This document shows, in pieces, positions 1 to 45,617 of a stretch of DNA of 45,617 bases. This stretch comes from a virus. A model generated the notes under the pieces. The model had not been told where the DNA came from, ran no database searches, and worked only from the letters and a program-made list of their open reading frames with translations. The first letter of the stretch is position 1. Each line of letters begins with the position of its first letter. The position numbers and the translations under genes are program-made. Where the stretch lies: IMG/VR virus record IMGVR_UViG_3300049595_003995, positions 1 to 45,617 of that record; one strand, 5' to 3'.

Positions 1-90
1 TTGAGATCCATTAAACACACCACCAATGATGAATGATACTATAAGGGCAAAGATCATCATAAGGATATATACTGGACCATTTTCTTTCAT
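1..90 (-). CDS. small membrane protein, partial (cut by window edge)
   Basis: The minus strand reads MKENGPVYILMMIFALIVSF and stays open to the window edge (30 residues visible). A polar N-terminus is followed by a hydrophobic stretch (about residues 7-25) that looks like one transmembrane helix. The start ATG overlaps the TGA of the upstream gene (ATGA), which supports the start and translational coupling. It is the last visible member of a minus-strand operon of unknown small genes. The family is not recognised. Confidence 0.6.
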   Translation of the reverse strand, partial: MKENGPVYILMMIFALIVSFIIGGVFNGSQ

Positions 91-428
91 TTGTTATGAT
101 ACCATTTGTTTGAAGTAACACAATCCTCATACCTGACGTTATACTTTGCCAAGTATTCTTCAAACTCAATATCTTTGCTATCATCATTAAAGATATAATC
201 AAAGAGCCAGTCCTGACCTTTTTGATTGAGCCTTAAGTCATTAGCCAGGAGATCATAAACGGAATCAATATGCCTTTGAAGCCTTTGAATGTACTCCCTG
301 TCTCTGTAGATCCGATCTTCAGGGTGCTCATTGAACTTAGTATAGTGCTCTTTGGTGATAGTAGAGCTCTCAGGACCATAATGTTTAGTAATGGTTAGAT
401 AGGTAGCTCTTTTTTGTTTAGTTTTCAT
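87..428 (-). CDS. hypothetical protein, 113 aa
   Basis: I chose the ATG encoding MKTKQKRATYLTITKHYG because it lies one base after the stop of the upstream gene; a longer reading would overlap that gene by about 75 bp. The protein is hydrophilic, strongly charged and rich in Tyr, Asp and Glu, with a probable helical middle (HTEDRI-like acidic/basic stretch) and no signal peptide or membrane segment. It overlaps the next gene by ATGA. I do not recognise the family. It is probably an early accessory protein, judging only by its operon. Confidence 0.6.
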   Translation of the reverse strand: MKTKQKRATYLTITKHYGPESSTITKEHYTKFNEHPEDRIYRDREYIQRLQRHIDSVYDLLANDLRLNQKGQDWLFDYIFNDDSKDIEFEEYLAKYNVRYEDCVTSNKWYHNK

Positions 429-429
429 A

Positions 430-861
430 TTAGCTATTCCAGCAATTGTCGGGATTGTTTTTTGCATTTGACCAATCTGAAGCAGGAGGGTTACACATAC
501 CATGAACCCATTTATTCTTCTTTACTTCTTTTTCCAATTTAGCAAGCCCTTCACTCCACTCCTTGAGCTTTTCTGCTTTATACTCTTCACAACACTCACC
601 CTCATCGGTATCACCCATACAGCAATAAGGAGGCTCTTCTTCAATTTCATCCTCTAGATCTTCTAAATCATAGCCACTTTCAGGAACTACTTCCAAATGT
701 CCATCAAAGACAAAGCCACAAGCCTTCAAGTAGCTTTCAAAGTTCCAGAGCATTTGAGTAATAGTAACTTCTCCAGGCATGTCAAAAGTGATATCAACCG
801 GAGAGAATTCTTCTAGTTCAGTGTCAGCGTAGGTATATTTGAATTGATGTTTAGCGTTCAT
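430..861 (-). CDS. hypothetical acidic Cys-containing protein, 143 aa
   Basis: This acidic protein has a Glu/Asp-rich middle (about residues 65-95) that carries a CC pair, a further Cys and another CC pair, so metal binding is possible but no classic zinc-finger spacing is seen. The C-terminus has two more Cys. A good promoter (TTGCTA, 16 bp, TATACT) ends eight bases before the ATG, so this is probably the first gene of the minus-strand unit reaching the window start. The family is unknown. Confidence 0.65.
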   Translation of the reverse strand: MNAKHQFKYTYADTELEEFSPVDITFDMPGEVTITQMLWNFESYLKACGFVFDGHLEVVPESGYDLEDLEDEIEEEPPYCCMGDTDEGECCEEYKAEKLKEWSEGLAKLEKEVKKNKWVHGMCNPPASDWSNAKNNPDNCWNS

Positions 862-869
862 GTCCTATG

Positions 870-897
870 AGTATAGGAGGAACCTCTACTTTAGCAA
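870..897 (-). promoter_or_regulatory. early sigma70-like promoter
   Basis: On the minus strand TTGCTA (892-897) and TATACT (870-875) are separated by 16 bp. The -10 box ends 8 bp before the ATG at 861, which predicts a leaderless or nearly leaderless transcript. Confidence 0.6.
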
Positions 898-1140
898 CTC
901 TAAAATTTGCGGGTTATTGGCAATAAATTGTGCAGCTTTGTCTAAAGTTTGTTCGGGAAGATTGGGGAAGTTTTTTTCTAAGAATTTTACAACATAGCTA
1001 GCCATTATAGGAGGAGATGCAAGAATTACCCCAATACTGGCTAATTCATTAAAATATTTTTTAAGTCCTTTTTTATCTTGAAGTATTAATTTTAATAAAG
1101 ATTGTTCAAGAAGAACTTCTTCGTAGAGTTTTTCTAACAT
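886..1140 (-). CDS. hypothetical late protein, 84 aa
   Basis: The protein is helical, with a hydrophobic central segment (about residues 36-54, IGVILASPPIMASYVVKFL) that could be membrane-associated or a buried helix, followed by an amphipathic C-terminal part. A late-promoter box lies exactly 6 bp before its ATG on the minus strand, so it is probably made late. Its neighbours are the divergent glycosyltransferase gene and a downstream gene with its own early promoter. The family is not recognised. Confidence 0.6.
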   Translation of the reverse strand: MLEKLYEEVLLEQSLLKLILQDKKGLKKYFNELASIGVILASPPIMASYVVKFLEKNFPNLPEQTLDKAAQFIANNPQILELLK

Positions 1141-1146
1141 TTTTAA

Positions 1147-1154
1147 TATTTATT
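1147..1154 (-). promoter_or_regulatory. T4-style late promoter box AATAAATA
   Basis: The minus strand reads GAATAAATATTAA with the box ending 6 bp before the ATG at 1140. The same sequence and spacing recur before most virion genes here. T4 uses TATAAATA and cyanophage S-PM2 NATAAATA. Confidence 0.6.
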
Positions 1155-1157
1155 CGT

Positions 1158-1991
1158 ATGACAGTTTATAATCATTTTTGGAACCTCAATATTTCTTATT
1201 TTTATAATAAAATAATTGATTTGTTAGACTTTAAGAAAGATTATGATTTTGTTTTTATTTCTAAACTTCATCCTTATAACGGACCAACTGCATTAGACCC
1301 CTGGCCTAAGTTAAAAGAAGAATTGATACGTAAGGAAAGACCTGTTATTATTTTTATAGCTGACGATGAATTTTATACTTTAGGGGATGAGTATATTATT
1401 CCGGGCATAACTAAAAAGATTTTTAAACATTATGTTTATTTTGGTTACAAGGATCACCCTATTATACGACCTATACCTTTACCTGCGGTAGTTGCGCCAA
1501 AACGAATACTAAATTGGGAAGAAAGAATTTATGATTACTCCTTTATGGGTGTTAATAATCCATATCGTTCAATATTTCGCTTAGCACTTGAAAAAAGAAT
1601 AAACGACAATCGAACTAAATTTACTTTTTTTTATGAAGAGTCTCAAAATGTTAAACAAACGCCGTTTTATCATCATTATGCTAATATTTTAAACAACACT
1701 AAACTTTCTTTTTGTCCTTTAGGTTGGAGGTGTAATGAATGTTATAGAACTATTGAGTCTGCTAGATTTGGTAGTATTATTGTTACTTCTGAATTGTTAC
1801 CACATTGGTACAATAAACACTCTCCTTATATAAGATTAGATGATTGGTCTGAATTATCGATAATCGACAGTGTTTTAAGTAAACCGGAAAGAGAGTTAAA
1901 AGACTTATCTTACGAAACTAGAAAATGGTATGAGGATTATTTGTCTCCAAAAGCTGTAGCAGAATATGTAACTAAAGAGGTATTGGGTTAA
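1158..1991 (+). CDS. exostosin-like glycosyltransferase, 277 aa
   Basis: The C-terminal half has the exostosin/GT47-like signature: a hydrophobic strand, SFCPLGWRCNE, then RTIESARFGSIIVTSE, the region that in this family binds the nucleotide sugar. The N-terminal half is a plausible alpha/beta GT-B domain. It would transfer a sugar from a nucleotide donor to an unknown acceptor: host surface glycan, virion protein or modified DNA. No signal peptide is present, so it acts in the cytoplasm. The gene stands alone on the plus strand. Its stop shares a TTAA palindrome with the convergent lipoprotein gene. The fold assignment is by motif only. Confidence 0.7.
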   Translation: MTVYNHFWNLNISYFYNKIIDLLDFKKDYDFVFISKLHPYNGPTALDPWPKLKEELIRKERPVIIFIADDEFYTLGDEYIIPGITKKIFKHYVYFGYKDHPIIRPIPLPAVVAPKRILNWEERIYDYSFMGVNNPYRSIFRLALEKRINDNRTKFTFFYEESQNVKQTPFYHHYANILNNTKLSFCPLGWRCNECYRTIESARFGSIIVTSELLPHWYNKHSPYIRLDDWSELSIIDSVLSKPERELKDLSYETRKWYEDYLSPKAVAEYVTKEVLG

Positions 1992-2293
1992 TTTTGTATT
2001 TGCCACGGTTCATATCTTACTTGAGCAGGAGGAGCATATATTATTTCCTCGTAAAGATTTTGTGCAGATACCAAATATATATCTATTGAACTTTGTAACA
2101 TAACAAGCCCACCAGATTGTTTGACAAACTCTTTAAGCTTTTTTGCTTCCCTTTGGGTTTGAATTAACTGCTTTTTAATATTCGTTACATCAAACAGAGG
2201 TGGATAGATAGGATTTACAGATACTGGATCAACTCCAACCTCAGTATGTGCACACCCCGCTAACAATAGTGCCGCTAAAGCATAGGTTTTCAT
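1988..2293 (-). CDS. lipoprotein, 101 aa (possible outer spanin)
   Basis: The N-terminus MKTYALAALLLAGC is a lipoprotein signal peptide with an LAGC lipobox; the lipidated Cys would be residue 14. Ala rather than Asp at +2 predicts outer-membrane sorting under the E. coli Lol rule. The mature part has a probable coiled coil (about residues 38-62, rich in Lys and Gln). Its start overlaps the upstream stop (ATGA). A small lipoprotein beside a tiny membrane protein suits a spanin or lysis role, but no spanin family motif is evident, so that is only a guess. Confidence 0.7.
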   Translation of the reverse strand: MKTYALAALLLAGCAHTEVGVDPVSVNPIYPPLFDVTNIKKQLIQTQREAKKLKEFVKQSGGLVMLQSSIDIYLVSAQNLYEEIIYAPPAQVRYEPWQIQN

Positions 2294-2508
2294 ACCTTTT
2301 CAGTTATTACTTTTGCTTTCTTTTTAATGTTTTTTGGTTTTTTTGTTAAGATTTCAGTCTTAATAATTTGGGTTTTAATTCCGAGTTTATGTTCGTTGTA
2401 TTCGTCGACGCGTTTTTGCGCATCTTCCTCTGTTTTGTAGAAGTGGTTGTCAAAGGCAATCCAATCCTTCCACATCTTGTTGTAATACTCAATTTGATAA
2501 TGAGGCAT
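2290..2508 (-). CDS. hypothetical basic protein, 72 aa
   Basis: The start at MPHYQIEYYNKMWKDW is chosen because it overlaps the preceding stop as TAATG; an ATG 36 bp further upstream would run into that gene. The N-terminal two thirds looks like a small alpha/beta domain with conserved-looking Trp and Tyr (EYYNKMWKDWIAFDNHFY). The last 20 residues are Lys-rich. It is the middle gene of a three-gene minus-strand unit with a tiny membrane protein and a lipoprotein. No function is recognised. Confidence 0.6.
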   Translation of the reverse strand: MPHYQIEYYNKMWKDWIAFDNHFYKTEEDAQKRVDEYNEHKLGIKTQIIKTEILTKKPKNIKKKAKVITEKV

Positions 2509-2639
2509 TATACAAAAAGACGAAAGAGAGATATTAATGCCCAAAGCCCTAGATATGCAGTTGTAGCTCCAATGCAGAAACTTTTATAAGCTTCAACTGC
2601 ACATTGAAACCAGTAGTTATCTTTAAGTTTTTTTATCAT
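2508..2639 (-). CDS. small membrane protein, 43 aa
   Basis: The reading frame MIKKLKDNYWFQCAVEAYKS is followed by a hydrophobic segment (about residues 23-43, with Leu, Trp, Ile and Phe) ending at a TAA that overlaps the next ATG. A promoter (TTGCCG, 17 bp, CATAAT) stops 6 bp before this ATG, the geometry seen at other first genes in the window, which supports both the gene and its start. A basic N-terminus plus one C-terminal helix could suit a holin-like or spanin-partner role, without proof. Confidence 0.55.
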   Translation of the reverse strand: MIKKLKDNYWFQCAVEAYKSFCIGATTAYLGLWALISLFRLFV

Positions 2640-2645
2640 ACCACC

Positions 2646-2674
2646 ATTATGCATGCACTCATAGGAACCGGCAA
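2646..2674 (-). promoter_or_regulatory. early sigma70-like promoter
   Basis: On the minus strand TTGCCG (2669-2674) and CATAAT (2646-2651) are 17 bp apart, and 6 bp separate the -10 box from the ATG at 2639. Confidence 0.5.
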
Positions 2675-2722
2675 CTTTAATTTTATGCTGGTATATTTTT
2701 TTCGTTCCTCTTTAATGATGTC

Positions 2723-2977
2723 ATGATTTGCACCCACTGCTTTAATGCAGTTGAAAAAGAAAGATTAGAACTAATACCTCATACTCAACTCTGTGGAGGC
2801 TGTGCTCGTTTGTTCAATGTTGGCAAACGTAAGAAGGGGGTCATGGTTTCAACCGGAAAGGTTGGTTCCGAGATTCAAGTCTTAAGTGACACTTGCTATA
2901 AATCTCAGAGGAAGTACTTAGTTGCTAATGGCGCATTCTCAGTTATCAAGAACTTCAGTCGTAGTTCTTGTGCTTAA
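2723..2977 (+). CDS. small C4 zinc-ribbon protein, 84 aa
   Basis: Two CxxC pairs, CTHC (residues 3-6) and CGGC (residues 24-27), form a four-cysteine zinc-binding module at the N-terminus. A basic stretch (GKRKKG) and a short C-terminal domain with two further Cys follow. It lies directly upstream of the RadA-like ATPase, which lacks the N-terminal C4 zinc finger that bacterial RadA carries, so it might supply a zinc module in trans. That is inference; the Cys spacing (17 residues between pairs) is wider than in RadA. A transcription-factor role is equally possible. Confidence 0.65.
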   Translation: MICTHCFNAVEKERLELIPHTQLCGGCARLFNVGKRKKGVMVSTGKVGSEIQVLSDTCYKSQRKYLVANGAFSVIKNFSRSSCA

Positions 2978-3010
2978 GTCTTAGTTCTTAAAGTTAAGGG
3001 CATAATAATG

Positions 3011-3039
3011 TTGCAGTCCCATTACAGTTCCGCTAATAT
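3011..3039 (+). promoter_or_regulatory. early sigma70-like promoter of the RadA-like gene
   Basis: TTGCAG (3011-3016) and TAATAT (3034-3039) are 17 bp apart, and the -10 box ends 7 bp before the ATG at 3047. Confidence 0.5.
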
Positions 3040-3046
3040 TATAACA

Positions 3047-3952
3047 ATGAAAGTGATCAAGACCAACAATCAGTTTACTCGCGCATGCGACGTTAAGATC
3101 CCCGCGATCTACAATCGTCGCTTTAAGACTGGCGAGGAAGATCTCGACGCCCTCTTTGGCGGACAAGGCTTTCTCCCTGGTATGTCCTTTACTCTCGCTG
3201 CCGGTCCCGGTACGGGAAAGACTACGCTCTTAATTCAGATGCTCGAAAAACTCGAGCTGACGGGCAAAAAAACCGCGTATGTCTCCGCTGAAGAGTCCGT
3301 TGAGCAGCTAGCTTTTACCTGTAAGCGTCTGGGCGTTACTCAGGTGTCTGTCGCTAATCTGACTAATATCGAGGACATCTTCGATGCCGTTGAGAAAAAC
3401 AAGTTTGATATCATCATTCTTGACTCTCTGCCCGCTTTGACCTCGCGAAAAAAACTGCGTGGTCGTCGTCTCGAAGAGTATCTCTCTAACTATATCGTGA
3501 CCAAAGCTAAAGAGCTTGAGGTTGTGACGGGTATCATCCTTCACTTCACGAAGACGGGTACTTACAAGGGCTCGACTTTGCTTCCTCACTCTGTTGACTG
3601 CAATATTGTCATGACGAAGTCTAAGGATAACCCGGTTATCCGTGAGATCGACGTTACGAAAAACCGCTTCGGCGTCGCGGGCTTTACGGCCTTTATGATG
3701 ACTGAATACGGTTTTGACTTTCAGAAGGTCGAAGTTGCTGACAAAGATGCAGCCCCGAGCAAAAAAGGCAAAAAAACTCAGTATATTGAAGCTGTTACTA
3801 AAGCAGTCAAAGAGAATGGACAGATCAATCTTAAGACTGCTACCGAGCTTTTGGGCTGCTCTTTAAAAGCTCAGTCAGTTCTTCGCGAACTGGCCCTGGT
3901 CGGTGTCGTGAAAAAAACCGGACGGGGTACTACTGCTATCTGGACAACTTAA
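3047..3952 (+). CDS. RadA/Sms-like RecA-fold ATPase, 301 aa
   Basis: Walker A is GPGTGKTT (residues 53-60), Walker B is DIIILD (121-126) and the RadA signature KNRFG is at 205-209. RadA is a RecA-family ATPase that processes recombination intermediates as a helicase or branch-migration motor. The N-terminal C4 zinc finger and C-terminal Lon-like domain of cellular RadA are absent; instead residues about 240-301 look like a winged-helix domain. I start at the ATG after the promoter rather than 39 bp upstream. Base composition is odd: I count 34/60 G+C at 3121-3180 and 32/60 at 3241-3300, far above flanking genes. It may replace a UvsX function. Confidence 0.85.
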   Translation: MKVIKTNNQFTRACDVKIPAIYNRRFKTGEEDLDALFGGQGFLPGMSFTLAAGPGTGKTTLLIQMLEKLELTGKKTAYVSAEESVEQLAFTCKRLGVTQVSVANLTNIEDIFDAVEKNKFDIIILDSLPALTSRKKLRGRRLEEYLSNYIVTKAKELEVVTGIILHFTKTGTYKGSTLLPHSVDCNIVMTKSKDNPVIREIDVTKNRFGVAGFTAFMMTEYGFDFQKVEVADKDAAPSKKGKKTQYIEAVTKAVKENGQINLKTATELLGCSLKAQSVLRELALVGVVKKTGRGTTAIWTT

Positions 3953-3989
3953 TAGTTGCACTCTTACATTTTAAAAAATACTTAATAAT

Positions 3990-4160
3990 ATGGAACAACA
4001 AACACTAACAAACGACACTCTTAAACAAGCTAAAGATGAACTTCAAGCAATTTGTGAAAAGTATAACATCTCCTTAATTCCTGTTGTAATACATCAAGGA
4101 GATAGAACATTTTCGTCTATTGAAATTGTTCCTCAAGCTGCTGTTCAACAACCAGCATAA
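3990..4160 (+). CDS. hypothetical small protein, 56 aa
   Basis: The frame MEQQTLTNDTLKQAKDELQA runs to a TAA. The N-terminal half is a predicted amphipathic helix and the rest has short strands (SLIPVVIHQG) and a Gln/Pro tail. The ATG follows TAATAAT, the A/T-rich leader seen before many genes here. A TTGCAC lies at 3956 but no good -10 box, so it may be co-transcribed with the ATPase gene. No family recognised. Confidence 0.55.
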   Translation: MEQQTLTNDTLKQAKDELQAICEKYNISLIPVVIHQGDRTFSSIEIVPQAAVQQPA

Positions 4161-4171
4161 TGCTTTTTTGC

Positions 4172-4200
4172 TTGCGGTTCACCTAAACCGAAAATAGAAT
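4172..4200 (+). promoter_or_regulatory. early sigma70-like promoter
   Basis: TTGCGG (4172-4177) and TAGAAT (4195-4200) are 17 bp apart; 9 bp separate the -10 box from the ATG at 4210. A short inverted repeat CGGTT/AACCG overlaps the spacer. Confidence 0.5.
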
Positions 4201-4209
4201 AAGCGAATA

Positions 4210-4410
4210 ATGATTACAAAAAATAGTTCTCGCTTTACAGCTGGTCATGTGACTGTTTCAAGAAAAGATCATGATACGATCCTGGCAAAAGATCAAGCAT
4301 TTCTTCGTTACCTCTTTGCCAACTATCGTCGTTCGTGGTCATTAGCTGGTGTTTCATTTTATGATCTTGATAGTCAAGATTTTGTTAAGCTTTTTAAACT
4401 CCTAGCTTGA
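4210..4410 (+). CDS. hypothetical protein, 66 aa
   Basis: A small basic protein with an aromatic-rich centre (FLRYLFANYRRSW) and no signal peptide or membrane helix. It has its own early promoter ending 9 bp before the ATG, and a separate promoter follows it, so it is probably expressed alone. The family is unknown. Confidence 0.55.
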   Translation: MITKNSSRFTAGHVTVSRKDHDTILAKDQAFLRYLFANYRRSWSLAGVSFYDLDSQDFVKLFKLLA

Positions 4411-4435
4411 CGTTCCTTACCTCATATCCTACAAT
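4407..4435 (+). promoter_or_regulatory. early sigma70-like promoter, strongest match
   Basis: TTGACG (4407-4412) and TACAAT (4430-4435) are 17 bp apart, overlapping the end of the upstream gene. The ATG at 4448 is 12 bp beyond the -10 box, the longest such gap among the early promoters found. Confidence 0.6.
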
Positions 4436-4447
4436 ACTAGTCTAATA

Positions 4448-4642
4448 ATGAATCATTTCATTCGATTGTTTACTGATTTAGTTCTAGGCTTCTACGATGC
4501 CGTAGAACGTATTCAGAATTTGTTCCGCAAAAAGCCTCAACCCTCTCTCATTTGTTTTAATGTCGATTGGTGTACTCGGTCTGTGTGGATGGATCGCTTG
4601 GTGGCCTATAAACATATTGACCTTTGGACTGCAGACAAATAA
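4448..4642 (+). CDS. hypothetical protein, 64 aa
   Basis: The N-terminus MNHFIRLFTDLVLGFYDAVE is an amphipathic or membrane-associating helix, followed by a basic patch and a Trp-rich end. It has a strong promoter and ends one base before the next ATG (TAATATG). An overlapping frame from 4560 would encode a single membrane helix fused to the next protein, so the C-terminal half of this call is less certain than the N-terminal half. Confidence 0.45.
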   Translation: MNHFIRLFTDLVLGFYDAVERIQNLFRKKPQPSLICFNVDWCTRSVWMDRLVAYKHIDLWTADK

Positions 4643-4643
4643 T

Positions 4644-4790
4644 ATGACTGAACAAGAAAAAAAAGACCAAATCCAGCAGACCCTCGACTATATGATTGCC
4701 GAAGGAATGGTGGTTGAAACCAAGCCGGGCTTTTACCGGTTGAAGACCGAGCGAGAGCTTGAACAAGAAATGGCCCTACTTGATGACTAA
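4644..4790 (+). CDS. hypothetical protein, 48 aa
   Basis: The frame MTEQEKKDQIQQTLDYMIAE is charged and helical, then GMVVETKPGFYRLKTE resembles the end of a small winged-helix or coiled protein. The start follows AAATAAT, as for many genes here. An alternative in-frame start at 4560 would add a hydrophobic N-terminal segment (residues 2-24 of that version) and make a 76-residue membrane-anchored protein. It overlaps the next gene by 8 bp. Confidence 0.5.
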   Translation: MTEQEKKDQIQQTLDYMIAEGMVVETKPGFYRLKTERELEQEMALLDD

Positions 4791-4944
4791 GTTCATAAAA
4801 TTTATCTCAGCGGGCATAATTATTCTTGCGCTATTATTAGCCTTTATTGCAGGATGGAAAGTAACCGACAGCATTCGTCAATCAGTTCGTTTAGATCTTC
4901 AAACGTCCTTCATGAACTCTCTCTCTGAACATGGCAAACGTTAA
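4783..4944 (+). CDS. small single-pass membrane protein, 53 aa
   Basis: Starting at MTKFIKFISAGIIILALLLA, residues about 7-26 form a clear transmembrane helix with a Lys-containing N-terminus, and the C-terminal part is amphipathic. The start lies inside the previous gene's last codons and the end overlaps the next gene by 14 bp, so expression is probably coupled. The function is unknown. Confidence 0.55.
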   Translation: MTKFIKFISAGIIILALLLAFIAGWKVTDSIRQSVRLDLQTSFMNSLSEHGKR

Positions 4945-5149
4945 GTGGTCAGATTTATTTGTAGGAGATTTTTTTACCGTTAACATTAACATGGGTGAGG
5001 ATACTCTTTTATATCAAAAGATAAACGAAACTGAAAAAGGCTATAACGCTGTTTTAATCAATGAAGGACATCTTTGTTGTATTGCGACAGACTCCCTTGC
5101 AACCTATACGGAGGTAGAGGTTACCTTCGACATCAAACCAACCGAGTAA
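4931..5149 (+). CDS. hypothetical protein, 72 aa
   Basis: The sequence (MANVKWSDLFVGDFFTVNIN) alternates strands and turns and looks like a small SH3-like or OB-like beta barrel of the sort common in phage accessory proteins. No catalytic motif is seen. It sits in the plus-strand run of small early genes. Confidence 0.55.
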   Translation: MANVKWSDLFVGDFFTVNINMGEDTLLYQKINETEKGYNAVLINEGHLCCIATDSLATYTEVEVTFDIKPTE

Positions 5150-5159
5150 TAAAATAAGC

Positions 5160-5396
5160 ATGAACAAAGAAGCTATTGAACTCGTCAAACAGTACATCGG
5201 AGCTACAGTCTCTGGTGGCAATTCGATCAGTAAAGATGCCTATGAGATCTTAACTCATATGCTTAAAGCTGATCGCACTCTAGCCACTGAGCTGTATGAC
5301 ACCTATGATAGGATAGAATCTAGTGGCCTTAGCTACCAGATTCCCGTATCATATAGTGACGATGAACTCAATGACGACGAAGGATACGAACACTAA
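5160..5396 (+). CDS. hypothetical protein, 78 aa
   Basis: The N-terminal two thirds is predicted helical (MNKEAIELVKQYIGATV) and the C-terminus is strongly acidic (DDELNDDEGYEH). The acidic tail overlaps the start of the next gene. No family recognised. Confidence 0.5.
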   Translation: MNKEAIELVKQYIGATVSGGNSISKDAYEILTHMLKADRTLATELYDTYDRIESSGLSYQIPVSYSDDELNDDEGYEH

Positions 5397-5658
5397 GGTT
5401 AACGCTAAGGCTAGGCTTAAGCTCAAAGAGCTAGGCGAGTTCTTAAACGTGCTTAAGAAAGTTGAAGATCAACTCTGCTGGGCTATGGACTTTACATCCT
5501 TTCCTCAAATACAGGAATGGTGCAGTAAGATTCTAGACGAAGTAGGGGAGGCTCAAACTCAAGCTAACAATGAGTTTGATTATCTTCATGACCGGCTTTC
5601 TGATTACGACTTTGAACTAGCACAGTTTGAGACTGAGAACGAAGTAGAAGTTGATTAA
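5362..5658 (+). CDS. hypothetical coiled-coil protein, about 98 aa
   Basis: After a short Lys/Thr-rich start, most of the protein is heptad-like helix with an acidic C-terminus (FETENEVEVD). The start could also be the ATG three codons later. The end shares the palindrome TTAA with the stop codon of the convergent gene, an overlap of four bases. The family is unknown. Confidence 0.5.
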   Translation: MNSMTTKDTNTKVNAKARLKLKELGEFLNVLKKVEDQLCWAMDFTSFPQIQEWCSKILDEVGEAQTQANNEFDYLHDRLSDYDFELAQFETENEVEVD

Positions 5659-6098
5659 CAATTCAGACCTTTTTCAGCTGCTTCGTAAGCTACGTACTTC
5701 ATAACAGCTTCAAGGTTGTCAGCACATACTGCAACCTTTTGCTGCGCCCAGGGTTCAAGATCTAAACCCATTTGCGCCAAGTTATGAATCTTCTTAGCAT
5801 TGGAATAAAGAGAGAAAAGGTTTGAACGAGTCATCCAATGCTCTTCTGACTCTTCGTGTTCACTATCTGACCCTGCAATTATTTCCGTACCTGAACCCTG
5901 ATCCATAGCACCCATTGCTTCTGGACCTGCAGGTACCGAAACAGTCATTGCTACCGGAGATTCTACATTTTCTCTGTCAGTCATTTCCGGATTTACTTCT
6001 GCAACAGAATCCGTACCTGGATCAGTTGGGGCGTTGTGTATTTTTTGCAAAGCGGACAAATAAGCTTCTGCAATAAGGTCTGCATCTTTTGAAATCAT
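5655..6098 (-). CDS. hypothetical late protein, 147 aa
   Basis: Three parts are visible: an N-terminal helix (MISKDADLIAEAYLSAL), a low-complexity middle rich in Pro, Gly, Glu and Ser (about residues 24-85), and a C-terminal helical domain ending in WAQQKVAVCADNLEAVMKYV. That last pattern resembles a short helix pair common in T4-like marine phage proteins, by memory only. A late box lies 8 bp before the ATG on the minus strand, so a head or scaffold-related role is plausible but unproven. Confidence 0.6.
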   Translation of the reverse strand: MISKDADLIAEAYLSALQKIHNAPTDPGTDSVAEVNPEMTDRENVESPVAMTVSVPAGPEAMGAMDQGSGTEIIAGSDSEHEESEEHWMTRSNLFSLYSNAKKIHNLAQMGLDLEPWAQQKVAVCADNLEAVMKYVAYEAAEKGLNC

Positions 6099-6106
6099 TG
6101 TAATAT

Positions 6107-6114
6107 TATTTATT
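6107..6114 (-). promoter_or_regulatory. T4-style late promoter box AATAAATA
   Basis: On the minus strand TTAAATAAATAATATT precedes the ATG at 6098, with 8 bp between box and start codon. The region to 6168 holds a second, plus-strand box and no gene. Confidence 0.6.
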
Positions 6115-6153
6115 TAAAACATCTTAAAAAAATGTAAATTTTCATAGTCTTCC

Positions 6154-6160
6154 TTAAATA
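6154..6160 (+). promoter_or_regulatory. late promoter box, weaker (TTAAATA)
   Basis: TTAAATATATTATAA lies immediately before the ATG at 6169, 8 bp from the box. It fits the late pattern but lacks the leading AA. Confidence 0.4.
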
Positions 6161-6168
6161 TATTATAA

Positions 6169-6663
6169 ATGAATTTTCCATATTTAAATTCACGTCTAAT
6201 AGATATACCTGCAAAAATAGATCAGTTAACAGTTGTACAATTAACTTCTGATACTTTTAAAACTGTTTCTTTAACTTCAACAAACATTCGAGCTCAAAGT
6301 TGTCGAGTTGATAGTTTAACATCAAATAATTTGTCAGCTATTGAAATTAAAACAAATAATAGTACCACAAATTATAATGTTATTGAAATTATAGGTAGTA
6401 AGATATTTACTAATGCTGATAATTCAAAAGCGTTTCATTTTAAAACAACTATTTCACCTATTGTAACAGCCGTATTTCCATTAGGTAATTTAAATGACGG
6501 CTTTAATGTTAGTATTTTTAATGACGGTACCGGTACAATATTAATATCATCAACATCCACACCCACTATAAACGCTACAGGTAGTACAAACGCAACACAA
6601 AACACTGCAATGTTTATTTACAAAGCATCAAATCAGCTTTACGGCATCGGTGTACTCGAATAA
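6169..6663 (+). CDS. tail fibre-like protein, 164 aa
   Basis: Short repeats of the form SLTSxNLSAxx (about residues 20-65) match repeats in the 531-residue fibre two genes downstream and suggest a trimeric beta-structured stalk. The remainder is Asn/Thr/Ser-rich beta sequence typical of phage fibres. The stop overlaps the next start as TAATG, so the two fibre proteins are probably made together. Its small size suggests an attachment adaptor or fibre segment. Confidence 0.65.
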   Translation: MNFPYLNSRLIDIPAKIDQLTVVQLTSDTFKTVSLTSTNIRAQSCRVDSLTSNNLSAIEIKTNNSTTNYNVIEIIGSKIFTNADNSKAFHFKTTISPIVTAVFPLGNLNDGFNVSIFNDGTGTILISSTSTPTINATGSTNATQNTAMFIYKASNQLYGIGVLE

Positions 6664-8012
6664 TGTTCCTCGGAAATAGTGTTCCAATATCAGTATTTGC
6701 AGGCCAAAATTTAGAAGATTTTGGAGATACCCCGACTCTATATCGTAACTTTCTTATTGACCCTCAACTTAACGGACCTGAAAACCCTGAATCAAGAATT
6801 GGTCCGAACTTAATTTACACTCGTCCAACAGCTGCATCATATTGGACATCTTTATCTACTATTCAATATGTAGCAAATAATATACATAGATTTAATTACA
6901 ACAAAGGAACTTTTCTGGGTTTATTGATCGAAGAAGCTCGAGCAAATTTAATTTCATACAGTGATGATTTTCGAGCACCTATTTGGTTTATTCCCAGTAC
7001 CACTATACCTTTTAATGACCCGCTTCCTGGAGTTACTGTTACTCCAAATTCTATACAAGCACCAGACGGTACAAACACCGGGACATTAATAACTCAGTTT
7101 GGCGGCGAAGGCTACCATACAATTGTTTGGGCGACAGGGACACCTGTTGAACCTGCACAATATTCTCGAACAATATATGTTAAAAGAGGTACCGCTAGAT
7201 ATATTGCTATAACCTGCGCATCAACACCGTTTCAAGCTCAAGTATTTAGAGTCTTTGATTTTGATTTACCTGGGTATGTTGGCGGTTTATTAATTGGTAC
7301 CTCATTTGAGCATGTAGGTAACGGATGGTACAAATTAACAATTGATCGTGTATCATCGAATAGTAATACAAACAAACTAGGTATTGCTATAGTTGAAACG
7401 CCACAAACTGCTAGTGTTCAATACACTCCCAATTCTACTTTGTCAGGAGTTTACATTTGGGGAGCACAAGTTGAAAGAGGTAATTTTGCTACCAGTTACA
7501 TACCTACAAGTGGCTCATCTCTAATTCGAGCAGCAGATTATATAGATATCAGACGACCTAATTTTAAAAATATGTACAATAGAAGAGAAGGTACATACTA
7601 TACCAAAGCCTCAAGATTTTTACCAAGAAACAGCTCTTCAACAACATTAGCAACTGTTATTGGAGATAATACCTCTCAATACTGGACGTTAAATACCGGT
7701 GCATTAACAGCTACTATTAGCCCTACTATTATGTCAATGAGTAATATTACAGGGGTGAATGTCCTAGCACCTAATATTACTTTTGATTTAGCAATAGGAC
7801 TTAAAAAAGATAATTCCGTAATATTTCAAAATCAAACACTCGTAACCGAAATACCAACAATACAGTTACCAACTATCGTCAATAAATTTCAAATAGGTAA
7901 TTTTTCAAATAGTAACTTTTTAAACGGCCATATTCAAATTATAGGTTATTGGCCAAAGAGATTTGCAGACAGCATAATTGAAAGTTTAACCGGACAGTCT
8001 AGCGCCGTATAA
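6663..8012 (+). CDS. tail fibre or receptor-binding protein with carbohydrate-binding-like domain, 449 aa
   Basis: The segment GLLIEEARANLISYSDDF (about residue 86 on) starts a module common in phage tail proteins; a jelly-roll, carbohydrate-binding-like stretch follows and closes with QVERGNFATSYIPTSG (about 269). The last 150 residues look like a concanavalin/laminin-G-type lectin domain. It would bind host surface glycan. No enzymatic motif is seen. Its ATG overlaps the stop of the shorter fibre gene upstream, and a late box follows it. Confidence 0.7.
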   Translation: MFLGNSVPISVFAGQNLEDFGDTPTLYRNFLIDPQLNGPENPESRIGPNLIYTRPTAASYWTSLSTIQYVANNIHRFNYNKGTFLGLLIEEARANLISYSDDFRAPIWFIPSTTIPFNDPLPGVTVTPNSIQAPDGTNTGTLITQFGGEGYHTIVWATGTPVEPAQYSRTIYVKRGTARYIAITCASTPFQAQVFRVFDFDLPGYVGGLLIGTSFEHVGNGWYKLTIDRVSSNSNTNKLGIAIVETPQTASVQYTPNSTLSGVYIWGAQVERGNFATSYIPTSGSSLIRAADYIDIRRPNFKNMYNRREGTYYTKASRFLPRNSSSTTLATVIGDNTSQYWTLNTGALTATISPTIMSMSNITGVNVLAPNITFDLAIGLKKDNSVIFQNQTLVTEIPTIQLPTIVNKFQIGNFSNSNFLNGHIQIIGYWPKRFADSIIESLTGQSSAV

Positions 8013-8018
8013 TAAATA
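8011..8018 (+). promoter_or_regulatory. T4-style late promoter box AATAAATA
   Basis: TATAATAAATAATAAT overlaps the preceding stop codon and ends 5 bp before the ATG at 8024. Confidence 0.65.
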
Positions 8019-8023
8019 ATAAT

Positions 8024-8296
8024 ATGGAATATCAATATTATAAATTTCCTAACAAAGAAAGTGTTCCTAGCTTAGAGCTATGGCCTTCTAATGTTAGTGT
8101 TTATGAAGTAGGTATTATAAAAAGAAAAGACGAGGTAATGGATGAATGGGGTAACGAAATTGAACCAGCAGAATATTTTGACGGCTGGCATATTAATGTA
8201 TGTTTCGAGGAAAAGGCAGATTTAGACTTTATACAACAATATCGTATTAACGTTAGTTCACCTGACTATCTTTGGTACGGACAACAAAATAAATAA
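8024..8296 (+). CDS. hypothetical late protein between fibre genes, 90 aa
   Basis: The protein is acidic, with many Trp and Tyr (YFDGWHINVCFEEKADLDF) and no signal peptide. Late boxes flank it on both sides. Its place between two fibre genes suggests a fibre chaperone or a small virion component. No family recognised. Confidence 0.6.
   Translation: MEYQYYKFPNKESVPSLELWPSNVSVYEVGIIKRKDEVMDEWGNEIEPAEYFDGWHINVCFEEKADLDFIQQYRINVSSPDYLWYGQQNK
8288..8295 (+). promoter_or_regulatory. T4-style late promoter box AATAAATA
   Basis: AAAATAAATAAAAAAA overlaps the upstream stop and ends 6 bp before the ATG at 8302. Confidence 0.65.
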
Positions 8297-8301
8297 AAAA
8301 A

Positions 8302-9897
8302 ATGGGCTTAGAAATTATCACACAACCGCAATTATTTTTGAGACCTTTAACAGCTTTAAACGGTGTTGAAGGTTATGTGCCACCATATTTTGCGACATTT
8401 CACACATGCATGACTTCGAGTCCGGTTTCAAGTTATACATTTCCGTTAACTGGGCAACTAGGATTACATATCACTAATAGTAGTGATAGTTATATAGTAA
8501 ATATCGATGGCGTAGTACAGCCACCCCCTTCATATAGTGTCGATGCAAATACAAGAGTAATAACTTTTGTTAAACCTATACCCCCAAATACAGAAATTTT
8601 TATAACTCAAATAGGTACAACAGTATCTATGGTTAGTGTAGCTAGTTTAACAGCAGATAAAACTTATTTACGAAATGCAATAGCTGAAAATTTAGTCGTT
8701 ACAAGTTTAACAGCTCTTTCTGCAGAAATTAGAATAGTTGATATTACTCAATACGAATTATCCGGTTACACTATTCGTGGTAATACTGATGTTATCGGTA
8801 ATTTTAATGTATCGCAGTTAATTTCTGCAACTAATCTTGAGATTGTTGAAAAAACAACAAGTAAAACACTTAGTGTAACAAATGGTTTTATAACTAATTT
8901 ATCAACTGATAAACTATCTGCAGATAATGTTTTTATAAATATTTTATCAGCCAATAATACCTTTATAACAAAATTAACAGCTCTTACGGCTGAATTTGAT
9001 GTTATTAATAAAAATATAAGTGTAAATGGTAATATAAATGTTACAGGGACTGTAGTTGGAACAGTTTCATCTCTTGTAATAACAGCTAATTCTTTAAGTG
9101 CACAAGAAATCAATCTTATAAACACCCCTGCTAATAATGCTACAGGGCCAATGATTAGTATAGGTCAAACAGAAAGTTCTTCGTTTTCAGGTATAAGAGC
9201 GACTTATGATGAACCAACTAATAAGCTTTTTATTACTTCAAACGTCGATACTACTTCTTTAACATCTGTTGTCATTGATACCCAAAATGGTAATATTGGA
9301 GTAGCCGGCGCACCTACTTCGCAAAACGTTTTAACCGTTACCGGTAATCTATCAACAACCGGTAATATATTAACATTAGGTCTATCAAGTTTTGGTGATA
9401 TTGTATCTCCTAATCAGACAATTAATTCAGATAGTTCAGTTCTAACAAGAACACTCGGTGATACAAGATACGGCAATATCGTTTATGCAGTTCTTGAAGC
9501 TGATTCTGCAACTAATAGTACCACAACTTATTCAACAATTATAAGTATACCGCTAGAAGCAAATTCTTTATATGAAATTAACTCAATAATACAAATAACT
9601 ACAAGCAGTAATGGAGGTTCAAAATTTAGATTACAATATAGTGGCACTGAAGCTTTTGTAAATTTTGTTGAAACATATTATAGTTCAGCTGCAACCACAA
9701 CATTCAGTAAAGCAGTAGCAAATTTTTCTGAAACCACTCAAACAAGTGATTCTGTTCGTGGTCATATATATCGTAGATCTGGTATTATTAAAACATCAAC
9801 AGCAGTAACCTTGAGTGCACAAATGGCATTAAATTCTGCAAATGGAAACGTTCTTGGTGCTCGGGGCTCGTATATTTTAGCTAGAAAATTAGTATAA
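8302..9897 (+). CDS. tail fibre protein, 531 aa
   Basis: Residues about 40-115 form an N-terminal virion-attachment-like domain (NIDGVVQPPPSYSV...FITQIGT) of a type common in marine phage fibres. Residues about 120-260 contain stalk repeats built on LSADNxFIxxLSAxNxFI. After a beta-rich middle, the last 130 residues resemble a compact C-terminal knob with YSTIISIPLEANSLYEI. It probably trimerises and carries host-binding at the tip. It has its own late promoter and is the last gene before the QueC operon. Confidence 0.7.
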   Translation: MGLEIITQPQLFLRPLTALNGVEGYVPPYFATFHTCMTSSPVSSYTFPLTGQLGLHITNSSDSYIVNIDGVVQPPPSYSVDANTRVITFVKPIPPNTEIFITQIGTTVSMVSVASLTADKTYLRNAIAENLVVTSLTALSAEIRIVDITQYELSGYTIRGNTDVIGNFNVSQLISATNLEIVEKTTSKTLSVTNGFITNLSTDKLSADNVFINILSANNTFITKLTALTAEFDVINKNISVNGNINVTGTVVGTVSSLVITANSLSAQEINLINTPANNATGPMISIGQTESSSFSGIRATYDEPTNKLFITSNVDTTSLTSVVIDTQNGNIGVAGAPTSQNVLTVTGNLSTTGNILTLGLSSFGDIVSPNQTINSDSSVLTRTLGDTRYGNIVYAVLEADSATNSTTTYSTIISIPLEANSLYEINSIIQITTSSNGGSKFRLQYSGTEAFVNFVETYYSSAATTTFSKAVANFSETTQTSDSVRGHIYRRSGIIKTSTAVTLSAQMALNSANGNVLGARGSYILARKLV

Positions 9898-9898
9898 T

Positions 9899-9926
9899 TT
9901 GATTTATTTTAAAGTTAGTTTATAAT
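9899..9926 (+). promoter_or_regulatory. early sigma70-like promoter of the queC operon
   Basis: TTGATT (9899-9904) and a perfect TATAAT (9921-9926) are 16 bp apart; the ATG at 9935 is 8 bp beyond. Confidence 0.7.
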
Positions 9927-9934
9927 CACTACAT

Positions 9935-10660
9935 ATGTCTAAGTGTGTAGTTATCTATTCCGGTGGTATGGATTCAACAGTTATCCTCCATCACTGTTTA
10001 AACAAATACGATGAAGTCTATTGCCTGACTTATGATTATAATCAGCGTCATAAAGAAGAGATTGAAAAAGCTCTCAATTATACAACAGATCTAGGTGTTG
10101 GTGAGGGTCAGAAGATTGCCCAGCACACTGTTGTTGACTTAAGTTTTTATGCAAATTTAGCTTCAGCATCAGCTCTGACTAATTCTGCCATTAATGTTCC
10201 AAAGATGAAGGATGTAATTGGAGAAGCCCAGACTACAGCTTACGTTCCTAATCGTAATATGGTAATGTTATCTATTGCTGTTGGTTATGCTGAATCTATT
10301 GACTCCCAAGATGTTTATTATGGTGCTGCTCTTGCTGATGATACAGGCGGTTATTGGGATTGCACTTTAGAGTTCCTCAATTTGTTTAATACCACTTTAG
10401 CTCTCAATCGTAAGAATAAGATTAGAGTCAGTGCACCTCTTATGCCTAAGTCTAAAGCTGAAATTATTAAATGGGGGCTAGAGATGGGTGTTGATTTTTC
10501 TAAAACTTTAACTTGTTACAACGGTGGCGAGAAGGCATGCGGTGAATGTCCTAGTTGTGCTGCGCGCATTAAAGGTTTTATTGATAATAAATTAATTGAC
10601 CCAATTCCTTATGCTAAAGATATTCCCTGGCAAGCCTATCAGTGTCAGCCTATAATGTAA
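9935..10660 (+). CDS. queC: 7-cyano-7-deazaguanine synthase QueC, 241 aa
   Basis: QueC makes preQ0 from 7-carboxy-7-deazaguanine, ammonia and ATP. The ATP-pyrophosphatase P-loop SGGMDS is at residues 9-14, and the zinc site has Cys194, Cys202, Cys205 and Cys208 (CGECPSC). The length is near that of cellular QueC (about 230). In phages preQ0 and its derivatives are inserted into DNA by DpdA and protect it from restriction. Two bases separate it from the amidotransferase gene, and it has a consensus early promoter. FolE, QueD, QueE and DpdA are not visible here, so precursor supply must come from the host or another part of the genome. Confidence 0.92.
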   Translation: MSKCVVIYSGGMDSTVILHHCLNKYDEVYCLTYDYNQRHKEEIEKALNYTTDLGVGEGQKIAQHTVVDLSFYANLASASALTNSAINVPKMKDVIGEAQTTAYVPNRNMVMLSIAVGYAESIDSQDVYYGAALADDTGGYWDCTLEFLNLFNTTLALNRKNKIRVSAPLMPKSKAEIIKWGLEMGVDFSKTLTCYNGGEKACGECPSCAARIKGFIDNKLIDPIPYAKDIPWQAYQCQPIM

Positions 10661-10662
10661 GA

Positions 10663-11307
10663 ATGTGTGCAATAAGTGGCTCGAGCAGCATTGATAGAGC
10701 CTACGAGCTCTATAGACTCGGTCTTGATAGAGGTTACCAGTCATCAGGGTTCTTAGGAGTCACTAAGAACAACTTTGTCTGTCTTAAACAGAAAGAAGTC
10801 TTTGAACTGAATTATCTCAAGGAAGAGATGAAACGTACTGAGGAGTTTCCTATCTATTGTCTATTTCACTCAAGAGCCCCTACTAATACAGCTAACCAAG
10901 AGTTTTCGCCTAAGACTACTCATCCTTTCTCATATAAGCATTGGTTTGTAGGACATAACGGAATTATTCAGAACTTTTACGAATTAAATTCTTATGCTAC
11001 CTGTATGGCTTTTAATACAGATTCTGCAATAATACCTTACCATTTGTGCTGGTCAGGAGACAATTTTAAACAGACATACGAGAAATATAAAGGGTTGTTA
11101 ACCTCATGGAGTTATAATTCTATAACCGGGGACATCTTTCTAGTCAAAGCCGGCTCATCACTTCATATGCATGAAGATTCATTTTGTTCTGTGGCTTTTG
11201 AAAGCTCTTCTTCAGTTGATAAAGACGGAATTGTATTTAAATTTAATGGAATGGGTTTTGAAGAGTATGAGACTTTTAATTACGACAACCCATATTTTCT
11301 TTTATGA
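10663..11307 (+). CDS. class II glutamine amidotransferase, stand-alone, 214 aa
   Basis: The start at MCAISG puts the nucleophile Cys2 at the mature N-terminus, as Ntn-type amidotransferases require; a longer frame starting 21 bp upstream would bury it. Other class II landmarks are RGYQSSG (23-29), HSR (69-71), HPF (87-89), HNG (98-100) and TD (119-120). It would release ammonia from glutamine. No synthetase domain is attached. In archaea and phage 9g a Gat domain is fused to QueC and makes the 7-amidino (archaeosine) base; here the same pair is split but adjacent, so a role on preQ0 is a reasonable inference. It overlaps the next gene by ATGA. Confidence 0.85.
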   Translation: MCAISGSSSIDRAYELYRLGLDRGYQSSGFLGVTKNNFVCLKQKEVFELNYLKEEMKRTEEFPIYCLFHSRAPTNTANQEFSPKTTHPFSYKHWFVGHNGIIQNFYELNSYATCMAFNTDSAIIPYHLCWSGDNFKQTYEKYKGLLTSWSYNSITGDIFLVKAGSSLHMHEDSFCSVAFESSSSVDKDGIVFKFNGMGFEEYETFNYDNPYFLL

Positions 11308-12026
11308 AACAAGTATTACTCGTTACTGCAACTAAAGCTAAGACTCTGGAAGAATTTAAACAGAGACCTCTTGCACCCTCTTTAGAGCTTCTCTGTGATA
11401 AAAGATACGATACGTCTCAATTTGATTTTGAAATAATAAAGGAAAATTCAACAGGTCTTCCTGAAGTATACAACCGCTATTTAAATGAGAAAAATAAAGA
11501 TAAGATTGTATTATTTGTTCATGATGATTTAGAGATTCATGATTTAAACTTAGTAGAAAAACTAAACGAGTCACCTTGGGATATTACGGGCCTGGCCGGC
11601 GGAGCTCAATTTAATTTTCAAGATAAGAATCTCTGGCATATTTGTTCACCTCGCGAGACTCATTCCGGTTCAGTAACTCATCCTTTAGCTCAGCAACAAG
11701 GTAATCAGATTCTAGTAGATCAATCTCGAAAGCTATCAACACTCTTTGGCCCTTGGCCTCAAAGATGTTTAGTACTTGATGGCTTGTTCTTAGCAGTTCA
11801 TGTTGACCGAGCTTTAGAGACAGAATGGAGATTTGACGAACGACATAAGTTTCATCACTACGACATTGCTTCATGTTTAGGTGCTAACGAGAAAAAGCTC
11901 AAGATGGGAACCTGGCCTATTTTTGTAGTTCATCACGGATTAGGTAACTCGTTTATGACTCCGGAATGGGAAGAGTCTAATAAAATTTTCAAAGAGAATT
12001 GGCAAAATGCCTTGAAGTCAAATTGA
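11304..12026 (+). CDS. StrF-type glycosyltransferase-like protein, 240 aa
   Basis: The pattern VLFVHDDLEI (about residues 69-78), the later FDERHKFHHYDIASCL (about 176-191) and the closing FVVHHGLG match the GT2-like family of StrF/Glyco_tranf_2_5 type, where the DD pair would bind the metal and nucleotide sugar. The protein is cytoplasmic. It is coupled to the amidotransferase gene by ATGA. Lying inside the deazaguanine gene set it might glycosylate a modified base or a virion protein; no acceptor can be read from the sequence. Confidence 0.7.
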   Translation: MKQVLLVTATKAKTLEEFKQRPLAPSLELLCDKRYDTSQFDFEIIKENSTGLPEVYNRYLNEKNKDKIVLFVHDDLEIHDLNLVEKLNESPWDITGLAGGAQFNFQDKNLWHICSPRETHSGSVTHPLAQQQGNQILVDQSRKLSTLFGPWPQRCLVLDGLFLAVHVDRALETEWRFDERHKFHHYDIASCLGANEKKLKMGTWPIFVVHHGLGNSFMTPEWEESNKIFKENWQNALKSN

Positions 12027-12039
12027 CCTATTCTATAAT
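12012..12039 (+). promoter_or_regulatory. early sigma70-like promoter
   Basis: TTGAAG (12012-12017) and TATAAT (12034-12039) are 16 bp apart; 6 bp separate the -10 box from the ATG at 12046. It overlaps the 3' end of the glycosyltransferase gene. Confidence 0.65.
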
Positions 12040-12045
12040 ACACTT

Positions 12046-12633
12046 ATGATTATTAATAGACAGCTACTAAAGGAAGTATTTGGTGAAGATATATATGGCG
12101 GATGCCAAATCCATGACCGCTTTGCATATAAGTTTTTTAAGAAGGAGGTTAACCCGCTCGGCAATATTGTTTCGTTTGTTGCCCCGATGCTTGTAACCGA
12201 TAACCTCATCGACTTAGAAGATTCTCTCAATAAGGATTTTATCTATTCTGATATGGCTATGAACTTCATTATGGAGATTCCTGGCAAAGACATCTGGGGA
12301 GGTGTTTTGTTTCAGCGTTTGTTGAATGCTCAAGTCGGGTCTTTGTTGTGCAGTAAGTATCTCAATAAAGAAGGTTATGTTGATGGGGACGATATTATGA
12401 TTCATACTGATAACGAACCTAAGAAGGCTTCAGTTAGTATTGCTGCTGAGAAGAATGGAGCTGTTCTTATCCATCTTGGTATTAATATTGATGCTGGTCC
12501 TAAAGCGCCAGATTTTGCCTATTCCACTGAACTCGATAATGACCAGGCTCGTCATTTCATGACTGATGTTGAAAACATCTTTTATAGTATTCTTCAAGAC
12601 GTTTTTGTTGCTACGACTAAAATTATTGTGTGA
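12046..12633 (+). CDS. DUF366-like protein, 195 aa
   Basis: Landmarks in order match my memory of DUF366, a family of about 190 residues from archaea and some bacteria: HDRFAYKFF (about 24-32), NLIDLEDSLNKDFIYSD (about 53-69), LFQRLLNAQVGSLL (about 88-101) and KKASVSIA...LIHLGINID (about 126-148). The biochemical role of this family is not known to me with certainty. Its position two genes after QueC and the amidotransferase suggests a step in 7-deazaguanine metabolism. It has its own promoter and overlaps the clamp-loader gene by GTGA. Confidence 0.7.
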   Translation: MIINRQLLKEVFGEDIYGGCQIHDRFAYKFFKKEVNPLGNIVSFVAPMLVTDNLIDLEDSLNKDFIYSDMAMNFIMEIPGKDIWGGVLFQRLLNAQVGSLLCSKYLNKEGYVDGDDIMIHTDNEPKKASVSIAAEKNGAVLIHLGINIDAGPKAPDFAYSTELDNDQARHFMTDVENIFYSILQDVFVATTKIIV

Positions 12634-12980
12634 CAATATTTGATTATATAGGAGATATTCTCTCAAAGAAAAAAGGTAATCTTGTTTTAGATGAATACAT
12701 ACCCTTCTTAATAACAAGATGGTTATCATTTGTATCACCACAAACAACTTATGCTTTAAACAATACTGTAAATGTATTAGGTAATATAGACAAAAATTAT
12801 CATTACAAATTACTTGTAGCGTTATTTCCTAAGTTAAAATATACCCCTCGCATACAGTATATAAAGAAAAACAAAAAGGAAAAAGAAGATAATAAAGAAA
12901 TTAAAATGCTAGCAAGTAATTTAGAATTATCCCAAAGAGAAACACAACAATTGCTTGACTTACAAAAAAAAATTAGTTAA
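12630..12980 (+). CDS. 62: clamp-loader small subunit, gp62-like, 116 aa
   Basis: The sequence FDYIGDIL, the strand DEYIPFLITRWLSF, TTYALNNTVNVL and DKNYHYKLLVALFPK follow the pattern of T4-like gp62 (KVP40 type: YPPFMVNRxLS, NEMNR, LDxxxQFDFL). gp62 partners with gp44 in the clamp loader that places the gp45 sliding clamp on DNA. The protein is shorter than T4 gp62 (187 residues). The GTG start overlaps the previous stop, which decides it. Genes 44, 45 and 43 are not in the window. Confidence 0.7.
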   Translation: MTIFDYIGDILSKKKGNLVLDEYIPFLITRWLSFVSPQTTYALNNTVNVLGNIDKNYHYKLLVALFPKLKYTPRIQYIKKNKKEKEDNKEIKMLASNLELSQRETQQLLDLQKKIS

Positions 12981-12990
12981 ATTATAAGAT

Positions 12991-13362
12991 ATGTTAGCAA
13001 GAGAAAATCAAGGAATAGCACCAGAAGATTATAAAGACTTACCTCTACCAGAAGATTACGAAATTACAGAGCTTTTATCGAACGTAATTGCAGCTGAGTA
13101 TGCAGACGTTGCAGAAGATGGTAAGAGTTTAATGCGTAATGGTATTATTTTACCTGCACAAGTTGTAGACCATAGAGCATGGAGGGTTGCAAAAGTAACT
13201 TTAGCTGGCCCGGAGTGTAAACAAGTTAAAAAAGACGATATTATTATTTTTCCAGGAGATAGAGGATTACAATCTTTGCAAAGAAACGGCAAAATGATTA
13301 TCTTTTTATCTGAAGAGCGTATTTTTGGTATTTGTAAGCCAATTAAGGCTAAGAAAAAATGA
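12991..13362 (+). CDS. GroES-like co-chaperonin (functional gp31/CocO analogue), 123 aa
   Basis: The core reads like Cpn10: NGIILPAQVV (about 50-59), VTLAGPECKQVKKDDIIIFPGDRG (about 68-91), NGKMIIFLSEERIFGIC (about 98-114). It would cap the host GroEL chamber for folding of phage proteins such as the major capsid protein, as gp31 does in T4. The N-terminal 45 residues are an acidic extension not found in GroES. The gene is tightly packed and its stop overlaps the next ATG. Confidence 0.75.
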   Translation: MLARENQGIAPEDYKDLPLPEDYEITELLSNVIAAEYADVAEDGKSLMRNGIILPAQVVDHRAWRVAKVTLAGPECKQVKKDDIIIFPGDRGLQSLQRNGKMIIFLSEERIFGICKPIKAKKK

Positions 13363-13748
13363 GAATGGGTCGCGGAGCCCTATCGTTGCTCCTTATGACA
13401 AATGTAGTAGAGTTAAGATTTCGCCGGCGAATTGAAAAGGCAGGTGTCGGAGACTATCGACGCATGTTATGTACAAATGATAAAGGTTTATTAATGTCTA
13501 CACTAGGAAGAAATATTCTTAATTATAATCCACCGAGAGGCGGCGGGTTACCGTACAATCCATCAGATAAAAATTTAGTTGTCACCTGGGATATTTTTCT
13601 ACAAGATTATAGAATGATTAACTGTAATGATGTAGATGTAATATCAGTAATTAAAACATCACCTGACCCTAAGCCGTTTTGGGAATATTTTAATCAGCAT
13701 TTATTGCCTATGGCTGGTGGTCAAAAAGCAACCTTTATGAACACATGA
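13359..13748 (+). CDS. WYL_2-like (DUF2693-type) small protein, 129 aa
   Basis: RRMLCTNDKGLLMSTLG and VVTWDIFLQDYRMINCNDVD resemble the SH3-like barrel proteins called WYL_2 in T4-like phages, whose typical end is VWDLExxxWRSFRxDSV. A second, clearer member is at 44579-44833. The ATG overlapping the upstream stop (ATGA) is used here, but the first 12 residues are unusual and the ATG at 13395 (MTNVVELRF) may be the true start. Function unknown; transcript or nucleic-acid binding is possible. Confidence 0.6.
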   Translation: MRMGRGALSLLLMTNVVELRFRRRIEKAGVGDYRRMLCTNDKGLLMSTLGRNILNYNPPRGGGLPYNPSDKNLVVTWDIFLQDYRMINCNDVDVISVIKTSPDPKPFWEYFNQHLLPMAGGQKATFMNT

Positions 13749-14125
13749 TATCAGTAACATCAACATATTTAGAATCAATTCCTGGCGAAACTTTTTTTAC
13801 AAAAGCTTTGCAATCCCCTATATCATTTGTTTTAGGTTCTAAGATAATAAAACAAGGTAAACTTTTAATTTTTAAACAAGCTCATTACTATATTCAAATA
13901 ACCATACAAAATACACGAAATCAAAAAGAAACGTTCGAGATACCTATACCGTTCAAAACTGAAGAATATGTACATGAAGGTTTAATATATTTTGATTACC
14001 GGGTGAAATCATTAGTTGGAAAAAATGAAGAGCTGTGCTATAGATTATCAAAGGCAAAAATAAAAAATACCACACCGTCTCAATACTACAATAAGATTTT
14101 AGAAATTAAAACCCAACTTCAATAA
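13745..14125 (+). CDS. conserved phage hypothetical protein, 126 aa
   Basis: The protein is mostly beta, with HYYIQITIQNTRNQKETF followed by EIPIPF and a Lys-rich helical C-terminus. It overlaps the previous gene by ATGA and ends the run that began with QueC. I have a loose memory of similar proteins near gp62 in marine T4-like phages but no function to offer. Confidence 0.6.
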   Translation: MISVTSTYLESIPGETFFTKALQSPISFVLGSKIIKQGKLLIFKQAHYYIQITIQNTRNQKETFEIPIPFKTEEYVHEGLIYFDYRVKSLVGKNEELCYRLSKAKIKNTTPSQYYNKILEIKTQLQ

Positions 14126-14128
14126 ATA
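14121..14128 (+). promoter_or_regulatory. T4-style late promoter box AATAAATA
   Basis: CAATAAATATAAAAT overlaps the upstream stop and ends 6 bp before the ATG at 14135. Confidence 0.65.
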
Positions 14129-14134
14129 TAAAAT

Positions 14135-14998
14135 ATGGCCACAAAAAACTTTGATAACCTTTTAAATGAATTTTTAACAAACTTAACTGAAGCCCCTGTT
14201 ATTGGACCAGGTAGTGAAGAGTTTGAAAAGAGACTCAAAGGAGGTATTGAGTCAGCACCTGGAGAGGGTTATGGCATTGGTAAACTAGCTGTTGCTCTTA
14301 ACATTTCAAAAGAAAAAGCTGTTGAATTAATAAGCAAACAAATTTACGATAGAGTTTTCCCTGAAGGTAGAAACAAGGCTAATAATGATATGGCATATAG
14401 AACCTCTATTGCCGATGCTGTGAAAGATGTTATTAATATTGTTGGTAACACAAATGACGTTGAAATTAAAGGCCTTGGATCGGCAGTAGCCGGCTACACT
14501 GCAAGAATTATTGATCAATTAACCCAAGCTGAGAAACAATACGGTTCAATAGCCTCTGAAGAGGAAGTTAAAGACGCTGTTAAAAATGCAGACCTAGATG
14601 GTAGTAAGCCTACACCAGATTCAGAAGAACCGGAAGAAGAAACAGATCGTACCACTATAAGAATAGAAAACATGATTACCGATCTTGTTGATGACACGGG
14701 GGTATTAGAATCTGAAATTATAAATGACGTAGAGCGTAAAGTTTTAGCTAGTGATGGATTAGGTTTAGAAGAAGGTAATGTAAAAAGTAAAGTTAAAGCC
14801 TTAATTAGCAGACTAGTAAGTAAACAGATTTTAGAAAGAAAAGGACAGTATTTAAAATACGGTGACAATTTTGAAAAATATGAAGCTTCAAAATCAGAAG
14901 GTTCAGAAGCAATTTCCGATGAAGACTTAATACAAAAAGTTACCGGTTACGGAGAAAGAAAAACAACATCCCGAGATATTTGGGGCGACAAAGAATAA
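14135..14998 (+). CDS. hypothetical late protein, 287 aa
   Basis: An N-terminal helix (NFDNLLNEFLTNLTEAP) is followed by a helical domain (to about 145), an acidic linker (SEEPEEETD, about 165-172) and a second domain (about 175-245) that looks like a winged helix (VKSKVKALISRLVSKQIL). The late promoter 6 bp upstream suggests a virion, scaffold or packaging role. No homologue recognised. Confidence 0.6.
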   Translation: MATKNFDNLLNEFLTNLTEAPVIGPGSEEFEKRLKGGIESAPGEGYGIGKLAVALNISKEKAVELISKQIYDRVFPEGRNKANNDMAYRTSIADAVKDVINIVGNTNDVEIKGLGSAVAGYTARIIDQLTQAEKQYGSIASEEEVKDAVKNADLDGSKPTPDSEEPEEETDRTTIRIENMITDLVDDTGVLESEIINDVERKVLASDGLGLEEGNVKSKVKALISRLVSKQILERKGQYLKYGDNFEKYEASKSEGSEAISDEDLIQKVTGYGERKTTSRDIWGDKE

Positions 14999-15002
14999 TT
15001 TT

Positions 15003-15119
15003 ATGATAAACACCCCTCACTTTAATGCTGTTATAAAGCCTTTTTTTACTGAAGCTAAAAAATGCAGTAAAAAGAAACCTGTTAAAGTCCTTAAGAAGAA
15101 GCATTCGAAGAGTAAATAA
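15003..15119 (+). CDS. small basic protein, 38 aa
   Basis: MINTPHFNAVIKPFFTEAKK is followed by a Lys-rich tail (12 Lys in the last 20 residues). The ATG is four bases after the previous stop. The 3' end overlaps the convergent dCMP deaminase gene by 29 bp. Such basic peptides can bind DNA or RNA, but the call rests only on position and an intact frame. Confidence 0.4.
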   Translation: MINTPHFNAVIKPFFTEAKKCSKKKPVKVLKKKHSKSK

Positions 15120-15522
15120 TTTGAACTACAGGTATTCCGCACTTCTTTAAGAACTTTATTCCTGTATCATCTCTATAGATGTTTTTGTAGTATACTTTTC
15201 CTATCCCTGCACTATAGATAATCTTAGCACAATGAATACAAGGTGCATGTGTTACAAACATTATAGTACCTTCTCCTGATACACATGATCTTGCTAACTT
15301 AGCAATGCAGTTTGCTTCCGCATGAATTACTTCTGGCACTGTTTGTCCGTCTTTATCTTCACAAACATTAGACCAACCGGAAGGGGTGCCATTATAACCG
15401 ATCGCAATAATAGAGTCTCCTTTAACTAATACAGCACCGACTTGAAGTTTCTTAGCCGAGGAAAGTTGAGCAAAACGCTCGGCTACATCCATATAAGCCC
15501 TTCTCCACTTAGGCTTCATCAT
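15091..15522 (-). CDS. cd: dCMP deaminase, 143 aa
   Basis: The zinc-dependent deaminase site is complete: HAE (His67, Glu69) and PCIHC (Cys95, Cys98). It converts dCMP to dUMP, the substrate for thymidylate synthase; ThyX is encoded at 26678-27337. The length is slightly below T4 Cd (193 residues) and near bacterial ComEB-type enzymes. Its start overlaps the stop of a small membrane-protein gene (ATGA). The second Met is an equally good start. Confidence 0.9.
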   Translation of the reverse strand: MMKPKWRRAYMDVAERFAQLSSAKKLQVGAVLVKGDSIIAIGYNGTPSGWSNVCEDKDGQTVPEVIHAEANCIAKLARSCVSGEGTIMFVTHAPCIHCAKIIYSAGIGKVYYKNIYRDDTGIKFLKKCGIPVVQIIYSSNASS

Positions 15523-15677
15523 TGATTTTCTTCTTCGTAAATTGGAAGCTCAACATCAGGTACATTCAAAAGCTTTTCGATATCATCAATCTTGAATTTA
15601 ATCATTCCTAATGACACAGTGATAGCTAGAAGAAAGCCAATAACTGCAAATTTCCAAACAATATTAAATGTTTCCAT
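15519..15677 (-). CDS. small single-pass membrane protein, 52 aa
   Basis: METFNIVWKFAVIGFLLAIT begins a protein with one transmembrane helix (about residues 8-25) and an acidic C-terminal tail ending YEEENQ. Both ends are fixed by overlaps: 14 bp with the upstream gene and ATGA with the dCMP deaminase gene. Function unknown. Confidence 0.6.
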   Translation of the reverse strand: METFNIVWKFAVIGFLLAITVSLGMIKFKIDDIEKLLNVPDVELPIYEEENQ

Positions 15678-15951
15678 CTTTAATAACCTCTTTCAACAAG
15701 TCACAAATGACATCGTTAACTGATATATCTTTCTCGCAAGATTCTTGAATAAGAAATTCTAAGACTTCTCTGGGCCAGTCTCCTATTTCGAGTTCTACTT
15801 TTACAAAGGGGGTAAGTTGTAAGCCTCCATCTTTAAGTTCACAGCTGAATTTTTGACCAGGTTCAATGTTAAGCTCGGCCATCTCTTCATCTGTGAACTG
15901 GATATAGTAGTCTTCTTTTTTAAGAACAGTTTTAGCAATAGGTTGTTTCAT
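15664..15951 (-). CDS. AbrB-like / ribbon-helix-helix-like small protein, 95 aa
   Basis: The N-terminal half (YYIQFTDEEMAELNIEPGQKF) has the rhythm of an AbrB/MazE swapped-hairpin domain, and the C-terminal half (REVLEFLIQESCEKDISVND) resembles a ribbon-helix-helix tail. It may bind DNA as a regulator, by fold resemblance only. The start overlaps the upstream stop by ATGA. Confidence 0.55.
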   Translation of the reverse strand: MKQPIAKTVLKKEDYYIQFTDEEMAELNIEPGQKFSCELKDGGLQLTPFVKVELEIGDWPREVLEFLIQESCEKDISVNDVICDLLKEVIKDGNI

Positions 15952-16250
15952 ATTAATTCTTTTAACAAGTCAACATTATAATCATTCTTTGAAGACTGGC
16001 AAGAAGAATCCACCTGTCTTTGAAATTCTTCTTTAGTCTCTTTACTAAGCCTATCTTTAAGATAAACTAAAAGATTGTTCAATCCTTTATCAGTTAAATG
16101 CAGCTCTACAGACGAATCATCATACTTTGATCCGTAACCACATTTAATCTTTACCGTTACCGGGACCATGTTGTGGTCGAGGAGTTTACCTGAGAAGTCT
16201 GAGTAATAGACTACCTCTTCTGGTTCAGCAGGTTTGAGGATTTTTTTCAT
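15948..16250 (-). CDS. hypothetical protein, 100 aa
   Basis: An N-terminal beta region (VVYYSDFSGKLL, VTVKIKCGYGSKYDDSSVEL) is followed by a helical C-terminus with a Cys. TAAAAT lies 6 bp before its ATG on the minus strand, matching the -10 geometry of other early genes, though no clear -35 is seen. It is the first gene of the minus-strand unit that leads to dCMP deaminase. Confidence 0.55.
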   Translation of the reverse strand: MKKILKPAEPEEVVYYSDFSGKLLDHNMVPVTVKIKCGYGSKYDDSSVELHLTDKGLNNLLVYLKDRLSKETKEEFQRQVDSSCQSSKNDYNVDLLKELI

Positions 16251-16263
16251 ATTAATATTTTAG

Positions 16264-16292
16264 TTGCCAGTTCCTCAAATAGCTACTATTAT
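16264..16292 (+). promoter_or_regulatory. early sigma70-like promoter
   Basis: TTGCCA (16264-16269) and TATTAT (16287-16292) are 17 bp apart, with 9 bp to the ATG at 16302. A minus-strand TAAAAT at 16257-16262 lies back to back with it. Confidence 0.45.
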
Positions 16293-16301
16293 TATTGAAC
16301 T

Positions 16302-16535
16302 ATGGCAGGAATATCACAAAAAGAATACAACAATCAAGTCGATGAAGCACTCGTCCTCTTTGGAGGAGGTGCTCCGTGCTGTAACATTGACCCAAGATTG
16401 TGGGGTGATTTTAAAGGGTATTATAAAGAATTTAACGATGCCGTACCAAAGACTGTTGATTGGTCATTCGATCAGGTTGTAGAATGGATGGATGAATATC
16501 TTCGAGTAAGAAAAGAACAAGCTAAGAACATATGA
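16302..16535 (+). CDS. hypothetical protein, 77 aa
   Basis: The protein starts MAGISQKEYNNQVDEALVLF and has a Gly-rich turn with a CC pair (GGGAPCC) and a Trp-rich helical end. It is the first gene of the plus-strand run to 17911, and its stop overlaps the next start by ATGA. Unknown family. Confidence 0.55.
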   Translation: MAGISQKEYNNQVDEALVLFGGGAPCCNIDPRLWGDFKGYYKEFNDAVPKTVDWSFDQVVEWMDEYLRVRKEQAKNI

Positions 16536-17044
16536 TTAAAAAACTAAACATTAATATTGATTCCGTTAGGCCTCCTGACTGGCTGGGTTATAAGTCAACC
16601 TGGCGGGACCGCTTAGGGTGGTTTATCCGCTACGAGGTCATTGGTCGTATCCCGTACCCAATTAGAGAGTTTTATTACAATAAGATTAAGACTATTTGGA
16701 AACCTCAGCACAGTAGAATCCGTAAAGCTGTTCCTAAGTATTGGTGGGACCTTGATCATGTTCTTCAGGAAGTTAACTTTGAAATTATTAAATCCTTTTA
16801 CGAAGATGAATACAAAGCAGATATCGTTGACTGGGAAGGCACCGGAGGAGATTCTTTAGAATTTACCAAATGGTTGGAAGAAGCCTATACGTATATTACT
16901 TCTTATCGTAAAGTTCTTGAAAAGCAAATTGAAAATGCTTATCCTAACTATAAGAAAGTTGAAAAGCTAGAACAAGAAATGGAAGACAAAGATACTGAAG
17001 TCTTAATCAATCTTGTTAAGTGGCGGAGGCATATGTGGACATGA
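16532..17044 (+). CDS. phage hypothetical protein, 170 aa
   Basis: The N-terminal third is rich in Trp, Arg and Tyr (WLGYKSTWRDRLGWFIRYEV), the middle resembles a common phage protein with a WWDLDHVL core, and the C-terminal half is helical. The family is widespread in T4-like phages as far as I recall, without known function. The gene is coupled at both ends by ATGA overlaps. Confidence 0.6.
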   Translation: MIKKLNINIDSVRPPDWLGYKSTWRDRLGWFIRYEVIGRIPYPIREFYYNKIKTIWKPQHSRIRKAVPKYWWDLDHVLQEVNFEIIKSFYEDEYKADIVDWEGTGGDSLEFTKWLEEAYTYITSYRKVLEKQIENAYPNYKKVEKLEQEMEDKDTEVLINLVKWRRHMWT

Positions 17045-17259
17045 AAATAGGACCTATTAATATTTGGTTTGGTTGGGTAGCTTTATTTCATTTAAAAGCT
17101 TACCCTCGTTTTTCTGTTTTTAATGGTGGCAAGTATTGGAAGTTTTCTATATACTGGTTTAAGTATTTGCTAGAGTTTTCAGGACCTAAAAAAGATAAAA
17201 CTATCTATAAAGAAGTAACCTCCGAAGAACTAGATAAAATTTTAAAAGATTTAAAATGA
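17041..17259 (+). CDS. hypothetical aromatic-rich protein, 72 aa
   Basis: The ATG overlapping the previous TGA is preferred to in-frame GTG codons upstream. The first 50 residues hold many Trp, Phe and Tyr (NIWFGWVALFHLKAYPRFS) and may associate with a membrane; the C-terminus is charged. GGAGG occurs 12 bp upstream, too far to be a convincing ribosome site. Confidence 0.5.
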   Translation: MKIGPINIWFGWVALFHLKAYPRFSVFNGGKYWKFSIYWFKYLLEFSGPKKDKTIYKEVTSEELDKILKDLK

Positions 17260-17657
17260 AAAAGAAAAACAAAGATATTAAAATTGCCCAAAACGCAGCT
17301 GTAAGACAGATCTGGTTTATTTGTGGTTTGTTTGCAACAGGTTTGGGTATTGCTGGTTACATTCTACCGATCATGCCTGGTACAACATTTATTTTAATTG
17401 CTGTTTATTGTTTTGCTCGAAGTAATGAAGAGTGGTATAACAAGTTGCTTAACAACAAATATTTTGGACAAACAATTAAGGACTTTAAAGCTGGGAAGGG
17501 CATGTCTTTAAAAGCTAAAGTTTCCGCTATTACTTGTATTTTATTGTCAATTGGTATTAGTATGTACTTTGCTACCAACGATTATATCAGATTTTTCTTA
17601 TTGTTTTGTTGCGCAATAGCAACTAGTATTGTTTTTTTACAAAAAACAAAAAAATGA
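17256..17657 (+). CDS. DUF454 / YbaN-family membrane protein, 133 aa
   Basis: The order GIAGYILPIMPGTTFILIA, CFARSNEEWYNKLLNNKYFG and KGMSLKAKVSA matches the DUF454 signature (GxxGxxLPxxPxTPFxLxA, then an RSS/wLL patch). Two to four transmembrane helices are predicted (about residues 18-50 and 85-128). It would lie in the inner membrane. The family's role is unknown; in a phage it could alter the envelope or exclude other phages. It is coupled to a lipoprotein gene by an ATGA overlap. Confidence 0.75.
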   Translation: MKKKNKDIKIAQNAAVRQIWFICGLFATGLGIAGYILPIMPGTTFILIAVYCFARSNEEWYNKLLNNKYFGQTIKDFKAGKGMSLKAKVSAITCILLSIGISMYFATNDYIRFFLLFCCAIATSIVFLQKTKK

Positions 17658-17911
17658 AATTTATTTCTTTTATTATAGCTCTATTTGTAACTTCATGTAC
17701 ACATACAAAGGTTTCAGGAGAGTTTAATTACTATAAAAAAGAATACGAAACAGCTAAAAATAAAGTTGGTTTAAACTTTAAAAAACCTATCTATGAAACA
17801 AAAGATGGATCTAAAATGTTTTATACTGGTGGCAGTATATATCATAACTATGACATTTTTAACAGCGTATATTATATTAATGGGTTTGGTCAATTTGGAG
17901 TAGAGTTCTAA
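17654..17911 (+). CDS. lipoprotein, 85 aa
   Basis: MKFISFIIALFVTSC is a lipoprotein signal with the Cys at residue 15; Thr at +2 predicts outer-membrane sorting under the E. coli rule. The mature part is Tyr/Lys-rich and may form a small beta sheet. After the Cys it reads THTKV, close to AHTEV in the lipoprotein at 1988-2293. It is coupled to the DUF454 gene. An envelope-modifying or lysis role is possible. Confidence 0.65.
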   Translation: MKFISFIIALFVTSCTHTKVSGEFNYYKKEYETAKNKVGLNFKKPIYETKDGSKMFYTGGSIYHNYDIFNSVYYINGFGQFGVEF

Positions 17912-17915
17912 AATC

Positions 17916-18776
17916 ATGAAGACGATTGTCATACCTGACGTGCATCAAAGGACACAGGCCGTTAGACATATCCTCAATCACGAGACAGATTACGATGAAG
18001 TTGTCTTTCTTGGTGATTGGTTTGATTCTTTTTACGAACCACCTAAGGTTACAGGGTTTGAGGAAACCTGTGAGTATTTGAGACATTTAGTCTTAGATCA
18101 TCCTAATAAAGATAAGTTTGTATTCTTAATTGGTAATCATGACTTATCCTATATTCACGAAAACAAAGACTATTCGGTTCATAGAATATCTAAGACAGTC
18201 AAATATTATTGTTCGGGCTTTACAGCTTCAAAGGCTAAGAAGTTCCGGCATCAGTTTTTTGATCGCGGGTTAAAAGATGAGTTTTTTACTGAGAACTTTA
18301 AAATGGTTCATCGTACACAAGGCTTCACTCTTTCCCATGCAGGGCTGTCTGATAAGCATATCCCATACGGTTTAACACCTGATGATGTTATTGATAAGAT
18401 TATACCTGTGGTATGGAAGAACTTTAGAGACTTTACTCGACCTCACAATTATCTTATCTCCGGTGCTGGGTATTGTCGAGGCGGAGACTGTAATGTTGGT
18501 GGTGTTCTTTGGCTTGATTGGAACAACGAGTTCCAGGCCTCGGAAGCTATCGGTAAACAGATCGTAGGACATACAACAACTAGAGAACCAGATTGTCTGG
18601 CTATGGGCAAACCTTATGAGAGTTGGAATATTGATACTGAGAAAGATTATGGTATAATCATAGATGGTAGGATGACTACAAAGCCTATACCTGAAGAGAA
18701 TCCAAAGAAGTATAAGCTGTCTTCTCGGGTTACAAATTTAACAAACTACGAAGGAACATTAAGACATGACAGTTAA
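17916..18776 (+). CDS. calcineurin-like metallophosphoesterase, 286 aa
   Basis: All metal-binding motifs are present: DVH (residues 8-10), GD (33-34), GNHD (73-76), HAG (141-143) and GHT (218-220). The enzyme cleaves phosphoesters with two metal ions; the substrate could be a phosphoprotein, a cyclic nucleotide or a nucleic-acid end. T4-like phages often carry such enzymes. It overlaps the following gene by 11 bp. Confidence 0.88.
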   Translation: MKTIVIPDVHQRTQAVRHILNHETDYDEVVFLGDWFDSFYEPPKVTGFEETCEYLRHLVLDHPNKDKFVFLIGNHDLSYIHENKDYSVHRISKTVKYYCSGFTASKAKKFRHQFFDRGLKDEFFTENFKMVHRTQGFTLSHAGLSDKHIPYGLTPDDVIDKIIPVVWKNFRDFTRPHNYLISGAGYCRGGDCNVGGVLWLDWNNEFQASEAIGKQIVGHTTTREPDCLAMGKPYESWNIDTEKDYGIIIDGRMTTKPIPEENPKKYKLSSRVTNLTNYEGTLRHDS

Positions 18777-18978
18777 AAAGTTAATAGAAGAACTACAAAA
18801 GCACCCTCCGGATAGAATGGTTTTAGTATCAGCTTATGAAGAAGGTTTTGATGAGCTTGAAAAAGTTCATCAAATTAAAGTAGCTCATAAACCGAAAGAG
18901 AATTACTGGCAGGGTAATTATGAAGATTATCCGCTTGACGAATGTTTGATAAACGCTATACTACTACCACGACCATGA
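18766..18978 (+). CDS. conserved hypothetical protein, 70 aa
   Basis: MTVKKLIEELQKHPPDRMVLV follows the pattern of a small family common in phages and bacteria (TVxELIxxLxxxPPDxxVxV). It is probably a mixed alpha/beta domain. It overlaps both neighbours, the later one as ATGA. Function unknown. Confidence 0.65.
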   Translation: MTVKKLIEELQKHPPDRMVLVSAYEEGFDELEKVHQIKVAHKPKENYWQGNYEDYPLDECLINAILLPRP

Positions 18979-19508
18979 GTCCAGAACTAGAACATAAACT
19001 AATTGAAAAGTATCCTAAGCTTTTTAAAAACGTAAATAAGTCACCAAAAGAATCTCTCATGTGCTTTGGGTGTGAGTGTGGCGACGGGTGGTACGATATC
19101 TTAGACAATTTGTGCGGATATATAGAGAATCTTCAAAAGACTCATTCATATTTTTTGGCAACCAAAGACAAAAATGATAAACATGCAGATTTTCATTGTC
19201 CGGATGTTACTTTTTTTCAAATCAAAGAAAAGTACGGAACACTCAGAGTCTACTGGAACTTCGGTGAATGGGATCATGAAGATTTAAAATCCCGAGCAAA
19301 AGATACTAAACAACTCAATGATTATTTAAACAAGTATACCGATATGATTGAAAATGCTATAAGCTTTTGTGAGTATCTTTCTTCTAAGACTTGTGAAATA
19401 ACAGGAAAGCCGGGTAAGCTCTATTCTAAAGGCTGGTGTGTAACGCTTTGTAAAGAAGAAGCAATTAAACGTTTTGGCTATGACCCTGACGAAGATACAG
19501 AATCCTAA
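18975..19508 (+). CDS. conserved hypothetical Cys-rich protein, 177 aa
   Basis: The start at MSPELEHKLIEKYPKLF is fixed by the ATGA overlap; an in-frame ATG 33 bp upstream is rejected. LMCFGCECGDGWYDILDNLC (about 29-48) and FFQIKEKYGTLRVY (about 79-92) are hallmarks of a family common in phages and bacteria. Later Cys residues (SFCEYLSSKTCEITGKPG) resemble its metal-binding end. Function unknown. Confidence 0.65.
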   Translation: MSPELEHKLIEKYPKLFKNVNKSPKESLMCFGCECGDGWYDILDNLCGYIENLQKTHSYFLATKDKNDKHADFHCPDVTFFQIKEKYGTLRVYWNFGEWDHEDLKSRAKDTKQLNDYLNKYTDMIENAISFCEYLSSKTCEITGKPGKLYSKGWCVTLCKEEAIKRFGYDPDEDTES

Positions 19509-19782
19509 AGTTTATTTCCATAATGTTGATTGTTTAAAGAACTTTCACATTATTCAAAAGTATAAAGATGCTTTACTAGCTTTGTCTGAACGGGAGATTT
19601 ATTTACCGAAATCAGCTTTTAAATGGATTGAAACAGAACAAGAAATTATACAAGCACTGAATAGAATTATAGACTATTATCTTGCAGAAGGATTGCTTGC
19701 AAAAGATTCAAACACCAATAAAATTAAACCGCATTATTATGAACCGATCGCTGAACTACAAAGACATACACCTCGTTCCTAA
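19480..19782 (+). CDS. hypothetical protein, 100 aa
   Basis: The start ATG lies inside the previous gene (29 bp overlap), and no later in-frame ATG is available near the N-terminus. The protein is helical with alternating charge (SEREIYLPKSAFKWIETEQE). Its last 44 bp overlap the GMP reductase gene. This double overlap makes the exact limits uncertain. No family recognised. Confidence 0.45.
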   Translation: MTLTKIQNPKVYFHNVDCLKNFHIIQKYKDALLALSEREIYLPKSAFKWIETEQEIIQALNRIIDYYLAEGLLAKDSNTNKIKPHYYEPIAELQRHTPRS

Positions 19783-20722
19783 CTACTCTGAACTCCGGTC
19801 TCGCTCTGATGCAGATACATTTGTAGGCTTTGGCAATTGGGCCTTTAGGCTTCCTATCGTACCAGCTAATATGGCTTCGTGTATTGATATGAGTAAGGCT
19901 TCTTGGCTTGCTCAAAATGGCTTTTTCTACATTATGCATCGATTCTATGAGTATGATGAGATTCTAAACTGGATGCGAAGAATGAATAAATGTGATGATC
20001 TTCTTCCCTTTGTTTCCATCTCAGTGGGAATTAAAAAGAGGGATGTAGATTTGATCGGTACAATTGCAGAAGAAAATCTTAGACTAGATTTTGTCACAGT
20101 TGATGTAGCCCATGGCGATCATTCTGAAGCTATTGGTATGCTTCGATATTTGAATCTTTATAAGAAATCTTTTAACCCTGATTTGTTTATTATTGGAGGT
20201 AATATTGCTACGGCTTCAGCTTATTTTAGAATGGCACCTTACATTCAAGCAGCTAAGGTAGGTATTGCCTGCGGCGCTTCTTGTATCACTTACAACAAGA
20301 CAGGTTTTGCCTCTCCTATGTTCTCTACCGTTAATGAGATTAGACAGGCAAGGGAAGAGTATAACGAAGGGCCACCCCCTCTTATTATCGCTGATGGAGG
20401 TATTTCTTGTAATGGTGATATTGCTAAGGCTTTGGTAGCAGGTGCTGATATGGTTATGGCTGGTTCTATGTTTGCTCGTTGTATTGACTCCCCGGCTATG
20501 GTTGATCCAACTGATCCTACTAAGAAGCTTTATTTCGGTTCTGCCTCTTTAATGAATGGTAATAAGAAGAATATTGAAGGACGGACACTGTCTATGCCGA
20601 TGAATGGTATGACTTACGAGCAGAAGCTTAAAGAGGTTTACCAAGATCTTACTTCAGCTATTTCTTATGCTGGAGGAGATAATTTAGATGCTTTTAAAGA
20701 AGTTGAATATAGATTAATTTAG
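19739..20722 (+). CDS. guaC: GMP reductase (GuaC), 327 aa
   Basis: A TIM-barrel enzyme reducing GMP to IMP and ammonia with NADPH. NYKDIHLVPNYSELRSRSD (from residue 6), VPANM, YIMHRF and the closing SAISYAGG match the Bacillus/Staphylococcus type of GuaC. The catalytic Cys is Cys182 in ASCITYNKTGF; KTG after it distinguishes GMP reductase from IMP dehydrogenase, and the CBS domains of IMPDH are absent. The loop before Cys has GIACGAS instead of the usual GIGPGxV. The start at MNRSLN gives the usual family length. A phage GMP reductase would shift guanine to adenine nucleotides. Confidence 0.85.
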   Translation: MNRSLNYKDIHLVPNYSELRSRSDADTFVGFGNWAFRLPIVPANMASCIDMSKASWLAQNGFFYIMHRFYEYDEILNWMRRMNKCDDLLPFVSISVGIKKRDVDLIGTIAEENLRLDFVTVDVAHGDHSEAIGMLRYLNLYKKSFNPDLFIIGGNIATASAYFRMAPYIQAAKVGIACGASCITYNKTGFASPMFSTVNEIRQAREEYNEGPPPLIIADGGISCNGDIAKALVAGADMVMAGSMFARCIDSPAMVDPTDPTKKLYFGSASLMNGNKKNIEGRTLSMPMNGMTYEQKLKEVYQDLTSAISYAGGDNLDAFKEVEYRLI

Positions 20723-20730
20723 TATAAAAT
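20703..20730 (+). promoter_or_regulatory. early sigma70-like promoter
   Basis: TTGAAT (20703-20708) and TAAAAT (20725-20730) are 16 bp apart, 6 bp before the ATG at 20737. It overlaps the 3' end of guaC. Confidence 0.55.
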
Positions 20731-20736
20731 ATATCT

Positions 20737-21603
20737 ATGTTTCACGTTATACTCGGTAAGGGCTTTGTTGGTAGTCATCTTGCTCACTACTTTAAAATAA
20801 ACAACATAGAGCATAAAATCTTTTCTCAATCTGATCTTGACTATACTGATCCGGATAAGTTGAGGGAGTTTATAGAAGAGAACGACAGAGATATTAAGAC
20901 TGTTATTAATTGCAGTGGCTATACTGGAATTCCTAACGTAGATGCTTGCGAAGATAACAAAGAGCTTTGTTATAACTATAACGTTCTGTACCCCTTAAAT
21001 GTTGTTAAGATTTGTCACGCCTTCTCTATCCCCGTTATTCATATTGGTTCGGGGTGTATTTACTCCGGGTATGATAAAGTATACACAGAAGAGGATACCC
21101 CTAACTTTGGAATGTTTTCTAATGAGTCCTCCTACTACTCAAAGTGTAAGCATGTATTTGAGACCTTTGCTAAGAACTATAAATGCTATGTTCTAAGAAT
21201 TAGAATTCCTTTTACAGATGTCTTAACTCGTAAGAATTATTTTGCAAAGTTACTTGGTTATGACACTCTAATTAACGAACTTAACTCGGTTACCTCCCTT
21301 AATGATTTTAACGAGTTTTTAGTGCAATTTATTGCTACAAGGCCTGACTATGGCATTTACAATGTAGTTAACCCTGAACCTATCAAAGCTGAAGAGGTTG
21401 TTTGGTTACTTGAGAAGCATGGATTAAAAAATCCTAATTGGAAGTTTATTGAGCTTAAAGATCTTAATACAAAAGCCAATAGATCAAATTGTGTATTGTC
21501 AACTAATAAACTTCAAAAATACAATCTCGAGCTTCCTAGCACTAGAGACTCATTAGTTCGAGATATTGTTCAATTAGCTCGTTCACAAGGACAAGATGTA
21601 TGA
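20737..21603 (+). CDS. RmlD-like NAD(P)-dependent sugar reductase/epimerase, 288 aa
   Basis: The Rossmann fingerprint GKGFVG (residues 7-12), the NCSGYTG segment after strand 4 and the catalytic pair Tyr134/Lys138 (YYSKCK) identify an extended short-chain dehydrogenase close to dTDP-4-dehydrorhamnose reductase. It would make or modify a nucleotide sugar in the cytoplasm. With the two glycosyltransferases in the window it might supply a donor. It has its own promoter and overlaps the next gene by ATGA. Confidence 0.8.
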   Translation: MFHVILGKGFVGSHLAHYFKINNIEHKIFSQSDLDYTDPDKLREFIEENDRDIKTVINCSGYTGIPNVDACEDNKELCYNYNVLYPLNVVKICHAFSIPVIHIGSGCIYSGYDKVYTEEDTPNFGMFSNESSYYSKCKHVFETFAKNYKCYVLRIRIPFTDVLTRKNYFAKLLGYDTLINELNSVTSLNDFNEFLVQFIATRPDYGIYNVVNPEPIKAEEVVWLLEKHGLKNPNWKFIELKDLNTKANRSNCVLSTNKLQKYNLELPSTRDSLVRDIVQLARSQGQDV

Positions 21604-22172
21604 CAAATGTTCAAAAGCTAGTTGCTAAGATAGCTGTAGACTGTCAAAAGTACGGTATAGGGTTTCATCTTGTACCGGCTAAGCTTGTCGAGACTGATGG
21701 TATCAAGTGCTCAGGGTACTTTGATGATACCGATCTTAAGGTAGCGGCTCAGAAAGAAGACTGGCTAGATGTTTTAGTTCACGAGTCCTGTCATATGGAT
21801 CAGTTCTTAGAAAAACATCCTTTATGGTCAAAAGCTGATGCCGGGATCACAATGATTGAGAAGTGGTGTTCTGGTACTCATTATTCCCAAGAACGTCTTA
21901 TCCAGGCCTTTAAGGATACTATTGAATTAGAATGGGATTGCGAGAAAAGAACCGAGAAGAAAATTAAGAAATTTAGACTAGATATTAATATGCCTCGATA
22001 TCGTCGGCAGGTTAATTCTTATCTTTTCTCCTATTGGGTCACAATGAGAGATCGCAAGTGGTACCCCTTCCCTTATAACAACCCAAAGATTGTTCGTAGG
22101 ATGCCTGATGAGATTTTACCTCTCAAATACTATCATGATCTTGATAGTCCGTACTTGAAATATTATAAATAA
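21600..22172 (+). CDS. HExxH putative metallopeptidase, 190 aa
   Basis: HESCH at residues 61-65 matches the zinc-binding HExxH motif, inside a predicted helix (DVLVHESCHMDQFL). The N-terminal part has GIGFHLVPAKLV and a strand GYFDD. No signal peptide is present. Possible roles are virion protein maturation or host protein cleavage; a structural zinc role cannot be excluded. The stop codon lies inside a perfect TATAAATA box. Confidence 0.65.
   Translation: MTNVQKLVAKIAVDCQKYGIGFHLVPAKLVETDGIKCSGYFDDTDLKVAAQKEDWLDVLVHESCHMDQFLEKHPLWSKADAGITMIEKWCSGTHYSQERLIQAFKDTIELEWDCEKRTEKKIKKFRLDINMPRYRRQVNSYLFSYWVTMRDRKWYPFPYNNPKIVRRMPDEILPLKYYHDLDSPYLKYYK
22164..22171 (+). promoter_or_regulatory. late promoter box, perfect T4 consensus TATAAATA
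   Basis: It overlaps the last codons of the HExxH gene and ends 6 bp before the ATG at 22178. It is one of two exact T4 consensus matches noted. Confidence 0.7.
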
Positions 22173-22177
22173 AAAAA

Positions 22178-22336
22178 ATGAAAGAAGAGCAAACAATTAA
22201 AGATATTCAATCAGAGATATTTGATTTAGAATATTTACCTAGAGACTTACAACCTAATGTTATTGATCCTTTTAGCTACCCTCCTGAAACAGAATGGGAA
22301 GTGATGTGTAGAGAGTTAGCTGGTGATAGATTATAA
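22178..22336 (+). CDS. small acidic late protein, 52 aa
   Basis: MKEEQTIKDIQSEIFDLEYL starts a hydrophilic, acidic protein with a helical N-terminus and a Pro-rich middle. A perfect late box 6 bp upstream supports the start. It precedes the gp15-like gene, so a small virion or assembly role is plausible. No family recognised. Confidence 0.6.
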   Translation: MKEEQTIKDIQSEIFDLEYLPRDLQPNVIDPFSYPPETEWEVMCRELAGDRL

Positions 22337-22355
22337 GTAGCATTACTGTTCTTTA

Positions 22356-22377
22356 GACCATAATTGTTTTTATGGTC
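22356..22377 (+). promoter_or_regulatory. hairpin enclosing a start codon
   Basis: GACCATAA, a six-base loop TTGTTT, then TTATGGTC form a perfect 8-bp stem. The ATG of the next gene (22372) is in the right arm. No T-run follows, so it is not a typical terminator. Confidence 0.5.
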
Positions 22378-22731
22378 GTTGACATAGAACAGATTAGAGA
22401 AGAAGAGTTTGTAAGCTTTCGTAAAGCTATACGAAAGTTTTATAAAGTTCGTCAAGACGATTATCTGGAAGAGTTTAAACAGAGGATTGAATCCGGGGAG
22501 ATTGATCCTGATGACCCTAGCTATAAAGAATTCTGTAACGAAGATGCCAAAGAGTTTATGTTCTCTAGAGGGTCTAAGGTATTGGAGTTTATTAAAGAGT
22601 ATGTAGATCAAAGGTCTAGTGAGATCTTAGATGCAGTTAGTGCCAAGAAGTCTCCCAAGGGAAAGGCTAAAATACAACTCGAAGTCTTAAAGTATATCTT
22701 GGAAGCTGGAGAAGAAGATTCACTTAAATAA
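22372..22731 (+). CDS. hypothetical protein, 119 aa
   Basis: The protein is highly charged and helical (EEFVSFRKAIRKFYKVRQDD at the N-terminus), with acidic and basic blocks and no membrane helix. The start codon sits within an inverted repeat, so translation might be controlled. It lies between a late small gene and gp15. A scaffold or small packaging component is conceivable, but no family is recognised. Confidence 0.6.
   Translation: MVVDIEQIREEEFVSFRKAIRKFYKVRQDDYLEEFKQRIESGEIDPDDPSYKEFCNEDAKEFMFSRGSKVLEFIKEYVDQRSSEILDAVSAKKSPKGKAKIQLEVLKYILEAGEEDSLK
22724..22731 (+). promoter_or_regulatory. late promoter box TTAAATAA
   Basis: CTTAAATAATATAA overlaps the upstream stop and ends 5 bp before the GTG at 22737. 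Confidence 0.5.
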
Positions 22732-22736
22732 TATAA

Positions 22737-23471
22737 GTGAGAAAATACACTTATGATTTTGAAATTGAAACCATGTTCACTATGTTTATTAGTGCTATGG
22801 ATGATATAATAGTAAAGCGTTACAATATCAAAAAAGAACCACAGGACTCTCTTCGAGTTCGTTTTGTGTATGCTCCAAAACAAAGGGTTTTATTAGATTT
22901 ACTCGATAAAGCTCAAAACTTACAATTACCTATTGTTGCAGTTCATAATGGAGGTATATCTCGTGACCCTAATAGAGTCTTTAACAAAATACAAGGGTTT
23001 TATGTACCGGATGGAGATACTCGTTTTAGTAAAAAAGTGTATCAACCTATACCTATTAACTTACAGATTAATATGAGTATATTAACACGATTCCAGCAAG
23101 ATTACGATCAGATTATAACTAACTTTGTACCTTATTTTGACCCTTATATTATTATTTCTTGGAGAACACCTGGTCAGTCTACACAAGAAATACGTAGCCA
23201 GGTAGAATGGTCTGGCACTGTAACAACTACATATCCTACAGACTTAAATGCTACTCAAGTAGCTCGAGTACAAGGCGAAACATCTTTTACCTTTAAGGGA
23301 TGGCTCTTTAAAGCACCACCTGCTAATAAAGACGCAAAAATATTTAATATCACTGCTGATTTTTCAACTTTAGCCGAACTAACTACACAATATTCTTTAG
23401 ATAGACTCGATCTTAGTACAACAGATCGTTTAAGCCTATCAGGTCAACCGCAACCCCGCACTCTAATATAA
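22737..23471 (+). CDS. 15: tail sheath stabiliser/terminator, gp15-like, 244 aa
   Basis: The blocks TMFISAMDDIIVKRYNI, VRFVYAPKQRVLLDLLDKAQ, INLQINMSILTRFQQDYDQI, TNFVPYFDP and FTFKGWLFKAP follow T4 gp15 (272 residues) in order. gp15 forms a hexameric ring that caps the tail tube and sheath before head joining. A GTG start right after a late box is used; no ATG gives the expected N-terminus. Downstream are Ig-like and collagen-like virion genes with a one-base gap. Confidence 0.8.
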   Translation: MRKYTYDFEIETMFTMFISAMDDIIVKRYNIKKEPQDSLRVRFVYAPKQRVLLDLLDKAQNLQLPIVAVHNGGISRDPNRVFNKIQGFYVPDGDTRFSKKVYQPIPINLQINMSILTRFQQDYDQIITNFVPYFDPYIIISWRTPGQSTQEIRSQVEWSGTVTTTYPTDLNATQVARVQGETSFTFKGWLFKAPPANKDAKIFNITADFSTLAELTTQYSLDRLDLSTTDRLSLSGQPQPRTLI

Positions 23472-23472
23472 T

Positions 23473-24006
23473 ATGGCAACCTCTTTATTCGGACGTTTAA
23501 AAGTTCCTACCGTAGCAGTTAATACTCAAAAAACTTTTACAGTGTATGGTAGATCTTTTATAAAAGTAACAAATGTATATCTTTCAGGTGTACCCTTAAG
23601 AAATACTACATTTATTAACCCTTTTTCAAGTGTACCGAGATTATCGGCAATTTATACCGGTTTTCGTGGTATAAGACTTGAACCTGGTTCATATTCTGTT
23701 AATGGAAATACAATAACCTTTACAGTGCCTCAAATGACAAAGACGGGGTATGTTGATATTATAGTAGAAAATGAAGCAGGTTACGGTGCTTTGACACAAC
23801 ACGCTATTAAAGTTACACCTAACCCGTATGCAGTAAATAGTACAGATTATAGAAACTTTGTTTCCTATAAACGGCCCTGGTCATCAGGTATTTTAGTGAC
23901 AAAACTTTCATCAACAATTCCTGCTGATTTACTCAATCAAACATATACTATAGAGCTAGATAAACTGTTCACAATTGAAGGAGATAACTTAGTTACAATA
24001 GAATAA
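23473..24006 (+). CDS. Ig-like/IPT-TIG-like virion protein, 177 aa
   Basis: GRSFIKVTNVYLSGVPLRNT and the strand pattern GSYSVNGNTITFTVPQ...GYVDIIVENEAG fit an IPT/TIG-type Ig domain (about residues 15-115). A C-terminal beta tail follows. It probably forms part of the neck, tail or a fibre base. A late box follows its stop codon. Confidence 0.6.
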   Translation: MATSLFGRLKVPTVAVNTQKTFTVYGRSFIKVTNVYLSGVPLRNTTFINPFSSVPRLSAIYTGFRGIRLEPGSYSVNGNTITFTVPQMTKTGYVDIIVENEAGYGALTQHAIKVTPNPYAVNSTDYRNFVSYKRPWSSGILVTKLSSTIPADLLNQTYTIELDKLFTIEGDNLVTIE

Positions 24007-24009
24007 ATA
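24002..24009 (+). promoter_or_regulatory. T4-style late promoter box AATAAATA
   Basis: GAATAAATAATAAAAAAAAT overlaps the upstream stop; the ATG at 24021 is 11 bp beyond the box. Confidence 0.6.
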
Positions 24010-24020
24010 ATAAAAAAAAT

Positions 24021-26147
24021 ATGGGTGAGATCAATTTTACACAGTTTAATTTAAAACAAAGAGCAGATTTAAAACCAACTGATTTTTTAGTAGGTTATAA
24101 TTTTGATGGTACCAGAGAGTTTAGAACTACAGTTACAAGCCTGACAGGTCTTACGAGAAGTATACAGGGAGTGCAAGGACTATCAGGAATTCAAGGACGT
24201 CAAGGAGCTCCCGGCAATAGAGGTATAGATGGTATACAAGGTATACAAGGTGCCCAAGGACCTCAAGGCAATCAAGGTATACAGGGCCCACAGGGTATTC
24301 AAGGACTCGATGGTGCATATGCTGCTGTAGGGAATCAAGGCATTCAAGGCATTCAAGGAACACAAAGCATTCAAGGTTCACGAGGTTCACAAGGTGTTCA
24401 AGGCCCAGCAGGAGACGGTTTTGATGGTACGGGCACTATTAATGTTACAAATTTTCCAACCTATAGAAATGCCCCTACAAACTTAATTGTTAAAAATAGC
24501 AATTATAGTTCTCTTTCAGCAAATATAATCGATGAAACTGGGTATTGGGATGCTCAAGCAACTTATGCATATCAGGGCGGTTTAATGATTAAGGGCCATG
24601 CAATAAATTATGCAAGTCCTGTGAATTTACCGGGTTGGGGAGGTTACGGAATTTATATTCAAAATGTGGATAATATGGACCCGGGTCTTACATTAGCTTG
24701 TGATGGTAGGGCTAATATAACCCACGGAATGACTTTTAGAGCAGGTAATAGAAACTTTACAGCTGGTTCAGATCACACACACGTAATTTGGGAGGGCGCT
24801 CCATCTAATTCTACAAGAGGGTGGCAAATGACAATGGGAGGAGACTGGGTAACAAATTCAACAACCTATAATACCAACCGGTTTATGGTACATACTTTAC
24901 CCCAATTTCAAACAAGCACAACTCTTTCTGCAGTATCTGGTTATCTAGATACTCTACAAGCAGGTTACTTTCAAACAAATAATTCTATTATAACCGGTGT
25001 AAAGCTGATCATTTCTTACATAGAACCTAACAATTACAATTTAATAGGTGTAAACGACGTGCTTAATCTTACTTTAAATCCAGGTCTTGGAGGACTGATA
25101 GCTGTAGCATATAATTCTCAAGTTAAATCAATTTCTAGTAACTCAGTTAACCTTTCATCCTTTGATTTACATTTATACGGCACACCAAATTTACTAGAAG
25201 CTCAGAATAGAGGTATAGTACCGTTAAATTTAGCGTTTAGAACTGCGGGCGGTAATCCAGGTGTCATTAAAGTAGCGAGTCAAATTGGTGCTCCAAGTAC
25301 ACAGTATGTAGGTTTAACTGGTAATTATAAAAATGTACCCAAACACGTTTTTGCTCGTTTTACAACAGCTCAACTTTTAACCGGTTTAAAAACTGGTTCT
25401 CCATTAACCGTTTGGATTCCTAATGAAATGCCTTCCAATTCTCCGGTTAACCGGGGTTTCGTTACTTCCTCTCGCAATACAGCTCCTGACGTAAATTTTA
25501 GATATGGTTATTTTGATGCTTTTGTAAAATCAGTTAGCGGTACAGATTTAATTTTTTCTATCGGTAACTTAATGGATACATACTCTTTCGAAAATCGTAC
25601 CTGGAATCTAACTGCAGAAGGTAATGCTGGTTGGGTAATTTATGGTGGTTCCCAAGATACGGTACATCGGCCAACTCACGGTACAACAGGGTTTTATTTT
25701 GAAAGAGAGCCGTACTTCTTTAATGGGTCTAATTTTTTAAGTGGTGGTATAATAAAAAATGTTTGTTTAGGTACTTCAGAAAGTTACGGTAATTTTTCTT
25801 ATGGTATTGGTTATAGAGGCACCGTAATGGGAGACAAATCCGCTACTTTAGCGGGTGATTCAAATTATGTTTACGGTAATAATTCTGTAGCTATTGGAGG
25901 TGAGGGACTTGTTTCTACTAACAATAATCAAACAGTTATCGGTAAATATAACGATTCAAATACCAATTCTTTATTAGTTATAGGAAACGGTATATCAGAT
26001 TTACTTAGATCTAATGTGTTTGAAGTTAAAACAGATGGTAGTTTAATAGTTAATAGTACAGCACTAAGTTCTAATGGTATCGATACATTCTTAAAAATAC
26101 AAGATAATAGCGGTACAATGTACGGTTTAAAGCTACAGCTTATATAA
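24021..26147 (+). CDS. collagen-like tail fibre/adhesin, 708 aa
   Basis: An N-terminal domain (1-46) is followed by about 90 residues of Gly-X-Y triplets (about 47-136, mostly GIQ, GPQ), with one Gly-to-Ser break (GTQSIQ) and an insert GAYAAVGNQ. The rest is beta-rich; near the C-terminus (about 590-700) GDKSATLAGDSNYVYGNNSV and AIGGEG recall trimeric-autotransporter head repeats. The protein probably forms a trimer with a collagen stalk and a host-binding head. It is late, from the box upstream. Its length equals that of the second collagen-like protein (708 residues), although the sequences differ. Confidence 0.75.
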   Translation: MGEINFTQFNLKQRADLKPTDFLVGYNFDGTREFRTTVTSLTGLTRSIQGVQGLSGIQGRQGAPGNRGIDGIQGIQGAQGPQGNQGIQGPQGIQGLDGAYAAVGNQGIQGIQGTQSIQGSRGSQGVQGPAGDGFDGTGTINVTNFPTYRNAPTNLIVKNSNYSSLSANIIDETGYWDAQATYAYQGGLMIKGHAINYASPVNLPGWGGYGIYIQNVDNMDPGLTLACDGRANITHGMTFRAGNRNFTAGSDHTHVIWEGAPSNSTRGWQMTMGGDWVTNSTTYNTNRFMVHTLPQFQTSTTLSAVSGYLDTLQAGYFQTNNSIITGVKLIISYIEPNNYNLIGVNDVLNLTLNPGLGGLIAVAYNSQVKSISSNSVNLSSFDLHLYGTPNLLEAQNRGIVPLNLAFRTAGGNPGVIKVASQIGAPSTQYVGLTGNYKNVPKHVFARFTTAQLLTGLKTGSPLTVWIPNEMPSNSPVNRGFVTSSRNTAPDVNFRYGYFDAFVKSVSGTDLIFSIGNLMDTYSFENRTWNLTAEGNAGWVIYGGSQDTVHRPTHGTTGFYFEREPYFFNGSNFLSGGIIKNVCLGTSESYGNFSYGIGYRGTVMGDKSATLAGDSNYVYGNNSVAIGGEGLVSTNNNQTVIGKYNDSNTNSLLVIGNGISDLLRSNVFEVKTDGSLIVNSTALSSNGIDTFLKIQDNSGTMYGLKLQLI
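24160..24425 (+). repeat. collagen-coding 9-bp-periodic repeat
   Basis: Repeats of GGTATACAAGGTATTCAAGGT type encode Gly-Ile-Gln triplets. The stretch is short relative to the 35720-37282 repeat but uses the same units, so the two could recombine. Confidence 0.7.
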
Positions 26148-26156
26148 ACAAACTGA

Positions 26157-26237
26157 TTAATCGTTTTTATTACATTCCTTAATTGCTTGTAAAACTACAA
26201 CAAGACAAAAAAGAATAACACAAACTGTCTCAAACAT
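26157..26237 (-). CDS. tiny membrane peptide, 26 aa (tentative)
   Basis: The minus strand reads MFETVCVILFCLVVVLQAIK before a polar tail. Residues about 4-19 are a membrane helix. A late-type box lies 86 bp upstream and a hairpin-forming repeat is in between. It is too short to be sure; the strong hydrophobic composition and position after a late box are the only support. Confidence 0.35.
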   Translation of the reverse strand: MFETVCVILFCLVVVLQAIKECNKND

Positions 26238-26261
26238 TTTATAGCTTTTGAGTAATAAAAG

Positions 26262-26296
26262 AGCTTATTCGATGTTACGACAACAACAAATAAGCT
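26262..26296. repeat. inverted repeat AGCTTATT/AATAAGCT
   Basis: Two perfect 8-base arms (26262-26269 and 26289-26296) enclose a 19-base loop. In the minus direction it would sit in the leader of the tiny membrane-peptide gene; it might be a terminator between convergent units, but no strong T-run follows on either strand. The 26148-26335 gap contains only this repeat, the tiny peptide and a late-type box. Confidence 0.4.
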
Positions 26297-26323
26297 TTAT
26301 CTTTTAGTTTTCTAAGCTATTAA

Positions 26324-26331
26324 TATTTATT
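26324..26331 (-). promoter_or_regulatory. late promoter box AATAAATA with no close start codon
   Basis: The minus strand reads GAATAAATATTAA, the same as at 1147-1154, but the nearest ATG (26237) is 86 bp away. It is the exception to the leaderless spacing. Confidence 0.4.
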
Positions 26332-26335
26332 CAAA

Positions 26336-26470
26336 TTAGTATACGAAAATCAGCTTTCCCTTCACATGTTTAGTGGGTTTACGCGGGTTCTTAGGCCACT
26401 TAATTTTATCGAAGTTAGCTACGTATTTTGAAACTTTTACCGCTCTTGGACGATCTCCTTTACCAGCCAT
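26336..26470 (-). CDS. small conserved phage protein (GKGDRPR type), 44 aa
   Basis: MAGKGDRPRAVKVSKYVANF matches a small basic family common in phages and bacteria that starts M(G)GKGDKPRPV and continues with a Tyr-containing helix. It may bind nucleic acid. It lies three bases after the stop of the upstream gene in the ThyX operon. Confidence 0.65.
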   Translation of the reverse strand: MAGKGDRPRAVKVSKYVANFDKIKWPKNPRKPTKHVKGKLIFVY

Positions 26471-26473
26471 AAC

Positions 26474-26668
26474 TTATTTTGCTTTGTATTTTTTTTCGTA
26501 CAGATCTTGCTCTTCTTTTGACATACGAAGATCAGATTTAGTAATTTTGTTTCCTTTGCGTTCTTCTTTAGTTGGAAAGTACACTAAACGTTTTTCTTCT
26601 TTTGAAAGAAAGGGAAAAAGCTCTGTTGCCAGATAGTACTTGTTATGTTTTGGGAATCGTCCGTGCAT
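26474..26668 (-). CDS. small basic protein, 64 aa
   Basis: MHGRFPKHNKYYLATELFPF begins a Lys/Glu-rich helical protein whose end (EEQDLYEKKYKAK) suggests a coiled coil. It lies nine bases after thyX and three bases before the next gene. No family recognised; an overlapping plus-strand frame is a shadow. Confidence 0.6.
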   Translation of the reverse strand: MHGRFPKHNKYYLATELFPFLSKEEKRLVYFPTKEERKGNKITKSDLRMSKEEQDLYEKKYKAK

Positions 26669-26677
26669 AATAATATA

Positions 26678-27337
26678 TTAACTCCATTTTAAAGCTTTTG
26701 CAATGTTTGGAAAGGTTTCACAGAAGATTTTTTTCATTTCAAGTGCTACCTCTCTATGCTCCTTTTGGGTATCTTCTTTAGCTCTCAGCTGTATATAATG
26801 AATAAAGGATCTAACTGACCCAGACATATAGAGCACAGTCTGAGTATTGAGTGGTAAGACCATCCGTGCACATTCTCTTGCAACACCGGAGTCAATAAGC
26901 TTATCATAAGCCTTAAGACATTGTTGTTGAGCCTCATGAACTACAACAGCTACATCTAAGTTCTGTGACATAGGGTATTCTTCATCTCCTACCTGGCGGT
27001 TTGTCTTGCCTTGCTTTCTAAACTGTAAGTCTTCAAGTTGAGTTGCAGTTGAATAACGCTGACTGAATTCCTGAAAAGTAAACGATCTATGTCTCAATAT
27101 CTGAGCTGCAATAGCCCTACTAGTTACAATCTCAAAGGTGCAATAAGCTTGTTCGAAGATAGACCAGTGTTGGTGTTTAATACAGTAATTGATCAGTTTA
27201 TCAGAAGTATCAGTGTTGAATTGATTTGAAGGGTTAGACACCCGGGCACAATACACAATGAACCTCTCGGCATCGTTTATACCTTTTTCTTGAAGTTCAG
27301 TTGAAGGTTGTGTAATAGCTTTTAATGTAACGTTCAT
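26678..27337 (-). CDS. thyX: FAD-dependent thymidylate synthase ThyX, 219 aa
   Basis: The ThyX signature RHRx7S is present at residues 82-92 (RHRSFTFQEFS), continuing to QRYS. The enzyme makes dTMP from dUMP with methylene-tetrahydrofolate, NADPH and FAD. Arg in YMSGSVRSFIHYIQLR and the closing helix are also typical. The length is usual for the family. It is the second gene of a minus-strand operon with a small coiled-coil protein (ATGA overlap) and works after dCMP deaminase. Confidence 0.93.
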   Translation of the reverse strand: MNVTLKAITQPSTELQEKGINDAERFIVYCARVSNPSNQFNTDTSDKLINYCIKHQHWSIFEQAYCTFEIVTSRAIAAQILRHRSFTFQEFSQRYSTATQLEDLQFRKQGKTNRQVGDEEYPMSQNLDVAVVVHEAQQQCLKAYDKLIDSGVARECARMVLPLNTQTVLYMSGSVRSFIHYIQLRAKEDTQKEHREVALEMKKIFCETFPNIAKALKWS

Positions 27338-27552
27338 AGTGTGTTGGCAAGCATCCTTCGCTCGGCTTCAATCTTTAAATTAATACCTTCTAATTCTTTT
27401 TCAAGCTCGGAAAGCTTTTTATCGTACTTTTTAATAATATTTGGATCATCTTCATCCATTAGTAACTCTCCTACTAGTACAGATTGTGCATGAATATCAT
27501 CGATTTGCTTATTAAGCCATAAAAGAGTTTCTAAATGCATATTTGAATTCAT
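27334..27552 (-). CDS. small coiled-coil protein, 72 aa
   Basis: I use the ATG at 27552 (MNSNMHLETLLWLNKQIDDI) since a TATAAT ends exactly six bases before it; a longer frame from 27573 would start within the promoter. The protein is acidic with a heptad-like helix (about 40-65, KKLSELEKELEGINLKIEAE). It is the first gene of the thyX operon. Unknown function. Confidence 0.6.
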   Translation of the reverse strand: MNSNMHLETLLWLNKQIDDIHAQSVLVGELLMDEDDPNIIKKYDKKLSELEKELEGINLKIEAERRMLANTL

Positions 27553-27558
27553 AACAAC

Positions 27559-27586
27559 ATTATAAATAAACATTTGAAGAACACAA
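27559..27586 (-). promoter_or_regulatory. early sigma70-like promoter of the thyX operon
   Basis: On the minus strand TTGTGT (27581-27586) and TATAAT (27559-27564) are 16 bp apart and 6 bp before the ATG at 27552. Confidence 0.65.
27561..27568 (+). promoter_or_regulatory. perfect T4 late consensus TATAAATA, overlapping an early promoter
   Basis: This plus-strand box shares bases with the minus-strand -10 box. A transcript from it would reach the portal gene with a leader of about 34 bases. A second box at 27594 is closer to the start. Confidence 0.45.
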
Positions 27587-27593
27587 GCTAAAC

Positions 27594-27601
27594 AATAAAT
27601 A
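27594..27601 (+). promoter_or_regulatory. T4-style late promoter box AATAAATA of the portal gene
   Basis: CAATAAATAATATACA ends 7 bp before the GTG at 27609. Confidence 0.65.
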
Positions 27602-27608
27602 ATATACA

Positions 27609-29510
27609 GTGATCTATCATCCTTATAGTGCTAATAATGCCATTCCGGGTTCAACTGCTGGACCAATTCAGGATCAAGCATTTCCATCAACAAGTTTACT
27701 AGGAGCATTTGCTGCTCGTCTTCCCTACGCATACAACATTTTAAATGCAATGTTTGAACGTAACCCGAAATTTAAAGATTTCAAACGGGTTGCACCTCGT
27801 AGAGAGGAAATGATTCAAGATGAATCTATCTTTTTACAAGATCCAGAATCTCAGTTACCCTATTCATCAGGGGCACCAGGTTCTTTATTGATTAATAAAG
27901 ATTATCAGGCTTTTATTTACGCTCAAGTTGATAAAGATAAAACACGCCGTATTGTAGATTATCGCAGAATGGCTGCATTTGCAGAACTAGCTGACTGTGT
28001 TGATGAAATTTGCGATGAATGTATTGTAAAAGACGAAAACGATGTAATTACCCAATTTAATTTACGCGGTAATTATACTAAAGAGGTAAAAGATACTGTT
28101 GAAAGAGAATATAAAAAATTCATACAAATTTTTGACTTAGAGGATAACGGGTGGGAATATTTTAGAAGATTTTTAGTAGAAGGTGAATTATTTTTCGAAA
28201 ATATTATTGACGAAGAAAGAAAAGATTTAGGTATTGTTGGTTTAGTTTCTATTCCAACAGAGCTTATTAACCCTGTATATCAAAATGTACAAAATGAATT
28301 AGTAAAAGGTTTCTTAATTCGTAAACCGGTTGTAGGTCCGGCTAATTCAATGAATCAAAAAGATCAAGAAGAGCTTTTCTTTATGAATAAAGCTCAGATC
28401 ACTTATATACAATCAGGAATATGGAATGAATTTAAATCAATTAGAGTACCATTTATTGAGAATGCAAAAAGAGCATATCGTCAACTGTCTCTCATTGAAG
28501 ACTCAATTGTAATTTATCGTTTAGTTCGTGCACCGGAACGTTTAAAGTTTACAATTTATACAGGTGCAATGCCGCCCCCAAAAGCTGAAGCGTATTTAAA
28601 ACGTTTAATGCAGTCATATTGGACTAAAAAGAACTTTGACACGTCTCAGGGCTCAGGAGGCCGGGTTACTAATATCTACGATCCTCAATCTATGCTTGAT
28701 GCATACTGGTTTACTAAAGATGCTCAAGGAAACGGTTCAACAGTTGATACATTACCTGCAGGTCAAAACTTAGGTACTTTAGATGATTTAAATTATTTCT
28801 TAAAGAAACTTTATAATTCACTTAAAGTACCGGTTTCGCGCTTCATGTCAGAAGATGGAGGGGTATTTACCGATGGAGCTCAAATTACAAGAGATGAATT
28901 AAGATTTGCTCGTTTTGTTATTCGTATTCAGCGCCAGTTTGCAACAGCACTTAGAGATTCTTTTATTATACATTTAAAATTAAAAAATCTTTGGAAACAA
29001 TATAAATTAAAAGAACGTTCGATTAATATTGAGTTTAATGTACCTACATCGTTTATGGCGATGAGGGATCAGCAATTACTAGAACTTAAATTTACTAATT
29101 TTAATAATGCCACTCAAAATCAATCGATTGCACCTTCATATGCTCAAAAGTATTTTCTCGATTTGTCTGATGAGTTGATGAAGGAAAATAGAGAGTGGTT
29201 AAAAAAAGATGCAGCACTTCGTTGGGAACTTGATCAAATTCAAGCTAACGGACCAAACTTTAGAGAACAAGCTGCAGCCATAGCAGGTGCTGGAGAACCT
29301 GCAGGTGGTATGCCTATGGGTGGTGGAGCAGGGGGTGGTACTTCAGAAATACCTGAATTTGGTGGATCAGCCCCTGTAGGCGGGGAAGAAACAGGAGGCG
29401 CAGAAGGCGGTGTACCAGGCGGTGAAGCAGGTGCACCAGCTGCAGCTGGTCCAGCTGGGCCCGTAGGTGGCCCTGCAGCAGCACCTACACCTCCAGCTAC
29501 ACCAGCTTAA
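27609..29510 (+). CDS. 20: portal vertex protein, gp20-like, 633 aa
   Basis: Blocks matching T4-like gp20 include DEICDECIVKDE (about 138-149), EGELFFENIID, RAPERLKFTIYTGAMPPPKA, VSRFMSEDGGVF and ITRDELRFARFVIRIQRQFA. Portal proteins form the dodecameric ring for DNA entry and exit at the head vertex. Length exceeds T4 gp20 (524 residues) because the last 75 residues are a Gly/Ala/Pro-rich, low-complexity tail after a helical QAAAIAG region. The GTG start follows a late box and no ATG is near. Terminase and other head genes are not visible here. Confidence 0.9.
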   Translation: MIYHPYSANNAIPGSTAGPIQDQAFPSTSLLGAFAARLPYAYNILNAMFERNPKFKDFKRVAPRREEMIQDESIFLQDPESQLPYSSGAPGSLLINKDYQAFIYAQVDKDKTRRIVDYRRMAAFAELADCVDEICDECIVKDENDVITQFNLRGNYTKEVKDTVEREYKKFIQIFDLEDNGWEYFRRFLVEGELFFENIIDEERKDLGIVGLVSIPTELINPVYQNVQNELVKGFLIRKPVVGPANSMNQKDQEELFFMNKAQITYIQSGIWNEFKSIRVPFIENAKRAYRQLSLIEDSIVIYRLVRAPERLKFTIYTGAMPPPKAEAYLKRLMQSYWTKKNFDTSQGSGGRVTNIYDPQSMLDAYWFTKDAQGNGSTVDTLPAGQNLGTLDDLNYFLKKLYNSLKVPVSRFMSEDGGVFTDGAQITRDELRFARFVIRIQRQFATALRDSFIIHLKLKNLWKQYKLKERSINIEFNVPTSFMAMRDQQLLELKFTNFNNATQNQSIAPSYAQKYFLDLSDELMKENREWLKKDAALRWELDQIQANGPNFREQAAAIAGAGEPAGGMPMGGGAGGGTSEIPEFGGSAPVGGEETGGAEGGVPGGEAGAPAAAGPAGPVGGPAAAPTPPATPA

Positions 29511-29521
29511 TATAAGTTCGC

Positions 29522-29529
29522 TTAAATAA
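29522..29529 (+). promoter_or_regulatory. late promoter box TTAAATAA
   Basis: CTTAAATAATAGTAT ends 6 bp before the ATG at 29536, inside the 25-bp gap after the portal gene. Confidence 0.5.
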
Positions 29530-29535
29530 TAGTAT

Positions 29536-29877
29536 ATGAAAGTATATACTATTCCTCCACATCGTCGCGGAGATACGTGGAACGGGATTAATACAATAAG
29601 TTTTACAGTAAGCGGTACCCCTCTTAATTTTACTGGGGCTAATGTAAAAATGGAGTTTCGTCAAAAAACAGATACACCAGTTACATTTTCATTTTCTACT
29701 GAAACCGGTGAAATACAATTTGTTGACGCTGGAAACGGTATTATTAGAATAATGCCTCAAATTATTGAGGTACCACCTAGTAAGTACTACTATGATTTAC
29801 AAGTAATATATCCTAATGGAGTCACTAAAACGTATATGGTTGGCACATGGACTGTGTTTGCTGATATAACAAAATAA
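29536..29877 (+). CDS. BppU-N-like baseplate/fibre protein, 113 aa
   Basis: RRGDTWNGINTISFTVSGT, LNFTGANVKMEFRQKT and YYYDLQVIYPNGVTKTYMVG, then WTVFADIT follow the pattern of the N-terminal Ig-like domain of phage baseplate upper proteins (RGDTW...LTGAxVxmxfR...YDLqi...G...). Here the domain stands alone. It probably forms a small virion component connecting fibres to the baseplate. Confidence 0.7.
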   Translation: MKVYTIPPHRRGDTWNGINTISFTVSGTPLNFTGANVKMEFRQKTDTPVTFSFSTETGEIQFVDAGNGIIRIMPQIIEVPPSKYYYDLQVIYPNGVTKTYMVGTWTVFADITK

Positions 29878-29888
29878 AGTTTTTTTTG

Positions 29889-29896
29889 AATAAATA
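29889..29896 (+). promoter_or_regulatory. T4-style late promoter box AATAAATA
   Basis: GAATAAATAACCGTATAG ends 11 bp before the ATG at 29908. Confidence 0.6.
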
Positions 29897-29907
29897 ACCG
29901 TATAGTT

Positions 29908-32900
29908 ATGCTTGAATACGCAGATGATATTATTGTTAATATAGGAGAAGATGGTTCGAACTCAGGCTTAGGCATTTGGGGCAATATTGTAGGTCAATTA
30001 AGTGCGCAAACAGATCTCTATACTTTACTTTCAAGCAGTAATCAAACATTAACATATGAAGAATCTGCTTATCTTATATCTCTATCTAATGGTGGAACTG
30101 TTTCATTATCAGCTCTTGTAGGTGGTCAGACATTTTTAAACACCCTTTCCACACAGTTTATAACTATATCGTCTTTAAGAGTTTTAGATAAATTAATAGC
30201 TCAAGACGCTCATATAACTAACGATCTTTCTGTTGGAAACAATGTAACCGTAGACGGTACAATTTATACAACAACAACTGCAATAGTTTTAGGTACTTAC
30301 TATGAAACCATTGGCAATAACGCGAATCAGGAGTTTACATTACCTCATAACTTAGGTACACAAGATGTTTCTGTAGTAGTAAGAGAGTTAAGTTCTAACC
30401 GTATAATTTACCCTGATGTTCAAGCAATAACATTAAGTTCAGTAAAAATCTCTTTTACCTCTGTACCAACTTCATCAGCATATGGCGTAAGCATATTTGC
30501 TGGTATACCATCTACTAAAGTTACTGCTTATGGAATCGATCTCCCGGAAAGAGAAATTGGTAATACTATTTTTGTAACTGTAAGTGGTGATGATAATAAT
30601 TCAGGTCGAGATCAATATAGCTCTTTAAGAACAATTAAAAAAGCTTGTGAAATAGCTCACAATGCTCGAGTAGCCAGTCTTAATAACCCAGCTATTAAAT
30701 TCACCATTATGGTTGGAACAGGTGATTTTTATGAGGAAAACCCTGTTTATGTTCCCCCTAATGCTTCGATAATTGGTGATAACTTACGTAGATGTAGTAT
30801 AATCCCGCTTAACAAGCAGTTTGATATTTTATGGATGGATACAAGCACCTATGCTTGGGGATTTACTTTTCGAGAACATCTAGAAGGCTCAGCAGGCGCT
30901 GCCTTCCCTGTATTGTCTAATCCCTTATTAACAGCGATTGCTTTTAAAAATCTTCGAACACCTTTTGTTCGTCGTTTATTTAATTTTAATAGAGAAAAAT
31001 GTGCTAGAGACGTTGGTTTTATTTTAAGCGCAGTTCAAACAGATCTAATAAACGGTAACAACAATGAATCGGTTTTTAACGGACAATCATATTATAACGG
31101 GGCAGTATCAAAGTTGTCAGCAGATCAAATTCTACCAACAGCTTTAGCTCTTGATTATGCTAAGAGTTTAGTACTAGCTGCTACTAACATTTATGCACCT
31201 CTAGATGCTCCTGGTATACATTTAGCATTTAATACAATTACAGGTATTATTACTGGCGGGGTTAATAATTTTTCTTACTCTATATATACACCTACACCTA
31301 CAGCTTTAATGGCAGCACAGCTTATTGAAGCTCAAACTGAAAATATTAAAAGCGGGGTACTGTCATATGTTGACACCGCGTTTAGTGTTTATAAGTGGAG
31401 AAAGCCTTTTGTAACCACAAGTCCGTACGTACAAGGTGCAAGTTCTATTACAAGAGCTTTAAATCCATTACTACAAAGACCAGTACTTGTAAATCAAACT
31501 TTAAGCAACACAGTAGTAACTTCAGGCAGTAAAAGCTTGAGTAGCGTTTATCAATCTTTTGATACTGTTATTAATATAATAAGCGGGGGCAAAGACAATT
31601 ATACTAATAAGACCTATACTACTCAATCTGATACAAGTTTTGTAATAGATGCAATAACAAAATACGAACCTTTTATTAAGAAAGCGGTTTTATCCCATGT
31701 TATTAGCTTATATCCTTCATTAACAGGCACTATTGAAACAAAATGTACTAGAGATCTCGGATTTATATTAAGCGGGGTAAAAATAGATTTACAACAAAAT
31801 AATAACACAAAATCAATTATTAATGGTCAATTTTATTACGATGGAACGGAATTAACAGGTTTACCTGAGGAACAAATTGAACCAACAGTTTACGCTCTAC
31901 TTAAAGCAAAACAAATAACAACCGATGCAATTTTAGGTAACTTTATAAAAGACTCAGCTCCTCAAAGTTTAACAAGTATTTTTTCTGCAGTTGATACTGT
32001 TGCTAAAATTATTGAAAGTGGTCCAGGTAGTTACCCTGCTATAACCTTTACCCCTGCTACAGATGTAGCTACAGCTGTTAATTTATTATTAAAACACGAA
32101 CAATACATACGTAATGAGACCGTTGCATATGTTAGATCTGTCTATCCTAATTTAACAGGTATTGATACTAAGTGTAATAGAGATGTTGGCTATATCTTAA
32201 GCGGTATCAGAATTGATATTGTAAATGGTAACAATGCAGCGTCAATTAGAAACGGTGAATTTTATCAAGGTGGAGCTTTACCTAGTGATCAAGTTGCTCC
32301 AACAATTGATGCGGTAAATTACATTAAAACATTAGCTGAATATGTTGTTACCGGTAATTACGAAAAACCATACGCTCCCTTAACAGTACCAAATATTTCT
32401 AATTTAATTGATACTACAATTAATGTTATTAATAATGGTATAGGTTCCTTTATACCGGCTTCATTTACTCGTACACTTGATACAACAAAAGCGGTCGATC
32501 TGTTGCGCTTAAATCGTGGTTACATTCAGGATAAAACTCTAGAATTCTTAGATGTTCAGTACCCTGATCTTAACTATGATAAAAAACTATGTTATAGAGA
32601 TGTAAGTTATATTTTAAGCGGTATTCAAACTGATTTAGAAAACGGAAACAATAATGAATCATTCCGTAGTGGTAAGTTTTACTATATCGGTCAAACAGGT
32701 AATAGTTTAGTATTTCCTGATGAACAAAGATTTCCAACTGTAGTAGCAATGGAAGAGGTAAAACGTCTTGCCCAATACGTTGTTACCGGTACATACGATG
32801 ATCGATCAGACATTGATCGTTGTATCGACACTATTAACGATATTATAGTACGTGGCCCGGGTACAGGCACACTCACTGTAAGCTCTATAATGCCTGGTGC

Positions 32901-34059
32901 GTTACAAGCAGCTCAGTATATAGAGCGAAACAAAACATTCATACAAAAAGAATTAATAGGTTACCTAAACACGGTATACCCAGGATTAGATTACGATAAA
33001 ACGTTATGTGAAAGAGATGTCGGTTTTATATTAAGTGCAGTACAACTTGATATGCAAACAGGCTCTAACACTGAAGGTATTAGAGCAGGTGAAGCTTATT
33101 ACGACGGTATGCGACTTTATTTACCTGATGCTCAAATAGCTCCAACTGTAGCTGCATTTAATTACGTAAAACGTTTAGCAAAATTTGTAAGTCAAGATAA
33201 GTCAGTTGAAGGTCTTGGAGCTGGTGCGGGCATGCGCGTTGACGGTAGAGATGCAGAAGGATTCCTTCGTAGTTTCGTTCTTGACTCTTATACTCAATTT
33301 AATGAAGGTGGTAAGGGCATTCATATTTTAAACAATGGTTATGCTCAGTTGGTTAGTATCTTTACAATCTGCTGTACTGAAGGTATGTTGTGTGAATCAG
33401 GTGGTTCATGCTCTATTAACACCTCTAACTGCTCATTTGGCTTATCAGGACTTGTAGCTACTGGTAAGTCTCCGGTTGCCGTATTATCTGGATCCCTAGT
33501 TGCTAATCCTTTTGGAGGAACGACTATAACTATTGAAAATGTAGAAGGCACTATTATTAATCCAGATTCTGGATATTATAGTCCTAGTGCACCAATCGAT
33601 ACAAGAAGAATTGCATTTGTACCATACAATGGCATGATATTCACAATTGGTAACGATCCTACTTTATATATCATTGATGGTAGCCCGGTATTAGACCCTA
33701 TAACAAATACTTACTCACTGGATACAACAGTAAACATTAGAACAAATTATGAACCAGGCACAACAGTAAGATTTTATATTAGAAGTACTATTACTGCAAG
33801 TGCACACACCTTTGAATATATTGGCTCAGGTATATTACTGGCCAATGCTGTACCTGCTTTAGGTGGTGTAACAGTACCAGATGATGAGGCTGTGTTTGGA
33901 GACGGGGGCGTCGTATTCTTTACAAGCACGAACCAGGCAGGCAACTTCCGTGTAGGTCAAGGGTTCACTGTTGTACAAGAAACAGGTACAATTGAAGGAC
34001 AGGTTTTTGAAAGATCAATTATTACATTAGTTACCCCTATTACACTTGCTTTAGAATAA
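29908..34059 (+). CDS. large virion adhesin (cyanophage VrlC-like), 1383 aa
   Basis: N-terminal residues 1-130 look like fibre stalk. From about 225, VSGDDNNSG...LRTIKKACEIA opens a pectate-lyase-like beta-helix (with VPPNASIIGDN). Five repeats of C-x-RDxGxILSxxxxD...GNN...G.xYxxG start near residues 365, 613, 756, 895 and 1034; the last three are 139 apart. The helix resumes with GIHILNNGYAQLVSIF followed by a Cys-rich strand (ICCTEGMLCESGGSC). The order recalls the VrlC virion protein of cyanophages, from memory. It is presumably an appendage on the tail or baseplate. Confidence 0.7.
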   Translation: MLEYADDIIVNIGEDGSNSGLGIWGNIVGQLSAQTDLYTLLSSSNQTLTYEESAYLISLSNGGTVSLSALVGGQTFLNTLSTQFITISSLRVLDKLIAQDAHITNDLSVGNNVTVDGTIYTTTTAIVLGTYYETIGNNANQEFTLPHNLGTQDVSVVVRELSSNRIIYPDVQAITLSSVKISFTSVPTSSAYGVSIFAGIPSTKVTAYGIDLPEREIGNTIFVTVSGDDNNSGRDQYSSLRTIKKACEIAHNARVASLNNPAIKFTIMVGTGDFYEENPVYVPPNASIIGDNLRRCSIIPLNKQFDILWMDTSTYAWGFTFREHLEGSAGAAFPVLSNPLLTAIAFKNLRTPFVRRLFNFNREKCARDVGFILSAVQTDLINGNNNESVFNGQSYYNGAVSKLSADQILPTALALDYAKSLVLAATNIYAPLDAPGIHLAFNTITGIITGGVNNFSYSIYTPTPTALMAAQLIEAQTENIKSGVLSYVDTAFSVYKWRKPFVTTSPYVQGASSITRALNPLLQRPVLVNQTLSNTVVTSGSKSLSSVYQSFDTVINIISGGKDNYTNKTYTTQSDTSFVIDAITKYEPFIKKAVLSHVISLYPSLTGTIETKCTRDLGFILSGVKIDLQQNNNTKSIINGQFYYDGTELTGLPEEQIEPTVYALLKAKQITTDAILGNFIKDSAPQSLTSIFSAVDTVAKIIESGPGSYPAITFTPATDVATAVNLLLKHEQYIRNETVAYVRSVYPNLTGIDTKCNRDVGYILSGIRIDIVNGNNAASIRNGEFYQGGALPSDQVAPTIDAVNYIKTLAEYVVTGNYEKPYAPLTVPNISNLIDTTINVINNGIGSFIPASFTRTLDTTKAVDLLRLNRGYIQDKTLEFLDVQYPDLNYDKKLCYRDVSYILSGIQTDLENGNNNESFRSGKFYYIGQTGNSLVFPDEQRFPTVVAMEEVKRLAQYVVTGTYDDRSDIDRCIDTINDIIVRGPGTGTLTVSSIMPGALQAAQYIERNKTFIQKELIGYLNTVYPGLDYDKTLCERDVGFILSAVQLDMQTGSNTEGIRAGEAYYDGMRLYLPDAQIAPTVAAFNYVKRLAKFVSQDKSVEGLGAGAGMRVDGRDAEGFLRSFVLDSYTQFNEGGKGIHILNNGYAQLVSIFTICCTEGMLCESGGSCSINTSNCSFGLSGLVATGKSPVAVLSGSLVANPFGGTTITIENVEGTIINPDSGYYSPSAPIDTRRIAFVPYNGMIFTIGNDPTLYIIDGSPVLDPITNTYSLDTTVNIRTNYEPGTTVRFYIRSTITASAHTFEYIGSGILLANAVPALGGVTVPDDEAVFGDGGVVFFTSTNQAGNFRVGQGFTVVQETGTIEGQVFERSIITLVTPITLALE

Positions 34060-34062
34060 ATA
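34055..34062 (+). promoter_or_regulatory. T4-style late promoter box AATAAATA
   Basis: GAATAAATAACATAAAG overlaps the upstream stop and ends 15 bp before the ATG at 34078, the longest late leader here except for the minus-strand box at 26324. Confidence 0.55.
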
Positions 34063-34077
34063 ACATAAAGACATATT

Positions 34078-34443
34078 ATGGCCACAGTATCAACAAGACA
34101 GATTAGACTTAATAAATTTAGACGGATTAGTTATCCGTTAATAACATCACCTTTAAAGATATATGAAGTTCCTTTTGATCGTGCTGGTATTGTATTAATT
34201 GCACTAGGAAGTAATGTAACAAATGCCCCTCAAACCGTAACTGTATCAATATCAAGTAATGCCGTAGAAAATGGTGCTAGTGAAATAGATATTGTAAAAA
34301 ATGTTAAAATAGGTGCATATGATGCTGCTCATTTAACAATAGGTAAGGTGGTCTTAACTGATGGCGATGTTCTTTATGCTAATTGTAGTGGCTTATCATC
34401 AGTTAATCTCACTCTTTCAATACTAGAAACCCTTAATACCTAA
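34078..34443 (+). CDS. small virion protein, 121 aa
   Basis: The sequence is all-beta (FDRAGIVLIALGSNVTNAPQ, then VTVSISSNAVE), like the short adaptor proteins found between fibre genes of T4-like marine phages. It has a late promoter and ends three bases before the next ATG. No enzymatic motif is present. Confidence 0.6.
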   Translation: MATVSTRQIRLNKFRRISYPLITSPLKIYEVPFDRAGIVLIALGSNVTNAPQTVTVSISSNAVENGASEIDIVKNVKIGAYDAAHLTIGKVVLTDGDVLYANCSGLSSVNLTLSILETLNT

Positions 34444-34446
34444 TAC

Positions 34447-35358
34447 ATGTCGACACGGATTGAATATGTTAGTAATAGAACTGATACACCAGAAATAGCA
34501 CTTGGTGTATCACCCTATGATACCACTATTACATCCTTACCAAGTAGTTTATCCGGTGTTGAGATTGTTGGTAATTTAAAGGTAAAAAATCTTTCTGCAA
34601 ATTTAATATTTTCAGATGAAATTAATTTCGGTAGTTTAGAGCGTCCAAGTTTAACTGGTGTTAAAGAAGCACTTGATAATTTTTTATATACAGATCCTGC
34701 TTTCCAATTTGTAACACTTTCTTCAACTTCACCAAGCGTTAATAGTTCTTCAGTTATTTTAGAAGTAGGGGTAACTTTAACTACTCCTACTATAACATGG
34801 AAAAGTAATAAAGAAGAAGATAGTGCTATAACGTCTTTTACTTTAACAAGACCGAATGGTGCAACTGTAACTGGAGGATCTTCTTTTAAATCTTATGTTG
34901 AAACGGTTAATTACACTGTTACAAATACTACAGCTACCAGTTCTTGGATTGTAAGCTTAGTAGACTGGAAAGGTGGCACAGCATCAAATAGTGCGTCTGT
35001 TATTTGGAGATATAGAGTTTATTTTGGAACAACGTCCCAAGACAATCCAAACAACTCTGAAGTAATTACAAAAGCTCAGATAGCAAACGGTGGAACTAGT
35101 CAATTAGCAACTTCTAGAACCGGTTTAGGTGTTAAAACATTAGTACCTACTAATCAGTATTTTTACTTTGCATACCCAACAAGTTTCGGCGCGACATCTC
35201 AAGTACGAGTAAACGGGTTAAGCTTTAACGAATTAACTTTACAAACAATTAATAATTTTACTAACGATGTTGGGGGCACAAATAATTATTATGTGTATCG
35301 TAGTACAAATAAATTAACAGCATCGGTAGCAGTACCATATCAAATAGAAATAATATAA
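34447..35358 (+). CDS. Ig-like virion/fibre protein, 303 aa
   Basis: Residues 1-80 are fibre-base-like. Residues about 90-200 form an Ig-like sandwich (VTLTTPTITWKSNKEEDSAI, then FTLTRPNGATVTGG). The last 100 residues (RYRVYFGTT...QYFYFAYPTSFG) match a C-terminal beta domain common in marine phage structural proteins. One base separates it from the collagen-like gene, so it may be a partner of that fibre. Confidence 0.65.
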   Translation: MSTRIEYVSNRTDTPEIALGVSPYDTTITSLPSSLSGVEIVGNLKVKNLSANLIFSDEINFGSLERPSLTGVKEALDNFLYTDPAFQFVTLSSTSPSVNSSSVILEVGVTLTTPTITWKSNKEEDSAITSFTLTRPNGATVTGGSSFKSYVETVNYTVTNTTATSSWIVSLVDWKGGTASNSASVIWRYRVYFGTTSQDNPNNSEVITKAQIANGGTSQLATSRTGLGVKTLVPTNQYFYFAYPTSFGATSQVRVNGLSFNELTLQTINNFTNDVGGTNNYYVYRSTNKLTASVAVPYQIEII

Positions 35359-35359
35359 C

Positions 35360-37486
35360 ATGGCATCAATACCCGGAACAATTTTAGCAGGTAAAGTATC
35401 ACCCGGTGATACAAATACAACTTTTCCTACACATGAAGACTTATACGGAAAAGGTGGTTTAGTTTCCTTATCCTCTCTATCTGTTACAACAACAGGTTCT
35501 GAACCTGAGCGTCTACCTCTTGGTCGTCAAAAAGAGGGCATGATCATTTATGATCAAGACACAAACAAATATTATACACTAACAGCTGTTTCCACAAATG
35601 AAAATATTAGAAGTGCATATTTATTTGAAATAGATGACCAAGGCCGTTTTAGTGTTGATATTTCAAATACCCGAACACAAATTCTTTCAAGTGGTGTCGA
35701 TCTTGCAGAAATTTTTGAAGGTATTCAAGGTCTACAAGGTATTCAAGGTCTACAAGGAGAGCAAGGACTTCAAGGTGAAGCTATACAAGGTATACAAGGT
35801 ATTCAAGGTATTCAGGGCGAACGAGGTGAGATTGGTATTGGAACGAGAGGGCCTCAAGGTGTTCAGGGTATTCAGGGTATACAAGGGCTACAAGGCCCTC
35901 AAGGAGATCAAGGACTTCAAGGAGATCAAGGCCTACAGGGCATACAAGGACCTCAAGGCTTACAAGGTGTACAAGGTCTTTCAGGCATTCAAGGTTTACA
36001 AGGGTATCAAGGTTTACAAGGTGTACAAGGTCTTTCAGGCCTGCAGGGTTTACAAGGTTATCAGGGGTTGCAAGGTATACAAGGTCTTTCAGGCATTCAA
36101 GGCTTACAAGGTATTCAAAGTCTTCAAGGTATACAAGGTCTTTCTGCTGCTCAAGGTCCACAGGGTTTACAAGGACTTCAAGGGGAGCAAGGACTTCAAG
36201 GAATACAAGGACTTTCAGCCGCACAAGGGTTACAAGGAATTCAAGGACTTCAAGGAGATCAGGGCTTACAGGGCTTACAGGGTCTTTCCGGTATTCAAGG
36301 AGATCAAGGCTTACAGGGTATACAGGGTATACAAGGCCTTTCAGGTAATCGTGGTTTTCAAGGAGTACAAGGCTTTCAAGGGCTGCAAGGGCTTCAGGGG
36401 CTGCAAGGACTTCAAGGTTTATCGGGTATACCTGGCGAAGGCGGCGCGCAGGGACCTATAGGTGCGCAAGGTTTACAAGGCATACAGGGTATTGCTGGTG
36501 TTGACGGAGCCGATGGTACTCAAGGTATATCAGGTGCAACCGGAGAGGGCGGATTTCAAGGACCTCAAGGCCGTCAAGGGTCGCAAGGTCTTCAAGGCCT
36601 ACAGGGTATACAGGGTGATTTTGGACCTCAAGGCTCCCAGGGTATACAGGGCCCTCAAAGTACACAAGGTATACAAGGAGATCAAGGACTTCAAGGAAAT
36701 CAAGGCTTGCAGGGTATACAAGGAGATCAAGGCTTACAGGGTATACAAGGCCCTCAAAGTATACAAGGTATACAGGGAGAAGCCGGTATACAAGGAAGTC
36801 AAAGTACCCAGGGTATACAAGGAGATCAAGGCTTACAAGGCATACAGGGCGAAATACTTCAAGGTATTCAAGGTACTCAAGGCACTCAAAGTGTACAAGG
36901 CTTGCAAGGCATACAGGGCGAAATACTTCAAGGTATTCAAGGCCCTCAAGGTATTCAGGGTGATTTAGGGTTTCAGGGTATACAAGGCGAAATACTTCAA
37001 GGCATTCAAGGTGAAAGTATACAAGGCCCTCAAGGGTTTCAAGGTATACCCGGAAACTTTGTTGCTCAAGGCATTCAAGGTATTCAAGGTGTACAGGGTC
37101 CTCAAAACATACAAGGCCCACAGGGTATTCAGGGTGAACTTGTTCAAGGTATTCAAGGAGAAGCTGGTATTCAGGGTGAACTTGTCCAAGGTATTCAAGG
37201 TATTCAAGGTGTTCAAGGCCGGCAAGGCCTTCAAGGACCACAAAGTTTACAAGGTAATACCGGTATTCAAGGAGCCGTAGGGACGCTGCCCGAAAGAAGG
37301 TTTGAATTTTATTCAGGTGGTGCTTCTCCAGATGATATATCTATTTCGGGGACTGCACTAACATACACTCCAGAGGTTGACTACTCGTGGTATTTAATCC
37401 GTTTAAGATATTCCGGAGATGGGGTAGCTTATCAATCTTTAACTGCAATAAATTCTTGGACAGGGCGCACGTCTGCGTTTGTTTAA
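35360..37486 (+). CDS. collagen-like fibre protein, 708 aa
   Basis: An N-terminal domain (1-120) is followed by about 520 residues of Gly-X-Y triplets in which Y is mostly Gln and X mainly Ile, Leu, Pro or Val, then a short C-terminal domain (about 641-708, ERRFEFYSGGASP). At least seven triplets have Ser or Asn instead of Gly, always after Gln (GPQS, GTQS, GSQS, GIQS, GPQN). Without hydroxyproline, Gln-rich triplets could stabilise a triple helix. The trimer would be a rod about 150 nm long if fully helical (my estimate at 0.29 nm per residue). It sits before the adhesin paralogues. Confidence 0.8.
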   Translation: MASIPGTILAGKVSPGDTNTTFPTHEDLYGKGGLVSLSSLSVTTTGSEPERLPLGRQKEGMIIYDQDTNKYYTLTAVSTNENIRSAYLFEIDDQGRFSVDISNTRTQILSSGVDLAEIFEGIQGLQGIQGLQGEQGLQGEAIQGIQGIQGIQGERGEIGIGTRGPQGVQGIQGIQGLQGPQGDQGLQGDQGLQGIQGPQGLQGVQGLSGIQGLQGYQGLQGVQGLSGLQGLQGYQGLQGIQGLSGIQGLQGIQSLQGIQGLSAAQGPQGLQGLQGEQGLQGIQGLSAAQGLQGIQGLQGDQGLQGLQGLSGIQGDQGLQGIQGIQGLSGNRGFQGVQGFQGLQGLQGLQGLQGLSGIPGEGGAQGPIGAQGLQGIQGIAGVDGADGTQGISGATGEGGFQGPQGRQGSQGLQGLQGIQGDFGPQGSQGIQGPQSTQGIQGDQGLQGNQGLQGIQGDQGLQGIQGPQSIQGIQGEAGIQGSQSTQGIQGDQGLQGIQGEILQGIQGTQGTQSVQGLQGIQGEILQGIQGPQGIQGDLGFQGIQGEILQGIQGESIQGPQGFQGIPGNFVAQGIQGIQGVQGPQNIQGPQGIQGELVQGIQGEAGIQGELVQGIQGIQGVQGRQGLQGPQSLQGNTGIQGAVGTLPERRFEFYSGGASPDDISISGTALTYTPEVDYSWYLIRLRYSGDGVAYQSLTAINSWTGRTSAFV
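35720..37282 (+). repeat. 1.5-kb collagen-coding tandem repeat
   Basis: The DNA has a 9-bp and multiples-of-9 period (GGTATACAA, GGTCTTTCA, GGAGATCAA units). Other frames on both strands stay open for up to 275 codons because of the repeat. Slippage or unequal recombination would change stalk length in frame. Confidence 0.85.
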
Positions 37487-37490
37487 ATAA
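37483..37490 (+). promoter_or_regulatory. late promoter box TTAAATAA
   Basis: GTTTAAATAATAATA overlaps the upstream stop codon and ends 5 bp before the ATG at 37496. Confidence 0.5.
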
Positions 37491-37495
37491 TAATA

Positions 37496-39238
37496 ATGGC
37501 GGATTATTGGGCATTATCAGCTGGTAACTGGAGCAATGTAAGCAACTGGCTTACAGGTACTTCTCCAGGTCAAAGGGCAGGGGAATTACCTGGGCCCGCA
37601 GACATTGTATATGCCAATAATAGAATAGTTACTGTTGATATAACAACCCAGGTAAATTCGGTAAGAAATATTGCAAATAGTGTGAGTCTGACAAACGGTA
37701 ACTTTATTCTTTCCGATGGAATTACTTTATCTGCATTTATTATTGGTCGTGCGTCACCTGTGTGTGTACAGTATTACGGAGAAAGTCCAAATCAAGCAAC
37801 TATTGTAGGTAATTTGTGTGCTATAAATTTAAGTAATTTTGATACGTATGTTGCTGAAAATTATAATACAGGCACTCTTAATATTATTGGAGATGTTTTA
37901 GGTGGTGCAAATAATAGTGTTACAGGTGGTGGTCCTCCCGGATCACCGGATAGTTATGGAACTGTTGCAAACCGTGGTTCAGGTACGATCAATGTTTTTG
38001 GTAATGTATATAATCAACAGTTAGGAACTATAAATAGTATAACAAATCTATCTGATGGAACTATTAATATCCTTGGAAATTTATCTGGTAGTAATAACGG
38101 GGGTTCAATAGAAAGAGGGTTTGCGGTAGTAAATTTTGATACAGGTACTGTTAATATTACAGGGGATATTTTTAACAATAGGGGCGGAGGGGTATTAAAT
38201 TCTAATGAGGGTGTAGTCAACGCACGTGGTAACATCATTTGTTACCCGGGTACTTTAATAGGGGGCATGGTTAATAGACAAGGTGGTATTATAAATTTGC
38301 AAGGAAATATTTTTTTATCTGCTAGTGGTATTGTAGGTATACGAAATGCAGGTATTGGTACAATAAGTATGAGCGGCAATGTAATTGTAGATGCCGGGAC
38401 ATTTAACTGGGGTATAGCTAATCATGGTTCGGGTTTTATATATTTAACAGGATCTGCTTTTGCTGGTCCCCTAGCGAGTAGTGTAGGCTTAACTAATTTT
38501 AGTGATATAAATATAGATGCAGGTAGCACCGGTAATGGTACAATTTTTGTATACGGGTCGGTATACGGGGGTCTAGGAGCCAATTCTCACGGCTTAACAA
38601 ATCAGGACGGTTTAGTTTTTATATATGGAAATGCCTATGGCGGGCAAGGCACAGGGGGTAATGGTGCCAGAAATACAAGATTTGGTACTATAAACGTACG
38701 AACAGCCGTAGGTAATAACTGGGGTATAGGCTCTGTTATAGAAACCGGGCCCGTGCCTGGGGTAGTTAATACTTTGATATTAGGTGCATGTTATGTTGAA
38801 GAGTTATCGAGTGCCAGTAGAGGTACGTTTCCGGTATCAGGACCCAATATATACATTAACAGAAGAGCTAATAATCAAGCCTCATTTGTAGGTGCTACAA
38901 GCGCAAACTCTACCACAATACAATCCCCTTCTATTTTAACTTTAATTTCGTCTTTATCGGGTTTTGGAGTTTTCGTACCTCTTGTATCTAATGTTCGTTT
39001 TGGTACAGTTTATGATTTAAAAGCTTTAACCGGTACACTCATAATACCCCCGACACAGGTGGTTGTTTCAGGTACTCAAGTTGATACGCTTACTTCTTTT
39101 GGAACATTTTTTACTGATTTACCAAGAGCCTGGCAAACACAAATGAGTGCAATAACAGCACAAAATTCCCTCGGCGTTCGATTTAAAAACATAATTACAT
39201 TACCAGAAACTGAAAACGTCTGGTTATTAGACACATAA
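37496..39238 (+). CDS. W-box beta-helix adhesin 1, 580 aa
   Basis: The N-terminal W-box reads DYWALSAGNWSNVSNWLTGT and continues GxLPGPADIVYANN, a module known from surface proteins that precedes a beta-helix. Residues about 120-400 repeat GTINVFGNVY/GTVNITGDI units, typical of a right-handed beta-helix. The C-terminal part (about 490-580, VRFGTVYDLKALTGTLIIP) matches the ends of the other two long paralogues and closes GVRFKNIITL. It is probably trimeric and binds a host surface. Confidence 0.75.
   Translation: MADYWALSAGNWSNVSNWLTGTSPGQRAGELPGPADIVYANNRIVTVDITTQVNSVRNIANSVSLTNGNFILSDGITLSAFIIGRASPVCVQYYGESPNQATIVGNLCAINLSNFDTYVAENYNTGTLNIIGDVLGGANNSVTGGGPPGSPDSYGTVANRGSGTINVFGNVYNQQLGTINSITNLSDGTINILGNLSGSNNGGSIERGFAVVNFDTGTVNITGDIFNNRGGGVLNSNEGVVNARGNIICYPGTLIGGMVNRQGGIINLQGNIFLSASGIVGIRNAGIGTISMSGNVIVDAGTFNWGIANHGSGFIYLTGSAFAGPLASSVGLTNFSDINIDAGSTGNGTIFVYGSVYGGLGANSHGLTNQDGLVFIYGNAYGGQGTGGNGARNTRFGTINVRTAVGNNWGIGSVIETGPVPGVVNTLILGACYVEELSSASRGTFPVSGPNIYINRRANNQASFVGATSANSTTIQSPSILTLISSLSGFGVFVPLVSNVRFGTVYDLKALTGTLIIPPTQVVVSGTQVDTLTSFGTFFTDLPRAWQTQMSAITAQNSLGVRFKNIITLPETENVWLLDT
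37505..37569 (+). repeat. 65-bp direct repeat, copy 1
   Basis: It encodes the W-box of adhesin 1. It differs from copy 3 (41727-41791) at a single base and from copy 2 (39253-39317) at about ten. Confidence 0.8.
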
Positions 39239-39243
39239 CTTAT

Positions 39244-41142
39244 ATGGCAAACTATTGGGCATTATCAGCGGGTCTGTGGAATAATGTAAGCAATTGGCTT
39301 ACAGGTACTTCTCCTGGTCAAATGGCTGGGGCGTTGCCTAACTCTTTAGATTACGTTTATACTAATGGTAGAATTATTACTGTAAATGTAACAACAAGAG
39401 TTTTTGCTATAAGCAATGCAAGGAGTGAAAATAGTATAGAAGGTGGCCACTTTCACCTCAATAGCGGGGTTACCTTATCGGCTTTTGTTTTAGGTGGAGG
39501 AGCGAATGATCAATATACTGTGCAATTTTTATCAGCTTCTCCACACCAGGCAACCATAGTAGGAAATTTATGTGCTGTTAATAGTAATGTAGCAACTCCC
39601 GGGGTTGTACGTCACAACGGCACTGGTACTTTAAATGTAAGAGGTAACTTTATACCAAGTCGTAACAACGGTGGCACTATAGGTTTTGCTGGTGCCTTTA
39701 TCACTAATCTTAGTTCTGGCACTTTAAATTTATTTGGTAATTATTCAGGCTCTCTTACTCCGGGTACTATTCCAGGTATTAGGAATAATGGTCCCGGCAC
39801 CATTAATGTGCTAGGCAATCTTTCAGGTCTTGCTATTAATGCAGGTGCTACAGCATGTATCAATCATAATCCCCTAATACTTCCTGAAACAGGGGTAGTG
39901 AATGTTACGGGCAATGTTGTAGGGGCGTTTATAGGAACAACTCCTGGTGCTCAAGCTATAAGTGTTGCTTTTGTTAACCGTAAAGTAAATATTGTAGGAA
40001 ATGTTTTTCAAAACGGGTGTGTTAGTAATAGTCTACTTGGTGTATTAGATGGTCCAAGTAGTGAAGTATTTATAAGAGGTAACTGTATAGGTAGTGGAGG
40101 AGACTTTGGTGGCACTGTTGTTAGTAATTTCGGCGGCAAACTCACTATAGTTGGTAACTGTCAAGCTTCTAATAGTAGAAGAAACGGTTTTTGTATATTT
40201 AATAATACATCTCTAAGCTCAAGTGTTGTAAATATATACGGTAACGTTAATGGGGGTAATGCAGGCAGTTCAAGAGGTATTGGCCAGGAAGGAGCAGGTA
40301 CTATTAATGTTTATGGAAATGTAACGGGAGGGGTTGGTAGTGCTAGTTATGGTATTGAGGTAAGAAGCGGTGAAGGTAGGGTTAATGTATTTGGTGATTC
40401 AACAGGTGGACCAGGTACCAATGCACATGGGGTGTTTAATAACACTGGTAGCACAACTAGAGCAAATATTTACGTGAAAAGAGTTGTTGGAAACAGTTGG
40501 GGTTCTCTTGCGTTTGTTTCAGAGGTGCCTGCGTTAAGTAATCTTTTAATTGGAAACTCATTCGGTTTTCTTAATAATTCGCTTTCAGGTTTGTGTTATT
40601 ATAGTGATTTAGCCTGCGGTATTCGCGGTAACTGGCCTATAGGCGGATTAGGTCCAATATATCTAAGCGGGTCAAAAGATACTAAAGTAAGCTTTCCTAC
40701 TGATAATTTTGGACCAAGAGTGACTACTGTAGCCTTATGTGCAAATAGTAACTTTAATCCTGCACAACGAGATGTACGAGAAAATGTTGATTACGAAGTA
40801 GTTAATGGTATACCGCTTGAAGAAGATCCTGATAATCCGGGTCTCAGTAAGAGATACGGCACATTAAGAATACCTGCTCCGAGTCTAGTAGCTATAGGTG
40901 CACCGGTAGATGATACAGTAGGTACAGCAACATTTGAAAATCCGGAAAAAATCTGGGATGTATTAATAGATGACCCTGGTTTTGATGGTATTTGGTGGGA
41001 CCCAATTTATGATTTTGAGGAATGGCCAACACCCACTTTTAGAAATACTTTTAATTTTACATATGGTAATAGAATTAGAAACGCAGTTACCCTAAATGCA
41101 CTAAGTGCCGTGATAAAGTCCTTAAATAATCAACCAAGATGA
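39244..41142 (+). CDS. W-box beta-helix adhesin 2, 632 aa
   Basis: The W-box ANYWALSAGLWNNVSNWLTG is followed by beta-helix units (GTLNLFGNYSG, GTINVLGNLSG, GVVNVTGNVVG) to about residue 420. The C-terminal domain starts near DVRENVDYEVV (about 512) and has an insertion rich in Asp, Trp and Pro (about 575-605) before NRIRNAVTLNALSA. It is five bases after adhesin 1 and overlaps the next gene by ATGA. Confidence 0.75.
   Translation: MANYWALSAGLWNNVSNWLTGTSPGQMAGALPNSLDYVYTNGRIITVNVTTRVFAISNARSENSIEGGHFHLNSGVTLSAFVLGGGANDQYTVQFLSASPHQATIVGNLCAVNSNVATPGVVRHNGTGTLNVRGNFIPSRNNGGTIGFAGAFITNLSSGTLNLFGNYSGSLTPGTIPGIRNNGPGTINVLGNLSGLAINAGATACINHNPLILPETGVVNVTGNVVGAFIGTTPGAQAISVAFVNRKVNIVGNVFQNGCVSNSLLGVLDGPSSEVFIRGNCIGSGGDFGGTVVSNFGGKLTIVGNCQASNSRRNGFCIFNNTSLSSSVVNIYGNVNGGNAGSSRGIGQEGAGTINVYGNVTGGVGSASYGIEVRSGEGRVNVFGDSTGGPGTNAHGVFNNTGSTTRANIYVKRVVGNSWGSLAFVSEVPALSNLLIGNSFGFLNNSLSGLCYYSDLACGIRGNWPIGGLGPIYLSGSKDTKVSFPTDNFGPRVTTVALCANSNFNPAQRDVRENVDYEVVNGIPLEEDPDNPGLSKRYGTLRIPAPSLVAIGAPVDDTVGTATFENPEKIWDVLIDDPGFDGIWWDPIYDFEEWPTPTFRNTFNFTYGNRIRNAVTLNALSAVIKSLNNQPR
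39253..39317 (+). repeat. 65-bp direct repeat, copy 2
   Basis: It encodes the W-box of adhesin 2 and shares long identical blocks with copies 1 and 3, notably TATTGGGCATTATCAGC and GGCTTACAGGTACTTCTCC. Confidence 0.75.
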
Positions 41143-41711
41143 ATAGAGTAAATGTAAAACAATCAGGTAATTGGAGTGATCCGAATACATGGCCTTACGG
41201 TATATTACCAATTTCAGGAGACAGAGTTTACACTAACGGGTGTTATGTTAATATAGATACAGACATTGATGTGAGTGTGCTAACCAATGAACGTACGTAT
41301 GAAGATGCATCAGGGGGTGGATTTACAGCTCTTAGTGGCGTAACCATAAAAGCTAATATGTACAATGCTACTGAGCCGCTATTAAAGTATCAAGAAAATG
41401 GGAGTATAATGATTATCGGTAACATTGAAGGGGGTAGATATAGTCTAGAACCATGTATTGAAAATCTTACTACCGGTACAATTCACATTTCTGGAAACGT
41501 TAGAGGTGGTTGGGGTGCATATGTACCAGGTATTAAAAATTTAGGCATAGGTACTGTTGATTTAACTGGTAACGCAACAATGGGTCTCGGTGGTGGTTCA
41601 AGTGCAATTTGTAACCAACAAGGGGGTATCATTATTATAAATAATATAGTTAATACAAACAATAATTGTTATGGTACTGATTCCTATATGGGAGAAGAAC
41701 CTTTTATATAA
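41139..41711 (+). CDS. short W-box beta-helix protein, 190 aa
   Basis: SGNWSDPNTWPYGILPISGD is a divergent W-box. Only about four beta-helix turns follow (NIEGGRYSLEPC, GTIHISGNVRGG, GTVDLTGNAT), and the shared C-terminal domain is missing; the protein ends after a Cys/Tyr-rich tail (NNNCYGTDSYMGEEPF). It could be a decayed paralogue or a short partner. The ATGA overlap with adhesin 2 suggests translated expression. Confidence 0.65.
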   Translation: MNRVNVKQSGNWSDPNTWPYGILPISGDRVYTNGCYVNIDTDIDVSVLTNERTYEDASGGGFTALSGVTIKANMYNATEPLLKYQENGSIMIIGNIEGGRYSLEPCIENLTTGTIHISGNVRGGWGAYVPGIKNLGIGTVDLTGNATMGLGGGSSAICNQQGGIIIINNIVNTNNNCYGTDSYMGEEPFI

Positions 41712-41717
41712 TAAAAT

Positions 41718-44012
41718 ATGGCAAACTATTGGGCATTATCAGCTGGTAACTGGAGCAATGTAAGCAATTGGCTTACAGGTACTTCTCCAGGCGATCCTGC
41801 CGGTGCGTTGCCTGGCCCGGAAGACGACGTTTATGCAAATGCTAGAGTAATCTATATAGATGGTAATTTTGCAGCTAAACGTATAACAAATCTTTCAGCT
41901 GAAAATATAGCTCGAAGAGGGGGATATTTTACAATAGGGGACGGGTTTACTTTATCAGCTTACGTTCATGGAAGTTTACAGAGTGTTGATGTTGCTCCGT
42001 GGACTGCTTGTCTTCAGTTTTTATCAGCCTCACCGGCTTCAGCAACTCTTGTTGGCAGCTTATGCGCAGGGGATAGAGTGCCCGGTACTTTTGGTGGTAT
42101 CGATGGTATTACAGGGGATCGACATTTTCCAATAGCTTTAATTAATTTTGGCAACTTTACTATATTTGGCAATGTTGAAGGTGGTACAACTGGAAACTCC
42201 GGGGGATTTTCTGATGATAGTCGAATAGGTGTAGTGCATAATTACGGTAATTTAACCATTTATGGAAATGTTTCAGGTACAAGAATTGATGCTGGCAATA
42301 ACCATGTCGGCTTTATAGGTATAAGAAATAGAAATGCCGGTAATATAACTGTATACGGAAATGTAAATGGTGGAGTGAATTGGGGAGGTGCCGGTATATT
42401 TAACACCGGGACTGGTACGTGCCGGGTGTTTGGAGACATAGCAAACAGTGTGGTAAATCTTGCTCAATTTGCTTACGCTATTTATACAAACACAACAACA
42501 ACCTTACTCGTATCAGGAAATGTCTATGGAGGAGCTGTTAATGTAGTTTATTCTAATAACTATACCTTGCTGACACTTGGTCCAACGCAAATTACTGGTA
42601 CTTTAATAGGTAGAAATAATAGTGCTGCTTGGCAAATTAATTCCGGTAATACTTTTTTACTACAAACACCTAATCAGCCTTATGCAGTTATAGGTGGTAA
42701 TAATGGTAGCAGTGTGGGAATTCGTCAAGACGGTGGTACACTTACTTTGTCAGGGAATGTATATGGTCAACAAGCATATGGTTTACTACGCGCAGGGGGT
42801 ACTACAACGGTTTATGGAAATGCACGAGGAGGAACCGGTCAACCAGCAATTTTTCTGGCAGGTGGAACAAATGCATTAACTATTATTGGAAATGTCTCAG
42901 GTAGCGCTTTCGGGACCGGAGCTGGTTTGTATTGTGGTGCAGGTAGTACAGTTCGAAATGTTACAATATCTGGAGACCTTTATTCATCTCCAGATGGGGG
43001 AATGGCGTTTGGAGACGACTCCGGAACAGCTAACTGTACAATAAATATATACGGAAATTTATACGGTAGACCTGCAAGTACGTCTAACTCTGGTCCTATT
43101 GATACTAGATCTAATGGAATTATAAATATTTTTGGAGACTTAATATACAGAGGTAACTCCTACACTCTTTTAAGAGTCTATACCGGCAATAAGACAATAA
43201 ATTTAGTAGGTAACATAAGACCATTATCACCAAATATTTCACAGTACGGGGGAGGCATCGAGGTAGGAGGTGCTGACGCTGGACAAAGTGTAACTGTAAA
43301 TGTAACTGGTGATGTTGTAGGCGGAACAGTAACTAACACTACAGGTGGTGGCAGCGGGGCTGGGATATCTTGTGGTTCTGCTAATATCAATTTCGTAAAT
43401 GTTTTCGGTACAGTGAAAGGAGGCTTAGCTGCACCAGGTATTCAAAATTCTGGCAGTGCTACAACTATATACGCCAGAAGAGTTCAGGGCAATGACGTCG
43501 GACCAAGTAATAACATTATAAACGGTATAGGGTATACAGCAAGACCTGGTATTCAAAATTCTTCAGCAACCGGGAGAGTTTTTGTTGAAGAGATAGTATT
43601 TGGATCTCAAGGTGCGCCACCAGTTTCTGGACCTGTATTCATGGTACCTAAATCTACTAATGTAACTGTTTTAAACACTGGTCCTACAACCGGTTTTACA
43701 TCAGTAACATTATTTAGATCAACTAACTTCCCAGGCTTTACCCCAGAGGAAAGAGATGTTCGTCAAGGTGTAGTTTATGGTGCCGGTGAATTTACTGGCA
43801 AGATGATCATTCCGAATCCGGACTCTGTGCAGCTTGGTGTACCTGTTGATAACACAAGAGGTCGGGCCGCACTTACCCCGATATCAGTTTGGAACTTTAG
43901 TAGAAGCGCCAGTCTATCAGCTGGCTCAATCGGTGAACGGGTACGTAACGCCCTTACTACTCAAGCTGCTGGAAAAATTCTTGCTTCGTTTAATCTATCA
44001 GGGGCTAGTTAA
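41718..44012 (+). CDS. W-box beta-helix adhesin 3, 764 aa
   Basis: The W-box ANYWALSAGNWSNVSNWLTG is almost identical to that of adhesin 1, then GALPGPEDDVYANARV. The beta-helix is the longest of the set (about 130-600, units such as NLTIYGNVSG, NITVYGNVNGG, TVYGNARGG). The C-terminal domain is the clearest: DVRQGVVYGAGEFTGKMIIP, VQLGVPVDNTRGRAAL and SIGERVRNALTTQAAGKILA. It ends the late block and overlaps the convergent gene by 8 bp. Confidence 0.78.
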   Translation: MANYWALSAGNWSNVSNWLTGTSPGDPAGALPGPEDDVYANARVIYIDGNFAAKRITNLSAENIARRGGYFTIGDGFTLSAYVHGSLQSVDVAPWTACLQFLSASPASATLVGSLCAGDRVPGTFGGIDGITGDRHFPIALINFGNFTIFGNVEGGTTGNSGGFSDDSRIGVVHNYGNLTIYGNVSGTRIDAGNNHVGFIGIRNRNAGNITVYGNVNGGVNWGGAGIFNTGTGTCRVFGDIANSVVNLAQFAYAIYTNTTTTLLVSGNVYGGAVNVVYSNNYTLLTLGPTQITGTLIGRNNSAAWQINSGNTFLLQTPNQPYAVIGGNNGSSVGIRQDGGTLTLSGNVYGQQAYGLLRAGGTTTVYGNARGGTGQPAIFLAGGTNALTIIGNVSGSAFGTGAGLYCGAGSTVRNVTISGDLYSSPDGGMAFGDDSGTANCTINIYGNLYGRPASTSNSGPIDTRSNGIINIFGDLIYRGNSYTLLRVYTGNKTINLVGNIRPLSPNISQYGGGIEVGGADAGQSVTVNVTGDVVGGTVTNTTGGGSGAGISCGSANINFVNVFGTVKGGLAAPGIQNSGSATTIYARRVQGNDVGPSNNIINGIGYTARPGIQNSSATGRVFVEEIVFGSQGAPPVSGPVFMVPKSTNVTVLNTGPTTGFTSVTLFRSTNFPGFTPEERDVRQGVVYGAGEFTGKMIIPNPDSVQLGVPVDNTRGRAALTPISVWNFSRSASLSAGSIGERVRNALTTQAAGKILASFNLSGAS
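41727..41791 (+). repeat. 65-bp direct repeat, copy 3
   Basis: It encodes the W-box of adhesin 3; 64 of 65 bases equal copy 1, more than the rest of the genes share. Confidence 0.8.
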
Positions 44013-44298
44013 CCTTGTTGACTAAAGCAGCCAAGTAAGGGATAATATCTACTGCTGTATCTTTTTTATATCCTCCTAGAAACCTGGAGTATTTTTGGTC
44101 AACAAATACAGCTAAACCAATTGCTTTAGCAGCTTCATCATCTACTTCTACGTCTGTATACTTTTTAATAAGGGATTTTGTTAGTAACCACACCCCATCT
44201 TTGCCCCAAGAGTCACAGTACTGGGAGCCTCTTTCCTGCATTGTAGAGGCTACTTCTTTAATGGTTGAAGTAGCGGACGAAATAAATTCGTTAGTCAT
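44005..44298 (-). CDS. DUF6378-like (MazG-related?) protein, 97 aa
   Basis: The pattern TMQERGSQYCDSWGKDG (about 19-35), LLTKSLIKKYTDVEVDDEAA and DIIPYLAAL follows the order seen in DUF6378 proteins of phages (ERxxxYGD...., then a helix pair, DIAGYAAL). These resemble all-alpha NTP pyrophosphohydrolases, though the metal-binding Glu set is not evident. The assignment is from memory. It is the last gene of the minus-strand early operon. Confidence 0.5.
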   Translation of the reverse strand: MTNEFISSATSTIKEVASTMQERGSQYCDSWGKDGVWLLTKSLIKKYTDVEVDDEAAKAIGLAVFVDQKYSRFLGGYKKDTAVDIIPYLAALVNKVN

Positions 44299-44567
44299 TA
44301 ACGCGATCCGAGCCAGTTAATTGAACCTGCTGCTGAAACTTCTGTTGTATCAAAGAAGATTGAGTGCTGTTTGCCGCCTGCTTCAACCAAAAACGATACA
44401 ATACGACGAGGTGTCTTAGAGTAGGATACAATTTTATCCATAGTTTGTTCGTTCACAATTTCAAAATTGCTATTGAAGTTGTGTGCAATTTGCTGTCTTA
44501 AAAATTGCATTACATCCATTCCCCCGACTTGTTCGGGCTTAACTTGATATACTGTTGGTTCGGCCAT
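44298..44567 (-). CDS. hypothetical protein, 89 aa
   Basis: MAEPTVYQVKPEQVGGMDVM leads into a helical part and a C-terminal beta strand region (RRIVSFLVEAGGKQHSIFFD). It overlaps the next gene by one base. No membrane segment or known motif. Unknown function in the operon with a WYL_2-like protein. Confidence 0.6.
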   Translation of the reverse strand: MAEPTVYQVKPEQVGGMDVMQFLRQQIAHNFNSNFEIVNEQTMDKIVSYSKTPRRIVSFLVEAGGKQHSIFFDTTEVSAAGSINWLGSR

Positions 44568-44578
44568 ATTAGTAATTA

Positions 44579-44833
44579 TTACCAGTTAGTTTCATATTCT
44601 ACTACAGAATCAACTCGAAAAGATCTCCATGCTAATTTTTCTAAATCCCAAACAGGTAAAACATTTGGATTTTCTGCCTTAATTTTTTTCTCAATTTCTT
44701 TGTTTTCGTTATCAGGTAAATATTCATTAGATAACGTACAGACCATTTTACGTATAGAGTCATCCTTCTTTTTAAATTTTACGGTTAAAACTTTTTCTTT
44801 TAAGAGCTTTTTAAGATCGTCTTTATTTGTCAT
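44579..44833 (-). CDS. WYL_2-type (DUF2693) SH3-like protein, 84 aa
   Basis: The features are typical for the T4-like phage family: KVLTVKFKKKDDSIRKMVCTL (first sheet), a variable linker, and VWDLEKLAWRSFRVDSV near the end. The fold is an SH3-like barrel, probably nucleic-acid binding, function unknown. It is the first gene of the minus-strand operon, with a consensus promoter. A second member of the family is in the gp62 region. Confidence 0.75.
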   Translation of the reverse strand: MTNKDDLKKLLKEKVLTVKFKKKDDSIRKMVCTLSNEYLPDNENKEIEKKIKAENPNVLPVWDLEKLAWRSFRVDSVVEYETNW

Positions 44834-44839
44834 ATCTAC

Positions 44840-44867
44840 ATGTTACATTCTTATCTAATAAAATCAA
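44840..44867 (-). promoter_or_regulatory. early sigma70-like promoter (minus half of a divergent pair)
   Basis: On the minus strand TTGATT (44862-44867) and TAACAT (44840-44845) are 16 bp apart and 6 bp before the ATG at 44833. Confidence 0.65.
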
Positions 44868-44868
44868 C

Positions 44869-44896
44869 TTGATTTAATTTTAAAAAATAATATACT
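44869..44896 (+). promoter_or_regulatory. early sigma70-like promoter (plus half of a divergent pair)
   Basis: TTGATT (44869-44874) and TATACT (44891-44896) are 16 bp apart and 6 bp before the ATG at 44903. One base separates its -35 box from that of the opposite promoter. Confidence 0.65.
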
Positions 44897-44902
44897 TACG
44901 GC

Positions 44903-45617
44903 ATGGAAAATTTAGTAATCGACGGATCCAATTTGTTATGGAGAACGTATTGGATAGCCGAAACCCGGGAAAAACTGGTCAATTCAAAAGGCAATTGGAC
45001 CGGGCCGGTGTATATGTTTTTAAGGTCTATAAAGGCTCTTCAAGAGAAGTTTAAACCAACAACTACATGGGTTACTTGGGATAAAAAATTAGTGTATCCT
45101 TCTACTAACTTTCGTAAACAATTAGCTCCTGAAACATATAAACAAAATAGAGACGATGATAAGGCTAAGCTCATTCATGAACAACATGACGAAATTTCTA
45201 CGTGGTTAACCGTGCTCGGAATAAAACAGGTTTATCCTGGGGTCTTAGAAGCGGACGACGTTATCTCGTGGCTGGTTCGGGAGAAGTTAACTACAAGCGT
45301 AATAGTAACGGTAGATAAAGACTTACTTCAACTAATAGATAGCAATATACATTATTACAACCCTATCAAAAAGAGGTTAATAACACCGGAAAATTTCGTT
45401 GAGGAAGTTGGAGTCGAGATTAATGAGTACAATTATTATAAAGCCCTACTCGGTGATAAATCTGATAACGTCGAAGGTGTTCAAGGTTATGGGGTACAAA
45501 AATCATCTAAACTTTGTAAAGAAGGGTATGACGGTATTACACAAAAATTATCTGAAGACGATAAGAAGAAGTTTGATAAAAACTTACTTTTAACTAATCT
45601 GTATGGTTCTTATTTAA
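44903..45617 (+). CDS. FEN/PolI-type 5'-3' exonuclease, partial (238+ aa)
   Basis: The metal-binding acidic residues of the FEN/T5 exonuclease/T4 RNase H family are present: Asp7 (LVIDGSN), Glu116, Asp118 and Asp119 (LEADD), Asp138 and Asp140 (VDKD), Asp185 and Asp188 (LGDKSDN), followed by the DNA-binding helix-hairpin GVQGYG. The enzyme would remove RNA primers or process flaps in phage DNA replication. The frame is open at the window edge, where the C-terminus is missing. A consensus promoter predicts a leaderless start. Confidence 0.88.
   Translation, partial: MENLVIDGSNLLWRTYWIAETREKLVNSKGNWTGPVYMFLRSIKALQEKFKPTTTWVTWDKKLVYPSTNFRKQLAPETYKQNRDDDKAKLIHEQHDEISTWLTVLGIKQVYPGVLEADDVISWLVREKLTTSVIVTVDKDLLQLIDSNIHYYNPIKKRLITPENFVEEVGVEINEYNYYKALLGDKSDNVEGVQGYGVQKSSKLCKEGYDGITQKLSEDDKKKFDKNLLLTNLYGSYL

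Follow-up and report, generated by a model that had tools for sequence, protein, structure and literature searches.

In most organisms the preQ0 genes are used for tRNA, and canonical QueC functions without a dedicated glutaminase. A 2023 paper on new phage 7-deazaguanines reportedly describes the enzymes DpdA3, DpdL, DpdM and DpdN, and DpdA3 is said to be linked there to full replacement of guanine. Enterobacteria phage 9g has a DNA transglycosylase, FolE, QueD and QueE besides QueC and a class II glutaminase, and its fused Gat-QueC gives the 7-amidino base G+ in 9g DNA (PMC6884629). The DNA of Vibrio phage nt-1 contains dPreQ0, dADG and dG+ traces (~0.02% of G), and the dG+ was attributed to ArcS (PMC6884629). 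According to a secondary source, Campylobacter phages of the genera Fletchervirus and Firehammervirus have deoxyinosine and deazaguanosine in place of guanosine (PMC8713573).

Some phages carry the two enzymes as separate proteins. In nt-1 and the KVP40 group, in Pseudomonas phage pf16 and in Vibrio phage 2.275.O, a stand-alone class II glutamine amidotransferase (GAT) directly follows QueC. The GAT of nt-1 lies beside DpdA2, FolE, QueD and QueE, and in pf16 QueC and then GAT belong to a cluster with QueE, QueD, FolE and DpdA2. These GATs are labelled "hypothetical" (nt-1, the KVP40 group and pf16) or "nucleophile aminohydrolase" and are not named GAT in those records. GAT is another candidate source of the dG+ of nt-1. 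The preliminary description of the DNA analysed here had put forward a split QueC and amidotransferase as a possible new arrangement; the isolates show that the split is already known. What is new is the link of GAT to a glycosyltransferase (GT) and to DUF366, neither of which was found in nt-1, pf16 or 2.275.O by our searches.

A four-gene cassette in a T4-like phage

The window, by which we mean the whole stretch of DNA analysed, is a 45,617-base IMG/VR virus record. It is 45.6 kb of DNA of a T4-like myovirus, recognizable by its portal, tail sheath stabiliser, gp62-like clamp loader and GroES-like gene, and is probably a fragment. An RmlD-like gene is also present. The cassette, QueC-GAT-GT-DUF366, occupies positions 9935-12633, all on one strand, ahead of the gp62 and GroES-like genes. 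QueC and GAT are 2 bases apart, GAT and GT share 4 bases, and 19 bases separate GT from DUF366. The features are:

9935..10660, + strand: QueC (7-cyano-7-deazaguanine synthase family), 241 aa; PF06508, PDB 2PG3, motifs
10663..11307, + strand: stand-alone class II (Ntn) glutamine amidotransferase GAT, 214 aa, Cys2; motifs, profile matches, homologs after QueC in nt-1, pf16 and 2.275.O
11304..12026, + strand: GT-A-type glycosyltransferase (PF13712-like), 240 aa; profile, AF2 model; shares its first 4 bases with the end of GAT
12046..12633, + strand: DUF366 protein, 195 aa, predicted biotin/lipoate-protein-ligase fold; PF04017, AF2 model
12630..12980, + strand: gp62-like clamp-loader small subunit (context); phrog_225, E=1.2e-10; shares its first 4 bases with the end of DUF366
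12991..13362, + strand: GroES-like co-chaperonin, gp31 analogue (context); phrog_3188, E=8.6e-6
19682..20722, + strand: IMP dehydrogenase/GMP reductase domain gene; PF00478, E=5.9e-41

We found that the QueC of the window is of the canonical type. It matched PF06508 (E=1.2e-61, 208.3 bits against a cut-off of 22) and PDB entry 2PG3 (E=3e-34). The published QueC signature is SGGxDS, YxQxHxxE, VPxRN and YPDC (PMC13329287). On alignment, the window protein has SGGMDS, YNQRHKEE, VPNRN and YWDC (P to W), and thus keeps the signature of canonical QueC (PF06508 cluster 1). Its zinc motif, CYNGGEKACGECPSC, is a Cys4 motif of the form C-x7-CxxCxxC, one residue shorter in spacing than C(x)8CxxCxxC and with all four Cys there. 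Three of the zinc-motif Cys are missing from QueC of the marine relatives G015, G020, G040-042 and G062-064.

The second gene encodes a complete class II amidotransferase. Class II enzymes require a Cys at position 2, so the true start is likely the ATG at 10663, two bases past the QueC stop, rather than the GTG at 10642 given in the open reading frame listing; the stop is at 11307. From that ATG the protein begins MCAISG and contains HSR, HNG and TD motifs. C2, R71, N99, G100 and D120 were invariant in the GATs of 13 relatives, and C2, N99, G100 and D120 across 12 diverse GATs. The window GAT scored just below the PF13522 cut-off (25.9 bits vs 27), and that of a relative scored above it (33.3 bits). 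A 12-sequence GAT profile matched the glutaminase domains of GlmS, PurF and AsnB in the PDB (best E=8.6e-14), and was closest to that of GlmS.

GAT and QueC are separate open reading frames with 2 bases between them, unlike the single polypeptide that defines Gat-QueC, and the GAT is divergent, with 18% identity to the Gat of 9g. Judged by sequence, the window pair would at most act like Gat-QueC and is not a fused member. In PHROGs, GAT did not score higher against Gat-QueC than against the remaining phage glutaminases. This result, together with the scarcity of dG+ in nt-1 and its attribution to ArcS, we count against the explanation we favour below.

GAT accompanies QueC in related phages

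We collected relatives by searching IMG/VR with DUF366 and GAT. The order QueC-GAT-GT-DUF366 recurred in 14 other contigs with near-constant gaps (5-7 nt between QueC and GAT, including the stop). Domain profiles, motifs and this recurrence confirm the cassette as it had been described.

To make selection independent of the cassette genes, we also drew samples anchored on UvsX and on the GroES-like neighbour. In the first sample, 59 uvsX-gp41 slots were complete: 46 contained QueC, GAT and GT, 7 contained QueC and GAT, and 6 contained none of the three. GAT was thus present in 53/53 slots with QueC, and GAT and GT in 0/6 slots without it. The absence of GAT and GT from the 6 QueC-less slots agreed with profile searches, for which controls worked, and 5 of these 6 slots still had QueE, DpdA3 and QueD within that stretch. 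QueC and GAT were no more than 100 nt apart in 25 of the 53. The uvsX-gp41 loci share ancestry, and absence here refers to the slot only, not to whole genomes. More generally, phages with DUF366, GAT and GT may share ancestry, and their co-occurrence is then not fully independent. The counts indicate that GAT accompanies QueC, with or without GT. The 7 slots with QueC and GAT that lack this GT count against the explanation we favour.

The reading of the cassette as chance neighbours was rejected on the basis of the 14 contigs and the slot counts. From its partner we infer that GAT works with QueC. That part of the earlier split-enzyme reading is supported by the restriction of GAT, among uvsX-gp41 slots, to those with QueC; only its novelty is lost.

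GAT might do no more than supply ammonia to QueC for the steps from CDG to ADG to preQ0. No amidine would then form, and the DNA would contain dPreQ0 or dADG, maybe decorated by GT and DUF366. This is a variant within our preferred explanation, and the 53/53 slots with both genes and the 7 GAT slots without GT fit it equally well. The canonical motifs kept in the window QueC also favour it, as does the precedent of a split synthetase and glutaminase in archaeal GMP synthase (PMC13329287). Against it, the known Gat-QueC fusion gives G+ in 9g DNA (PMC6884629). We regard this variant as possible, although on balance doubtful, also in view of the ability of canonical QueC to work without a glutaminase of its own.

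Alternatively, GAT and GT might help to make amino sugars or surface glycans, their position next to QueC being accidental. Such a role could be argued from the similarity of the GAT profile to GlmS glutaminase, the long glycosyltransferase arrays in relatives and the RmlD-like gene of the window. But GAT is without the GlmS isomerase domain, its presence follows that of QueC (53/53 vs 0/6), and in relatives a DpdA3-like gene runs straight into GT, the two sharing 4 bases (see below). We give this alternative little credence.

Large relatives carry preQ0-pathway genes and a DpdA3-type transglycosylase

DpdA, FolE and QueD were not detectable in the 45.6-kb window, nor were they found in fragments of the window clade of up to 55 kb, and the pathway around the window cassette is therefore deduced from relatives. 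QueD, FolE and QueC do occur in relatives. In one search of the nine contigs of at least 100 kb (100-225 kb), QueC, QueD, QueE, GAT, GT and DUF366 were present in 9/9 and FolE in 6/9. A second GT of 404 aa lay beside the DNA polymerase gene in all nine.

We found a putative DNA transglycosylase of 263 aa in 8 of these nine contigs; the ninth, G020 (110 kb), is incomplete. The protein was first picked up through a weak but coherent full-length profile alignment with DpdA. It is 46-48% identical to the annotated DNA guanine transglycosylase of Flavobacterium phage immuto and to a protein of CP220, which is a Firehammervirus. The immuto gene lies in a stretch with QueD, QueE, FolE and QueF. We take the 263-aa protein to be of the DpdA3 type. 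In five large relatives there were no hits to DpdA1 profile phrog_887 or to home-made DpdA1, DpdA2 and TGT HMMs, and leave-out controls worked. The relatives differ from 9g in having DpdA3 rather than DpdA1, and from nt-1 and pf16, which carry DpdA2. They resemble CP220, immuto and Cellulophaga phage phiST in combining a DpdA3-type transglycosylase with preQ0-pathway genes; in those three phages, in contrast, homologs of DUF366, GAT and GT were not found, and there was no QueC in the phiST stretch examined.

These results bear out the proposed link to DNA base modification, and the search for DpdA, FolE and QueD that had been suggested as a check came out in two ways: negative for the window fragment, and positive for the large relatives, which have QueD, QueE, usually FolE and, in 8 of 9, the DpdA3-type protein. 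We infer that the target is DNA. A module for tRNA modification, supplying queuosine or archaeosine in the host, would agree with the usual use of preQ0 genes and with a window fragment in which no transglycosylase was found. However, the DpdA3 of relatives is homologous to annotated DNA guanine transglycosylases, and the cassette and pathway genes lie among the replication genes gp62, uvsX, gp41 and gp43. We consider tRNA modification improbable, and as roles for the cassette both it and glycan synthesis are unlikely.

The glycosyltransferase and DUF366 are linked to a DpdA3-like gene

The third gene of the cassette is GT-A-like in profile and fold. The window GT scored just below the PF13712 cut-off (26.3 bits vs 27), the GT of a relative reached 41.3 bits, and an HDD motif was invariant. 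Its AF2 model (pLDDT 73.6) resembled GT-A enzymes, with 41 PDB matches at E<=1e-3, mainly glycosyltransferases and sugar nucleotidylyltransferases. There was no match to the GT among 50,697 isolate phage records.

The fourth gene matched DUF366 (PF04017, E=3.5e-22, 79.2 bits against a cut-off of 29.9). Its AF2 model (pLDDT 91.4) aligned with Pyrococcus PH1033 (2DDZ) at Z=22.4 and with biotin protein ligases at Z 12-13 over ~155 residues (Foldseek E ~1e-6). The model indicates that DUF366 has a biotin/lipoate-protein-ligase fold. K127 did not vary among 19 phage sequences or in the relatives from Vampirovibrio and Pyrococcus. The segment GDDI..KxSVSI..HxGINI, which includes K127, resembles BirA PNDL..K183..GAGINM by eye only, with the invariant Lys at the position of BirA K183; in contrast to BirA and LplA, DUF366 has no evident GRGRRG motif, and an hhalign comparison with BirA gave no significant result. 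That DUF366 catalyses an acyl-adenylate or ligase step is a hypothesis only, and we think a ligase activity somewhat doubtful.

The fold could suggest that QueC acts in protein deazaguanylation like Cap9/QatC, possibly for defence or counter-defence, DUF366 being the protein ligase. Cap9 is indeed a PDB match of the window QueC, though a distant one (5e-8); true QueC is much nearer (3e-34) and the canonical signature is kept. No CD-NTase or QatB partner was seen, and in relatives the genes are linked to DpdA3. This reading is very improbable.

Among the 50,697 isolate phage records DUF366 had one match, in a record resembling bacterial contamination and thus in no genuine isolate phage; PHROGs returned no family, and a literature search on DUF366 found no paper. 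Because there was neither a genuine isolate-phage match nor a PHROGs family, DUF366 is probably none of the DpdL, DpdM or DpdN-type enzymes. Searches of nt-1, pf16 and CP220 did not find it, and it is therefore an add-on to the known systems. A scan of genomes reached only Thermococcales and Vampirovibrio. One Thermococci contig has the order QueC-DUF2139-HAD-DUF366, but QueC was found at no other of these DUF366 loci, and we treated this linkage as weak.

Most of 84 DUF366 loci were without an adjacent QueC. In 80 of the 84, gp62 lay downstream of DUF366 within 8 kb, from which we conclude that DUF366 has long occupied that slot. Of 30 GroES-sample loci with gp62, 17 had the window cassette and 6 had a DpdA3-like gene and then GT (4 of them with a DUF366 relative); a closer query added DpdA3-like genes in L481 and L484. 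The DpdA3-like protein of this pre-gp62 slot is similar to DpdA3 (E=1.3e-14) and 42% identical to a phiST protein in a QueD-QueE-FolE cluster. In L476, L477, L482 and L484 the DpdA3-like and GT genes overlap by 4 bases and a DUF366 relative follows. By gene order, in these close relatives the predicted transglycosylase is physically linked to GT and DUF366 in the same slot where the window has QueC-GAT-GT-DUF366. This arrangement and the conserved cassette order uphold the earlier inclusion of GT and DUF366 in the module. The DUF366 relatives in these loci matched PF04017 with E of 4e-6 to 0.04 in those tested, and are degenerate, with the GDD and GIN motifs lost. We count this degeneracy against the explanation we favour.

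A proposed pathway

The cassette likely belongs to a DpdA3-type pathway that modifies phage DNA with a 7-deazaguanine. CDG would be made by FolE, QueD and QueE, encoded elsewhere in the phage or by the host, and activated by QueC with ATP. GAT would act as the glutaminase of a split Gat-QueC, a subunit of its own that supplies ammonia taken from glutamine. Its product would most likely be the 7-amidino base, as in 9g; alternatively, GAT may feed the amide and nitrile steps of QueC. We put the amidine, against any other product, at nearly an even chance. A DpdA3-type transglycosylase would then exchange guanine in DNA for the base, and GT would probably add a sugar to the 7-substituent. DUF366, with its invariant Lys, probably carries out an extra ATP-dependent step on the 7-substituent. 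The chemical product, the glycosylation and the DUF366 reaction are speculative, and a glycosylated base is a tentative proposal.

More doubtful is the full combination, a new class of hypermodified DNA base with a 7-substituent from split Gat-QueC, extended by ATP-dependent DUF366 and glycosylated after insertion by DpdA3; such a base would possibly replace guanine widely in a large set of uncultivated T4-like phages. The surprise of the locus is less in the split than in a conserved GT and DUF366 coupled to the DpdA3 pathway in these phages; relative to 9g, both genes are extra. A large uncultivated T4-like group may thus bear a guanine modification more elaborate than the phage 7-deazaguanines measured so far, perhaps glycosylated. 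Two orphan families gain a testable function: the stand-alone phage GATs (nt-1, KVP40 group, pf16) and DUF366, whose structure is solved (2DDZ).

Two further observations bear on the pathway. A search of phage records with PF01702 (TGT) returned nothing, but since the profile likewise fails to detect the established DpdA proteins of 9g and nt-1, we discarded this negative. The Pfam TGT profile overlooks phage DpdA, and surveys built on it undercount such systems. In the window itself, the IMP dehydrogenase/GMP reductase domain gene is a possible accessory that could alter the guanine nucleotide pool feeding FolE.

Variation of the cassette genes in relatives

We found a stand-alone class II glutamine amidotransferase gene, annotated as hypothetical, after exsB/QueC in Vibrio phage nt-1 (HQ317393.2, 240098-240706; 15099-15707 of sampled locus L112). 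Its product is an alternative candidate for producing the dG+ detected in nt-1 DNA.

QueC of the marine relatives (contigs G015, 90475-91221; G020, G040-G042 and G062-G064) retained the catalytic motifs and lacked three of the four zinc-motif cysteines (..DATTPSSSLR..). The zinc-motif cysteines were retained in the window clade and G065.

DUF366 relatives at five loci (L475, L476, L477, L482 and L484) were degenerate, with the GDD and GIN motifs absent, and lay in the order DpdA3-like-glycosyltransferase-DUF366-gp62. One contig (L035) carried two copies of DUF366 (10001-10576 and 17127-17702), and at L463 (7032-7612) DUF366 was broken into two adjoining pieces. A Thermococci contig (L140, 3219-6531) carried four consecutive genes: QueC, DUF2139, HAD-like and DUF366. 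In the record of Microcystis phage MaAM05, the region at 108417-124947 (L106; MW495066.1) looks like bacterial DNA, with secF, glyS, fliM and a DUF366 gene whose product is 99-100% identical to Vampirovibrio contigs.

Glycosyltransferases and metabolic genes

Additional glycosyltransferase genes, the last of them a possible one, were as follows:
G041 77726-78937 and orthologs, second glycosyltransferase (404 aa; phrog_7162), beside gp43
G015 60901-68214, glycosyltransferase array flanked by QueE/QueD/FolE genes and DUF366-gp62
Window 1158-1991, match to RXYLT1 glycosyltransferase C-terminal domain (PF24785, E=3.7e-7)

Each of the nine large relatives (100 kb or more) had the gene for the 404-aa protein beside that for DNA polymerase. 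The domain match suggests that the 1158-1991 product is possibly a further glycosyltransferase.

Other window genes were:
15091-15522 (-), dCMP/cytidine deaminase
17256-17657, DUF454 family protein (PF04304, E=6.9e-33)
19682-20722, IMP dehydrogenase/GMP reductase domain (PF00478, E=5.9e-41)
20737-21603, RmlD-like NDP-sugar reductase, the next gene
26678-27337 (-), ThyX thymidylate synthase

The IMP dehydrogenase/GMP reductase and RmlD-like pair could have a role in the GTP pool or sugar donor supply. The DUF454 member is phage-encoded.
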